The position numbers and the translations under genes are program-made. From assembly GCF_019320115.1 (NCBI RefSeq), contig NC_089593.1, positions 8,867,022 to 8,931,021 of the forward strand: a stretch of 64,000 nucleotides of DNA. The letters are read 5' to 3'. How positions within the stretch are numbered: the first letter of the stretch is position 1; every line of letters begins with the position of its first letter. The notes under the pieces were generated by a model. That model was not told where the DNA came from and ran no database searches. It saw nothing but the letters and a program-made list of their open reading frames with translations. Of this stretch, positions 1 to 64,000 are shown in pieces. Source of the stretch: Miscanthus floridulus (lineage: Eukaryota; Streptophyta; Magnoliopsida; Poales; Poaceae).

Positions 1-2954
1 GCCCTTGCTTAACGTGACCACATCCTTTGTTGCTGAGCAGCAGGCAATGGATGATGATTATGCTGGGTCAAGAGAAGGTAAGCTGATGAAGATTTCGAAC
101 ATTTGTTAGAAATGACCCCACTATTTGTGTTACACTAATCCGTTATTTAGTTCTCGCTTAGGATACGACTTTCCAAGGTCTCCTGAAGAGTTGACCCCGA
201 AAAGGAAGTTTCTTCCAGCAGTATCAACGTCGTTGGCTTTAGCTGCTGGTATTGGGCTGATGGAAACTGTAGCACTGATTTTTGGATCGGGGACACTAAT
301 GGACATGATCGGCATACCTATTGTAAGTATAAGAATAGTTTCATTTCTTTTCATTCTCCAAAAATTTAGTATCGACTACTTGACGCCCAGTTGGTTATCC
401 GCTTAGCCAGTATTTTTTTATCTTCATGAGGAAATGTGTCAAGTCAATATGAAATTGCGTTAGTTACACTACCCAAATGTTGTCATAATATAGCTATGTT
501 TCTTTAAAATAAAAGTATCATGTACCTGTCATATAGACATATACCTTGTATTACTTGTTGAATTTTGGACATGACTAACTGTAATACTAACACTTTATTT
601 TAGTTTTGACATTTGAGCCCCAGTTTTTTATTATCTGTAATTCTTACAGTATCTGTACCCAAAACTGTCAAACCTAATGTACTGTATATTATCTATGCAG
701 GATTCCCCAATGCGGATACCAGCTGAGCAATTTCTTACATTTAGGGCATATGGTGCTCCATCAATCGTGGTAGCACTTGCTGCACAGGGTGCATTTCGTG
801 GGCTCATGGATACGAAAACACCTTTATATGCTGTGGGTAAGATTATAGGAAACTCTTTTAGCTGAAATGAACAAACTAGAGCATGTGAACTTTTGCAATT
901 ATGTATTTCTTATGAGCAAGTTTCAGGATGAAATGTCTTGTGCATTTAGTTGCCACTTCAGTGATCTATTCAGGAAGGGCAGGCCTGGTGCAGTGGTGAG
1001 AGTTGTCTCACTGAGTCACCAGGTCGTGGGTTCGAAGCAGCCTCTCCGCAGATTTGCAGGGGGAAGGCTTGCCTCGGTTTTTCCCTTCCCCAGACCCCAC
1101 TCATGTGGGAGCCTCCGGCACTGGGTTCAGTGATCTATGCACCTAGTTCAGTGGTCATCTAGAAATTTAACAATAATTGACATGTCAATGTTATCAATTT
1201 TAGATTTAAAGTATGAGCAACAATAAGAATTAGGAAGTGATAGCTACTACAAATGCAAGTTGTGAGAACCTAGCCTAATGATTGTCTTATTTATAATGCT
1301 TTATGTTTCTGCAAACGACAAAAGTAAAGATTTAAGCACTCTGGATGCAGGTGTTGGCAACCTGGTAAACGTCATACTTGACGCCATACTTGTTTTTCCA
1401 CTTGGTTTTGGAGTTAGAGGTGCTGCCTTGGCAACAGTGACATCAGAGTATGCTGAATTCATTTTAAGAATTTCATGTGTTTCCTTTGTTGGATTGTCTT
1501 AATTCCTCCGTTTTCATCTCCATAATTGCACCCATGAGAACTAAATCCTTGGTACAACTTTCTGCCTGTTGTCAGGTATGTGATTGCTTGCATCCTCCTC
1601 TGGAAGCTGAATAGTAAAGTAGTAATCTTTTCCCGAAATGTAATTGGTGGAGGAATCATACATTATCTAAAATCAGGTTGGTGGATGCTCCAAATATTTA
1701 CTAACAAAGTAATTGATACAGGACAGGCTTATTTTGTTGCTCAAACTTTTTGTTGCAACTCCATTAATCTTTAACATACTCCAAATTATAGGTTACTAGT
1801 TCAGAGCAGAGCTCCATGAGGCCATGATAGCCACTTTAACTGGAAACTATTCTGTAGGTGGACTTCTGATTGGCAGGACTATTGCAGTACTCCTGACCAT
1901 GACACTGTCGACATCGCTGGCTGCAAGAGAAGGGCCTGTTCCAATGGCCGGCCATCAGTTGTGCTTGCAAGTGTGGCTGACAATTTCTCTGCTCAATGAT
2001 GCGCTAGCTCTTGCTGGGCAGGTCTGTACATTTTACGTTACTTGGCATTTCTCATTTAGGTTCTTACATTACAAATCTGTATGTGTTCTGTTTTAAAGTG
2101 TCCATAGTTCAATGCAGGCTCTACTTGCGAGTGAATATGCAAAAGGGAATTACAAGCAGGCTCGTTTGGTTTTATACAGAGTTCTGCAGGTTAATAATGC
2201 ACTTTGAAGTTCAGAAATGCTGCTGGTCTCTTGTCATGAGCTGCTTGCTGATACGTTTTGTTATAAATGTAGATTGGAGGTGTAACTGGAATTGCACTGG
2301 CTGTGGCTCTGTTCTTTGGGTTTGGGTCTTTCTCTGTGCTGTTCACAAATGATCCGGCAGTTTTAGACATTGCCAAATCTGGAGTCTGGGTAATGAAGAA
2401 TAATTGGAATAAAGCACCTGACTTTCAGAAGTAAAGCATGATATTGTTTATGCTCATTTTAAAATATGAACTCTTGCAGTTTGTCACTATTTCGCAGCCG
2501 ATAAATGCTATTGCGTTCGTGATCGACGGGCTGTACTATGGCGTGTCTGACTTCGCCTATGCTGCATACTCTATGGTATGGATATCATTTTCTATTGTAT
2601 CCCCCATTTGGTTGTCATAACTAAATGTAGCAGGATTATGGCGTGCTTACAATTTTTTGGCATCTGTGTTGTTCAGTTTTTTGTTGGGGCTATTTCATCG
2701 GCATTCCTACTTGCTGCTGCTTCTAAGCTTGGTCTTGGTGGCGTTTGGTCTGGTCTAGTTCTTTTTATGAGCTTGAGAGCAGCTGCTGGATTTTGGAGGT
2801 ACTACCTGAGGTTCCAGCTGCCCCTTTTCTTGAAATATGGATAGCGAACCTTGGTGGCTCATAGTATTTTGCTGTTGTGTGCAGGTTAGGGAGCAAAGGT
2901 GGACCATGGAAGCACATCTGGTCAGATACTGAACTGATAAGTGACAAGAAATGA
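1..2954 (+). CDS. MATE efflux transporter, chloroplast DTX44/45-like, copy 1 (5' partial)
   Basis: This is the 3' part of a multidrug and toxic compound extrusion (MATE) transporter, a multi-pass membrane antiporter. Exons I can place are 1-77, 162-322, 701-836, 1351-1447, 1576-1676, 1858-2021, 2118-2189, 2273-2389, 2480-2575, 2677-2798 and 2885-2954 (TGA). Introns are GT-AG and each complete exon has the same length as its counterpart in copy 2. Recognisable stretches include LLNVTTSFVAEQQA, DSPMRIPAEQFLTFRAYGAP, STSLAAREGPVPMAGHQ, QPINAIAFVIDGLYYGVSD and the C-terminal GSKGGPWKHIW. No in-frame stop is seen, so the copy looks intact as far as visible; the first exon with any transit peptide lies left of the window. 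Sequence resembles the plastid DTX44/DTX45/EDS5-like group; the substrate cannot be told from sequence. A SINE sits in the 837-1350 intron. Confidence 0.88.
970..1125 (+). mobile_element. tRNA-derived SINE with 13-bp target-site duplication
   Basis: The insert lies in an intron of MATE copy 1. It has a pol III A-box-like TGGTGCAGTGG near 987 and a B-box-like GGTTCGAAGC near 1030, followed by a GC-rich body of the type seen in grass Au/ZmSINE-like families. It is flanked by a perfect 13-bp direct repeat, ttcagtgatctat, at 957-969 and 1126-1138, which is direct evidence of insertion. Confidence 0.85.
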
Positions 2955-3692
2955 CCATGTCTAGGTGATTCGACGAGAAGATGTAAAAAGATTATTGACA
3001 GCTAACGACAGATACATGTAAATAACCAGTAGAAGTTGCGTATTAAGTAGAAGAGTATTAACTGTCTAGGTCCTCATCTTACAATCATATAAATTGTGAA
3101 CTACTACTAGGTGATATGCAGATAGTGTGGTGGTGAGGAAGAGTGGTCATATTTGGGCAGGCCCACTTTTGCTGTAAATGTGGAAGAGACTAATTGGTCT
3201 GAGGCTCGTGGATGTACTCTGCTTACACCCTAGCTTCACGTAAGCTTTAGGCAAAGGGTTTTTGTTGTAAAGTCATAAAGTAAATGTGAGATCTGGCAAT
3301 CGTCTCAATTGGTAATGCAGAGTATTTGGGAAAACGGGGTATGTTTTCTTTTATGAGAGCGAAAAACGGGGTATCTTTCGAGATTTGAAGTCTGAACATT
3401 TTTTTAGTGGAATTTGAAGTCTGAACATGATAGCCTCAGTTGAATTTGTGCACGATACTAACATTTGATTGATATGTTTTTCTTTTTCTTTTTGAGAGGA
3501 CTAACACTTGATAACTTGTGAAATTGGCCCAGTGGCGGATTAGGAAAGGGCCCACTAGGCTGGAGAGGCCAAAAGCCCATAGATCTCCCAGGGCCCACCG
3601 CCACCGAGCCCAAAAGGCAGGCCCGCATCGCGTTCAATCCAACCAATCACACTCCGACCACTGTGAGTCTGTGACCACTCGCTCGCGCGCCC
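2955..3692. other. Intergenic spacer between the tandem MATE genes
   Basis: This spacer of about 740 bases holds the 3' UTR of copy 1 and the promoter and leader of copy 2. I see no further gene or clear repeat, and no confident TATA box. Confidence 0.5.
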
Positions 3693-6600
3693 ATGGCGGC
3701 GACCTCGCCGACGCCGACGCCTCCGAGGCCTGCAGCCACCACGCACGCCCGAGCCCCGTCCGCGGGTCCCAGCCGTGTCTCCTTGACCTCCTGCCGCTGC
3801 CACCGCCGCCGCTCTACTCCGCCTCGGTGGAGTCGTTCCCCGCGATGCCCTCGTGGTGGTGGGAAGCCGGTCGTCACAGGCGTCGTCGACGAGGCGGCAC
3901 CCGATAAGGGTCCAGAGACTGAGATTAAGGGAGATGAAGAGAAGGAGGTCGTCCTGGGGCGTGGGGCTCCTGGGTGGTTCAGGCTTGACGGGGTTGCGGC
4001 GGACATCCTCGCCATCGCCGCGCCCGCCGTGCTCGCGCTCGCCGCGGACCCCATCACGGCGCTCGTCGACACCGCCTTCGTCGGTCATATCGGTAATCCA
4101 GTATTCTGAGCTTTTGTAATCCAGTGCATTTCTTCATTTCAAACCTAGAATCATGCCATACCTTACTCTTTACTCCGGCACGGCAATGTAAAATCTGGCT
4201 ATCCTTTGTGTTATATGATGATGTGAAAAGCTCATGGGCCTCATGAAGGCCTAGATACCAAAATTGGGAAGAGACCGGTTTCAGTAAAAAACAAATGGGA
4301 AGGGACCAGTTTCAGTAAAAATTAAGAGGGGGTCAACCTTTTCATCCATTTAATGAGTTAGAGTCTCTTGTCAGGTTCGGCTCAGCTTGCGGCTGTGGGT
4401 GCATCTACTTCCATATTCAATTTGGTATCCAAGCTGTTTAATGTGCCGCTACTTAATGTCACCACATCCTTTGTTGCTGAGCAGCAGGCAAAGGATGGCA
4501 ATTCTAACACCACAGGGGAAAGTAAGCAAATGAAGATTTCCATTTGTTTTCTGAAAGAAGCTCTGTTGTTTGCATTACACTAATTAATGTTTAGCTCTCA
4601 CCTAGGAGATGAATTTTTTACGCCAATAGAGAAGGCAAGGCAACAAAAGAAGGTTCTTCCGGCGGTATCAACATCCTTGGCTCTAGCTGCTGGCATTGGA
4701 TTGTTGGAAATGGTAGCTCTGATTGTTGGATCTGGGACCCTGATAAACATCATTGGTATACCCGTCGTACGTAAGACCAATTTATTCGCATGCTCCGATT
4801 TCTAGGATCTATTTCTGCCCTTGAATTTGATATCAGCACTGGGTGTTAATATTCTTAGGTGTTTCATGTATGTTTGGTTGGCTGTTGGTCTGAACCATCC
4901 AATGTCTATGTGGCTAAATTCCTAATGAAATCTCCTCACAAAAAAAAAAAAAAAAGTTCCTAATGAAATCTCTGCAAAAATCATTGTGCCTAAGCCACTA
5001 TTCCTAATGAAATCTCTGAAAGTGCTTTCACCTTATTATATGAATCTAATGGGAAGGGAAACTTGTCCACAAACATTTTCCTATCATGTCACACATTTGG
5101 CGCTGCAAAAATATAGCACTTCTAGACTATTTACCTTGTCCCGTTTTGTGGTGGGTGGGCTTCATGAATTCAGTCTATGAAACCAGGTTTCCATGGTCTG
5201 TCAACTCAAAATTTTCTGACTTTAAGGTTCCATAATGTTGCGACTATTATAAATTATACTTAATGACACCTTCTGTGACTAATTCCCTATACTCTTGCTG
5301 TTTTCTTTCAAAACACTCTTTGCTGAACATAAGTTTTTTTATTTATTGTCACCACAGGATTCACCGATGCGAGCACCAGCAGAACAGTTTCTTACACTGA
5401 GGGCACTTGGTGCTCCACCAATCATAGTGGCACTTGCAGCTCAGGGTGCATTTCGTGGATTCCTGGATACGAGGACACCATTGTATGCTGTGGGTAAGTC
5501 TTTGCCAGTTCATTTTGACAAAATAATGTAACACATAACACTATTTTTTTTTCCATCTGGAATTGTTTTGACCTTGCTATTTAAATGCAGTCTTTTGTTG
5601 TAACTATTTTTTATTTCTTATTCAAGCTACTCTATGTAACTGATTCAAAATGATCAAGGAAGGAACTGATGGTATGATGCTTACAGGTGCTGGCAACCTA
5701 TTAAATGCAGTACTTGATGCATTACTTATTTTTCCACTTGGTCTAGGAGTAAGCGGTGCTGCACTGGCCACTGTGACCTCTGAGTATGTTGATGCCATCA
5801 TGATATTCTTATAAATAAAATGAGGTTTACTTATTTGGAGTATCTTTGCCTCTATTACTATTATCGAACTTATTATTATCTAAAGTATTTGTATTTTTTG
5901 TCTACATGTATTCAGATACTTGACAGCATTCATCCTCCTTTGGAAGCTGAATAAAGAAGTAGATCTGTTCTCATGGAATATAATTGAGGATGGAGTCATC
6001 CGCTACCTAACATCTGGTTGATCAATATCCCTCATGCTCATATGCAAGGATTTTTCATCTGATGGTTTTTTGCCTAATCATAAGAAAGTATTGATTCAAA
6101 ACAGACAGACAGCTCTTCATGAATTCAACTTCTTTTGATAGTTATTGCATTAAGCCCCTAACTTACATCTTAGTGTAATATATTTTTGGGTAAAAAAAAA
6201 CATATTAGTGTAATTGACCTTTATGATAGCCACTTGATTTGAACGATTTTCAGGTGGTCTACTAATTGGCAGGACAATTTCAGTATTCTTGACACTGACA
6301 CTATCTACATCCCTGGCTGCAAGGGAAGGGCCTGTTCCAATGGCAGGCTATGAGATATGCTTGCAAGTGTGGTTAACAATTTCTCTGCTCAATGATGCTC
6401 TAGCCCTTGCTGGCCAGGTCAGCAAAATTACTGGAATGGAACTTTCATCGAACTAGTTACCTGTGTATTTACTTGTGAAGTATTCCTAATTTGCGCAGGC
6501 TCTACTTGCTAGCGAATATGCAAAAGGGAACTACAAGCAAGCCCGCGCGGTTTTATACAGAGTCCTGCAGGTTAAGAAGTCATTTCTTGGAAATAGTTCG

Positions 6601-7430
6601 GAAATGCCACCGGTTTATCCTTATCCTTAAGGAGCTGATACTGTTCATCTTTTTCCTAGTAGGTTGGAGGTGTGACTGGTGTTGCCCTTGCTGCTTCCTT
6701 ATTTGTTGGGTTTGGATCTTTGTCCTTGCTGTTTACAGATGATCCAGCAGTTTTAGACGTTGCACGTTCAGGAGTCTGGGTAAGAACATGCTTAAGAAAT
6801 GAGAAGTTTACACTTAATTTCTGAAGAAATGTACAGCAATTTATGTTCACAGTTGTTGGATATTTGCAGTTTGTCACTATTTCTCAGCCGGTGAATGCTA
6901 TTGCATTTGTGGCTGATGGGCTCTACTATGGCGTTTCTGACTTTGCCTACGCTGCATATTCCACGGTTCTGATTCATATTCCTACTGTCACATTCTTATG
7001 TCTCGGATACTATCACACTTTATCATGTCATCAGTTATCACTTTAACACAACTTTACCATCCTAATCGTATTGAATCTTCGTTGTTTCAGTTTTTTGCGG
7101 GGGCAGTCTCATCAATATTTCTACTAGTAGCTGCTCCTAAGTTTGGTCTCGGTGGCATATGGGCTGGTCTTACTCTGTTCATGAGTTTGCGTGCAGTTGC
7201 TGGATTCTGGAGGTAGTAATAGATGATCCTTTGTTCTTCTCTGGTTTAATTTTTTTTCATAGTTTTTAGGAGCCAAGTTTCAGACTCAAGGAAAAGGGAA
7301 TATTCATGTACTGGAGTCTCGAATAGAAGCAGCATGGAAGTCTTAAAATTTTACAATCGATTTTTTTCTTGTTTTCAGGTTAGGGAGCAAAGGTGGACCT
7401 TGGGAGGTTATCTGGTCAGATAGTGAGTAA
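3693..7430 (+). CDS. MATE efflux transporter, chloroplast DTX44/45-like, copy 2 (complete)
   Basis: This is a complete tandem paralogue of copy 1. Twelve exons can be placed: 3693-4092, 4375-4521, 4606-4766, 5358-5493, 5687-5783, 5916-6016, 6254-6417, 6499-6570, 6663-6779, 6870-6965, 7091-7212 and 7379-7430 (TAA). They sum to 1665 nt (554 aa), which suits a plastid MATE. The first roughly 90 residues are Ala/Pro/Ser/Thr/Arg-rich with few acidic residues at the start, as in a chloroplast transit peptide; the MATE core starts near ADILAIAAPAVLALAADPIT. Conserved motifs include QLAAVGASTSIFNLVSKLFN, DSPMRAPAEQFLTLRALGAP and STSLAAREGPVPMAGYE. The ATG at 3693 is the first of the frame. The exon-10 donor (ACG|GTTCTG) is weak compared with copy 1 (ATG|GTATGG). 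Substrate unknown; MATE function is family knowledge. Confidence 0.9.
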
Positions 7431-8183
7431 AACATAGATATGACCATGTACATTCGATTGTTCAATTGATCTCCCACAGCCAGCAAGTAAAGGGTAGCGG
7501 TAGCAAGAAATGTGCATGTATAGCCCTGCGTGACAGGTAGCTGATGTAGCTCCGTGGAAGATGTGTACACTTGTAGTTGGTGACTTGGTGTTGGATAGCT
7601 GGGTTGACTTGTGGCTGTTGTAGGAGACTAGTAGGAGCTCACAACTTTAAACTGTGTGTTGCATACCATGTACTGTGCAAGAAAGCTGTGTTCAGTTATA
7701 ACCCAAAAAGGAAAGAAAGCTGTGTTCAAATAGAAAATCTCTTCCTGTAAATTTCGTTCTGTCCAACGTTCCAGTCTAGGATATGTAAATCTGGTGATCA
7801 TTTTTGGCATTATGTAACTCAGTGATTATCTGAAATAGAATAATCTGAGTTGGTTGTACCAATATTGTGCAAGTGCATCATCATCGGACATTGCAAATTT
7901 GCTACGATTTTTTTTTCCCTGCACCATGGGCTCTGGGCCAAGAGAATGCTAGACAGACAATAGGCTAGAGCCCATAGCGAAGGGGAAACTAACAGGCCCA
8001 AACAGCCCACTATTAGCCCAGGCAGAGCATATGAGATTCCTTTTCCGTGTAGCACAGGATAGAGAGGGAGAGGAGCAGCAGAGACCAGAGAGAAGTGAGC
8101 GGAGCAGAGCAGAGGAGGAGAAGGCGGCCAGCCGGAGGCAGTCGCGGAGCGGAGGAAGAGGAAGAGGAAGCGAGCGAGCGAGG
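7431..8183. other. Intergenic spacer, MATE copy 2 to MIF-like gene
   Basis: This contains the 3' UTR of MATE copy 2 and, from about 8,040, a purine-rich (GAGA/AGCAG) leader of the MIF-like gene that runs into its ATG. No other gene seen. Confidence 0.5.
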
Positions 8184-10381
8184 ATGCCGTGCCTGAACGT
8201 GTCGACCAACGTGAACCTGGAGGGGGTGGACACCTCTGCCATCCTCGCCGAAGCCTCCAAGTCCGTCGCCGACATCATCGGCAAGCCAGAGGCCGTAAGC
8301 TTCCGCCTTCCCCTTCCCCCAGACTTCTCTCTTCCCCTCTGGTTCCTTTTATCTTGTTGCTGGTGTAGGCTCTTGTAGATTGTGAGTCTATTTGGTTGGT
8401 GGAGATTATGCTTCCTTGTTTTTAATTGGCACTTGGCACTTGACAATCTGTTAGGGTTTTGAGCAGGATGTGCATCGCTGCATGACACCTTTCTGTACGT
8501 TATCAGTCAGTTGATCGTGTTTGTTGATGTTAGTTTAAAGAGAATTAGTGTTAATCAGTAAATCACCCAATATTTCTAGTCTTTGGTAAATACTGCAATG
8601 GGGATTTTTACCTACAATCCCTAACCCCTAGAATGGGACTGCAATTTCCTGCATATAGAGGCTGTTTGTTTCAGCGTTTTCAGCCCGCCATCCATTCACA
8701 GCTTAGATGGATCACGTTGTTTTCCGTTTGGGACACATAGCCTGCAACTGATCACGCCGTAAACTGATCCGGCCCCATAGAACGTTGCTCTCCCACCCTC
8801 CTCCGAGTGGTATCCGCTCCCTTGGCGCGCTCGGGGAGTCCCATCTCCATCTCGCTCCATCACGCGGTCCCCTCACGCGCCACGCTGCCAACCAAACAAA
8901 TACCTGGTATTCCTTGCACTGCAACTGTTGGCGTTGGATTTGATTGCATCACCATTGCCGTTGCTGGTCCTCGACCAAACAGCACCATAGTAGCCATGCT
9001 TAAATTGAGTTCATAACTTCATATATAACTAAACTGTAGTTTTTTTCCATTTTAATAGTTTCAGCACTGAGGAGGACAACTAGATAACTCAAAGTATGAG
9101 ACTGCATCTCCATTGTCTATGTAGAACTGATATACTGACCATTGCGATCATGCAGTACAAGAAATGCCAAACCATTCACCTACCATTTTCACTATCCTTC
9201 CAATCTGATTATTGAATGTGGTATATTAAGAATTGATGAAAGTCTATGCTCACAGTTTTTCTGGACTAGATTTCTATCAACCAGCAGTCTATAACATTCT
9301 TCAGCACTAATATCAAGTAGGCTGTTAAATATGTAGACCATAGGCTGCATGTGCTTTTCCTTTATGTTACCCTAGAACTACAGCCATCAATTTTACATAG
9401 ATCAAATTTGAATGCTCATGTGTATCGGTCACTTTGTGTTAGTGTTACTCGGGCATCTGCTTTGCTATGTAGTTCAGTACCCAAATTTTATGCCCCGTAC
9501 TAGAAGTCACAGATTTTCACCTTCTGTTAGCTATGTAGTCCATTTAGTGTTAGTCAGGCAGCTGCTTTGCTACTATCCAGGAGAAAAATGACCTCTCTGA
9601 ATACATTGTATTCGTAACCTGACCATGCTAATCTCATTCTCATACTAACATTATTTTGGATTCTGGGACTGAAAGGCTTCTTTGTTGTTGTTGCCTAGTT
9701 GTTGACATGTGGACTGTGGCACTAGGCTCAAATTACTGAACTTTAGCCTTTATTGTTTCTCTGTTCTTGACCTATTTGGGTAAATCCATTTCTCTTGAGT
9801 ACTATCATCTTGAGGAACTAACTGGAATGGTTGTCCTCCCACAGTACGTGATGGTTGTTCTCAAGGGTTCGGTCCCTATGGCATTTGGAGGTACCCAGGA
9901 GCCTGCAGCTTACGGTGAGCTCGTTTCCATCGGAGGCCTAAACCCTAATGTGAATAAGAAGCTAAGTGCTGGCATTGCTTCTATCCTGGAGTCAAAGCTG
10001 TCCGTTCCCAAGTCACGCTTCTACCTCAAGTTCAATGACTCAAAGGTAGGCAGCCAATATTTCTTATTGAGTGCGCACTCACTCATGGGGTCCTTTTAAC
10101 CTTCACCAAAGTTCTCATAATAATTTTGTTGTTTGTTAGGCTCATCCTGCACAAGAAAATGCTCAATGTTTGCATGCTTTGCATCAAGAATAGATCATGT
10201 AAATAACCACCTGTTGTTTCACTCCATCTTCTTTGTTTTGCATCTTCTTGCCTACGTAGATGGTGTTAAGATCTTCACTGTCAGCATATTCTCAATTTCA
10301 TGCTAATCATGAGCACTGATACATTCATTATAATGAATCATGCAGGGCTCGGACTTTGGTTGGAATGGCTCCACCTTCTAG
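8184..10381 (+). CDS. MIF/D-dopachrome tautomerase-like protein, 115 aa
   Basis: This is a macrophage migration inhibitory factor superfamily (tautomerase fold) protein, a small soluble protein found across plants as MDL proteins. Three exons: 8184-8294, 9845-10045 and 10346-10381 (TAG), with GT-AG introns, giving 37+67+11 = 115 aa, the usual family length. It begins MPCLNVSTNV, so Pro-2, the catalytic base of the superfamily once Met is removed, is present. The middle carries VVLKGSVPMAFGGTQEPAAY and SIGGLNPNVNKKLS; the last exon encodes GSDFGWNGSTF. The ATG follows a GA-rich leader and is supported by the invariant MPxLN start. Whether the plant protein acts as a tautomerase or a signalling protein cannot be told from sequence. 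Confidence 0.93.
8655..8905. repeat. Possible MITE in intron 1 of the MIF-like gene
   Basis: A GC-rich block inside an AT-rich intron starts with ggctgtttgtttcag and ends with a rough inverse (ccaaccaaacaaatacc). The ends resemble hAT-type MITEs ending in a GTTTG-rich inverted repeat, but the match is imperfect and I found no clear target duplication. Confidence 0.35.
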
Positions 10382-10796
10382 ACTTGAGGCCCGCATCTTT
10401 AATAAAGGAAATTCATGGTGCCTAATGCCATGGCTATTGCCTATTAAGGACAATGTCATTAGATGTGTGTTAATTGGTGCTGAACTGAGAATCGGTAACT
10501 GTTGTGTGGAACTGGAACTGGGACTCATACGTGTTGAGTGCCAGCTAGCATGCTTGTGCTATCTTATTATTGGCTTGAGATCAGTCTATATTATCTTGGT
10601 TGGTCCTTCGGGTATGGTAATCGTATCTTCAAATGGTGTGTTCTTTGTTAACCTAGCAAAAATCTGCCAATGCAGTGTTGTTTTATAGCCTCACGGTTAC
10701 AGGGGAAAATGGCTGGTAACTGAAATTTCTTCAGTCACTATTTGTTGTTTCAGACTAGTCTTTGCCGTCGTGATTTGCTGGCCTAGACGCCTAGTA

Positions 10797-10915
10797 GTGG
10801 TGGTAGTGGTAGTAGTGTGTGTGTGTGTGTATGTGCACACATACACACACACACATTCAAGGAATAACGCAAGGGCACATACACACACACATTCAAGGAA
10901 TAACGCAAGGGAGGT
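10797..10915. repeat. TG/CA microsatellite hairpin plus tandem 38-bp-type duplication
   Basis: A (gt)n run followed by its inverse (ca)n forms a perfect-looking hairpin around the gtgcac centre near 10,834. It is followed by two copies of a unit made of a cacatacacaca run and ttcaaggaataacgcaaggg. It lies downstream of the MIF-like gene. Confidence 0.75.
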
Positions 10916-11108
10916 TTGCAAGAACTTTGCTGGTGTGCTGGCTGTTTCTTCTAGATCCAAGCAAAGTACATGGTGGTTGATTGATATTGAAAAAGGAGAA
11001 GGAAGATTTGTTGCTGGATCTACTCTTTGTTGCTGCCTAACCTGGAAAGGGAAACTTCTTCTGCTGCTCGAGCATTGTTTCTTGTGCATCACAATTTCAG
11101 AGCACATT

Positions 11109-11247
11109 GGCCCCGTTCGCTGGTCTGAAACTTGACTGAAACCAGCTGAAAACACTGTTCCGGCTGAATTGTTGGGAGAGAAAAATACTGTTCCAGCTAA
11201 AAAAAAAAAGCCAAACAAGCTGAATATAGGGTAAACTGAACAGGGCC
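11109..11247. mobile_element. MITE, GTTCGCT/AGCGAAC family, member 1
   Basis: Starts ggccccgttcgct and ends with an inverted ctgaacagggcc; the inside carries the family hallmark of two copies of a (aa)aacactgttccggctgaa-like block around ttgttgggagagaaa. The same family recurs at 24,161, 25,131, 27,846 and 28,437. Confidence 0.65.
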
Positions 11248-11573
11248 ATTGCGTCGTTACCTTACCTAACCATCAATGTTAGCTGCATAATCACTGGCTT
11301 TGCTGCTTTTCTCGGCAACTCGAGCCTGGAGTGACTGGCCATGCGACATGGCCCGTATGAATTTTGAATGCATGTAAATAAAAAAGGAACTTTGGACGTA
11401 GCCCATGAAAAAAAACCTTTTCTTTCTTTTTGCTGTTATTTACAATTGTCAGCCAGTCTCGCAAAAAAAAATATATTTGTCAGCCAGTCGCAGTTCTGAG
11501 TGTAAAATAAGGAACTCTTGATGGACTGGAGCCAAGGAAAACAACAAATTATTTCTCGACAAAAATAAATAAA

Positions 11574-11580
11574 TATAAAA
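11574..11580 (+). promoter_or_regulatory. Putative TATA box of the PRA1 gene
   Basis: TATAAAA about 230 bases upstream of the PRA1 ATG, the only TATA-like run at a plausible distance. Confidence 0.4.
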
Positions 11581-11810
11581 GGCAGATTTTTAGGCCATTT
11601 TTCACCAGAAGAAAACGTGCAGCGTGGTGAGTGCTGACTGGTGAAGGGCGTTGACCCGTTGTCGGTGCGGTTCGGCCTTGTTTGGCAACCACGACGGACA
11701 GGGTCGGTCGGTCTCGGTCAGGTCACCATTTGTATTCGCGCCCATCTCCTCTCCCTCCTCAGATCCGCCGAACCCGCCGAGACACAGAGATCGCCGATCG
11801 CCACCTCGCC

Positions 11811-12481
11811 ATGGCCGCGGCCTCGCCTCCGCTCCTCCCCACCACGGTGGTTCCGGCCGCCGCACCATCCCCGACCCCCACGGCCCTCTCCTCCGCGGAC
11901 GCCACCGACACCAACCCAGCGGCGATCCGGGCGTTCTTATCCGGCCTCGTGGACACCACCCGTCGCGCTCTCTCCGGCGCGCGCCCCTGGTCCGAGGCTC
12001 CGAGCTGGCGGACCGCTCGGCGCTCTCCCGCCCAGAGTCCCTCGCCGAGGCCACCTCCCGGCTCCGCAAGAACCTCGCCTACTTCCGCGTCAACTACGCG
12101 GCCGTGGCCGCGCTGTGCCTGGCCGCGGCGCTCCTGGCGCACCCGTTCTCGCTGGCCGCGCTGCTGGCGCTGCTGGCCGCCTGGTGCCTCCTCTACGTGC
12201 TCCGCCCCGCCGACGCGCCGCCCCTCGCCGCGTTCGGCCGCACCTTCTCCGACCGCGAGGTGCTGGGCGGGCTCGTCGCCGCCTCCGCGTTCGTCGTCTT
12301 CCTCACGTCCGTGGGCTCGCTCATCTTCTCCGCGCTCGCGCTGGGCGCGGCGGTCGTATGCGCGCACGGCGCGTGCCGCGTGCCTGAGGACCTGTTCCTC
12401 GATGAGGTTGACCAGGCTGCTGGTGGCGCCGGTAACCCGCTGCTGTCCTTCATCGCCTCCGCCACCGGAGGCCGTGTCTGA
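11811..12481 (+). CDS. PRA1-family protein, frame broken by an 8-bp tandem duplication
   Basis: PRA1 (prenylated Rab acceptor) proteins are four-helix membrane proteins of the ER/Golgi/endosome system. The ATG at 11,811 opens a frame giving an Ala/Pro-rich N-terminus and RAFLSGLVDTTRRALSGARPW. The typical PRA1 core (RLRKNLAYFRVNYAAVAALC, then hydrophobic helices, LRPADAPPLAAFGRTFSDRE and a C-terminal DLFLDEVDQA) is in another frame, ending at TGA 12,479-12,481. The switch falls at 11,991-12,006, where tccgaggc is followed at once by tccgagct: an extra 8 bases just after the ARPW codons. Without them the length would be about 220 aa, normal for the family. As it stands the N-terminal frame runs on through unrelated Pro/Arg/Ser-rich sequence to 12,494. 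Either a real broken allele or an assembly error; single exon. Confidence 0.85.
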
Positions 12482-13860
12482 TGAGTCTCTGTGAGATCTC
12501 GTCTCGCCAGGAGAGTGAGGGGTCATTATCAGTTCTTGAATTCTTGATCGATTACGCCGAACTATACTACAGCACTTAGCTAGAGTACACAAGGAAATGA
12601 AGCATTGGACTTACTAGTCTGGTGGTGTCCCATGTATGATCTGAGAAACCTGATGAGCAGAAAAATATTCTTGTTATTATTCATCGCATTATATTTGTAT
12701 TTTTATTACCCGTTATGATAATAATCAGTAAACATCACGAAATTTGTGTTCAACTCGCACCAGTAAAAGATATGGTTGCGTGCACTTGATTTGGGCTTTA
12801 TATATATAGGCAAAAGATTATAGTATGTCTTATATGTGCAAAAAAATGAGTTTTCTGGAAACATAATAAGCAACAGAAAAGGAAGGTAAGATTTAAAAAA
12901 AATATTATAGTATGTCTTGTATATGCAAAAAGGAGTTTTCCTGGAAACAAAAAAAAATATTGAGTTTTCCTGGAATAAAAAAAAATATGCAAAAAGGAGT
13001 TTTCCTGGAAAAAAAAAACAAAACAAAAATATTGAGTTTTCCTGGAAATAAAAAAAAAATACAAGGTGACTGAGCTAGACGGGGCTGTGTGATCGTGACA
13101 TCTCCTTCCAATGGACAAGCTGCCGGCGTCTCGCTTGGGCAATGCCTCCACTCTTGTTTGCGGGTGAGGATAGCGCTGTAATCGCTCCATATATTGTGGT
13201 ACGAGACTATTATTACTACCGAGTTGTCTTATCATTATAATCCTTAGTAGTTAGTACGTTGGACCTGCTTTTTGACGATGATGTATAATAATAAAGAGAT
13301 ATGATGTGCTTACTAGCTTGGCCTTCCTTGTGTTTGTTGTGGTGGTAATAGCTTTCACAGATCGAGGTGAGACCCTCTCCCTCCCTAACATCATACGTTC
13401 TAAAGTTGCAGAGTGTATATGTGCTCTTTAGTGCTGCAAGGATGTTGCCCTTGTATAAACCATAATGTTTTACAAGAGTTAGGATGCATGCCACATCCAA
13501 ATAGAAATCTGCCACAATTACATCCTCATTAGCAGGCTGCAGCTGAAGCTAGTGGAGGCAGAGGAGCGGTGGTCACAGGAGCACAAGTGCACAAGACAAC
13601 AATACGTTGGATGCAGCACAGCTGCACATCTGATTATCTAGATGAACTCAATAGCCTAATGAGCTGATTGGGAAATATAAGCAAATTGATTATATTTTAA
13701 CAAAATCCTATGAAAAGAAGATATATAGTACCCTGCCATAACATGAAACCAGGAGTATGTTCTGTATGTATACAAACTTACATAGTTGTTCGTATATGGT
13801 GTCTCTTCACATAAGTTGAAGTAAAATCACAAGAAAAAGAAATAATGTATATTTAGCTAG
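12482..13860. other. Intergenic region with an AT-rich repeat cluster
   Basis: No gene is recognised. Short reading frames on the minus strand here are Phe/Lys-rich products of the poly-A repeats. The cluster at 12,819-13,065 is described separately. Confidence 0.5.
12819..13065. repeat. Tandem-like repeats of a GAGTTTTCCTGGAA motif
   Basis: The motif gagttttcctggaa (first copy lacking one c) recurs at about 12,848, 12,931, 12,963, 12,995 and 13,034, separated by poly-A and aaatatt or atgcaaaaagg spacers. A larger unit beginning attatagtatgtctt occurs at about 12,820 and 12,903. Confidence 0.8.
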
Positions 13861-15030
13861 CTAGCTAGGTGGCACAATCCAGAAAGGTTTGCGCCAGAGA
13901 ATCAAGTTGTCATGATGGTGGACTCGGGTAATCTGTTGGGTGTTTGTTTCTAAGTCAAAAATGCATAAATCAGCATCATCATCCATGACATCCTTCATAA
14001 AGAATATCTGGTTTGCTTTCAGTCCCAGAGCGCTCGCCGAGCAAGAAGCCGCCATGTTTGTACCCTCCAAGAGAAACACAACATCTCCAATGTCATGCAC
14101 ACTGCGCCAACAAGCTTGTGTTGAGGAGAAATCCATCCTATGCACCGTTACGGTGCCAATGTTGTTTAGATCAAAGCCAATGAAGCAGGTGGTGACTAAA
14201 AAGAGTTGATCCTGCGACTCAACCAACCAGTGTCTACCCATGGACACTCCTTTAGGGAGATTGGCCAAAGGGACATTGAATTTTTGGAATGTAGGGTGGT
14301 TTTGATGATTTGTTGTGGTGGAATTGCAGGATGAGAAATCCATGGTGCACATGCCTTTAGTGAAATTGGTGAAGTAGATTTTCCCTTGTACGGAAGCCAT
14401 GAAGGTGATCATGTTCTTGGTAGGACGGCGACGGCAACGGAGGCGTGCCTTTCTCCCCTTCGGTGGCTCTGGCATCGAAGGATGGTTACCGATGTCATAT
14501 GAGTAACGTCTCCACCTCCTGCTGCTGTTGTCGCCATCGCCGGTGGTGTGGCAGTACCAGAGATCAGGCGCGGCGTTATTGAAGAGCACCACAACACATC
14601 CTGGGTGAGTTGGGTCCTTGTGGGAGAGCAGGCACCTGAATTGGTATGGGATCTGGTGTTCCTCTCCGAGATCTGGCAAGGGTAGCTTGGTGCCGGTGCT
14701 AGGGTTCCATAGACACGTCGAAGAAGACATCGTGCCACGGTCCTGGGCGAGTATCCAGCCCTGTGCAGTGGTCCAGCACATGCTGCTGCCTGCGGCTAGA
14801 AGGTCATGCTCCATGTTCTTGTGCAGGCTTTGCTTGGATATGCTGAACATTAGCATCTCGTCGTCACCGGCGTCCTCTTGGCCATCACCAGGATGATGGT
14901 GGAAGACAAGCAAAGGCAAACAGGACGACATGGACGATCCAAATTTAGTAGCGTCCGCGTGTTCCACCATGGTTCTTCTTCGTGGAGACCTGGACGAAGA
15001 CGATATTAGGGATCGGAGCGGGTTAATCAA
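13861..15030 (-). CDS. DUF295 (KIB1-4 beta-propeller) family protein
   Basis: Single-exon frame of 389 aa ending in TAG at 13,863-13,861. The order of motifs matches plant DUF295 proteins: LLVFHHHPGDG near residue 40, MLMFSISKQSL, the TAQGWILAQDRG turn, LWNPSTGTKLPLPDL, a VVVLFNNAAPDLWYC block with RRWRRYSYDIG, GKIYFTNFTKG, HWLVESQDQLFLVTTCF, and a C-terminal NQIFFMKDVMDDDADLCIFDLETN. No F-box is visible at the N-terminus, common for grass members of this large, fast-evolving family. The start could be the Met at 15,030 or an in-frame Met 20 codons on (14,970). Function of the family is poorly known; I do not assign one. Confidence 0.88.
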   Translation of the reverse strand: MINPLRSLISSSSRSPRRRTMVEHADATKFGSSMSSCLPLLVFHHHPGDGQEDAGDDEMLMFSISKQSLHKNMEHDLLAAGSSMCWTTAQGWILAQDRGTMSSSTCLWNPSTGTKLPLPDLGEEHQIPYQFRCLLSHKDPTHPGCVVVLFNNAAPDLWYCHTTGDGDNSSRRWRRYSYDIGNHPSMPEPPKGRKARLRCRRRPTKNMITFMASVQGKIYFTNFTKGMCTMDFSSCNSTTTNHQNHPTFQKFNVPLANLPKGVSMGRHWLVESQDQLFLVTTCFIGFDLNNIGTVTVHRMDFSSTQACWRSVHDIGDVVFLLEGTNMAASCSASALGLKANQIFFMKDVMDDDADLCIFDLETNTQQITRVHHHDNLILWRKPFWIVPPS

Positions 15031-15087
15031 GCTGCAGAGACCAATTGATCGGCTGATTGGAGCATTGTTATTGCTTGGTACCCTCAG

Positions 15088-15099
15088 CTATATATATGC
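15088..15099 (-). promoter_or_regulatory. Putative TATA box of the DUF295 gene
   Basis: A tatatata run about 60 bases upstream of the DUF295 start codon, at a normal plant TATA distance. Confidence 0.5.
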
Positions 15100-17648
15100 A
15101 CGGGGGCATCAGGATCGGAATCGATCCGTGCGGTGCGGCATAGCTACATCGTGTTGGATGAAGTTGGCGTGGTCTCGCCGGTCATGACCCATGAATCCGC
15201 TTCCCTCACGTTATTATGGTTTATATTTCCAAACGAAACTTTGGTGCCGTCAATGTGACAATGTCATGTTGGCATGCGACGTGGCAAAAGGGAGGTCTAA
15301 ACTTGTTGGCTTGCAAGTCCAGCTGGTTTTTTTTCTCTCTCTTTTTTTTAAGGGAAAAGTCCAGCTGGGTGTAAGCAGAGCAGGCACGGAACCCCTCTAT
15401 CTGGGCCGTGGGCTTGAGGCCGAATACGTGGTGGAACACGTCACGGGCTCGTCATGGCCCAATTGCTGGACGACAGCGGATAGGGGGAAAATCCAATTTA
15501 TTTCCTCAACTATCGCGGCCGTTTAATTTTGTTGAACTACAAAATTAGTCTTTTTTTACCTCCTCAACTTTTAAAAATACTCATTTTTTTTATCTCAAGT
15601 GATTTTAATGGTGGTTTAACTGATCTGGCGCCACGCTAGAAGAGCAAATTGAACTAGAAATATATTTTAAAAAATATCCAAAAATTCATAGAAATAAAAT
15701 TTCACAAAATTATCCAAATATTTTTATATGGAAAAATAATGCAATTAAAAATCCTAAAATTTGCATTAATCTTCGAAAAATCATAGGAATTTTTTTACCT
15801 CGGAAAACTATGAAATTAGTTTTAGTTTTTTTTTAAAAAAAAATCATGTTATATCTTATGGTGCCTAGTTTCAAATTGTTTGAGTTTTGGTGCTTATTTG
15901 CTAGTAGAAGCTCTCGTTATCTATTATAGTTAGTGGATGTAGGTCATCCAAACTTTTAAAAAATATAATAGATCTTATACCATTATGTAAAATTATAATT
16001 GGACTGGGTTGGGCCATAGTGTTAGCCACCTTGCGCTTGCTCAATTTTTTATTAGGTTAATTACATCTTATACCATTTTATATTATCGCTTTTTTATATC
16101 TACCGTTGCTATTCATCATACAGGAGCTCCCATGTTTGCTATCTCGTCTGCTAGTTTGCTTATCTTGTGTAGTTGATCTTTGCTAGTGTGCTTATTATTT
16201 ACTCAATTATAGTTGTTGTGCCTTGTTAATCTTGTGAACTAGAATTGTGCATGTGTGCTAATTACCATAAGTTGCTCTCTAGTTTAGGGTGCTAGTAACC
16301 TTGTACTAGAGGGTGAAGTCGTGGCTAGGATGAAGGTTTAATTGTGCAACTTAAATGGCTAGCCTCTGCAGTTAGTTTAGAAAATGACTATTTACTCATG
16401 CCCTCTAATCGCCCTCATTGATCGAACACCTATTGATGAGGACATGCCACCGATTACTCAAGTTACACATAAGCAAGTGTATGAAAGGCCAATTACGTGT
16501 AGACTGTAGCCATGCAAAACTACTCCAAAAAGAGGTGAACTCACTCCTAGCTGAAATTAACTTTGATATATTTGAGAATGTTATACTAGCTAAGTGCTCT
16601 ACTTTGGTTGTACTTAAGTATACAAATAAAGAGGAGGATGTTACTCTACATCGGACCAGCACTGAGAAAAACGGACCATCAGATCGGACTAGCACAGTAA
16701 AAAACAGACCATCAGATTGGACCAGTACAGTGAAAACGGACCAGCTAAAAGAAACATTTGTAACTCTCAACTCCATGAAGCTTTGGAGGTCCATGAGGAC
16801 ATTTTAGAAAGCTTATCAAGTCTAGTTTCCAATGGAAAAAGTTCCAAGTATTTTGGACTTCCCAATGTTGAGATATGAGCAGATTAGTGAAAACTGCTCA
16901 GAAGGTCAACTGTCTTCCTAGGACAGAATGTTGGTTCAACTTCCCGTGCAAAACTATATCAATCTATAAAGTTTCGTGGTGCATGCTGCACAGGGATGGA
17001 AAGCTCTTTGAGTCTACTTTCACGCCCAACAAACGGTTCATCATTTGGACTTCCCAATAAGGAGTTATGGCTAGATTAGTGGAGACTACTCAGGAGACCA
17101 ACAATCACGCGAGACCACTTTAGGAATCCATCTCGTGGTGATCTTTCACATAGTCTATGTTCAGAAACTCTATTTCGTTTTCACACCCAACTAGGAGGGT
17201 TGTTCCTAATATAAATATCCCCTACCTCTAAGCTATTAGGAACATTTTGATGATTTGATAAACTACATGATATTATAGTCGCGTTGTCAAGTGCCTTACT
17301 CAAATCTTTGTTCTTCTTTGTTCTTCTTGGACTTTGTGAAGTGATCCCTCTGGGTTCTCCTAGTTCGTGCTCTACGATTTCCAGTACGACTGCACTGTTT
17401 TGTGTGGATTAGTTCGGATTGTGGTTCTACAGTTGTTTGAAGATCGAGTCAAAGTCTTCACGGTTTCGGTGCCTCTCTCCCTGTCGCTTGGTCGCATCCA
17501 ATCTTGGACAGGTATAAAGTTAGTTACCCCGCTGTTCGCAGCAAGTTATCTTCGATTCTTCGACCTACTGTCGTGAAGATCGAGCCATCCCCTTGCCAAT
17601 TCATATCGATACTTATCACCTATTTATTGAGGCCTCCAAATCTGTCCT
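15100..17648. other. Gene-free stretch with decayed repeats
   Basis: AT-rich sequence with no supported gene. The block 16,380-17,640 has an LTR-like look: near-duplicate phrases around 16,870 and 17,065 (agattagtgaaaactgctcag versus agattagtggagactactcag) and a minisatellite at 16,651-16,742. Likely the remains of an LTR retrotransposon; not classified. Confidence 0.4.
16651..16742. repeat. Short minisatellite (about 34-bp unit, near 2.7 copies)
   Basis: Copies of a unit built from ggaccagcac and aaaaacggaccatcagatc follow one another. Translated, they give an imperfect Ser-Asp-(Arg/Trp)-Thr-Ser-Thr-Val-Lys repeat, which explains the open frames here on both strands. Confidence 0.7.
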
Positions 17649-17650
17649 CT

Positions 17651-17958
17651 CAGAGCAACTCTAGCAGGAGTCCTCAAATCAGGCTCATAGTTTTGATTTT
17701 GAAGGCTCCATGTTGGTACGAGTGCCATGGGAGGGGAATCGACAGTGACATGGGAGAGAGTTGGGTTTAAAAGAAAGACATGAGAGTGAGTTAGTGTGGG
17801 AAAAATTCTTAGAAAAACCCTTGGGAGATGGGGTTGAGGGGGAGATTTGGGGTCACCATAAAATAGAACTTGAATGGGGTTTGTTGGATTAAGTCTTTTT
17901 GCTCTAGTGGAAAAATAGAGTAGGGGTTCTGTTTAGTGTCCCCGTTGGAGATGCTCTC
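17651..17958. mobile_element. MITE with GAGCATCTCCAACA-type inverted ends
   Basis: The left end (agagcaactctagcagg) and the inverse of the right end (agagcatctccaacgggg) match at most positions, the terminal signature of a common grass MULE/MITE type. About 300 bp, no coding capacity. Confidence 0.6.
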
Positions 17959-20900
17959 AGTCCCATCTTCTCGGCATGTATTCTCCCTACTTCTTCTAGG
18001 AATTTTTTTGGCCATCAACTCACCGTCGTGTCTATCTTTTTTTCCCCGAGTCTCTTCGGCACTGCCGCCAGCCTATTCTCCTCCTTGTGCGGCTGCCCCG
18101 ACAGAAATTACGAGAAGAGAAAGAATGGTTTAAGTAGAAAGAGAGATATCTAGGAATTCTTTGATTCTTTATTCTCTTGATCATCATTTGTTGCGTTTCT
18201 AGGTAATTTTCAGTTTGTATAGGCAAATATTATTTGCGCTAGAATCGTCCCTGTAGCAGCCTACGAAGAAGGATGGAAACGAGCAGAATACTACTAGTAT
18301 TAATAATGCGATTTTTTTTTTCTATCTGATTTACTTGTCTGGCCATAGGAGAGGGCGGTGATGATTCTGCTGAATCAGCATGAGTAGCTTCTGAACTTGC
18401 TATTGTTACCTGATCTGTTTCTGTTGTGGAGCAATCAGCAATAGCCTGAATTCACGGATTGACAGTTACATGTTGTAGTACAATAATAGTACTGAGTTTG
18501 TTGTTTGTGTCTTGTGACATCACATGAACAACAAGGCAAAAGGTACCTGCTAAGTACTACTAGTCAACTAAAGATTTGAGTGTGAATATGCACACAAACA
18601 TTTCACTGCAACAAGCTAAGGTCCGGTTCAGTCAGATGCAAACAACACCAGCAGCTCTTCTAGAAAACGTCGAGGAATTGGTACTGTTAGTGTTAGTCAT
18701 TGCTTCGAGCTTACTAACGAGTTCCTGCATGTGCCAACATATGTCCACATTATACAGAAATTTTTTTACAGAATTGACGCATAGGGTGGGCCGGTGGGGA
18801 TTGAAACTAAATACTGAAAATCAAGTATCATCAATTCAGTTATGTCAGTCCCTTATAGCAGCATGCTTGCAGGACTCTGCAGACAGAATTTTGTGAGCGC
18901 AACGACAAGTATTTCCAAGCACATATTGTGAGATGTTTAGACAACAGAGAAGAATGAAAAAGAGAAAAACGTATATTGCTAGTATTAATAGTGCATTTTT
19001 CTATTTGATTTACAGGTTCATGGTTAGAAACTAAGGATGGTATGAGATCATGAATAGTTCATGAATTTTGCATAGTGCTTCATGCCGTCCAACAGTTGGC
19101 GTTCCTGTGTGTGGGTCAGTCAGGTCACGGATGGAAATTACCTAGAGGTTGGTTGCAGTTGCCCAGCATGAGAAGCAGTTGAACTAAACCATCAAGGCTA
19201 ATTCCTATACTTAGCATACTGCTGTAATGTAATTGGAGTGGCAAAACGCACCTAGTATACTAGTCAACGGAAGAAGCTTGTCCAATCAGCTTATTGGTTA
19301 GGCAATGCATGCAACAAAGGAACTTTTCTAACTAACCTTTTTCATGACCGGTTACTATACTAGACTGCATGCCTGAAAATAGCATGACTACCAAACATCC
19401 TAACCACTATGTGTCTGGACCATTATAAGCATGCGTATAGTTGTTGTGCAATCCCTTCAGGTAAAGACGAGGCATTGACTAATGGCTACTCGGTCGCTCG
19501 AGATCTAACGGTATACTTATATATTAGTATAAACAGGAGTATAAGGCAGGCAGTTGCTCCAAGATAAACACTGAACCCCTTTCCTTTGCAGTTGCCGTGT
19601 TCAGGATGAGTCTGACTGTCAGACAGAAAAACACTGCAGCATGTCAGCATCTACATCAGTTTCATCAAAGCACACAGGTTAGGTTGTCACTCCCGTCAAC
19701 TCAAACAGCCTACCTGTAACTTATCCTATCCATGCAGCCAGATCAATCTGTGGTATTGCACGCACAAGTGCAATTGTCCTCTTTACTGCAGTCAGTTTTT
19801 ATTTGGTGCGAGGTGTTCAGACTTCAGCTTAAGCTATCACTGATGACGAACGGCTTTCAGCCACTAGACTGTATGTCAACAGATTGTACTTGTACCATTT
19901 AATGTATACCACAATTAATCAGTGTACTGAGCATCTTACCTAAATGCCCTTCCCTTTGTCTTGCATATATAGGCATCAGGATTCAGGAGCTCAGGACTGA
20001 AGTTGGCCATTTCCTGCTGCAACTGGAAACAAGCATATGACCGGATCAGACATGTTTACATACCAACCTTTTCAACAACTATTCATTTCTCTGTAGTGGG
20101 ATACGGACGAATGGAAGTGCGAATGTTGGTTAGCTAGCTATTATTTCTCCATGCAAAACCAGTTCTTAATTATTAGACTGATCAACAAGGGTAATACCTT
20201 GGGTTCCATATCTCCATGTTTACATCAGTGGTTCATTATTACACCAATGAGGTTTCTCTGTCAATTATACTGTCATGGTCTCATGGGTTCATCACTTCAA
20301 AAGAACTAGAAGAAAAATTCCATCAAGTAGATGCTTTAGAGCCACAAATTAAAAGGCCTAGCCAACTGAAAATACAAATGATGGTGCGCAACGACATTCA
20401 AATATACGCTGCTGTGAACCGTTTCTGGCTTTCAAATATAAGTCTAGACTGGACAAAACATTTCATCAAGACAGGCCAGTCCATTGCAGGCCCCAAAGAA
20501 GCATGGGAAGATCATTGCATCTATCTTATTTGTGACAGAACTGTACGTGCTATCTAAATGTTGTTTGACTTTTTTTTTTTGCTTCAACTACTTACAGTTA
20601 AAAGGGTTAGTAAAGGTGCTTTAAGCTTAATCATTTTGGTGGAAGCCAATTGGTGTTGGCCATTCAGTCGTAGTCTGATTGTTGGTTGCACAGCACAACT
20701 GCACAATTTCTTGGCTCCAACTTCATGGTAACCGTTCAGCTAATCATCACTAGGTTTAATTTCAGGTGTTTCAACTAATCACTAGCAGAATTTCGTTTTG
20801 CCAGTGAGTACTTGCACCAATTTAATTTTATCGTTTGAGATTTATCTGATGCGTCACACCTTCGTTACATCGCCAAGAAAATTCAAATTTAAGATTGGTC

Positions 20901-21704
20901 AGTCAGGCAGTGCTAAAACATGCGAAATTGTATTATGGTTCTTTATCGAAAAAGTAACCATCCCACGTCATGATTGTACTCGGTTCTGAATTTTTGTTAC
21001 TTAACATTGATGCAAGTTGAAGAAAAGTTGTGCCGACACGTTTCGTTTTTTGAAGGACAAGTAGTGGAGCACAAGAGTTGTTAGATGCCTCCAAATTGGC
21101 TTCAAGCTACATCTCAGGCTTGGTTTAATTAAGATATTTCTTTTAGTCTTTCTCCAACAGGCAAACATCACCATTTTGTGCTCAATAGCATCTTTCTTTC
21201 TTGTCAAGATTCTTGGTGTTCTTTCCATTTGACTTTTGGTTGCCTTGAATTGTAAGAAACAATCTGAGCTAAACAGATTGGATACTTGCCTACTGAATCG
21301 ATGAACAGTCCTTCCCTTTGCATATGTAGTGGTTAGCACGTAGCACACACCACGCATGTTGCTGTACTTTTGCCAACCACCACAGCCCGTGGACATGAAT
21401 CATTTGATGGAACATGCATTTGACAATCTTTAATTTCATTTCCAAAATCTGTCAAAAATATTTCGTCAAAAAAAATCTGTCAAAAATATATATATCTAAC
21501 CAATAATTTGTTTTCCCTGTACATAAGTGCGATTAAGCTTTTATGACCATTATACTGTTAAAATTAACATTATTTTGATCATCCACAGGAGCAAATTAAA
21601 CATGTACTGAAAATTCTTTTATAGGTAAAATATAATAGTACAGGTATATGCCAGGAGTTAATTAAATTTACTATTCTCAGTGCATTGGATTCCTATACCA
21701 CATA
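17959..21704. other. Gene-free stretch
   Basis: No gene supported. The longest frames (20,216-20,557 on plus, 21,001-21,396 on minus) lack recognisable domains, codon bias or splice partners. No repeat boundaries are clear. Confidence 0.4.
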
Positions 21705-21919
21705 CTCCCTCCGTCTCTTTTTAAGTGTTGTTCTTAAATATCGAGGAGTCAAACGTACTCAACTTTGACCAAATATATATGAGATTACTAATATTTATGG
21801 TGTGTAATATGCATCATTAGATTAATCATTGAATATATTTTTATAATACACTTGTTTGGACATACAAATGTTACTAATATTTTCTAATCTAGACCACACT
21901 TAAAAAGGGTCAAAGGGAG
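21705..21919. mobile_element. Stowaway-type MITE
   Basis: Begins ctccctccgtc and ends in the inverse gggag, flanked by TA on both sides (21,703-21,704 and 21,920-21,921). The interior carries the usual aactttgacca-like sequence. Confidence 0.85.
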
Positions 21920-22176
21920 TATATCATAATATCACATCTTCCTTACTTTTTTTAGTGATGCAAGCAACAAAAAGGAGACAATCTAGCCGTACTGATGTGC
22001 TTTTGATCTTTGACACGCAGAAAGTCAGAACTGTTATTACAGACAAATAGTGGGTTATTAACGCCATGTAAAATTTGACAGTGTGATATCAATTATCTCC
22101 TACGATTAAAAAGACTAAAAGTAAGATTATTTTTTTGTGCGACTTTTTTTTTGGGTTGCTCCTCCCTTCTAGCCAT

Positions 22177-22486
22177 GCGATAGAAAAAGAAACTGCCGTC
22201 CCTGCGATCCCCGCCTGCTTTGAAGGAAACAAATCGATCACCTGAGGTCACATGCATAGAAGGAAACAATAATCATGCATGCAAGAAAACAATTGGCAAA
22301 GATCAAGCAAGACTCATCACTTCCGGCCATGCGATACCCCGCGCGATAGAAAAAGGAACTGCCATCCCTGCGATCCCCGCCTGCTTTGAAGGAAACAAAT
22401 CGATCACCTGAGGTCACATGCATGGAAGGAAACAATAATCATGCATGAAAGAAAATAATTGGCAAAGATTAAGCAAGACGACTCAA
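22177..22486. repeat. Tandem duplication, 166-bp period, two copies
   Basis: Sequence starting gcgatagaaaaag near 22,178 recurs near 22,344. It includes ccctgcgatccccgcctgc, ttgaaggaaacaaatcgatc and ggaaacaataatcatgcatg in the same order with few changes. The phrase tgaaggaaac occurs at 22,221 and 22,387, 166 bp apart. Confidence 0.9.
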
Positions 22487-22753
22487 TGACGTTGGCCCTT
22501 AATTTTAGTGTTTCCAGCATGCAGACCTGAAATTAAAAAGTGACTGCTCCTTAAGAACATCAGTGGTGCTAAATAAAAGATGTGCATGTTATACATGGTG
22601 AGACTGGTGAACCTTCTGTAATTTCCTAAACGAATATTCCCACTATTCGTATATAGGTCCATTCCCTTGCGTTTCTTCGTGCTCCAATTAACATATAATA
22701 TGAAAGTATTGTTGTGTTCATCACGACTTTCAGTTGACTACTCCCATTAGCAT

Positions 22754-22979
22754 ATACTTCATCTGCCCCAAAATATAAGTCGTTATGGGATGTGTGCAGG
22801 TCAAACTTTCTCAACTTTAACTAGGTTTGTAAAAGAATACGTGCAACATTTAACAATCAATTGGTCGACTCCTGAGGCCACATGCATGTAAAAAATATCT
22901 ATATTATAATTGGTCGAAGTTAAAAAAAAAGTTGACTTATCGAAAAACGAGAATGAATTCTATTTTGGAACAGAGGGAG
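22754..22979. mobile_element. Degenerate Stowaway-like MITE
   Basis: A worn left end (acttcatctgccccaaaata) and a good right end (gaacagagggagta) surround a tcaactttaact interior typical of Stowaway-like MITEs. Confidence 0.55.
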
Positions 22980-23228
22980 TATATGAAAGAAGTGTTGAAA
23001 ATATTTTAACAATCAAGTTCGTCTCTGTCTGATTGGTAAGCTTAGACATCATAATGGCATCAAAAATTTCGATTCTCATGGACACCCTCATGAATCAGTG
23101 CAAAGCATCACAATCCTACAACATACACAAATGGTAACCTTAAAGACCATCTTAGACGTTCTGGCATTAGAGTATATACGTGCAGACACATAGACATGGT
23201 GGTACAAGTGAGCAGCCAGCAGGAGTCG

Positions 23229-23352
23229 AGAGTTAAGGGGTATTTGGATCCCAGGACTAAACTTTAGTCCCTGTCACATTGAATTTTTAGATATCAATTA
23301 GGAGGATTAAACGTGAGCTAATTATAAAACTAATTACATAAGTTGTGGCTAA
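23229..23352. mobile_element. Left half of a grass MITE (GGATCCAGGGACTAAA family)
   Basis: The sequence ggtatttggatcccaggact followed by aaactttagtccctgtcac and taattataaaactaatta is the left part of a very common grass MITE. The matching right half is missing; it stops abruptly at ggctaattcgc. Confidence 0.6.
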
Positions 23353-23377
23353 TTCGCTTGCTAACGCCATGTACAGG

Positions 23378-24036
23378 ATGGTATGGAGATGTGGTGGAAC
23401 TTATTCGTGGATTTGTTGGCGCATGAAAGAAATGGATATCGAAAATCTCTTCCTGCCGGTATAAAAAATGATCTTAGCCACATCACAGAAAGATCTACAC
23501 AGTAGAGTTTGTGAGTCTGCGACGCTATGCTCTCTGTGACTGTATAAATTTCACGAGCTTAGCTTTTTGGATTAAATGTCACTTTAACGTCGGTCTTATA
23601 CTTTTACAGTATTGTTATCTTATCGTGCGATCCGTGTGTTTTTAGTACAAAAGTTTAGCTGTCCCGTAGCAACGCACAGGCACGAACCTATTTACATATA
23701 TAATCGAATCTGTGTGTACATGATTATATGGAGATGCAGTGGAACTTAATCATGGATTTATTGGCGCATAAAAGAAATGGATATCGTAGAATTCTTTCTG
23801 CCGATATAAAATATTATCTTAGTCGTATCACGAAAAAGTCTATACAGTATAGTTTGAGCTTGCGACGTCGTGCTCTCCGTGACTGTGTTAATTTCACGAA
23901 CTTTGCTTTTTGAATTAAATGTCACTTTGACGTCGGTATTTAATTTAACAGTACTGTTATCTTATCGTGCGATCCGTGTATTTTTAGTATAAAAGATTTA
24001 GTTATCCCGTAACAACGCACGGACACACTACCTAGT
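23378..24036. mobile_element. Tandem pair of Helitron-tail-like repeats (345-bp period)
   Basis: Two direct copies of about 310 bp start near 23,378 and 23,724 (gcat of ttggcgcat at 23,421 and 23,766). Both end in a 3' sequence of the grass non-autonomous Helitron type: cccgtarcaacgcac able to form a short hairpin. The second copy finishes with CTAG at 24,032-24,035 followed by T; the first copy's end is eroded. No Rep/helicase coding. Confidence 0.6.
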
Positions 24037-24160
24037 CAACTACTAAAACTAAAGCAAAGACTCAGTGGCAGAGGTTTGATGTCATAGTCAAAAGGAGGAA
24101 AGAAAGTTGTTCATAACCATCAGTGGCAGAGGGAGGGGCCAAGACCACTCCCCTAATTCT

Positions 24161-24289
24161 GGCCACGTTTGCTTCGCTGAAAAAACAAGACGAAACACTG
24201 TTCCGGTTGATTTGTTGTGAGAGAAAAACACTGTTCTGGCTGAAAAAATAAGCTAAAAAAGACAGATTATAAGAAAAGCGAACATGGGC
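24161..24289. mobile_element. MITE, GTTCGCT/AGCGAAC family, member 2
   Basis: Starts ggccacgtttgcttcgctga and ends aaaagcgaacatgggc, with the internal ttgttgtgagagaaaaaca hallmark. It appears to sit inside an older repeat whose sequence resumes at taagttttaatttc. Confidence 0.7.
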
Positions 24290-25130
24290 ATAAGTTTTAA
24301 TTTCAAATTTGACCAAATTTTAATAAAATTTATACTGCTGCCCCCCACCCCACCCCACCCAAAAAATGACAAAATCACATTTCTGGCTTCATTATGGTAA
24401 CCATGTTCCTCGTCTGTCACGGGAGGAGCAGAATTAGGAACAAGTCTTTGGGTCTAAACAAAATGAAACAAAAGTTAAAGATCCTTTGTGGAAAGTGGAA
24501 GTATTTGGGCTTCACAGGCTATGATTCCTTAATTTGTGCACAATGATTCTCCTAATGGAAACATACCGATCGTAATTTAATAAGATAAAGAATAATGTGA
24601 TGCAAAATGATCGTCATGCTAAGATAGTATGATGCCATAAGTTGCAGAGAGATCTACAATACTTAGTTTCAGTTAGAATACATTTTGGATGGACTGAAAT
24701 ACTTAAAACATACTTGTTGATGAACTGAAACGAACATGAGATGGCTATAGATACATGTATAACCAATTAGCTTGGATTGAACTCCTTTCCATCTCTGTTT
24801 CTGGGAAAATTATGTACTGAAGAGTACATAGTCTGTTACTATTTGCTATCAGTCATCAGAGAAAGCGGATAACGCGTTGATTTGACAGGAGAAAAGGATC
24901 TCCAAAATGCAGTACGTACATAATAGTGTAGTTGATGCGTGTTGATTTCCAATTGATTCTGATGGCTAAACAAGCAGTGATCTCGGATCCATTGATCATG
25001 ACAAGGCAATGTACGTAAATAAAATATTATAAATGTGCATGTAGTACACAATGAGCCCATTTAGGCCAAGCCATGATGCAACACACAATAAATGGTTGAG
25101 TATGTCCTTAGCTTCCTTTTAGGATAAGTG
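24290..25130. other. Gene-free stretch upstream of the laccase
   Basis: AT-rich sequence; no gene or clear repeat apart from a C-rich run near 24,340-24,360. Confidence 0.4.
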
Positions 25131-25234
25131 TCCTGTTCGCTTCATGGCTGAAAGTATTGTTGACTGATTTGGTATGAGAGAAAAATAATGTTCGTTGGCT
25201 GAAAAAGTACGGCTTATAAGCCAAGCGAACAGGG
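25131..25234. mobile_element. MITE, GTTCGCT/AGCGAAC family, member 3
   Basis: Perfect 11-bp inverted ends: cctgttcgctt on the left and aagcgaacagg on the right, about 104 bp in all, with the family interior. Confidence 0.8.
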
Positions 25235-25785
25235 TGAGGCACACTCATTAATCTTGACATCTTGTAATATATGAAGGCTCTATCCTATGATCTATGGTAT
25301 GATGATGTTTTAGTAGTCAGATTATTATTCATTCACTAGGAAAACTAAACTTGTGATAGAAGCATGATCACAGAAGTTACATGGCTGGCTAGCTAGCTGA
25401 CCAAAAGGCAAAGGGACGAGTTGGCTAAAATTACTAGTTTGGAACTCTGATCTGTTTGAGAAGATGTGCAGTGGGTGTACCAACTGGAGTGCTTGTTACT
25501 GTCATTGGCATGCACGTCGAATAACGGGCATGGATCAAGTCAAGTGACTAGTCAAGGAAGGAAGGTTGTAAAAGCAAATTTCAAGAGGAAATAAAGCAGA
25601 AAGCAGAATGTGAGTGCGAATGAAACAGGCCAGTGTGCATGCATTGGTTCATCACCATGAGAATCAATTCAGGAGCTAATCACGCCAGCCACAAGACCAC
25701 CGCTGCCTATGACTTTGCAGCTACTACAAGCACCATCTGTTTCCTTTGTGTACGTGATCTGTAGTATGCTGGTCCTGGTCCCTGC

Positions 25786-25818
25786 CCTGCACCTGCACCT
25801 GCACCTCTTGCATATAAG
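25786..25818 (+). promoter_or_regulatory. Laccase promoter: ACCTGC hexamer run and TATA box
   Basis: A short tandem of cctgca hexamers (about four copies) is followed by a TATA-like atataag at 25,812-25,818, roughly 75 bases upstream of the laccase ATG. Confidence 0.5.
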
Positions 25819-25890
25819 CAATTCTTAGGCAGCTCACTAGCTACTAGGCAGGCAACCAGGTAGCAGGGTCAGTACGTAGTTCCAGCAGAA

Positions 25891-28800
25891 ATGCATGCAT
25901 CACTCGGCATGTCAAGCTCAAGCAGCAGCTCGTCGTACTCCTCCCTGCTCTTCACCACCCTTGCTCTAGTTCTCCTCTTCTCCCAGCTCACCATCGCCAA
26001 GGAGCAGTACCATGAGTTCGTGGTAATGTAACTAACCAAACCAACTGACTGAATACTGCACTGATCGATCGAATGAGTTCCATGACTAATGCCTGCCTGT
26101 CTGCAGGTGAAGGAGGCGACGGCGACGCGGCTGTGCGGGACGCAGCGGATCATGACGGTGAACGGGGAGTTCCCGGGCCCGACGGTGGAGGTGAGCGAGG
26201 GCGACGCGCTCATCGTGCGCGTCGTGAACCGGGGCAGCTACAACGTGACGGTGCACTGGCACGGCGTGCGGCAGATGCGGACGGGGTGGTCCGACGGGCC
26301 GGAGTTCGTGACGCAGTGCCCCATCCGCCCCGGCAACTCCTACACCTACCGCTTCACCGTCGCCGGGCAGGAAGGCACGCTGTGGTGGCACGCGCACAGC
26401 TCCTGGCTCCGCGCCACCGTCCACGGTGCGCTCCTCATCCGGCCACGCACCGGCGTGCCCTACCCGTTCAACGGCGGCAAGCCGCCCGCCAGGGAGATCC
26501 CCATCATCCTAGGTACGTACGTAGTACGCGCCACTACTCAAATCTATAGGTATATCTGTACGTTTCAGCCTTAAGATACTCGCGGCACTAGCACTATTCA
26601 TTTCGACGTGTCCAATATACTTTTTTTTTCTTGCACAAATATAATTAAATGTATCCGTCACGGTGTCGAGGCAGTAAAAAAACTAAACAACGAACAAGTA
26701 CTCCCTCCGTCATTCTCATTTTTTTGACGAGTCAAATAATATTAACTTTGACTAAATATATACAAGCAATTATTAATATCTATGGTGCATAATAAGGTCA
26801 CTTAGACCAATTTCAGTGGAGAGTTTCATGACACGGTTACCAAGACTGTCACATCAGCTTTTATATATCCCTCTCTTCATAAATAAGTTGTCAAGTCATC
26901 AGATTTGTTGATGTGTCACCGTATTAAATGAAAATGAAACTCTTTTCAAACCCCCCATTGAGACTGGTCCTACACTTGGACTATGAATCTCTAGCTGTAA
27001 GGGCAGTCCCAATGATGCATTGATGATGGTTTCTATCCTCATTAAATGACTTGCCACGTAGGCAAAACGCTGATGTGGCAACGTAATTAATGAAGAAAGA
27101 GAGCAAAAATCATAGAAATAGTTTCTTCATGAAGAAACCAGGTCTACTCTTGACCCAATGCACTAAGAAACCATGAAATCGCCATTGGGGAGAAACCACC
27201 AGTTTCTAGGGAGCTAATGTCGCACTCCCATTGGAGGAAAAGATAGAGTTGGGAGAGAGAAAGAGAAAATAGTTATTACTCATAGAAACCATGGGTTGGA
27301 AAACAGTACTTTTTTGGTGCGGTATCCTATGTTATAGAAACTACTAGTTTTTTTCATTAGGACTGCCCTAACAATCACAAATAATCGTGCCAAACATCCT
27401 GTGTTTTCTACGGTTCTCGCGGCTGTCCACGACTCACTCACCACGAGATCGATTAGGCTTTTTTAAACCCTAATTGACTTTTTTTGAGACAACAGGGAAC
27501 ATAGACCCAAATTTAGGATAATATATAAAACTAATAATTAGGCTTCAACCCTAGCTAGATGCTGGTCAGACTGAAGAGTGTACACCCACAGTAAGCTCCC
27601 ACCAATTAAGCTCATGATTGGCCAGGTTTAGCGAGTAGCTACTAGCTAGTGTGGTGTAGCCCACATATACAATGATTAGCATTTCTTTTTTCTCTTTTGC
27701 CTTTCCCGCATCTTAAACCAGTGTTATCATTCTGTTAGTTAGTTGGCGCCAGCTTTCTTTCTAGCTAGCTCTCGTATTTGAGTACCCATAGCAGAGCAGC
27801 GGCTGCTGCTTGCAGCAGCAGAGTCAAACTAGCTAGCTCTCATATGGCCCGTTCGCTTCGCTGAAAAAACAAGTCGAAATACTGTTCTAATTGATTTGTT
27901 GAGAGAGAAAAACACTGTTCCGACTGAGAAGAAGCGAACAGGACCAAACATGCAACGTCATCATGTCAGATCCATAAACGTGCACCTTTATACACACCAA
28001 ACGTCATGGACACGTCTTTGGACTACCTTCCTACTACCAAAAGGAAAATTCGTCGTTGACAGTCACAAGGAAAAGTCTTCTTTTCATGACGTATCCACGT
28101 GAGATTAATTCTTCTTTAGCACTTTTAGTGGATCATACGGCAGTATGGCACCGACTTGTGGGGCCAACACCACTCAGGCAACAATACCATGCTCTCTTGT
28201 GTTTCGTTTCATTTTTCAGACTGAGAATCTCAATCAACTGTACATTTTGTGGTATATTTATTGCCCTGAAAGGTTGCCTCTTGATACGAAAAGGAATAGC
28301 ATGGTGGGTCACTACTGGCTAGCCTAAGCAATATATATGGCCATATGGGCAACTTGTTGATCATATTTTGTTGCTAATGTTAGTATACCACCTGTTACAG
28401 AAAGATCATCAGTTGGTTTTGCTAGAAAAAGTTATCGCCCTGTTCTTAAGCACTACTTCAGCAGACGAACAATGTTTTCCTCTCACAACAAATCAGCATA
28501 AGCCAAATTCCATCTGAAGCATCCTGAAAGCCAAACAACTGGCTTTGATCAGAGCGGGTTCAGTTGGATGAAATAATTTCCTTCAGAAAGAACTCGTATA
28601 CTAAATAAATTAGTCTATATAAAGATAGCTTAATTTTTTCCTATAGTGTAAACACTTTTCAAGATGGTTAATCAAAATGGCATCATTAAGCTGCTGCTTT
28701 TCTATTTTTTTGGGCTGCTATTGTCACCCACATTCCACAATAGGCCTAACATGCATGTACCCTTCATAGATTCTCACAAAAAAAAGCATGTACCATTCTA

Positions 28801-30394
28801 CCATCTTAGGTGTTGAATAAATTAGCTCTTTACGACCAAAATGAAAAGCTAAGCATCAACTAACTCTTGTCAATCAGAATCATGATTGCAAAAATATTTA
28901 AAATGTATATAATTAATGAAACTAAATATGAATCCTTAATAAAAATTGGTGCAGCAAATTCCAGAGGTTGGATACTTCTTGGATTGCATTGTTGTAGTTA
29001 TTACTTCCACAAACCGTAGTGTACGTGTTTTTCCTAGTGACTACAACGTGTGTAATTTGTTGTCCAAACAACCGGATGGAAACAGGGGAGTGGTGGAACA
29101 TGAACCCCATCGACGTCGTCCGCACCGCCACCCACACCGGCGCCGCGCCCAACATCTCCGACGCCCTCACGGTCAACGGCCAGCCCGGCGACCTCTACAA
29201 GTGCTCATCCAACGGTAAACAATAAACAATGCAACACCTAGCTACTCTACTCCCATTGTTGTCCGCGGTGATCGGAAATGAAACTGAACGCTGGCGTGGA
29301 CAGGCACGACGACGTTCGCGGTGAAGTCCGGCGAGACGAACCTGCTGCGCTTCATCAACGCCGCACTCAACACGGAGCTCTTCGTCTCCCTGGCCGGCCA
29401 CACCATGACGGTGGTGGGCGCCGACGCCTCCTACACCAAGCCGTACGCCACGTCGGTCCTCATGATCGCGCCGGGCCAGACCACCGACGTGCTCGTCACC
29501 TTCGACCAGGCCCCGGGCCGCTACTACCTCGCCGCGCGCGCCTACGCCAGCGCGCAGGGCGTCCCCTTCGACAACACCACCACCACGGCCATCTTCGACT
29601 ACGGCGCCGCCAACACCACCTCCACCGCCAGCAGCCCCGCGATGCCGACACTCCCGGCGTACAACGACACCGCGACGGCGACGGCGTTCACGACGAGCCT
29701 GCGCGGCCTGCGCAAGGCGGAGCTGCCGACGCGCGTCGACGAGAGCCTCTTCTTCACCGTCGGCGTCGGCCTCTTCAACTGCTCGAGCGGACAGACCTGC
29801 GGCGGGCCCAACAACACGCGGTTCGCGGCGAGCATGAACAACGTATCCTTCGTGCTTCCGTCTACCACCTCCATCCTGCAGGCGCACTACACCGGCGGCG
29901 GGGCGGCGTCGGCACCGGGGGTGTTCACCTCCGACTTCCCGGCGAAGCCGCCGGTGCAGTTCGACTACACGGCGCAGAACGTGAGCCGCGCGCTGTGGCA
30001 GCCCGTGCCGGGCACCAAGGTGTACAGGCTCAAGTACGGCGCTGTCGTGCAGCTGGTGCTCCAGGGCACCAACGTGTTCGCCGCCGAGAACCACCCCATC
30101 CACCTCCATGGCTATGACTACTACATCCTCGCCGAGGGGTTCGGCAACTTCGATGCGGCAACGGACACCGCCAAGTTCAATATGGATGATCCGCCGATGA
30201 GGAACACCGTGGGCGTGCCGGTGAATGGGTGGGCGGTCATCCGGTTCGTGGCGGATAATCCGGGGGTGTGGCTGATGCACTGCCATTTGGATGTGCACAT
30301 CACCTGGGGCCTCGCCATGGCGTTCCTGGTGGAGGACGGCGTTGGGGAGCTGGAGTCCCTGGAGGCACCGCCGGCTGACCTGCCGGTCTGCTGA
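25891..30394 (+). CDS. Laccase (multicopper oxidase), secreted, 585 aa
   Basis: Laccases oxidise phenolics such as monolignols in the cell wall using four coppers. Four exons: 25,891-26,022, 26,107-26,512, 29,086-29,214 and 29,304-30,394 (TGA), all GT-AG and in phase, 1758 nt (585 aa), normal for the family. Residues about 18-37 are a hydrophobic signal peptide ending before KEQYHEF. All copper motifs are present: HWHGVRQ from His94, WWHAHSSW from His139, HPIHLHG from His486 and [16 protein letters not shown] from His548 (type-1 Cys549). Several N-x-S/T glycosylation sites are seen. Intron 2 is 2.57 kb and full of MITEs. The start is supported by the downstream signal peptide; a second Met (residue 7) is possible. 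Likely lignin- or flavonoid-related by family; the exact isoform is not assigned. Confidence 0.93.
26700..26804. mobile_element. Truncated Stowaway-type MITE in laccase intron 2
   Basis: Starts tactccctccgtc with the aactttgactaaatatat interior, then stops where the next MITE begins; the right end is not found. Confidence 0.65.
26805..26969. mobile_element. MITE with GACCARTYTCARTGG inverted ends
   Basis: Left gaccaatttcagtgg and the inverse of the right end, gaccagtctcaatgg, agree at most positions. About 165 bp within laccase intron 2. Confidence 0.75.
27001..27368. mobile_element. Tourist-like MITE with TAA target duplication
   Basis: Left gggcagtcccaatg and inverse right gggcagtcctaatg differ at one base. 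TAA flanks both sides (26,998-27,000 and 27,369-27,371), which fits a PIF/Harbinger-type insertion. 368 bp, in laccase intron 2. Confidence 0.85.
27846..27945. mobile_element. MITE, GTTCGCT/AGCGAAC family, member 4
   Basis: Starts ggcccgttcgcttc and ends gaagcgaacaggacc; about 100 bp, in laccase intron 2, with the gttgagagagaaaaacactg hallmark. Confidence 0.8.
28437..28560. mobile_element. MITE, GTTCGCT family, member 5 (inverted, degenerate)
   Basis: The left end gccctgttctt and an inner cctctcacaacaaatcagc (the inverse of the family's central block) identify it; the right end is worn. In laccase intron 2. Confidence 0.5.
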
Positions 30395-30864
30395 AAGCCT
30401 GAGAGGCTCAAAGCATTAGTAACACTTTCGGTAGTCTTAATTTTGGCCATTCATCAGCTTTATGAAGATCATTAATCATTCAGGATATTCACATTTTACT
30501 GGGGAGTAGCTATCTGCATTTTACTTCAAGCAATGCAAAGGCCATTGTTCAATCAAACGAAATAACTAGTCAATTGTATTCGCGCTTTCTCAACAGCTAA
30601 AGGGTCCAACACCGCGTGGAAACACTGGTGAGTGTTTGGACTATGATTGTACATCAAAGTTGGGTACCTGTGCTGTCATCGTGTTGGACGAGTTAGGTAA
30701 GGCTTGCGTGCTTGACCCAGTTGCGGGTCTCCTCCCGAGTAGTAACATTGAAATGAGACAAACCTATGATCATTGACCTGTTAGCTGGTTACTCGATAGA
30801 TCTATCAAAATTGTGCGGAAGCATCGCATCCTTTCTTCGTCTGGCTACCTCTAGCTGGACGGAT
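30395..30864. other. Spacer between laccase and lectin receptor kinase
   Basis: About 470 bases with the laccase 3' UTR and the kinase 5' region. An in-frame upstream ATG at 30,766 exists, but its 33 codons do not resemble a signal peptide. No repeat seen. Confidence 0.5.
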
Positions 30865-32931
30865 ATGGATCATCCCTGGTGCCTTCTGCACCTGCAGCAT
30901 CTCCTCCTCATACCCCTGCTTCTGATGCTGCCTGCCTCTCGGACGACTGGCGCCTCTGGTGATCGTTACGGTGAGTTCATCTTCGATGGTTTCTTTGGTA
31001 ACGACCTAACCATGGATGGTGACGCCGTAGTCTCTGACGGTCTTCTAAGGCTAACCGGCGGGCAGAACCGATCAGAAGGTCATGCTTTCTACACTTACCC
31101 TCTCAATTTCACGAGTGACATCGTCCTGAATGGTTCTTCTGTTCCATCCTTCTCCACAACATTTGTCTTCACCATCCTCCCGCAGTTCAGTGCCTCCTTG
31201 GGTGGCCATGGTCTTGCCTTTGTGCTTTCTTCCACCAAGGAGTTGTTTACTGCCTTGCCTAGCCAGTACCTTGGCCTCCTCGATGCCTGGAATACTGGTA
31301 ACACGTCAAATCATCTTCTTGCAGTGGAACTCGATACCGTACAAAGCTTCGAGTTCGCAGACATCGACTCCAACCACATTGGGATTGATGTCAACAGCTT
31401 AGTATCCATGGACTCCCATACTGCAGGCTACTATACCACTGATGGTGAGTTCAATCCGTTGAGCCTCATCAGTACAAAACCGATGCAGGTGTGGGTGGAC
31501 TATGACAGCAAGCACACCATCCTAAATGTCACCATAGCGCCTTACTACTCCATGTCTACCAAACCTAGCAGGCCATTGCTCTCGGTTCCCTGCAAACTTT
31601 TCTCCATTTTGCCAACCACGGCAGTGTATGCTGGGTTTTCCTCAGCGAGTGGCTTACTTAACAGCAAGCATTACATCATTGGTTGGAGCTTCAAGCTCAA
31701 TGGAGAAGCTGCAGCACTTAACTACTCTGCCTTGTCTCTCAAAACTATCCAAGCACAGGAGCAACAAATTGGAGTTCACCGCCCCCACGGCTACAAGACA
31801 ATAGTCTGCATACTTCTCTTGCCAACTGTGGCAATTTCCATACTTGCTTCTGCTGTTATTGTTAAGGTCCATATGAAGCGGCGATTAAAAGCAAGAAAAA
31901 TTGAACTAGACTGGGAGAAGGAGTATGGGCCTCCATCCTTCACCTACAAAGATCTGTTTGCTGCCACCAATGGGTTCAAGGACCATATGCTCCTTGGTAA
32001 AGGAGGCTTTGGGAGTGTCTTCAAAGGGCTGCTTCCCCATTCCAAGCAGATAGTTGCTATTAAGCAGGTGTCGCCAGAGTCAAAGCAAGGGATGAAGGAA
32101 TTCATGGCAGAGATCATCATCCTTGGTCACCTCCGACACCGCAATCTTGTTCAACTGTTTGGGTATTGTCGGCACAAGCAACAACTCATTTTGGTGTATG
32201 AATACATGCCCAATGGAAGCCTTGATTGCTACTTGCACACTCAACATCACAACACCACCAATCTATTCTGGGCTCGAAGGTTCCACATCATCAAAGGTAT
32301 CGCATCTGGTCTCTTGTACCTCCATGAGGAGTGTGAGCAGGTTGTCATCCATCGAGACATCAAGTCCAGCAATGTCCTTCTCGACAACGAGATGAATGCG
32401 AGGCTGGGCGATTTCGGCCTCGCAAGGTCACATGATCATGGAGTTGATGCTCACACCACACGTGTGGCAGGTACTTGGGGCTATATTGCCCCTGAGCTGG
32501 CCCGACTTGGCAAGGCAACCAAAGCAACTGACGTGTTTGCCTTCGGCGTGCTGATAATGGAGGTTGCCTGTGGAAGACGACCAATCTGGGTGAACACAAA
32601 CAATGGGGAGCCTCTAGCTCTAGCAGACTGGGTGCTTACCACATGGCAAGGTGGTTCCATTACGGACGCCGTTGATCCAAGACTAGATGATTATGTGGAG
32701 GAGGAGATAGAGCTGGTCCTGAAGCTTGGCTTGCTCTGTTCGCACCCCTCACCAAATGCGAGGCCTTGCATGCGCCTCGTCATGCAGTACCTGCAAAGGG
32801 ATGCACATCTCCCATCAGACTTGGAACCCAATAATTTGCTGAACATTGGTTTGGTTCAGGATGAAATGCATGATCAGCATGCCATGTCATGTCCAGCGAC
32901 TGTTATAACCGATCTTTCAAAAGGGAGGTGA
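30865..32931 (+). CDS. L-type lectin receptor-like kinase, 688 aa
   Basis: An intronless plasma-membrane receptor kinase. From the ATG at 30,865 (preferred over 30,766 because a leucine-rich signal peptide follows at once): signal peptide to about residue 28, legume-lectin domain about 30-285 (starting EFIFDGFFGNDLTMDGDA, with FSTTFVFTI, GHGLAFVLS, LAVELDTV and VWVDYD), transmembrane helix about 313-336, kinase about 370-650. Kinase elements are intact: GKGGFGSVFKG loop, Lys in VAIKQV, HRDIKSSNVLLD (His496), DFG at 516, GTWGYIAPE and a DVFAFGVLIMEV block. The RD motif suggests an active kinase. The family commonly acts in defence and development; the ligand here is unknown. Normal length, no breaks. 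Confidence 0.94.
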   Translation: MDHPWCLLHLQHLLLIPLLLMLPASRTTGASGDRYGEFIFDGFFGNDLTMDGDAVVSDGLLRLTGGQNRSEGHAFYTYPLNFTSDIVLNGSSVPSFSTTFVFTILPQFSASLGGHGLAFVLSSTKELFTALPSQYLGLLDAWNTGNTSNHLLAVELDTVQSFEFADIDSNHIGIDVNSLVSMDSHTAGYYTTDGEFNPLSLISTKPMQVWVDYDSKHTILNVTIAPYYSMSTKPSRPLLSVPCKLFSILPTTAVYAGFSSASGLLNSKHYIIGWSFKLNGEAAALNYSALSLKTIQAQEQQIGVHRPHGYKTIVCILLLPTVAISILASAVIVKVHMKRRLKARKIELDWEKEYGPPSFTYKDLFAATNGFKDHMLLGKGGFGSVFKGLLPHSKQIVAIKQVSPESKQGMKEFMAEIIILGHLRHRNLVQLFGYCRHKQQLILVYEYMPNGSLDCYLHTQHHNTTNLFWARRFHIIKGIASGLLYLHEECEQVVIHRDIKSSNVLLDNEMNARLGDFGLARSHDHGVDAHTTRVAGTWGYIAPELARLGKATKATDVFAFGVLIMEVACGRRPIWVNTNNGEPLALADWVLTTWQGGSITDAVDPRLDDYVEEEIELVLKLGLLCSHPSPNARPCMRLVMQYLQRDAHLPSDLEPNNLLNIGLVQDEMHDQHAMSCPATVITDLSKGR

Positions 32932-34150
32932 CACTGCTGTGCTACTTGGTGATATTATCTACAATGTGCTCTTGCTTAGTGTTGGTACTGCATCACCGCT
33001 TATGTGTGGTGCTGCTCTTTAGTGGAGTTTCAATGAATTTGGAGCATGTACCAAATCCTATGATGTTGTTGACTTAATATGAACAAGTTATTCAGCTAGC
33101 ATTGAGGAGATCAATATATACTAAATATAATATTAATGGCACTAATTTGCTATGTGCAGCACAAGAAGCTACAGACTATTGTGAACGTGTATGTTTTGCC
33201 TTTCAGAATGTTGTAAAATTTTGGTTGAATTTCTGATGAGTCTGATGACTAGTCAGGTCATCTAAGAACCTCCATCTGTTAGCAGACTAGTCTATATTTG
33301 ATTCAGCAAATTACTTTTTATGCTATTAAGATGTGCTCATATTTGAAGCAGGCTCAAAAAGAATTTATAGTAGGAAAGATTTCAATATTTTATTTTTCGG
33401 ATCATAACGTATGCTACTAATATCAGCCATTCTTCTAGATGGGTCCAAGCATTATCATAGCATTTGCAGTAATATGTATTTGGCATTTGTTTACCTTATG
33501 CAAACTAACTAGGGTATTTACATACCAATTCACATCTACTACCAGAGTACAGTTGCGTGCACATTTGATTCACCAAGAAACAATGTCAAATTACTATTTA
33601 GATATACTGATATAAAGAGTTACTTTCAGCTCTACTGCATAACTGCATACCAGTGTCACCTGCAACTGCAGTCTACAGTACACTGCTGAGAAAATGGTTT
33701 TCTACCACTTACCTTACCAACCCACTCCTACAGAGTACAAAACATACACAGCAAGAATACCCTTGTAAGTTGTAACAAAATGTGTTTTATTGGCACAGTG
33801 AGGCACATTTTGCTGGAGGCATAAAAAAAGTCCTAGAAATGATTTCGGTGGAATAAAGGCGGTGACCATTATAAATATTATGAGTTCAGGACAACAATAG
33901 CAAATTATGGCAAATCAGGCTAAGCTAAGCATAAATGCAGCAACGTACACTCATATCATTTCTGACAAAAAAAGTGGCCGGCCTACAACCTAGCAATTTC
34001 AACTGCTGCACATAGCTAATAAAATCAGTTTCCTACCACTTACCTACCCCATCATACAGAGTACAAAACATAGCAGCAAGTATATCCTACTGCTCAAACT
34101 GAACAAGGGAGTGGACATACATCAATCGTAGCTTGTACATATCCAGCCGA
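32932..34150. other. Spacer between the kinase and SWC6-like genes (convergent)
   Basis: Both neighbouring genes point into this 1.2-kb stretch, which contains their 3' ends. A phrase with ttcctaccacttacct(a) and cagagtacaaaacatacac occurs twice (about 33,700 and 34,030), a partial duplication. No gene seen. Confidence 0.45.
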
Positions 34151-35583
34151 TCAAGCCATAAATTTCAGGCAGCGTGTATCATTGTGTATGACTTGACAGC
34201 GGCAAGAACAGAACCGTGTTCCACACCTCACGCATGTGTAGTTTGCAGAACTACCGCAGACTGAGCAGTACTGCCGTCGAGATGAAGTGCTCGGTGGACC
34301 CACAGCAGCCCTAAAATATGCGGAACATGAGGTAGGGACTCAAGATTTGCCTGTCACAGTTCCAGAGTGAAAATCTTCTAAGTACCCTCCTTAGAAAATA
34401 TACATGATGAGAAAGAAACTTATAGCACAAGGTTACTTACTTCTTGTGACATCCATGAATGATCTTGCCGCCCTCTTCTCCAAAGCTTGCCCTTGCCTTG
34501 TCTTGCGTTTCATAATCTTGGACTGCTTCTTTTGCATGAGTACTGTAGAAACGAAATTCAAAAACAGAAAATGGCTTACATCATCGAAATTTAATTAGTT
34601 CAGTGGGTAGAGCATTTGAGTTGAATGTGCATCCACAGATCCACAACCCAAAAGGCCTATATCAGTATACAACACAAATGCAGCATTTGCAGAAACTGTG
34701 AACACAGGAATCTTTACAGTTGACTAGTTGTAGGCTTGTAGCATGAGGAGTTCAAATATATGTATAAATAATAAATTACTGACGTTAGGGGCATTCCAGA
34801 TGCTAACAACACAAGGTTGACAAGCTGTAGGCTGTAGCACGTGGACCTCAAAGATGTCTAAACGACTGGCTTTAGGGGCAATTCCAGATGCTAAAAACAG
34901 TCACCTTACAAATATTTTGTGGGGTCGTTCATGCCAGCTGTGTTCAAAAGTATGTTTTCAATATTTCCTTTGAAGGATAGTTTTAATTCTTATTCATCGA
35001 TGCAAGGATAAGAAACACAGAATGCTGTTCCTTCCCTCTGCAAAATTGACACTAGAAGTGATATCAGAATATGTCATACACAAGAAATCTGTGTTTCAGT
35101 ACTTGTCATTTGCAAAGAGTTAACATTTTGTCATCGAGCTTGTACATACTGTATCTACCTTATCCTCTTTCACATCATGGCATTATTATTACTACAATGA
35201 AGATAAATGAGAAAGAAACTGACCAGGGTCTTCCTCATCAGTGGATCCATACTCATCATCATTAAGATCTACCACCTCAACACCGGCATTGTCACTCTCA
35301 AGAGCTTCAAGGCGAGCTAAAGCAGCCTGCATGGCATTACAGATGTGGAGGTATTCATAACAAGGCAGCAGAGCATAAAGGGGAATAATTTCATGAACGA
35401 GAGGGAAACGGCTTGATTGGAATAGGAGGAAGAGGGGGGAAGCAGGAGTCGTGACTCCAATCCACTCTTTACCTGGGCGCGGTTGTCAGAGCTGGCGAAC
35501 GCGGACGCCATGCGTGTGGCCATGCGGCGCGTGCGGGCGCTGGTCCGGCGGAACGGCCCGATGTTCTCCTCCTCCCCGTCCAT
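34151..35583 (-). CDS. SWC6: SWC6/SEF-like SWR1-complex HIT zinc-finger protein (broken in exons 3-4)
   Basis: SWC6/SEF is a subunit of the SWR1 remodeller that deposits H2A.Z. Exons on the minus strand: 35,583-35,473, 35,326-35,224, 34,542-34,441 and 34,350-34,151 (TGA). Exon 1 gives MDGEEENIGPFRRTSARTRR and ends SSDNRAQ; exon 2 gives ALARLEALESDNAGVEVVDL and an acidic end; exon 3 gives MQKKQ and RKTRQGQALEKRAARSFMDV; exon 4 encodes AAVGPPSTSSRRQ and a HIT-type zinc finger (CSVCG, CVRCG, CSCRC, HNDTRC, ending LKFMA). Total 516 nt (171 aa), close to the Arabidopsis length. However, joining exon 3 to exon 4 shifts the frame and meets a TGA just after the junction, and the frame that fits the family near ANLESLP differs from that of the zinc finger. 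Two small compensating indels are implied. Pseudogene, allele or sequence error. Confidence 0.82.
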
Positions 35584-36072
35584 CTCCGGTCGCCAGCAGC
35601 AGCAGGCAGCGGCGGGCGGCCCTTGGAGTGGATGAGCCAGCAAGTGTGGAGCCCGCAGAGGCGCGGGCGCGTGGGATTGAGCGGGCGGCGGCGGTGACTG
35701 GTGAGCGCCGTCGGCGGTCGGCAGCCGGCGGTCGACTGGGCTGCAAAGTCCGGCGTCGGCTCTCCTTGTCTTCCCATGGCCTTTCAGATGTTTGGGCTAC
35801 TGGGCTAGACGAATGTTGGGCCAGGCCGTCTGGTTAGCAGGCTGCCTTCTCGTAGTTTCTGTTTCTTTTAGTCGAGAAGCAAAGCAATTAACCCCGGCTT
35901 CTCGAGAAAATTGTTATTATAGGACGCGAAATAATGAGCTTCGTTATTATAGGGCTTCAATCGTCAACTTTGCTAAAACGACATTTGAAATGATGACACT
36001 TTGTTTTACATGACATTTGGTCATTTTAATCACTTTTCTCATTTCAAATACACGTATTTTGCCATGGGATGA
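35584..36072. other. Promoter side of the SWC6-like gene
   Basis: GC-rich near 35,600-35,760, AT-rich beyond. Overlapping open frames on both strands here are GC artefacts. No separate gene recognised. Confidence 0.45.
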
Positions 36073-36689
36073 CCGTATTGCCCTTCAGTCATATTCACGT
36101 AAGAGTGGGCAGGCAAGTGCGTGGGCTGCCTGGCTGCTTGGCTGCTTTAAAGCTCTAGTTTGGTTTTGGTGAACTGATGAAACTCTAAGTGCTAACCTAG
36201 TTTATCAAGTGATAATGAGATAGGTAGCACATTCCAAGTGATGAAGCAAATGAAGACCATGACATGATGATGGTGATGCCATGGTGATGATCAAGCACTT
36301 GCACTTGAAAATAAGAAAGTGAAAAACAAAAGGCTTAAGGCAAAGGTATAAATGGTAGGAGCTATTTTATTTTGGTGATCAAGACACTTAGAGAGTGTGA
36401 TCACATTTAGGTTTGATAGCCGCACTATTAAGAGGGGTGAAACTCGTATTGAAATGCGGTTATCAAAGTGCCACTAGATGCTCTAACTCATTGCATATGC
36501 ATTTAGGATCTAGTGAACTGCTAACACCTTTGAAAATGTTTGTAAAAATATGCTAACACATGTGCACAAGGTGATACATTTGGTGGTTGGCACATTTGAG
36601 CAAGGGTTAGGAACTCCACCGGCGGAGTGTTCGCCCGTAGAGTGCGGACAGTCCGACAGTACCACCGGCGCCCTAGACAGAAAAGATGG

Positions 36690-37145
36690 AGGTCACTGTA
36701 AGTGACCGGACGCTGGTCTCGGTAGGACCGGCGCGTCCGGTCAGAAGAAGCAGCAAAGACGCTGGCGTCGGCCTCTGACCGGACGCTGGCGTCGGTCTCT
36801 AACCGGACGCTGGGTCACTTAGTGACCGGACGCTAGAGGGTTGCGTCCAGTGCTGCTGACGTGGCAGTGCACAGAGGAGATGTCGAGTGACCGGACACTG
36901 GGTGAGTCCGGTCGAGCATGACCGGACACGTCCGGTCGTGAAAAGTTGTCTCTGGATGCTTACTAGAAACGACAGGACGCTGGAGTTTAGCGTCCGGTCA
37001 CTTTGAGCTGCTGCATCCGGTCATCACTTGACCGTTGAGATCGGTCAATCAACATTTGAAGAGAGGGGATACATGGCACGCATCACGTGACTGGACGCTG
37101 AGGTCCAGCTTCTGGTCGATATGACCGGAGCGTCCGGTCACCCCA
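36690..37145. repeat. Cluster of GACCGGACGC / GCGTCCGGTC motifs
   Basis: About a dozen copies of gaccggacgctgg or its inverse gcgtccggtca occur irregularly within the outer solo LTR, for example near 36,700, 36,777, 36,822, 36,925, 36,990 and 37,125. They can pair with one another as inverted repeats. Confidence 0.8.
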
Positions 37146-37733
37146 TGTTGTGCCCAGTGAAGGGATACAACGGCTCTATTTCATGGGGGCTTCTATTTAA
37201 GCCCCATAGCTGGCTCAAGCTCACTCTCTTGGCTATTTACATTGACATAGCAACCTTGTGAGCTTAGCCAAAGCCCTCCCACTCATCTCCATCATTGATT
37301 CATCATTTTTGTGAGATTGAGAGAGAATCCAAGTGCATTGCTTGAGTGATTGCATCTAGAGGCACTTGGTGTTCGTATTTTTACTGCGGGATTCACTTGT
37401 TGCTCTTGGTGGTTGCCACCATCTAGATGACTTAGAGCAGTGGAGGAGGATTGGCACGAGTTGGTGATTGGTCGTGGCCATCTCTAGTGATTGTGAGGGG
37501 ATTTGTACCTTCCCCGGCAGAGCGCCGAAAGGTAACTCTAGTGGATTACTCATGTCATTGAGTTACCTCACTTGTGGGTAGGTTCTTGCGGTATCCAATT
37601 ATGTGGACAAGGTTCATGCAACACCTCTTAGTCGTCGAACCACCAAGTTTGGTCGACACAACAGAGACGTAGCGTGTTGACAAACACGTGAACTTCGGGA
37701 GAAAATTGGTTGTCTCTTGTCCTTTGGTATTCT

Positions 37734-39732
37734 TGAAAGGACCTTGATATCGCCTAGGAGGCCTAGAGGGGGATGAATACGCCTGTAAAAATTCAACTCG
37801 AAACTCTATTAGAACAGAGGGCGGCACTGTGGGCCTTATAGAGCGGCACTGCCGCTCTTCAAAAATAAAGCAGACAATGTTGAGATTTCATAGATAGTAA
37901 CCTGACCCTCTCAGTTGCTTAATCCTACAACAGAAAAACAAAATCTAGTTCAAAGACTGGATACCATAGAAATCTCACACAAGAGAGGATCGAGCTACCA
38001 AACCCTAACAATCAGCTAGCAAAGAGCTGAACCAGCAAGAATACAAAGTGAAGCATGCGAGACAAAATTTATCCTATGGTTCAGCTCGCCACCAAGGCTT
38101 GCCTATGTCCACGTTGTTGAGGCATCCACAAAAAGGATTGGCTTGCCACCAAGGCTTGTCTTGCCCTCGTTCTCAAATCAAGAGAATGAACTCTTGAAGT
38201 GAGGGGTAATTTCTTAGCTATAGGATGAGGTTACAAACCTCCCAAGGCTGCCACATGAGTTGGCAAGCACAAGGGCGACGCCTAGCCGGCTAGGAGCAAG
38301 CTCTAAGAGTAACAAACCCTAGAACCACCGACCAAACATGAACTAAATGCTCTTAGACTTTGGGAATCAGTGGATCTTCTCTCCAATCGAGTTTTGCTGC
38401 CTTTTCTCTTAAGTTTTGATGGTGGGAATCAAGGATTTGCTTGAGGGATGAAGGAGCAACAATGGAGGAGAGAGAGGTGAGCTTTAGTCTGTTCAGTTTC
38501 AAACTAAACCGTTGGAGAAGAAGGATCTCTGTTGTGGGTTGGCCCAAATGGTATTTATACCTCTTGGGTCCCAACGGTCGATTATGGGCGGCACTGTCGC
38601 CCTCACAGGGCAGCACTACTGCCCTAGTCAAAACAGGTAGAATCTAGAGATTTTTGGCTGCCTGCTTTGGCTGGGTAAGAGGATATAGATCTGTAGTTTT
38701 GAGCATCTAGTTGCATAGTTGACCAACTGTACTAGAATCCCTCTTTATAGTACGGCTTTTCCTAAACTCAAATTCAAAGCATAAAAGAATGTAAATGCCT
38801 TTGAGCTGGTTGCCACTTTATTTGGCAATTGAAAGCTTCTATTATTGAATATGTTTTCCTCATTCTCATTATACCATGATTATGTGAGTTGAACCATTTC
38901 CATACATATGAGTTCACCTTCATAGCTTCAAGTCACTTTCACTAATGATTTGATCCTCAACACAATATGACTCTCCATAGCTTGATTAGTACCTCGACTC
39001 AATGCAAGTACTCTCTTCTTCATCTTAGCCATGGTACCTCGGCCACCAAGCCATCGCTTGCCCTTCACCTTCGCTTAGTACCTCGAAGCCCTTTCCTTGC
39101 TATCTTCACCCTATCAAGCTATACTTAAGTCACATTATATTAAGCATCCATTGAAAAACATTTCTTTAATATTTTGATCCTTGCTTGAATATTTTTTAGA
39201 TATGAATGTTGAGATCAATCAAGCTTCAGTTTGTCTCACATAGAGACATACATGGATCAACATCAATATGGTCAAGCTAATTCACGATTCCTTATTCCCT
39301 TCTCATTTTGGCTTGACATTCCAATTGATCTTTCATATATTCATCCATGTAAGCAAGCCAATGTAGAGACCGACTTATATCCACTATACATTGTCATTTA
39401 CCAAGTATGTTTGCTTTCACATGATACTATGATATCCCACAACATAGAAGCCATTTCATTGATTCTAATTATATTGTTGTCTTTTGCTTGAACTAGATTG
39501 CTTCTAAAAACTTCTAATACAACAATACATAGTTTGGCATTCACTTTAACACAATATGGCATATCATCAAATTTGCCTACTAGTTGAACCTTGTATATAC
39601 TTGTTAATACACAACCCACAAGTATATGCAATAGACTCAATTTTTTGTTCAACACTTAGCAAATTTATTAGACCTTTAATTATGTTGTCATTCAATTTAC
39701 CAAAACCCACTAAAGGGCTAGATGCACTTACA
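37734..39732 (-). mobile_element. Inner solo LTR (SIRE/Maximus-like), 1,999 bp
   Basis: Read on the minus strand it begins TGTAAGTGCATCTAGCCC and ends CTTTCA. It is flanked by a perfect 5-bp duplication attct (37,729-37,733 and 39,733-39,737). About 1.2 kb of it (from 38,531) is nearly identical to the LTR at 44,093-45,275. Confidence 0.85.
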
Positions 39733-40545
39733 ATTCTTCCGGTGATTAATAAAGTATTCATCTTGTGATTGGTTCACTCATCTACACGGCGGTATAATCA
39801 CCTCACTTACTCATTTATATTCCCGCAAACTAGCTATATCAAGCTCTTTAGTGTAGCTAGAATTAAGAGCTTGCTTTATGGATCAAGTTCATCTAGTGGA
39901 GCTCTTTAGTGTAGCATTTGTGAGAGCTCTTAGTGAGTAGTGACCTAGTGGATTATGTGCCTAGTGATCATAACAACTAAAATTATTGGATAGGTGACTT
40001 GCAACCCTTATAAAGCTAGAGCAAGTTTGCATTTTGCTAATTGTTATACTAATCAAATTGCTCTAGTTGATTTGTAGATTTTAAATAGGCTATTCACCCC
40101 CCTCTAGCCATATTAGGACCTTTCACTGCTGTTGCCGCCGTTTGGATTGGCTAGCTGGCAGGCTTGCCGCCACCGTTACCTGGGCAGGCTGGCTGGCACG
40201 CTTGCTGCCGCCGCCGGGGTATGTCACACATTATTAAAATTCACAAAAATACAGTAAAAATTTCCATAAAATTAGAGTAAAATTCTGGACATATAACACA
40301 ATATTAAGTACACATGAATTCATCTCATATCATAATATTGTTCCAAACAAGATTCAAGTAAATTTTAATAATGTGTGATATACCCCGGTGGTGGCGGTAA
40401 GCGTGCTAGCCAGCCTACCCAGGCAGCGGCGGCGGCGGCGGCAGCCAGTCAGCCTACCCAGGCCAGGCGGCGACCAGGCAGCCCACGCACCTGTCTGCCC
40501 ACTCTTACGTGAATATGACTGAAGGACAATACCTGCCTACCCAGC

Positions 40546-40991
40546 CCAGGCGTAAGTTTCAATTTGTTTCACCTTGTTTCAGTATGTTACCACAGGTGCT
40601 GCTCCCCACACGCTCTAACTTGTGGGCACGCACGCGCTGCACACACCCAGCCAATGCTGCCTATGTGTGCATGCGGGCCAGCTCTAACAGTTGGACGTGC
40701 ACGCAACGGACGGTCACTCCCTAGTCAAAGTGCATGCGTGCATGCAGAGCGCTAGAGCGGGCTAGCACCCAAACGGAGGCGTGGCCCCCACAGTGTAGCA
40801 TGTAGCCCGGGTCAACCCATGGGTAAGCGTGATGTGCTCTCTCTCTCTCGCATGCAGCTGGGAAGGCCCCAGACGCATGCTCTCCGGGCAGGCGTGGGGC
40901 ACAGCAGAAGCAAGAGCAGGTCGGGGCGCAGCAAACGCAGTAGCACGCGGTCGTTCAGACGCGCGTGTCCGTCCGGACGTCTGGACGCTAA
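40546..40991. other. Unclassified GC-rich spacer
   Basis: About 450 bases with many cgcac/gcatgc words; no gene or clear repeat ends. Confidence 0.4.
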
Positions 40992-43900
40992 TGTAACACC
41001 CTAGGTGTTAAGCTTGCATTATCACCTGCATTCCATAAGCATAAGCATCATTTATTCATTCATAATCATACGCATATGATAATATTTTTGATTTAGTCTA
41101 CAATGGTTCTATGTGATGCTTTGCTTTTAATGTGTGACTTTATTTGTTTAGGTGATAACTCAAGTGCTTGATGTTTGATCACCTAAATAAGTTAGATCAA
41201 CATAGGATCACAAATGAGTTAGGGTTTGTGTTTATCATTTAGTCAAAATATGCTTCTAAGTGTTTAAATTAGGTTTGAAGCCTTTTTCATGATGCTGTTT
41301 TGACCAAAATATAATTATAATTTCAGTACCCTTTCTGAGGTTTGACTCTAAATAAAAGTTGAAGTGTTGGTTGTGTACTACAAACTTTGTTTAAGGATCA
41401 AGGATCAAATCCACTTTTAACAAGTCCAAATAGTAGCCACAAGTTTCAATCTAGTACTGTTTTGAATCTCTTAACAAAATTTTCAAGTCTAAGATTAGCA
41501 GTTAGCAAATTCAATGTTTGGGAATTTATCTAATCAATTTTTATAAACAAAATTTGTACAACTTTGCTTCTATGAATTGGTGTGATGTTTGCACTTTGAT
41601 ATTGAGCTATTGGTTGGATTGTTTGGTCAATGTTTAGCTATTAAATAAATTGCCCAAAGTAGCAAATCAATTCATTTGTAGCCATGTTAACTGAATGCAG
41701 TTTTTCAGTTTCAAGGTTAGATTTTTAAAATTCAAAATCTTCCAAACTATCAAGTTTTTGTGGTTACTCATTAAAGCAATGTCGGAGATCTCTTTTAGTT
41801 CTACAACTTTTAGTAATGACGTTTTAGCTGAGGATGAACAGATCAGGAGAGTGAGAGCGAGGAAGTAGCTCTGTTAGGCTGCTACAGTGCCGCATAGACA
41901 ACAGCCAGCTCGGTTGCTACACTACCGTCGACAGTGTCCTTCTCGGTGCTTCGCCGTTGGGATACGCAGCCGCCGTGAATAGGGGCCGAGCTACACTGGC
42001 GAGCCTGGAGAAACATCGCTCGTGCCCATTCAATGCCCAGCGCCAGCCAACTCCTTTTCCTCCCCTTGCTGTGCCACCCGCCGTTCTTCTCTGTCCGCTA
42101 GCTGTTTTTGCAGCCACTACTCGCTCCCCATCCAATTCGTCGCGTCCATAGCTTCGCCATGCGCGGCTCTCCCATCCCAACCTAGTTGCGACGTCATTCT
42201 TCGTAGGTGAGGGCCCTTGGGCCAAGCCGCCGCCATGGGCGCCATGGCCACCAGCTCGTGCCTGTCTCCCTCTTCTGCCCTTTCTTCTTATTTTAGCATC
42301 ACCTTTGGACGTAGAAGCTAGCTTCGAAGCCAATTTAATCTCTACCACCGTTCCCTCGTTGGAACACGGCTTGCCGCTGTCGCGCTCTGGCCGCCGCGCC
42401 GCCATCCACGCGGCTACGCCTCGCTGCAGCCCCGCCGAGCCTTACCCTAACCTCTAGATCCTCGTGCGAGCTCCCTAGAGCCCATGCTCGTGGCCACCGG
42501 CCAAACCTTGGCCGGAGACGGTGAGTCCGTTGCCGCCATCGTGGCTTAGTGCCATCGCACCGCCGCCTAGATTAGGAGTCGAGCACCCCACCTTAATCTA
42601 CCTCGTTAGATGCAGAATGAGACGAGGAGTCTAACGATGGTGGTCCTGTTGCCGACAACCTCGCTGATGGTGAGCTATTGCCTGTTAACCAGGCGGCTCT
42701 GCTCTGTCCCTATGACAAGTGGGGTCGGTGGACCTTGGGCCCCTGCGGTCAACGCTTCTGGGTGCATGGACCGGGTGCACTTAGCTGTGGTTAGAGCGTA
42801 TTTTGTTTGTTTGTTTTCTGTTTTTCTTTTTTCAGAATTTGAATTAAACTTCAAAAATACATAACTTGAGCTAGGAAAGTCCAAAATTGGTGAATCAAAT
42901 TTTGTTAGCTTTGTCTTGCTGTGCTCTACATGTTAGAGTCATAATTTTTTCTGTTTGAAAAAAATTATATACTGTTTTTATTTACCAATAATAATACCTT
43001 TTTGCTTCCAAAAATGATATTTAAAACTATAGGTATACAAAATTCATGAAACCAATTTTCATAGTTTTCTAGTGACATGCTCTATGCAACATAATTATGA
43101 AATCTGTTGTTTGACAATAAAAGTGGGCTGACCCTGTTTAGGTTAAATTAAGTATATATTATTTGTCCTTTTTATATATGATACTCCATGTATTCAAATG
43201 TGATGAAATTTGTGTGGTATACTATTCATAGCACATATGTGCTGCTGTATTTTTCTGCAAATCAGATTTGTACAGCAGCTGACCTTTTTCTTTTATGCCT
43301 TGTTTACTAAGTAAATGGATTGGGCATGCTACAAATATTTTTGGGTTGCAACTTTAACTTTCTTATCATGTTTTAGGTGTGTCTTAGCTACTGTACTGGT
43401 TGTGAACATATAGGATTCCTTTTGATGCGGTCTCTTATTTTCCTATGTTTGTTATGTTATGGCTTGCCTAGCTTCTAACTTTTTTCGGTAGATAATTGTT
43501 TGATCATGCCAGGTTGCTTTAGGAACTTTTGTTGATGTGCCAAACATATCCAACATTAGTAAGCTTTAGATGAATTAAAATCTTGTCTTCTCTACCAGAG
43601 AAGTGATATGCACCTACTCAGTAAAAAGATTTGATTATAAGCCACACTTTGTCACCTTTATGTTGTTAATACAACCCTAGTTTCCTATGTTATTAGGGCT
43701 ACATGAGTGCATCCTTATTTCATATCATGACATCATTACCTTGCATCTTTTATGATTCACTTTATTTATGCACCGCCTACATACATATAGGATCGGAGGA
43801 GGACATTCCATTTGAGTATGTGATCGTCGAGGAGAAGAACCCTCAGGAGTTGCCACCCAAAGGCGAAGGACAAGTCTTTGAACCACTTCCGGGGTGCCTG

Positions 43901-44092
43901 AACCATGGACCCTCCACTTTTCGCCAAGGCAAGCCTCAGACATTTCACTTTCCTATCTATCTCTGTTTTAAATTACACTTGAGTAATGTTAAACTTTAGT
44001 TATGCATTAAGTTGCTAGGTGTTGATTGGTAACCGTTGCTGCATCTTGTACTTTGACTAGAAAAAATTATCTCCCTTTCTAACTAAAAATAG
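40992..44092 (+). mobile_element. Truncated Del/Tekay-like gypsy LTR, plus strand
   Basis: Begins tgtaacaccctaggtgtta, the same type of start as the complete element's LTRs read on their own strand, and has the same layout: AT-rich start, GC-rich centre (about 41,880-42,600), AT-rich tail. It contains the conserved short exon-like block at 43,791-43,928. The 3' end is missing, cut by the copia sequence that starts near 44,093. Confidence 0.75.
43791..43928 (+). other. Conserved exon-like block in the plus-strand Del-type LTR
   Basis: Preceded by acatatag|gatcg and followed by caag|gcaagcc. 138 nt, phase 1 to 1; the peptide starts GSEEDIPFEYVIVEEK and ends CLNHGPSTFRQG. It corresponds to blocks at 49,466-49,612, 60,061-60,207 and 63,097-63,249. 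Confidence 0.6.
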
Positions 44093-47000
44093 ACCGTTGT
44101 GGGCCGGCCCAAATGGTATTTATACCTCTTGGGTCCCAACGGTCATTTTTGGGTGGCACTGCTGCCCTAGCCAAAACAGGTAGAATCTAGAGATTTTTGG
44201 CTAGCTGCTTTGGCTGGGTAAGAGGATATAGATCTGTAGTTTTGAGCATCTAGTTGCATAGTTAATCAACTGTACTAGAATCCCTCTTTATAGTATGGTT
44301 TTTCCTAAACTCAAATTCAAAGCATAAAAGAATGTAAATGCCTTTGAGCTGGTTGTCACTTTATTTGGCAATTGAAAGCTTCTATTATCGAATATGTTTT
44401 CCTCATTCTCATTATACCTTGATTATGTGACTTGAACCATTTCCATACATATGAGTTCACCTTCATGGCTTCAAGTCACTTCCACTAATGATTTGATCCT
44501 CAACACAATATGACTCCCCATAGCTTGATTAGTACCTCGACTCAATGCAAGTACTCTCTTCTTCACCTTAGCCATGGTACCTCAGTTGCCAAGCCGTCGC
44601 TTGCCCTTTACCTTCGCTTAGTACCTCAAAGCCCTTTCCTTGCTATCTTCACCCTATCAAGCCATACTTAAGTCACATTATATTAAGCATCCATTGAAAA
44701 ATATTTCTTCAATATTTTGATCCTTGCTTGAATGTTTTCTAGATATGAATGTTGAGATCAATCAAGCTTCAGTTTGTCTCACATAGAGACATACATGGAT
44801 CAACATCAATATGGTCAAGCTAATTCATGATTCCTTATTCCCTTCTCATTTTGGCTTGACATTCCAATTGATCTTTCATATATTCATCCATGTAAGCAAA
44901 TCAATATAGAGACCGACTTATATCCACTATACATTGTCATTTACCAAGTATGTTTGCTTTCACATGATACTATGATATCCCACAACATAGAAGCCATTTT
45001 ATTGATTCCATTTGTATTGTTGTCTTTTGCTTGAACTAGATTGCTTCCAAAAACTTCCAATACAACAATACACAGTTTGACATTCACTTTAACATAATGT
45101 GGCATATCATCAAATTTGCCTACTAGTTGAACCTTGTATATACTTGTTAATACACAACCCACAAGTATATGCAATAGACTCAATTTTCTGTTCAACACTT
45201 AGCAAACTTATTAGACCTTTAATTGTGTTGTCATTCAATTTACCAAAACCCACTAAAGGGCTAGATGTACTTACAATCTCCCCCTTTTTGATGATTGATG
45301 ACAACACAACTAAAGCTTACAAGAGATTGATAAACATTAAGATTTTGAATCCTATTATATAGTGAGCTCCCCCCTAAATATGTGCATTGAAGGAATTCAA
45401 ATTTTGGCCTCAAATGCCAAATGCACATATTTTCAGATGAAGTGTGGGAACTCCCCTATATCTTAGCATCTATGGGGTGCAAGGTGTAACATGATAACCG
45501 TGATGCTCATGACAGTTCATGCACTCAAAGATTGCTGACCAGCAGAGGGCGGCACTGCCACACCAGAGAGCGGCACTGCCGCACCTGCCTGACCAGCACA
45601 GGAGAAAATAAGCATCACTCAAGGCATGAATGCCACACACTAGCATAAATGGTCCTTATCAAGAGCATCAATTTAAACTATCTTTGCACACACCACAATA
45701 TTTTTTTTATTAAACCTTATATGTATATGTATGCCTCTCCTTTACCCCTTTTCATCCTCATATCAATCTCTCTCCCCTTACATTCTCCCCCAATATTTCT
45801 CCTCCTTTGGCATTTGGCATTAATCTCCAAAAAGGATCTCTCCACCAAAAGGAAGAAATGATGGTACAAAATTGGCAGAAAACAGCCCAGTTTTCAGAGA
45901 GCGGCACTGCCAGCCTCAAGGGGCGGCAGTGCCGCCCTACCATGCTGATTCCAAATCCAGCAAAGCTTCCTGTGTCATTTTCAAAATTCTTTTTCTTGAT
46001 AAAACCTGCTTGCAGCTGTCTCTAACTCATCATCTTTTACAGTTTCTTATCAAGTCTCATTTAATTGCATAGATGGACCAAGCAAGAAGAAATGATGGTC
46101 GACACATGAGGGCAAGAGTAGGTAAAAGTTAAGCATATGGGATTTCTCACCTATTTTCTACCAAACAAAGTATGCAACTTTTAGGTCAAGATTCTTGAGA
46201 GGTTAGCATATTTGGCTCATACCTCACTTAGATGATAGTATAACATGAGACAAACTCATGCCATCACCACAAGAGGTATCAACCAAATATCTAAAGAATT
46301 CTCTAATCGCCACCATAAGAACAAACTTATGGTGTGACTCAAAAATTGCATACACATGCACACACTAGCATGTAAAGGCCTAGATGCACAAAGGTAATAC
46401 ATGAGTTCATGGAGTTATATATCTTTGTTCTAAGCCTCATAATCTCTGCCATGAAGATGATTTCAATACTTGGATTTAATGCTTTGATGGGGCTAGTACT
46501 TCTTTGTGCAAGATAATTTCATTTGTGCCCATCTCTCATCATCATCTTCAAGGAGATTCATAAATTTGTGCTTGATATCAATTGAAAGTCCATTGCTAGC
46601 TCTTGTTGTCATATTGAGATATCAGCTGAAGACAAATTTCTTGATATACTAAGTTAAAGATTATCAATCAATACCAATTGAAATATGATCTTCATAATTT
46701 TGACACCAATTGAGAGGGTCTTCACAAGGCTTTGTAATATTTTGATCGTCAGCAGCTAGCCCAGGGGCCGTGGGATGAGTATATATACACCTAAAACCAA
46801 AACTAGCCATTGGAGTTCAAAAACTAGACATCAAGACCTGTACAAGTGCGGCACTGCTGCCCTTATGCACGGCACTGCCGCAGGCCTATAGCTCTCAGAA
46901 ACAGCACAGGTCACCTCATGGAAAACGTCATATCTCTTTACTCTGAACTCCGTTTTTAGTGATCTTGGACTTTCTAGAAAGCTTGTTTCGAGAGCTATCC

Positions 47001-47993
47001 AGCCCAACCAAGAGAAATCTCAAGATCAACAAGTGCAAGTGTTGTTCTATTGAAATGATCTTCACCAGTTGATGCCAATTGGAATGCATGCCCATATCTC
47101 ATAATATCATCTAGGTGGTGCAATTTGGATTGAATTAATGTAGCATACCCATGAGAAACTCATTCTCAGCAAGAGACTACACAAATTCACTAGAAGAAAC
47201 GGTTAGTCTTAAAAGACACAAGGCATAGGATGGGCTCCCCCTTAATATGTGCATCAAGTGCTTGAATTACTTGTGAAATGCACTAGAATCGGTTTAAGAG
47301 TCGAGGGGAGTTCATCCTATATCTTGGTCAAGGCATTATAATTTTGCAACAACTAAAATTATGCCAAGGAAACATACCACCACCAAGGTAGATAGATCAC
47401 CACACATATTTTCATCGATATGACCATCATAAGTTAGACTTCAATGATTTGGATGGCTATAGTTCACTCTTGATGAAATGTGGTGAATTAAAGATTTTGT
47501 GATCATCCAAGATCTATATTAGTTTCCTAGTTCTTTCTTTACCTAAAGCAACTCACACAGAGAGCAAAGGTAAAATTCATAAAATTTGTAAGTTATGAAC
47601 TAGGAGTTACCACTCTTTGTTGATAAGATCCTGGGAGATCAATGGGATGGATCATAGGTACTTGATGAGCACTTAGAGAAGAGAAATAGCAATGAAAGCC
47701 CACTCTTCAATTATTTTCTCCATCTCATCCAAATCTAGGTCCATTTAAAGGATTGTGATATTCAACATTTAAACCAGGACCACTTGGTTTGTAAAGACCA
47801 AGACCTCCTAGAATAATTGTGAAACACCTAGAGAATCCAAAGGAACTACCCATCCTTCTTTTTCCATGTGTGGGACTGCACATCAAACACTTGAAAGAAA
47901 CCAATAATCCCACAAGATATAGGCCGAGCTCCCCCTAAATTTGTGCATACAAGAGTACACAAAGTTCACTTAAGCACATTAACAATATGAGGT
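44093..47993 (-). mobile_element. SIRE/Maximus-like copia fragment: truncated 3' LTR plus internal region
   Basis: 44,093-45,275 is an LTR fragment nearly identical to the inner solo LTR. At 45,276-45,290, read on the minus strand, a polypurine tract (caaaaagggggagat) abuts the LTR start TGTAAG, so this is the 3' end of a minus-strand element. The rest (45,291-47,993) is non-coding internal sequence; I find no pol remnant. It stops at the complete Del element. Confidence 0.7.
45276..45290 (-). other. Polypurine tract of the copia fragment
   Basis: Minus-strand reading is caaaaagggggagat directly next to the LTR start, the normal place for second-strand priming. Confidence 0.7.
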
Positions 47994-50900
47994 TGTAACA
48001 GAACCGACCAATTATAAGAAATTAAGTAAGAAAATCATCCGCCAGGGCAGACGATTTAGCAAACTTAAGCCCGTATAACCCGGTAGTCCATGAAATCGCG
48101 AAGGATTTCAAACTAACTTCCATTCCAGCCAAGATCGTAATAAGTTTAGCGGTCACCATCACATATTACATAAAAGTTCACAATCTCAGATACATCAGAG
48201 TTTCAACATAGTTATTACAAACCAGTTCGAATAAAAGTAGCGGAAGTCATTTGTTCAAACCACACACACACTCACGCGGAGTTTAAATATAGTGCCAGCG
48301 AATGATCATCTCCAACAAAAGCATCAGATGAGACGTAAGGAATGACCATGCCCATGGTCCTAAGCATCACCCATCGCAGGATAAAGGCAGTTGATACAGT
48401 AGCCGTAATACATCTGCCCATCTGCAACAAGTGGGAATAAAACCCTGAGTACGAGAAGGTACTCAGCTAGACTTACCCGACATAACCGAAAATAAATGAC
48501 ACCAAGGATTATGAAGGGCTTTATAGTAGGGTAGCTGACTCATTTGCAAAAAGAAGCATTTTTAGCATTTCAAGAACCTTTCGAAAAGCATTATTGCCAA
48601 GTTAATTATTATTAACCTGTCGACTAGATTTGCACCTATACTAGAGTAAACATGTGATTAAGCAGATAATGATAACCAATGATCATTAAACAACTTCCAT
48701 ACTGTCATATTCATTATAACTGTCCAAGTGTTCCATAACATTTACTACGATGAAGTAACTCAAGTCAAGTGCTCACTATCCAGGAGCGATGGCGATTCGA
48801 ATCGATTCCTAACCAGCTGGTGATTTATTCCTTACACAAACCTCACTCACCCGCTAAAGTGAGATATTGATCACCGAGTCAACTTTCCAGGAATCTCGAG
48901 TTTGCCAGGAACCACATGTACCCGGGGGCCGACCGACTGCACTTTGGTCTTATCATCCCGCCCCCGTGTCCTACCACACCTGCTTCGGCACAGTGCGTTG
49001 CGGGCAATCTACTCGGCCCGAAAAATCTCCCAGCTTCGCGGTCGGAAGGTACTTTATCCGGCCAGCTAAATGTAAGGCATGCGTTCAACATGACTCGAGG
49101 CCCAACAACGGTCGGTCCTTAATCGACACAGACGGAAACACTACAGTCCAAAACTCTGCAAGTCTCCGTCCGGTCTCAACTTCATTTAACACTTAGTTAT
49201 ACCATGACTTCATAGTCATCCAAGCAGATCCAGGTAACCACCTATAGCTCGCAGGTGACAGGAAATCACCCGACTTCTACCGGTCTAAGCCAGCTAAGCA
49301 TTGACTCGACTGCGGATACCAGGGTAACAAGGATATAGTATAACAAAGGTAAACAAGGTATAATGCAGCAACGGTTGCAAACAACTCCTGAACGTAATGC
49401 ATCAATTAAAGTAAAGCATTTAATTAAATAATTGCAAACCGGGAGAAAAATGCTCCGGGGCTTGCCTCTCTCGAAGGAGCTCGGACGGTGATCGGGGCAC
49501 TCCGGAAGTTCCTCAACGTCCTCCTCGTCGGCTTCTGGCACTTCCTGCGGCTGCACCTCGAACTGCTCCTCGGGCTCCTCGGGTATGACGACTGGGTTCT
49601 CGGTTTGCGATCCTGTATGATGCAATGCGCGTAAGTGATTATGCAAACGGTGCATCGAAGGAGATGAATGCAATGGATATGTTTAAATGCAAGGTAGTCA
49701 ACATCATCCAAGAAACTATACTACAAGCACATGTCATCTACTGCATTCTCTTCTACTACTAATATGTTTAAGTCAACATATCTTATGAAATGCCTCAAAG
49801 ATACACCAAAGCTATTATTATTAACTAACCTTGTATTAAAGAGGATTATTTTATTTCCTTTTTAATTAGGGCTACAACAGCAATCTCTATTTCTGGTGCT
49901 TATAAAAATCTGAGAAAATTACAGTAGCATGGTACTACTCTAAGTAGACTACCATCAGATTTTCATGATATTTGAATGAGTGGATTAGCCTACACAAAAA
50001 TCACAAACTATGGCATGATTTTGTACATGAAAATACTTTGAACTGTGAAAAGTGTCAAACAACAGAATTAATATTTTTCCTAGGTTCTTCATAGCATACA
50101 ATGACTGTACAAAAATTATCACATGCATGTTTTATACAAAGTTTGCTCTCTAGCAAAAATAACAAAAATCAGCCATTAAAGGTACTTGAACAACACCTCA
50201 AAATTTTCCCACAGCACATGCATGAAACATATTTTTCCTAGGAAGTACATGACATAAGAAGATTAACAAACTTGGAATCATATTTTTCTGAAGACTATAG
50301 ATTTTTCTACATATTTTTCAAGTTATCAGCAATATACATGATTAAATAAAATCCTACAGAAAAGTATCCCAAAAATGACATGCAATAATTTTCCCAAGTA
50401 GATCTGATGATAAGGAACCTAGCAAAATTTGTTTCAACAAATTTGGAGCAAATTTGAGTACCCAAACATTTTTCAAACCATTTCAGATTTCAAATAATAA
50501 AGAATAAATGAAAAACAATTCATTTAAACGATACTGGGCCAGCCCGCTGGAAATCAGCTGGCCCACGGCCGTTTTCGGCCTGCGCGGCCCGAGCGCAGGG
50601 GAGGGGAGGACGGCCCAGCAGGGCGTCAGCCCACTCCGCTCGGCCTGGCTGGCCCGGCTCGCTGGCTGAGGCATAGGCCTCGCCGGTGTTCGCGCTGGCG
50701 CGGCGGCGTGGCTCGGCCACGAGGCTGGCGGCCATCTCCGGCCACGGCAGGGCGAGCTGGCGAGCGCACGGGATGCGCGAGAAGACGGCGAGCACGGTAG
50801 GGTAGCTAGGCGAGGCTGGAGAAGAGAAGGAAGACGGCTTCCATGGCGGCCGAGCACGGCGGCGTCATGGCCGTCGGTGGCGAGGCTCGGGGAGGCTCAA

Positions 50901-51914
50901 CCTGTGCTCGGAAGGCAGCGCAAGCGCGAGCGCGACTTGAAGGAGGGTGAGGCGGAGTTGCAGGCGCGTGATTGCCGGTCGAGGTGAGGAAGCCGCGGCG
51001 AATTGCGCCGGCGGGTGCGTGGCGCGGCGAGCGGCAGAGCTTGGGGCTCTCGGCTCTGGCGGGGAGGAGAGGCAGCGCGGGCGGGAGTGAGCGAGCGCAC
51101 GGGCACCAGCAGGTGAAGGCGGGCGCGGGGTCAAACCGCGGCTGCCACACAGCGGGCGACGCCGGCACATGGTCGCCACGCGGCGGGAGTTCTCTGCCGC
51201 GGTCGGCGCGTGGACGAGCGGGCCAGCAGGGGAACGGCGCGGGCTGGGCCGAGGCGAGCGCAGCGCGGGATGGCGTGAGCAGGCCGGCGCGCGAGGTGGG
51301 CCGACGCGCGCGGGCGGGTTCGCTGGCGCGCTGGGCCGGCTTCGGCAGGCGGGCCAGAAGCGAGGCGGCGGCCCGCGAAGGAGAAAAATCCTTTTCCAAA
51401 TAAAATTTTCAAGGAATTTTTAATTGCCATCTTTCAAATATTATTTTGAACAAGAAAATGACATCTTTTGAAAATGTACCAAAAATGAAAGTTGTTTAGA
51501 ATTTAATTCTCTACAACTTTGCTTTTATGACCAAAGCCAAATTCTTTCTAGATTTTGAATTGTAACATCAAAGTCCACGTTTAGCTCAAAACCCTAATTT
51601 TTGGAATTTATTTTTGAAGCCAAATTTTGAATTAATTTGAATACAAACATTGCTCCAAAAATTGAACTAAACATTGCTAGATGATTTACAATAGTAGCCA
51701 AACATGTTTTACTAACCTAGCAAGAAAAATTCAGGGCAAAACAATTCTTAAACAGGTGTATGCAACATTCAGGTTTCACGCATGTTTCAGATGTTTCAAA
51801 GCAATGTTTCAATTGTTATTCACATGATTAAGCATGTATGATTTGGATGCTTGATGATGCATGATATGCGTGATTTGCAGTGCCTAAATGCAGGCATAAC
51901 ACCGGGGTGTTACA
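47994..51914 (-). repeat. 3' LTR of the Del/Tekay element (3,921 bp)
   Basis: Read on the element's strand it starts TGTAACACCCCGGTGTTA and ends GGTTCTGTTACA. A GC-rich section lies at about 50,520-51,390. The exon-like block is at 49,466-49,612. Confidence 0.95.
49466..49612 (-). other. Conserved exon-like block in the 3' LTR
   Basis: On the minus strand: acceptor-like catacag|gatcg and a GC-type donor gagag|gcaag. 147 nt, phase 1 to 1, encoding an acidic stretch that starts GSQTENPVVIPEEPEEQ and ends ELPECPDHRPSSFERG. Confidence 0.6.
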
Positions 51915-52122
51915 GCCCTCCCCCCTTATAAAAATCTCGTCCCGAGATTTGGGTTACGAACCATTTGTTATAAAATTCTTCATAAGCTTTTTGTAGATAC
52001 TCTCCTGTTTCCCAAGTTGCATCTCCCTCATCATGATGATCCCACTGTATCTTGTATGTTTTCACCACACTATTCCGAGTAGCACGTTCCTTAGTGTCTA
52101 ACACCTCGGACTGGTTGCTCAC
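51910..52122 (-). CDS. Chromodomain end of the Del/Tekay polyprotein
   Basis: The fragment carries VVKTYKIQWDHHDEGDATWE and YLQKAYEEFYNKW, the folded part of a chromovirus integrase chromodomain, which in this group is thought to guide integration to heterochromatin. The frame reads through the polypurine tract (Lys-Gly-Gly-Gly) and its stop TAA lies inside the first five bases of the 3' LTR. It is in a different frame from the integrase upstream, so it is detached in this copy. Confidence 0.8.
   Translation of the reverse strand: MSNQSEVLDTKERATRNSVVKTYKIQWDHHDEGDATWETGEYLQKAYEEFYNKWFVTQISGRDFYKGGGL
51916..51927 (-). other. Polypurine tract of the Del/Tekay element
   Basis: Minus-strand reading AAGGGGGGAGGG, one base from the 3' LTR start. 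Confidence 0.85.
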
Positions 52123-53297
52123 GATACACCAAATCTGATTTGAGTTGAATACCTCGAGGTTCTATTCTTTCCTCCGGAACACGCAAACATTTCTTGAGAT
52201 GTGATACATGGAAAACTAGGGAAAACGGTACTCATTGTCTCAGGTAACTCTAACTTGTAGGCTACCGGACCTCTTTGTTCCAAGATCTTGTATGGTCCTA
52301 CGAATCTCGCGGCAAGCTTTCTTCGGATTCCAAACCTTTTCTTCTTCATTGGCGTGACTTTCAGATAAACATAGTCACCAACTTCAAATGCAAGGGGTCT
52401 CCTTCTTTTGTCTGCATAGCTTTTCTGACGTGATTGGGCAGCTTTCATATTCTGCTGAATAATATGAACTTTCTTCTCGGCTTCTTCTACAAAGTCAATG
52501 CCATAATACCTTCTATCACCAGGCTCGACCCAATTCAATGGTGTTCTACATTTTCTGCCATATAAAGCTTCGAATGGGGCCATCTTGATGCTTTCTTGAT
52601 AACTATTATTATAAGAAAACTCAGCTAACGGTAACCATGACTCCCATGATCCCTTAGAAGACAATACACAGGCTCTTAACATATCTTCCAAAACAGCATT
52701 CACTCGTTCAGTCTGACCATCTGTCTGAGGATGATAAGCGGTACTGCGAATCAAACTAGTTCCTAAGCCTTTGTGTAAATGTTCCCAAAAGTGAGCCGTG
52801 AACTGTGAGCCTCTATCAGATACTATGGTCTTTGGTATACCATGCAACCTCACAATTTCTGCGATATACTTCTCGGCATATTGAGGTGGTCGATAATCTG
52901 TTTTGACCGGCAAGAAATGAGCGGTCTTGGTAAGACGATCCACAATTACCCAAATCGAATCATGTCCTTTTTGAGTAGTGGGCAAACCCGTGATAAAATC
53001 CATACTGATATCGTCCCACTTCCAACTAGGGACTGATAAGGGTTGCAACATACCGGCAGGTTTCATGTGAATGGCTTTCACTCGACAACATGTGTCACAT
53101 CTGACAACATATGCTGTAATTTCTTTCTTCATTTTGGTCCACCAATAGCGAGATCTTAGTTCTTGATACATCTTACTACTTCCGGGATGGATAGATAGCT
53201 TAGAAAGGTGAGCTTCATCCATGAGTTTATTCCTAAGCTCTCGATCCTTGGGAACCACAAGACGGTTGTCAAACCACAACACGCCCTGTTCATCCAC
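52119..53297 (-). CDS. Retrotransposon integrase
   Basis: A 392-codon frame with the zinc-binding H-H-C-C segment (HLSKLSIHPGSS, then CDTCCRVK), the catalytic core (Asp in MDFITGLP, Asp in VSDRGSQFT, Glu in TDGQTERVN) and a GPYKILEQRGPVAYKLELP module near the C-terminus. The frame leaves the expected sequence near 52,210, where a short insertion appears to shift it, and ends in unrelated residues. It is also out of frame with the reverse transcriptase upstream. Confidence 0.9.
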   Translation of the reverse strand: MDEQGVLWFDNRLVVPKDRELRNKLMDEAHLSKLSIHPGSSKMYQELRSRYWWTKMKKEITAYVVRCDTCCRVKAIHMKPAGMLQPLSVPSWKWDDISMDFITGLPTTQKGHDSIWVIVDRLTKTAHFLPVKTDYRPPQYAEKYIAEIVRLHGIPKTIVSDRGSQFTAHFWEHLHKGLGTSLIRSTAYHPQTDGQTERVNAVLEDMLRACVLSSKGSWESWLPLAEFSYNNSYQESIKMAPFEALYGRKCRTPLNWVEPGDRRYYGIDFVEEAEKKVHIIQQNMKAAQSRQKSYADKRRRPLAFEVGDYVYLKVTPMKKKRFGIRRKLAARFVGPYKILEQRGPVAYKLELPETMSTVFPSFPCITSQEMFACSGGKNRTSRYSTQIRFGVS

Positions 53298-53355
53298 TTT
53301 AAAGTGTTGAGACGGCTTTTCTTTTATTTTCTCTTTGATGTGGAATATCCCCTTG

Positions 53356-54812
53356 TCAGGTTTTCTGGCCTTCTATTATCTTACTCTCCAAAGAGCAACT
53401 AATCTGAATACTATGTAACACAGCAGGATGCATTAGATCGAACCCATCTTCAAGTAATGGCTGCACATTCAAGTAATGTGACTTTCTGCTCAAAGCATCT
53501 GCCACTACATTGGCTTTTCCAGGATGATATTGCACATTCAAGTTGTAATCCTTGATCAATTCCAACCATCTGCGCTGTCTCATGTTTAGCTCTGGTTGGG
53601 TAAAGATATACTTAAGACTCTTGTGATCCGTGAAAATATTGCACACATTACCAAGTAGATAATGTCTCCAAATTTTTAGGGCGTGCACAACTGCAGCAAG
53701 TTCAAGATCATGTGTTGGATAGTTGACCTCGTGCTTTCTCAATTGTCGTGATGCATAAGCAATGACTCTCCTTTCTTGCATAAGAACACAGCCCAATCCA
53801 GTCTTCGATGCGTCGCAAAACACATCAAATGGTTTCTCGATATCTGGTTGTGCTAGAACAGGAGCAGTGGTCAACAGTTTCCGCAAAGTGTGGAAAGCTA
53901 CTTCACACTCCTCTGTCCATACAAACTTGTGATCCTTCTGTAGGAGACTCGTCATCGGTTTGGCAATCTTTGAGAAATCTGGTATAAAGCGACGGTAATA
54001 ACCCGCTAGTCCTAAGAAACTTCTAATCTCAGGAACTGTGGTCGGTGCTTTCCAATTCATAACTTCTTGCACCTTACTTGGATCGACTGAAACTCCATTC
54101 TCTGACAGAATGTGACCAAGGAAAGGAACTTCCTTCAACCAGAATTCGCATTTGCTAAACTTAGCATACAATTGATGATCTCTAAGTCTGGTCAAGACAG
54201 TTCTCAGATGCTCTTCATGATCTTTCTCGTTCTCGGAGTACACCAGAATGTCATCGATGAACACTACCACAAATTTATCCAATTCTGGCATGAAAACTGT
54301 ATTTATCAGAAACATAAAGTATGCAGGAGCATTTGTCAAGCCAAAAGACATGACAAGATACTCATACAACCCGTATCTGGTGGAAAATGCAGTTTTCGGT
54401 ATATCCTGTGGCCTAATCTTGATCTGATGATAACCGGATCTCAAATCTATTTTTGAGAACACCTTGGCCTTGGATAATTGGTCAAACAGAACATCAATAT
54501 GTGGCAAGGGATATTTATTCTTAATGGTCACAGCATTGAGTGGCCTATAATCTACGCACATTCTCAACGTGCCCTCTTTCTTCTTTTTCACAAATAAGGC
54601 GGGACATCCCATTCAGACTTGCTTGGCCGAATAAACCCCTTTTTTGACAAATCTTCTAATTGCTTCTTCAGCTCAGCTAACTCATCTGGAGGCATCCGAT
54701 AGGGTCTCCTTGAAATCGGAGCTGTTCCGGGGACTAGCTCAATTCCAAACTCAATCTCCCTATCTAGGCGGAAGACCAGGTAGCTCATCCGGGAATACAT
54801 CCGGAAATTCAC
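53356..54812 (-). CDS. Retrotransposon reverse transcriptase and RNase H (frameshifted)
   Basis: Two overlapping frames: 54,812-54,588 carries the N-terminal part ([19 protein letters not shown]) and 54,612-53,356 carries the rest, with [20 protein letters not shown], the FIDDILVYS catalytic box, [20 protein letters not shown] and the RNase H motif [13 protein letters not shown]. The switch near 54,610 is a one-base frame change. The second frame stops at 53,356, where a homopolymer-length change detaches integrase. Confidence 0.9.
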
Positions 54813-55368
54813 ACACTACCGGAATCTGATGAATAGGAATGACTGCCGTAGCACATGTAACACTTATAAGGTCTGTTCTTCGAGGCAATGGTACTTGGAA
54901 AGTACCCTCACCTAGGGGATCCTTAAGGGTAAGTACTCGACTTCCAGTATCTATGACTGCTCCCCAATCCTTCATCCAATTCATCCCTATAATGACATCC
55001 AAGACTAACCCAGGCATAACTATCAAGTTCACTCGGAACTTCCTGCTACCTAATTCAAGGGTTGCCCCTCGAACCATCCGGTTGGTCAAAACATCAGCCC
55101 CTGCTGAACTTATACGGTACCCATAACCCAATTCTGTGCATAGTTGTCCATGTTTCTGTGCAAATGCTTGACTCATAAAAGAATGCGATGATCCAGAATC
55201 AAATAGAACAACTGCAGGGTTTTCGTTGATAGGAAACTTACCAGCAGTGACGGGCTCTCCCTCTGGAATTTCATCCACTGTTGTACTATGCACTCTAGCA
55301 TTATAAGTCTGCTGCTTCTTCTTGGGCGGGTACTGGACAAAACCTCGAGAAATGACCGGGTTGATCAC
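54760..55368 (-). CDS. Retrotransposon aspartic protease region
   Basis: Carries [18 protein letters not shown] (active-site DSG), [20 protein letters not shown] and a C-terminal [13 protein letters not shown] linker into reverse transcriptase. A CCHC zinc knuckle lies just upstream in another frame (about 55,320-55,365), so the gag-protease junction is frameshifted. Confidence 0.85.
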
Positions 55369-55370
55369 AG

Positions 55371-56445
55371 TTATAGCAGGGTCCTCTTCACTGTCCCGGC
55401 AGATCCCACAGCTCCCTTGGAACTGCCTTGTACCGCAGTTGCGGCTGCTTTGTTGGGCTGTACTGCCATCTTGTACGGCTTTTGAGGTCCACGGAAATTC
55501 TGACTTCTTGGCTGAGGTGGCCTGAATCTAGCGCCAGGTGCCGATGGGCGATATGGAGGACGACCTCCCATAGGTGCTCTAGCTTGAGACGGCCCACCTT
55601 CAAAGGCTCTCTTGCGTGTCTTGGCTGCGGTGCTGGCGTTGTTATTCTTCTCCTGCTTCAGACAGTCGCTGATGAAGTCATTGAATCTGACGCGGTTGTT
55701 GGTACCAACATGCTTCATCATTTTTGGATTGAGACCCCTCTTAAAACTGGCTATTCTTTTAGCATCTGTGTCAACCATGTCGGGAGCATAGCGACACAAG
55801 TTGTTGAAGGCATGCAGGTATTGCGTCACGGTCTTGGTGCCCTGGTTCAATGCCAGAAACTCTCCCAACTTCATTCTCGGTCAGCCCGGGTGGAATATAG
55901 ACTCCACGGAAGGCCTCAGCAAACTCTCTCCAAGAAATCTGAGCATTTGGAGGGAAGGTGGTGCGATGGTGCTTCCACCACATTCCCGCCGGTCCTTGCA
56001 ATTGAAGTGCAGCATACTCCGTTTTTAGAACCTCAGTCATCCTCAACACACGGAATTTATCTTCCATCGTGTTGATCCATTCCTCAGCATCGAGTGGCTC
56101 TGTTGCTTCCTTGAATACTGGCGGCCTGGTGTCCATGAAATCTTTGAAGCTGCTATATTGGTTCACTCCCATGCCACCACCTTGATTGTTACCACGTTGA
56201 ACGTTGTTGGCGATGGTGCGCAGAAAATCCTCCATGTTCTTCTGGGATTGTTCCGCGTTGCGCTGACTCCCGAGCAGCTGTGCGAGGAACATCTCGGGGG
56301 TAAACGGGGGAGGAGGTGGCAAATGTGGTTCATGGGGAGGTTCATTGTTGTTGCCGTGGTTTCCACCACCACCACCGGTCCCCGCACCGTTAGCACCGGG
56401 CTCAGCGGCCTCATACGTGGTTCGGCGAGTGTTTGTCATCTGCAT
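55371..56445 (-). CDS. Retrotransposon gag (frameshifted)
   Basis: 56,445-55,771 gives the N-terminus (MQMTNTRRTTYE, Gly/Asn and Pro-rich linkers) and the gag domain (DAEEWINTMEDKFRVL, WWKHHRTTF, ISWREFAEAFRGVYIP). 55,874-55,371 continues it in another frame (EFLALNQGTKTVTQYLHAF, KRIASFKRGLNPKMM and a basic Gln/Pro-rich tail). The switch is near 55,870. Gag packages the RNA in cytoplasmic particles. Confidence 0.88.
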
Positions 56446-56840
56446 ATTTCAGCAACAAGTAACGATTGAGTGAAGCTGTAATAATTGCGAGTGAAGGAAA
56501 AATTATGCCGTACTGAATTTACTGGAGAGAATAAATTCATACAATAAAACAGAGGCACAACAATCGCATCCCAATTAAAACAACAGCACTTAATCGAATT
56601 ACTTAAACGGCAAACATCGCGTCCATACAATCAAATTGCCAGCATACATACACTGGACTTTTTATGCGTTCAGATATCGCATTCGAAAATCAAGTTCCAA
56701 CCACATGCCAAGTCTCATACGTTCGAAGCAACATACGATAGGTTACAATGCCAACAAAAGAAAGGTCATCGCGACAAGACCTAGATACTAGCGCAAGGCA
56801 ACTAGCCTACTCCTCGGGGCCATCGTCGGGATCGGAGACG

Positions 56841-57797
56841 TCACCAGTCGCCTCCAGGTGAAACTACAGGCTCGTCCTGGTTGTCGTCGTCGATGTCCAT
56901 GCCAGCGGCGTTCGGTGGAGCATATGGGCCAACCCCATTGTAGAGCGCGTGAAACTCCTCGTGCAGGTTGCCGTTGTATTCCTCTAGCTCATCGACCCTC
57001 TGCAGCAGAAGGTTTCTTGCGTTCCAGGCTTCATTCCTTTCCTGAACCAGCTGTCCAATCATGCGGTCTGCATTGTTGTTGGCTTGAGTCAACGTATGCA
57101 CTCGCTGCATAGCTCTATCACCTCTCTCAACCGCCTGATCTCGCTGTAAGTTCATATCAGCCAACTGCTCCTGCAAGCTAGCTATAGCACGTGCCTGTCT
57201 CTTCTTCTGCTTCTTCCCTTTTAGCTTATCCTCACTACGCAAGCCCGTCAAAGTCCAGTAGGTACTCTCGAGACCTTCATACGCTCTGATGGCGGCGAAC
57301 ATAGCACTCATTGCCTGGTTGTCGCTAGCCTGTCCTTCAGCTGGACCTCTGACCAATGCACTTCCCTGAGGCTGAACCCAAATGGCATCACGAGGATCAT
57401 CCCTAGGAAAAGTACCAGCTAGAGCTGCTGCAAGCTCACTGGGAAATCTGCTCATAATGTCCCTGATGACACGGAAGGCTGCTCCCTCTGCACCCTCAGC
57501 TGGAGTGCGACCCTCAAACTCCAAATGCCAACCATCCCAATCTGGAGCATCACCGAGAGCAGGAACCGTGATCTCCACCACTGCGAGTCCATCCTCTGCT
57601 AACTGGCTCTCATTCCAAGAGTACACCGGCTCTTGACCCTCTGGGTACCCCACATCATGGAGCACTCTCCAAAGCAAAGTTGGCATGCCAAACTCGCTCA
57701 AGAAGGTGTCCGTGGTGCGGTGCTCCCTCAGGGCCAACGGACGTCGAGGTGCTCTTCCTCCGGTGGACTTACGGGCGGTCTGCTTCGTGCGGGCCAT
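56841..57797 (-). CDS. Extra retrotransposon ORF with histone H3 tail-like N-terminus, 318 aa
   Basis: Same strand as gag-pol, between the 5' LTR and gag. From ATG 57,797 it starts M-ARTKQTARKSTGG-RAPRRPLA: after Met removal residues 1-13 equal histone H3, including Arg2, Lys4, Arg8, Lys9 and Ser10; Lys14 and Lys18 become Arg and Gln19 becomes Pro (18 of 21 identical). No histone fold follows. Residues about 25-170 are an unrecognised mixed region (MPTLLWRVLHDVGYPEG, DWDGWHLEFEGR); about 200-212 is a basic, NLS-like KLKGKKQKKRQAR; about 213-290 is a predicted coiled coil (SLQEQLADMNLQRDQ); the C-terminus is acidic (MDIDDDNQDEP). An upstream in-frame ATG at 57,860 would add 21 residues, but a splice-acceptor-like gctacag sits directly before ATG 57,797. 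The frame is intact while gag-pol is not. Function unknown; chromatin mimicry is inference. Confidence 0.88.
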   Translation of the reverse strand: MARTKQTARKSTGGRAPRRPLALREHRTTDTFLSEFGMPTLLWRVLHDVGYPEGQEPVYSWNESQLAEDGLAVVEITVPALGDAPDWDGWHLEFEGRTPAEGAEGAAFRVIRDIMSRFPSELAAALAGTFPRDDPRDAIWVQPQGSALVRGPAEGQASDNQAMSAMFAAIRAYEGLESTYWTLTGLRSEDKLKGKKQKKRQARAIASLQEQLADMNLQRDQAVERGDRAMQRVHTLTQANNNADRMIGQLVQERNEAWNARNLLLQRVDELEEYNGNLHEEFHALYNGVGPYAPPNAAGMDIDDDNQDEPVVSPGGDW

Positions 57798-58567
57798 CTG
57801 TAGCAAAAGTTCTTTTATTACCTCGGGGAAACATATTTTAGGTGATACAACTTTTATCAAAAGGAGATAATCAATTTATAAGGGGAGGAATGCATGACAT
57901 GAATGAAATGCATAAGTAACATGATGTATGTACGTGCCGTACGTTCTCACAAACTTAGGAAATAAATAATTTCTAACGACGAATTCGGTGGCATACAACG
58001 ATCTCTCAATACGTAGCTAATACGTTCTACACGATATCGTTGTTATGTACCTGCAGAAGATTCATTTCAGCCCAATTCCCAATGAATGCATAAAAGCAGT
58101 AAAGTTTTATCTACACGCTCTACACGAATCCCCAGATACGTGTACAACGGTAGTAACTACCCGAACCATCGTCCTATTGACGGCATCGCCTCAACAGACG
58201 GAAGACCCATACATGAGATACCTTTGTAAAACATGCGTAGAACATGTAATTACTCCAGCATCATATAAGCATTCACCCTAGATCGGCGGTGTATCCGATC
58301 ATGCTCTCACAACTCACACTTACCGACGCGTAGAGGCAAATGATCCATTCATTACCACTCAAACAAGTGGCACTCATACAATAGCACGCCGTATGAGCGA
58401 CGAAAGAGAAATATGATGCAAGAACCCCAGTCAGTACTTAATTAAGCCACCTAAAGTCCTTAACTGGGCATAAAGGATATGATCACTGGCACACTTTATA
58501 GTTTTAAAATCACGTTTTCCAAATGCCTTTTTGTTTTAAATACACTTGTGAACAGTAACACGCTAAA

Positions 58568-58583
58568 CCATGCTCTGATGCCA
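58568..58583 (-). other. Primer-binding site, initiator tRNA-Met type
   Basis: Minus-strand TGGCATCAGAGCATGG, two bases inside the 5' LTR, close to the TGGTATCAGAGC complement of plant initiator tRNA-Met. Confidence 0.85.
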
Positions 58584-58585
58584 GC

Positions 58586-61500
58586 TGTAACAGAACCGAC
58601 CAATTATACGAAATTAAGTAAGAAAATCATCCGCCAGAGCAGACGATTTAGCAAACTTAAGCCCGTATAACCCGGTAGTCCGTGAAATCACGAAGGATTT
58701 CAAACCAACTTCCATTCCAGCCAAGATCGTAATAAGTTTAGCGGTCACCATCACATATTACATAAAAGTTCACAATCTCAGATACATCAGAGTTTCAACA
58801 TAGTTATTACAAACCAGTTCGAATAAAAGTAGCGGAAGTCATTTGTTCAAACCACACACACACTCACGCGGAGTTTAAATATAGTGCCAGCGAATGATCA
58901 TCTCCAACAAAAGCATCAGATGAGACGTAAGGAATGACCATGCCCATGGTCCTAAGCATCACCCATCGCAGGATAAAGGCAGTTGATACAGTAGCCGTAA
59001 TACATCTGCCCATCTGCAACAAGTGGGAATAAAACCCTGAGTACGAGAAGGTACTCAGCTAGACTTACCCGACATAACCGAAAATAAATGACACCAAGGA
59101 TTATGAAGGGCTTTATAGTAGGGTAGCTGACTCATTTGCAAAAAGAAGCATTTTTAGCATTTCAAGAACTTTTCGAAAAGCATTATTGCCAAGTTAATTA
59201 TTATTAACCTGTCGACTAGATTTGCACCTATACTAGAGTAAACATGTGATTAAGCAGATAATGATAACCAATGATCATTAAACAACTTCCATACTGTCAT
59301 ATTCATTATAACTGTCCAAGTGTTCCATAACATTTACTACGATGAAGTAACTCAAGTCAAGTGCTCACTATCCAGGAGCGATGGCGATTCGAATCGATTC
59401 CTAACCAGCTGGTGATTTATTCCTTACACAAACCTCACTCACCCGCTAAAGTGAGATATTGATCACCGAGTCAACTTTCCAGGAATCTCGAGTTTGCCAG
59501 GAACCACATGTACCCGGGGGCCGACCGACTGCACTTTGGTCTTATCATCCCGCCCCCGTGTCCTACCACACCTGCTCCGGCACAGTGCGTTGCGGGCAAT
59601 CTACTCGGCCCGAAAAATCTCCCAGCTTCGCGGTCGGAAGGTACTTTATCCGGCCAGCTAAATGTAAGGCATGCGTTCAACATGACTCGAGGCCCAACAA
59701 CGGTCGGTCCTTAATCGACACAGACGGAAAACACTACAGTCCAAAACTCTGCAAGTCTCCGTCCGGTCTCAACTTCATTTAACACTTAGTTATACCATGA
59801 CTTCATAGTCATCCAAGCAGATCCAGGTAACCACCTATAGCTCGCAGGTGACAGGAAATCACCCTGACTTCTACCGGTCTAAGCCAGCTAAGCATTGACT
59901 CGACTGCGGATACCAGGGTAACAAGGATATAGTATAACAAAGGTAAACAAGGTATAATGCAGCAACGGTTGCAAACAACTCCTGAACGTAATGCATCAAT
60001 TTAAAGTAAAGTATTTAATTAAATCATTGCAAACCGGGAGAAAAATGCTCCGGGGCTTGCCTCTCTCGAAGGAGCTCGGACGGTGATCGGGGCACTCCGG
60101 AAGTTCCTCAACGTCCTCCTCGTCGGCTTCTGGCACTTCCTGCGGCTGCACCTCGAACTGCTCCTCGGGCTCCTCGGGTATGACGACTGGGTTCTCGGTT
60201 TGCGATCCTGTATGATGCAATGCGCGTAAGTGATTATGCAAACGGTGCATCGAAGGAGATGAATGCAATGGATATGTTTAAATGCAAGGTAGTCAACATC
60301 ATCCAAGAAACTTATACTACAAGCACATGTCATCTACTGCATTCTGTTCTACTACTAATATGTTAAGTCAACATATCTTATGAAATGCCTCAAAGATACA
60401 CCAAAGCTATTATTATTAACTAACCTTGTATTAAAGAGGATTATTTTATTTCCTTTTTAATTAGGGCTACAACAGCAATCTCTATTTTTGGTGCTTATAA
60501 AAATCTGAGAAAATTACAGTAGCATGGTACTACTCTAAGTAGACTACCATCAGATTTTCATGATATTTGAATGAGTGGATTAGCCTACACAAAAATCACA
60601 AGCTATGGCATGATTTTGTACATAAAAATACTTTGAACTGTGAAAAGTGTCAAACAACAGAATTAATATTTTTCCTAGGTTCTTCATAGCATACAATGAC
60701 TGTACAAAAATTATCACATGCATGTTTTATACAAAGTTTGCTCTCTAGCAAAAATAACAAAAATCAGCCATTAAAGGTACTTGAACTACACCTCAAAATT
60801 TTCCCACAGCACATGCATGAAACATATTTTTCCTAGGAAGTACATGACATAAGAAGATTAACAAACTTGAAATCATATTTTTCTGCAGACTATAGATTTT
60901 TCTACATATTTTTCAAGTTATCAGCAATATCCATGATTAAATAAAATCCTACAGAAAAGTATCCCAAAAATGACATGCAATAATTTTCCCAAGTAGATCT
61001 GATGATAAGGAACCTAGCAAAATTTGTTTCAACAAATTTGGAGCAAATTTGAGCACCCAAACATTTTTCAAACCATTTCAGATTTCAAATAATAAAGAAT
61101 AAATGAAAACAATTCATTTAAGCAATACTGGGCCGGCCCGTGGGGAACAGCTGGCCCATGGCCACTTCTGGCCCGCGCGGTCCGAGCGAAAAGGGAGCGC
61201 GGCGGCCTGGCAGGGCGCCAGCCCACTGCCGCTCGGCCTGGCTGGCCCGGCTGGCTGGCTGAGGAAGAGGCCTCGCCGGTGTGCGCGCTGGCGCGGCGGC
61301 GCGGCTCGGCCACGAGGCCGACGGCCATCTCCGGCCACGGCAGGGCGAGCTGGCGAGCGCACGGGATGTGCGAGGAGAAGGCGAGTGCGGTAGGGTGGCT
61401 AGGCGAGGCTGGAGAAGAGAAGGAAGACGGCTTCCATGGTGGCCGAGCACGGCGGCGCCATGGCCGTCGGTGGCGAGGCGCGGGGAGGCTCGACCTGTGC

Positions 61501-62513
61501 TCGGAAGGCGGCGCAAGCGCGAGCGCGACTTGAAGGAGGGCGAGGTGGAGTTGCAGGCCACGTGATTGCCGGTCGAGGTGAGGAAGCCGCGGCGAATTGC
61601 GCCGGCGGGTGCGTGGCGCGGCGAGCGACAGAGCTTGGGGCTCTCGGCTCTGGCGGGAGGAGAGGCAGCGCGGGCGGGAGTGAGCGAGCGCACGGGCACC
61701 AGCAGGTGAAGGCGAGCGCGTGGGCACGGGTTAGACCGCGGCTGCCGCGCGGCGGGCGACGCCGGCACATGGTCGCCACGCGGCGGGAGTTCTCTGCCGC
61801 GGTCGGCGCGTGGACGAGCGGCCAGCAGGGGAACGGCGCGGGGCTGGGCCGAGGCGAGCGCAGCGTGGGATGGCATGAGCAGGCCGGCGCGCGAGGTGGG
61901 CCGACGCGCGCGGCGGGTTCGCTGGCGCGCTGGGCCGGCTTCGGCAGGCGGCCAGAAGCGAGGGCGGCGGCCCGCGAAGGAGAAAAATCCTTTTCCAAAT
62001 AAAATTTTCAAGGAATTTTTAAATGCCATCTTTCAAATATTATTTTGAGCAAGAAAATGACCTCTTTTGAAAATGTACCAAAAATGAAAGTTGTTTAGAA
62101 TTTAATTCTCTACAACTTTGCTTTTATGACCAAAGCCAAATTCTTTCTAGATTTTGAATTGTAACATCAAAGTCCACGTTTAGCTCAAAACCCTAATTTT
62201 TGGAATTTATTTTTGAAGCCAAATTTTGAATTAATTTGAATACAAACATTGCTCCAAAAATTGAACTAAACATTGCTAGATGATTTACAATAGTAGCCAA
62301 ACATGTTTTACTAACCTAGCAAGAAAAATTCAGGGCAAAACAATTCTTAAACAGGTGTATGCAACATTCAGGTTTCACGCATGTTTCAGATGTTTCAAAG
62401 CAATGTTTCAATTGTTATTCACATGATTAAGCATGTATGATTTGGATGCTTGATGATGCATGATATGCGTGATTTGCAGTGCCTAAATGCAGGCATAACA
62501 CCGGGGTGTTACA
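58586..62513 (-). repeat. 5' LTR of the Del/Tekay element (3,928 bp)
   Basis: Nearly identical to the 3' LTR over its whole length, same TG...CA ends. Differences are scattered substitutions and short indels, densest in the GC-rich section (about 61,130-61,980). The exon-like block is at 60,061-60,207. Confidence 0.95.
60061..60207 (-). other. Conserved exon-like block in the 5' LTR
   Basis: Identical in layout to the 3' LTR copy: 147 nt, acceptor-like cag|gatcg and donor-like ag|gcaag. In the 5' LTR it would lie in the element's transcript leader if transcription starts upstream in the LTR. Confidence 0.6.
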
Positions 62514-64000
62514 AGTGCCACATAATCAGGGACAACCAGCTGCCAGGACGATTAGGATTACCCTGCCCTTGGGCTCAAGGTTGGCTCCCTACACATTCTT
62601 ACTATCATCCAGAGTACGCACTTTTACAAAATGAGGCCTGATCTGAGTTGGGCTACTCGGCTTCATGGTCGAAACAAGTTATCCGGACAACTAAGTGATA
62701 GGCAAGCGTTCAATCTTGTCAGAAGTGCCAACAACGGTATGATCCTTAATTGGCATAGACGGAATCATATGAGTCAACCTACACATAGACTCCATTCAGT
62801 TTCCATTTATATTACCCCATGGTTCTTTTCCACGATAGCAAATATAGCCAACCGTGCCTCGGTATCCACCTATATCTCGCAGGTGACAGGAAATCACCCG
62901 ACTTCTACCGATCTAAGCATGGCTAAGCATATATTCAATTATGTACCTACATAGAGTTAAAGGTATATGTATCTGGACAAGGTAGTTCTATGCATCAAGT
63001 GTTTCCAATCAACTCTTATAACCTAATGCATCAACCATAAAGGACTCAAGTAGTATTTTGTAAAACATGGAAGACTTAGAATGCTCCGAGGCTTACCTTT
63101 GAGGAAAGAGGTAGGTCGATGATCCGGACACTCAGGGAGCTCTTCGGGGGTCTGCTCCTCTTCTCCTAGAGCTACGGCTTGAGGAGTCTCCTGCTGACTC
63201 TCCTTCTCTTCATCGTTGAATTCCAACAACGTTATCTCTTTGGACGATCCTATATGCATGAGGATGAAATAAGATATCACGAATGCATATATGATGACAC
63301 ATGTAATATGATATAACGTCATGAATGCATCCCTATAAGTATTTTCAATAGCATGGTATTAAAGTAGTAATAAGTGCATCTTATTTTATTGAGCAGGTGC
63401 ATACCTCTTCTCTATTACTTAAGCAAACACTTCTGTAATCAATTTATCGGACTACAAGACAGCAGCTAATTGTTTTGATCATAACTGGAGTTATATACAT
63501 CAAAATAATATGGTTGTGGATATTCTAGAAAGATTTTAAAATTGTCTACAACTTTCTTTTAATACTCTTAATGTGATTCAACAGTTATCAAGGTCAAACA
63601 ATTCAATTATTCAAACCTGTCCAGAAAGTAAACATTTCGTACAGCAAACTTCTAACAACCAAAACTCTTAAACCCTAAGGCCTTTGACTATAAAAATTTA
63701 ACACAAGATAGATCAGTAAGTTATCTATAACTTTATTATTAACAAGTTTTACAGAAAAGACAATTATCAACACGAAATTATCAGCTCAACCGAAACTATA
63801 CATGCAACCATCTATTTGATTTATAAAGCAACAATTAATTAGTTGCATACAACCAATTGCTTCTAAGCCTTACTACTAACCTCAACAGTTCATATGTATC
63901 ACAAGCACCATAGAAAACATCAAGGTCAAGCACACTTTATTTATTTACATGCATTTATTAATTTAATTAGATAATTAAGGGAAATAACAAATGTGCACCA
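62514..64000 (-). mobile_element. Diverged Del-type LTR, minus strand, truncated by window and neighbour
   Basis: Between about 62,515 and 63,260 it is recognisably related to the complete element's LTR (tcgcaggtgacaggaaatca, cacccgacttctaccg, and ccaacaacggt...ccttaat order) but clearly older. It carries the exon-like block at 63,097-63,249. Beyond 63,300 the sequence is AT-rich with no gene. Confidence 0.65.
63097..63249 (-). other. Conserved exon-like block in the right-hand diverged LTR
   Basis: Minus strand: acceptor-like atatag|gatcg and a full GT donor aaag|gtaagc. 153 nt, phase 1 to 1; the peptide starts GSSKEITLLEFNDEEKE and ends ELPECPDHRPTSFLKG. Confidence 0.6.

Follow-up and report, generated by a model that had tools for sequence, protein, structure and literature searches.

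Organization of the Element

The stretch of Miscanthus floridulus DNA analyzed here (64,000 nucleotides, hereafter the window) comes from a genome of 2.68 Gb and was found to carry an LTR retrotransposon, all features of which lie on the minus strand. Comparison of the LTRs placed the 5′ LTR (TGTAACACC...TTACA) at 58586..62513 and the 3′ LTR at 47994..51914; they are 3.9 kb long and 97.6% identical (K2P 0.019). At a substitution rate of 1.3e-8 per site per year this gives an age of ~0.7 My, an estimate which carries a caveat because no equal 5-bp target-site duplication is found at the element (GCACT vs. ACCTC, at 47981-47993 and 62514-62525). Both LTR ends are complete despite the unmatched flanks, which points to possible inter-element recombination. 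Each LTR also contains a ~1-kb stretch (50483-51399 and 61068-62029), GC-rich by eye, with overlapping ORFs of 100–300 codons on both strands.

A sequence like a tRNA primer-binding site, TGGCATCAGAGCATGG (58568..58583), adjoins the 5′ LTR. The coding region comprises gag (55371..56445, in two frames, with Retrotrans_gag matched in both pieces), domain matches for an aspartic protease (54760..55368) and for reverse transcriptase with RNase H (53356..54612), and an integrase (52119..53297) with H2C2, weak rve and Tf2-1-like SH3 matches. A chromodomain fragment of Tekay type follows at 51955..52104 in a frame different from that of the integrase; its match to Pfam Chromo (E 0.0012, 19.2 bits) is under the cut-off of 25.1. 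Translated by eye it reads ERATRNS...IQW...DATWETGE, near the Tekay motifs quoted in PMC3350952. Judged from its sequence, then, the host element is a Tekay-type LTR retrotransposon; the first-pass annotation had called it Del/Tekay, with which the gag-PR-RT-RH-IN order and the group II chromodomain with Tekay motifs agree, albeit in broken frames and with the Chromo match below cut-off. The annotation was also right that an upstream ORF is open in an element whose gag-pol carries shifts, the domain matches being split into several frames.

This accessory ORF, referred to as ORF0 (56841..57797), lies between the primer-binding site and gag in sense orientation. An “ORF0” upstream of gag-pol has been described in the rice elements Retrosat2, FRetro3, RIRE3, and RIRE8, with homologs in maize, sorghum, and Brachypodium (Gao et al., 2012; PMC3485330). 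According to the same report it was not found outside grasses, it evolves faster than ORF1, and enzyme functions were proposed for it from homology models. The rice elements and their relatives ZMsat2, Sorsat2, and Brasat2 resemble the element of the window in having an extra sense ORF before gag-pol, LTRs of >3 kb and no recognized function for that ORF (PMC3485330). By position, the element of the window thus has the traits of the Retrosat2/RIRE3 group: its LTRs exceed 3 kb, and an additional sense ORF separates the 5′ LTR from gag.

ORF0 and Its Histone H3-like Start

The ORF0 frame, 57797..56841(-), begins MARTKQTARKSTGGRAPRRPLALRE and is open throughout its 318 codons. The earlier description of it as intact holds for the open frame and less well for its end, as the last residues are out of register with the family (40 scored close copies): 12 of these copies have 329 codons and a more extended acidic end, and in the remaining 27 (the window copy aside) the frame is broken sooner. 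ORF0 is therefore better called nearly intact.

The protein starts ARTKQTARKSTGGRAPRRPLA; the segment encoded by codons 2–22 (57732..57794) is identical to residues 1–21 of histone H3 at 18 of 21 positions, the departures being K14R, K18R, and Q19P. Alignment and a phmmer search against PDB chains both bear out the original claim that the ORF starts with the first 13 residues of mature H3 and has Arg in place of Lys14 and Lys18. In that search (up to E 10) 132 sequences were matched, with a best E of 3e-05, and the 60 best of the 132 were without exception H3 and its variants, the matches falling inside query residues 1–30. Of the marks of H3, the N-terminal tail (ARTKQTARKSTGG...) is present; behind it there is no histone fold, H3 matching being confined to residues 1–30 in the matches listed and the rest being predicted to form a domain like the dsRNA-binding domain (dsRBD) and a coil. 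No histone-fold Pfam model was matched by ORF0 in a profile search up to E 10, and such Pfam matches as ORF0 proteins had were weak, below cut-off and mostly within the coil.

Leader and N-terminus

If the ORF is translated from the ATG at 57797, the tail would be N-terminal, because there is no in-frame ATG upstream of it in the window and an upstream stop is present in all 14 copies translated in the tail's frame (at one of these loci, L050, a further ATG lies six codons ahead of the tail). Proteins starting with Met-Ala lose the Met, and since N-terminal Met excision takes place before Ala, we infer that the mature ORF0 protein starts at Ala1 as H3 does.

The sequence directly before the ATG, TTGCTACAG (57798..57806), resembles a 3′ splice site and is exact in 34 of 42 copies, also between subfamilies, while bases further upstream vary. 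In the window, a 5′-splice-site-like GTAAGT (58318..58323) starts 526 nt before the ATG, and its sequence context is the same in 33 of 38 long loci. About 70–90 nt before the ATG there is in addition a conserved TATA-like block, CCTCCCCTTATAAATTGATTATCTC (57864..57888). These motifs suggest that the leader contains an intron whose end is at the ATG, or else that there is a promoter inside the element; in either case ORF0 would come first on its message. The predicted spliced junction gave 0 matches in the genome with a 33-letter IUPAC pattern at ≤3 mismatches, a weak negative given that the search had no positive control. The leader as a whole (57807-58567, together with the C, D, and E leaders) is more conserved between subfamilies than the ORF0 body and contains long invariant blocks, in which signals at the RNA level, such as those for packaging, may lie.

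Copies and Subfamilies in the Genome

At least 40 close copies of ORF0 with 98–100% identity were found in the genome (40 scored of 1411 candidates, the window's own included), and the ATG is kept in all 40. The window's own subfamily is labeled B. With 13 consecutive residues matched at the initiator Met, and the first 24 residues identical in 26 of the 40 scored copies, a chance likeness to H3 is not credible on the sequences compared.

A divergent ORF0 protein, P0018, is 42% identical to the window ORF0 and begins ARRRLTAHKSTGGRVPRHQLA. Used as a genome query it was matched at at least 123 places (scored of 12,811 candidates), aligned from query residue 1–4. The 30 loci which were fetched form three further subfamilies, C (n = 24), D (n = 4), and E (n = 2), which are 43–50% identical to the window ORF0 over the match and have the H3-like tail in common with it; examples of their starts are MARTKQTARKSTGGRAPRHQLAPRT (C) and MARTKVTARKSTGGRVP (E). 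In 35 of 38 long loci ORF0 is followed, in the same orientation, by a match to the window gag, and none was found in the remaining three. As judged from the scored copies, the H3-like tail is a trait of the whole family, and the question whether other members have the H3-like residues and the ATG can be answered in the affirmative.

Conserved and Replaced Residues

Residues were counted on 42 copies without frameshifts, 12 from subfamily B, 24 from C, four from D, and two from E. Lys4, Lys9, Ser10, Gly13, Leu20, and Ala21 are kept in all 42, bearing in mind that lysine codons mutate slowly under CpG decay. Lys14 is replaced by Arg in 41 copies; positions 18 and 23 are never Lys, being mostly His or Arg at the former and mostly Arg at the latter. 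Position 5, Gln in H3, is variable in D and E. Among the uncharged residues, T6, S10, T11, and G13 are conserved at least as well as the arginines. In H3, Lys14, Lys18, and Lys23 are mainly acetylation sites, and Lys4 and Lys9 methylation sites. With Lys4 and Lys9 kept and the other three replaced, the ORF0 tail looks, from its residues, like a methylatable, acetylation-poor H3 tail.

Selection on the Tail

Between the four subfamilies the tail differs by 0.09–0.22 at codon positions 1+2 and by 0.37–0.52 at position 3, compared with 0.21–0.39 and 0.44–0.62 in the body. Codons were counted in only 12 of the 40 B copies (those in frame to residue 329) and in all 24 C, four D and two E loci, with stop codons skipped; L014 stood for the window in this part. 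By Nei-Gojobori counts, the B–C comparison gave pN 0.105 and pS 0.543 for the tail against 0.352 and 0.751 for the body, and 0 of 234 body windows were as low in pN; B–D gave 0.135 and 0.632 against 0.334 and 0.757, with 1 of 230 body windows as low, and in B–E 7 of 234 were as low. The tail is unexceptional in C–D (48/230), C–E (23/234), and D–E (69/230), and in D–E its pN/pS exceeds that of the body. With CpG transitions left out these counts become 31/230, 23/234, and 61/230, and tail pN/pS is then above the body's in C–E and D–E. Subfamily D is represented by four old copies and E by two, and Arg codons in them show CpG decay.

Since third positions of the tail change nearly as they do in the body and positions 1+2 much less, the tail appears to be held by selection on the protein, clearly so for the window's subfamily against two others, though not in every pair. 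Constraint at the DNA or RNA level, or recombination with the conserved leader, might instead have kept it. The noncoding leader just upstream of ORF0 does have a p-distance of only 0.16–0.23 between subfamilies (compared on one sequence from B, five of the 24 from C, three of the four from D, and both from E), and tail pS is below body pS in all six subfamily pairs; the third positions of the tail, however, lie far above the leader and close to the body, by which this reading is largely refuted and has very little probability left. That the tail is a captured H3 exon in neutral decay, seen early, would suit its likely origin by capture, and many single copies have decayed in the tail, 14 of the 40 B copies differing from the commonest form of the first 24 residues. 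Against it, the tail is common to lineages with strongly diverged synonymous sites and to a protein of a different grass, and B–C and B–D speak against decay of the tail codons, on which the remaining pairs C–D, C–E, and D–E are unexceptional. Neutral decay is refuted for the lineage as a whole, where it has next to no probability, even though single old copies do decay.

Predicted Structure

The tail is predicted to be disordered and exposed. Behind it, residues 36–120 (57438..57692) are modeled with the alpha-beta-beta-beta-alpha fold of a dsRBD, as found by structure comparison with the PDB. The best structural scores were those of protein-binding dsRBDs, with RNA-binding ones tied and RNase III dsRBDs within one Z unit. 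No dsRBD Pfam model was matched up to E 10 by seven ORF0 proteins, in a search whose HMMER filters may drop weak matches. RNA-binding dsRBDs have KKxAK lysines at the start of helix 2; by eye such lysines are absent from ORF0 (GRTPAEGAEGAAF, GRTAEEAADRAAF, GRTPEEAASRAAF), with a single Lys in P0018 (GRTPKEGAGKAAY). The domains TRBP dsRBD3, Loquacious dsRBD3, DRB7.2, and Staufen dsRBD5 have the fold predicted for ORF0, at 11–15% identity in the alignments listed; they are protein-binding and, like ORF0, without KKxAK-type lysines. A long helix or coiled coil is predicted for residues 159–288 (56934..57323), confidently from about residue 190, and is followed by an acidic end. The first reading of the remainder as something other than a histone, with a coiled coil and an acidic end, thus stands, except that its “unrecognized region” is the predicted dsRBD fold.

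Distant Relatives and Origin of the Tail

In a large protein collection, the fragment P0041 has a start 19/21 identical to H3. Three proteins with the same start as ORF0, P0048 (from the grass Aristida adscensionis, Aristidoideae), P0071, and P0063, have a coiled coil and an acidic end by eye; they share 18/21 tail residues with the window and only 21–26% of the rest (26% in P0048). Compared with shuffled sequences, the rest of the protein scored z 3.4 (P0048), 5.4 (P0071), and 1.6 (P0063), so that kinship behind the tail appears weak for P0048, fair for P0071, and not evident for P0063. All three also have R14 and have lost Lys18 and Lys23. In the P0018/P0040 lineage RRL replaces T3-K4-Q5, and P0018 also has His for Arg8.

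A host H3 gene is the most likely source of the tail, which would derive from its first coding segment. The derived residues common to the lineages (R14, R or H at 18, R23, and often P22) suggest that it was probably captured once and then passed on; R14 on its own is insufficient for this reading, as unrelated H3-tailed proteins have it too. A donor gene cannot be named, because in comparison with eight host H3 genes the window tail has the same codon at only 6–12 of the 19 residues in common, counting Met. In L079 and L080, two host H3 genes with introns, there is intron-like ...TTAATGCAG / TTAATTAATGCAG directly before the ATG, which recalls TTGCTACAG at ORF0 and is no proof.

A second dispersed family (L086-L088; at least 122 places in the genome) has ORFs of ~300 residues, many of them stop-free, and is a distant relative of P0071 (21–30% over the middle part). 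Its members begin MAGAWVSTY or MAEEDWTTSY, with no H3 tail, and no match to the window gag was found in the fetched stretches. L087 has CTTTGCCTTGCAG directly before the ATG, an arrangement like that of ORF0.

Possible Function

LTR retrotransposons dominate large plant genomes and must pass the barrier of H3K9me2 and RNA-directed DNA methylation. To our knowledge, most accessory proteins of plant LTR retrotransposons are without known function, and ORF0 has remained an orphan from its first description in rice onward; two concrete kinds of partner are suggested by its H3 tail and its predicted dsRBD fold. ORF0 would be a four-part accessory protein with an N-terminal H3-tail mimic, a dsRBD of protein-interaction type, a long coiled coil and an acidic end. 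Multimers formed through the coiled coil would display many H3 tails in which the Lys4 and Lys9 contexts could be methylated and the acetylatable Lys14, Lys18, and Lys23 are gone. Such tails could act as a decoy for those host proteins of the H3K9me/RNA-directed DNA methylation pathway that write or read the H3 tail. Dicer-like or DRB proteins, which belong to this pathway too, may be bound by the dsRBD, and silencing of the element would be delayed as a result. We favor the decoy role because both recognizable modules of ORF0 resemble partners of this pathway, which couples the reading of H3 tails to siRNA production. The H3 tail is genuine, widespread and under selection, and the function we infer for it is probably counter-silencing. 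For the anatomy and selection alone our confidence is high; the whole statement of a multimeric H3-tail mimic that delays silencing, with its anatomy, origin, selection, and decoy mechanism, is put forward tentatively, at somewhat less than even probability. A broader version is rather doubtful, namely that a grass lineage combining the H3-tail mimic (14, 18, and 23 replaced, K4 and K9 kept) with a Dicer-partner-like dsRBD and a coiled coil disarms the siRNA side and the H3-reading and H3K9-methylating side at once; if inherited vertically, it would predate the split from the Aristida lineage.

The serious rival, though unlikely, is that the tail is a signal for nuclear import and/or chromatin tethering, so that multimers carry gag/integrase or cDNA via H3-tail importins, or hold them on chromatin via readers, and silencing is not blocked. 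Importins carry H3 tails as cargo, positions 14 and 23 have mostly stayed basic (as Arg), and the coiled coil and acidic end fit a scaffold. A simple import signal, however, has no need of the conserved uncharged residues listed above and leaves the dsRBD unexplained. Another tether might be useful to an element whose chromodomain is of a type without the canonical cage (PMC12786077). That same property led us to drop, as a main idea, the reading of the ORF0 tail by the element's own chromodomain: the link between the two in the first-pass annotation is weakened, and self-reading is unlikely, because Tekay/group II chromodomains are described as lacking the methyl-lysine aromatic cage (PMC12786077; PMC3350952). 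It is distinctly improbable that the role of the tail is to bind RNA or help assemble particles, in which case it would be a flexible, basic arm of a structural protein working beside gag, and its likeness to H3 would be due to ancestry only. Such an arm would go with the coiled coil and the sense position beside gag, and the leader shows the strong conservation typical of packaging signals, but the uncharged residues and their order are kept where other parts are 21–26% identical, and the dsRBD is by eye without its RNA-binding lysines. Should import or tethering be all that the tail does, histone mimicry would still be put to a new use here, with a nearly complete H3 tail kept by selection on the protein of a mobile element; if the decoy mechanism is true, ORF0 would be a transposon-encoded histone mimic aimed at silencing.

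Comparison with Known Systems

The first-pass annotation knew of no description of such an ORF. This holds for the H3 resemblance in the open-license literature and not for the ORF itself, since ORF0 at this place was already known (PMC3485330). The word “histone” is absent from the main text of that paper and from the accessible text of PMC7264820, PMC13317346, and PMC3726574, and an H3 tail in a retrotransposon ORF is not described among the matches listed in open-license literature, a scope outside which subscription papers such as the original RIRE3/RIRE8 report fall. The H3 mimicry and dsRBD fold of ORF0 appear to be new.

VANC of the Arabidopsis VANDAL elements is an accessory transposon protein which counters host epigenetic silencing (PMC10398659), a role only proposed for ORF0. 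VANCs bind noncoding regions of their own elements, and the abstract and outline of that report mention neither an H3 tail nor a dsRBD, unlike ORF0 (PMC10398659). A fungal hAT transposon with a captured histone H3 likewise carries host H3 sequence; there, a DNA transposon multiplied an H3 gene, the copies of which were inactivated by RIP (PMC6710886). ORF0 differs in that it belongs to an LTR retrotransposon and retains the tail alone, which is joined to a different protein and subject to selection. Viral histone mimics, e.g., the H3-like tail of influenza NS1, are parasite proteins imitating the H3 tail; the NS1 mimic is short, C-terminal and of an RNA virus, whereas that of ORF0 is N-terminal, extends over 21 residues from Ala1 and belongs to a plant retrotransposon. 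Among viral contigs searched for ORF0, one stretch matched a pattern and no relative was found.

H3-tail starts also occur on proteins unrelated to ORF0 (P0047, P0049, P0050, P0062, and P0065), named fungal ones included. Arg14 is present in P0049, P0050, P0062, P0065, and P0067 as well, found with a query which itself bears R14 and so favors Arg14. F-box Pfam matches were obtained for two of these unrelated proteins, from Xylaria (P0049) and Podospora (P0065); a further unrelated pair consists of a Talaromyces protein and its relative (P0062 and P0050), and an Armillaria protein has repeated H3-like motifs.
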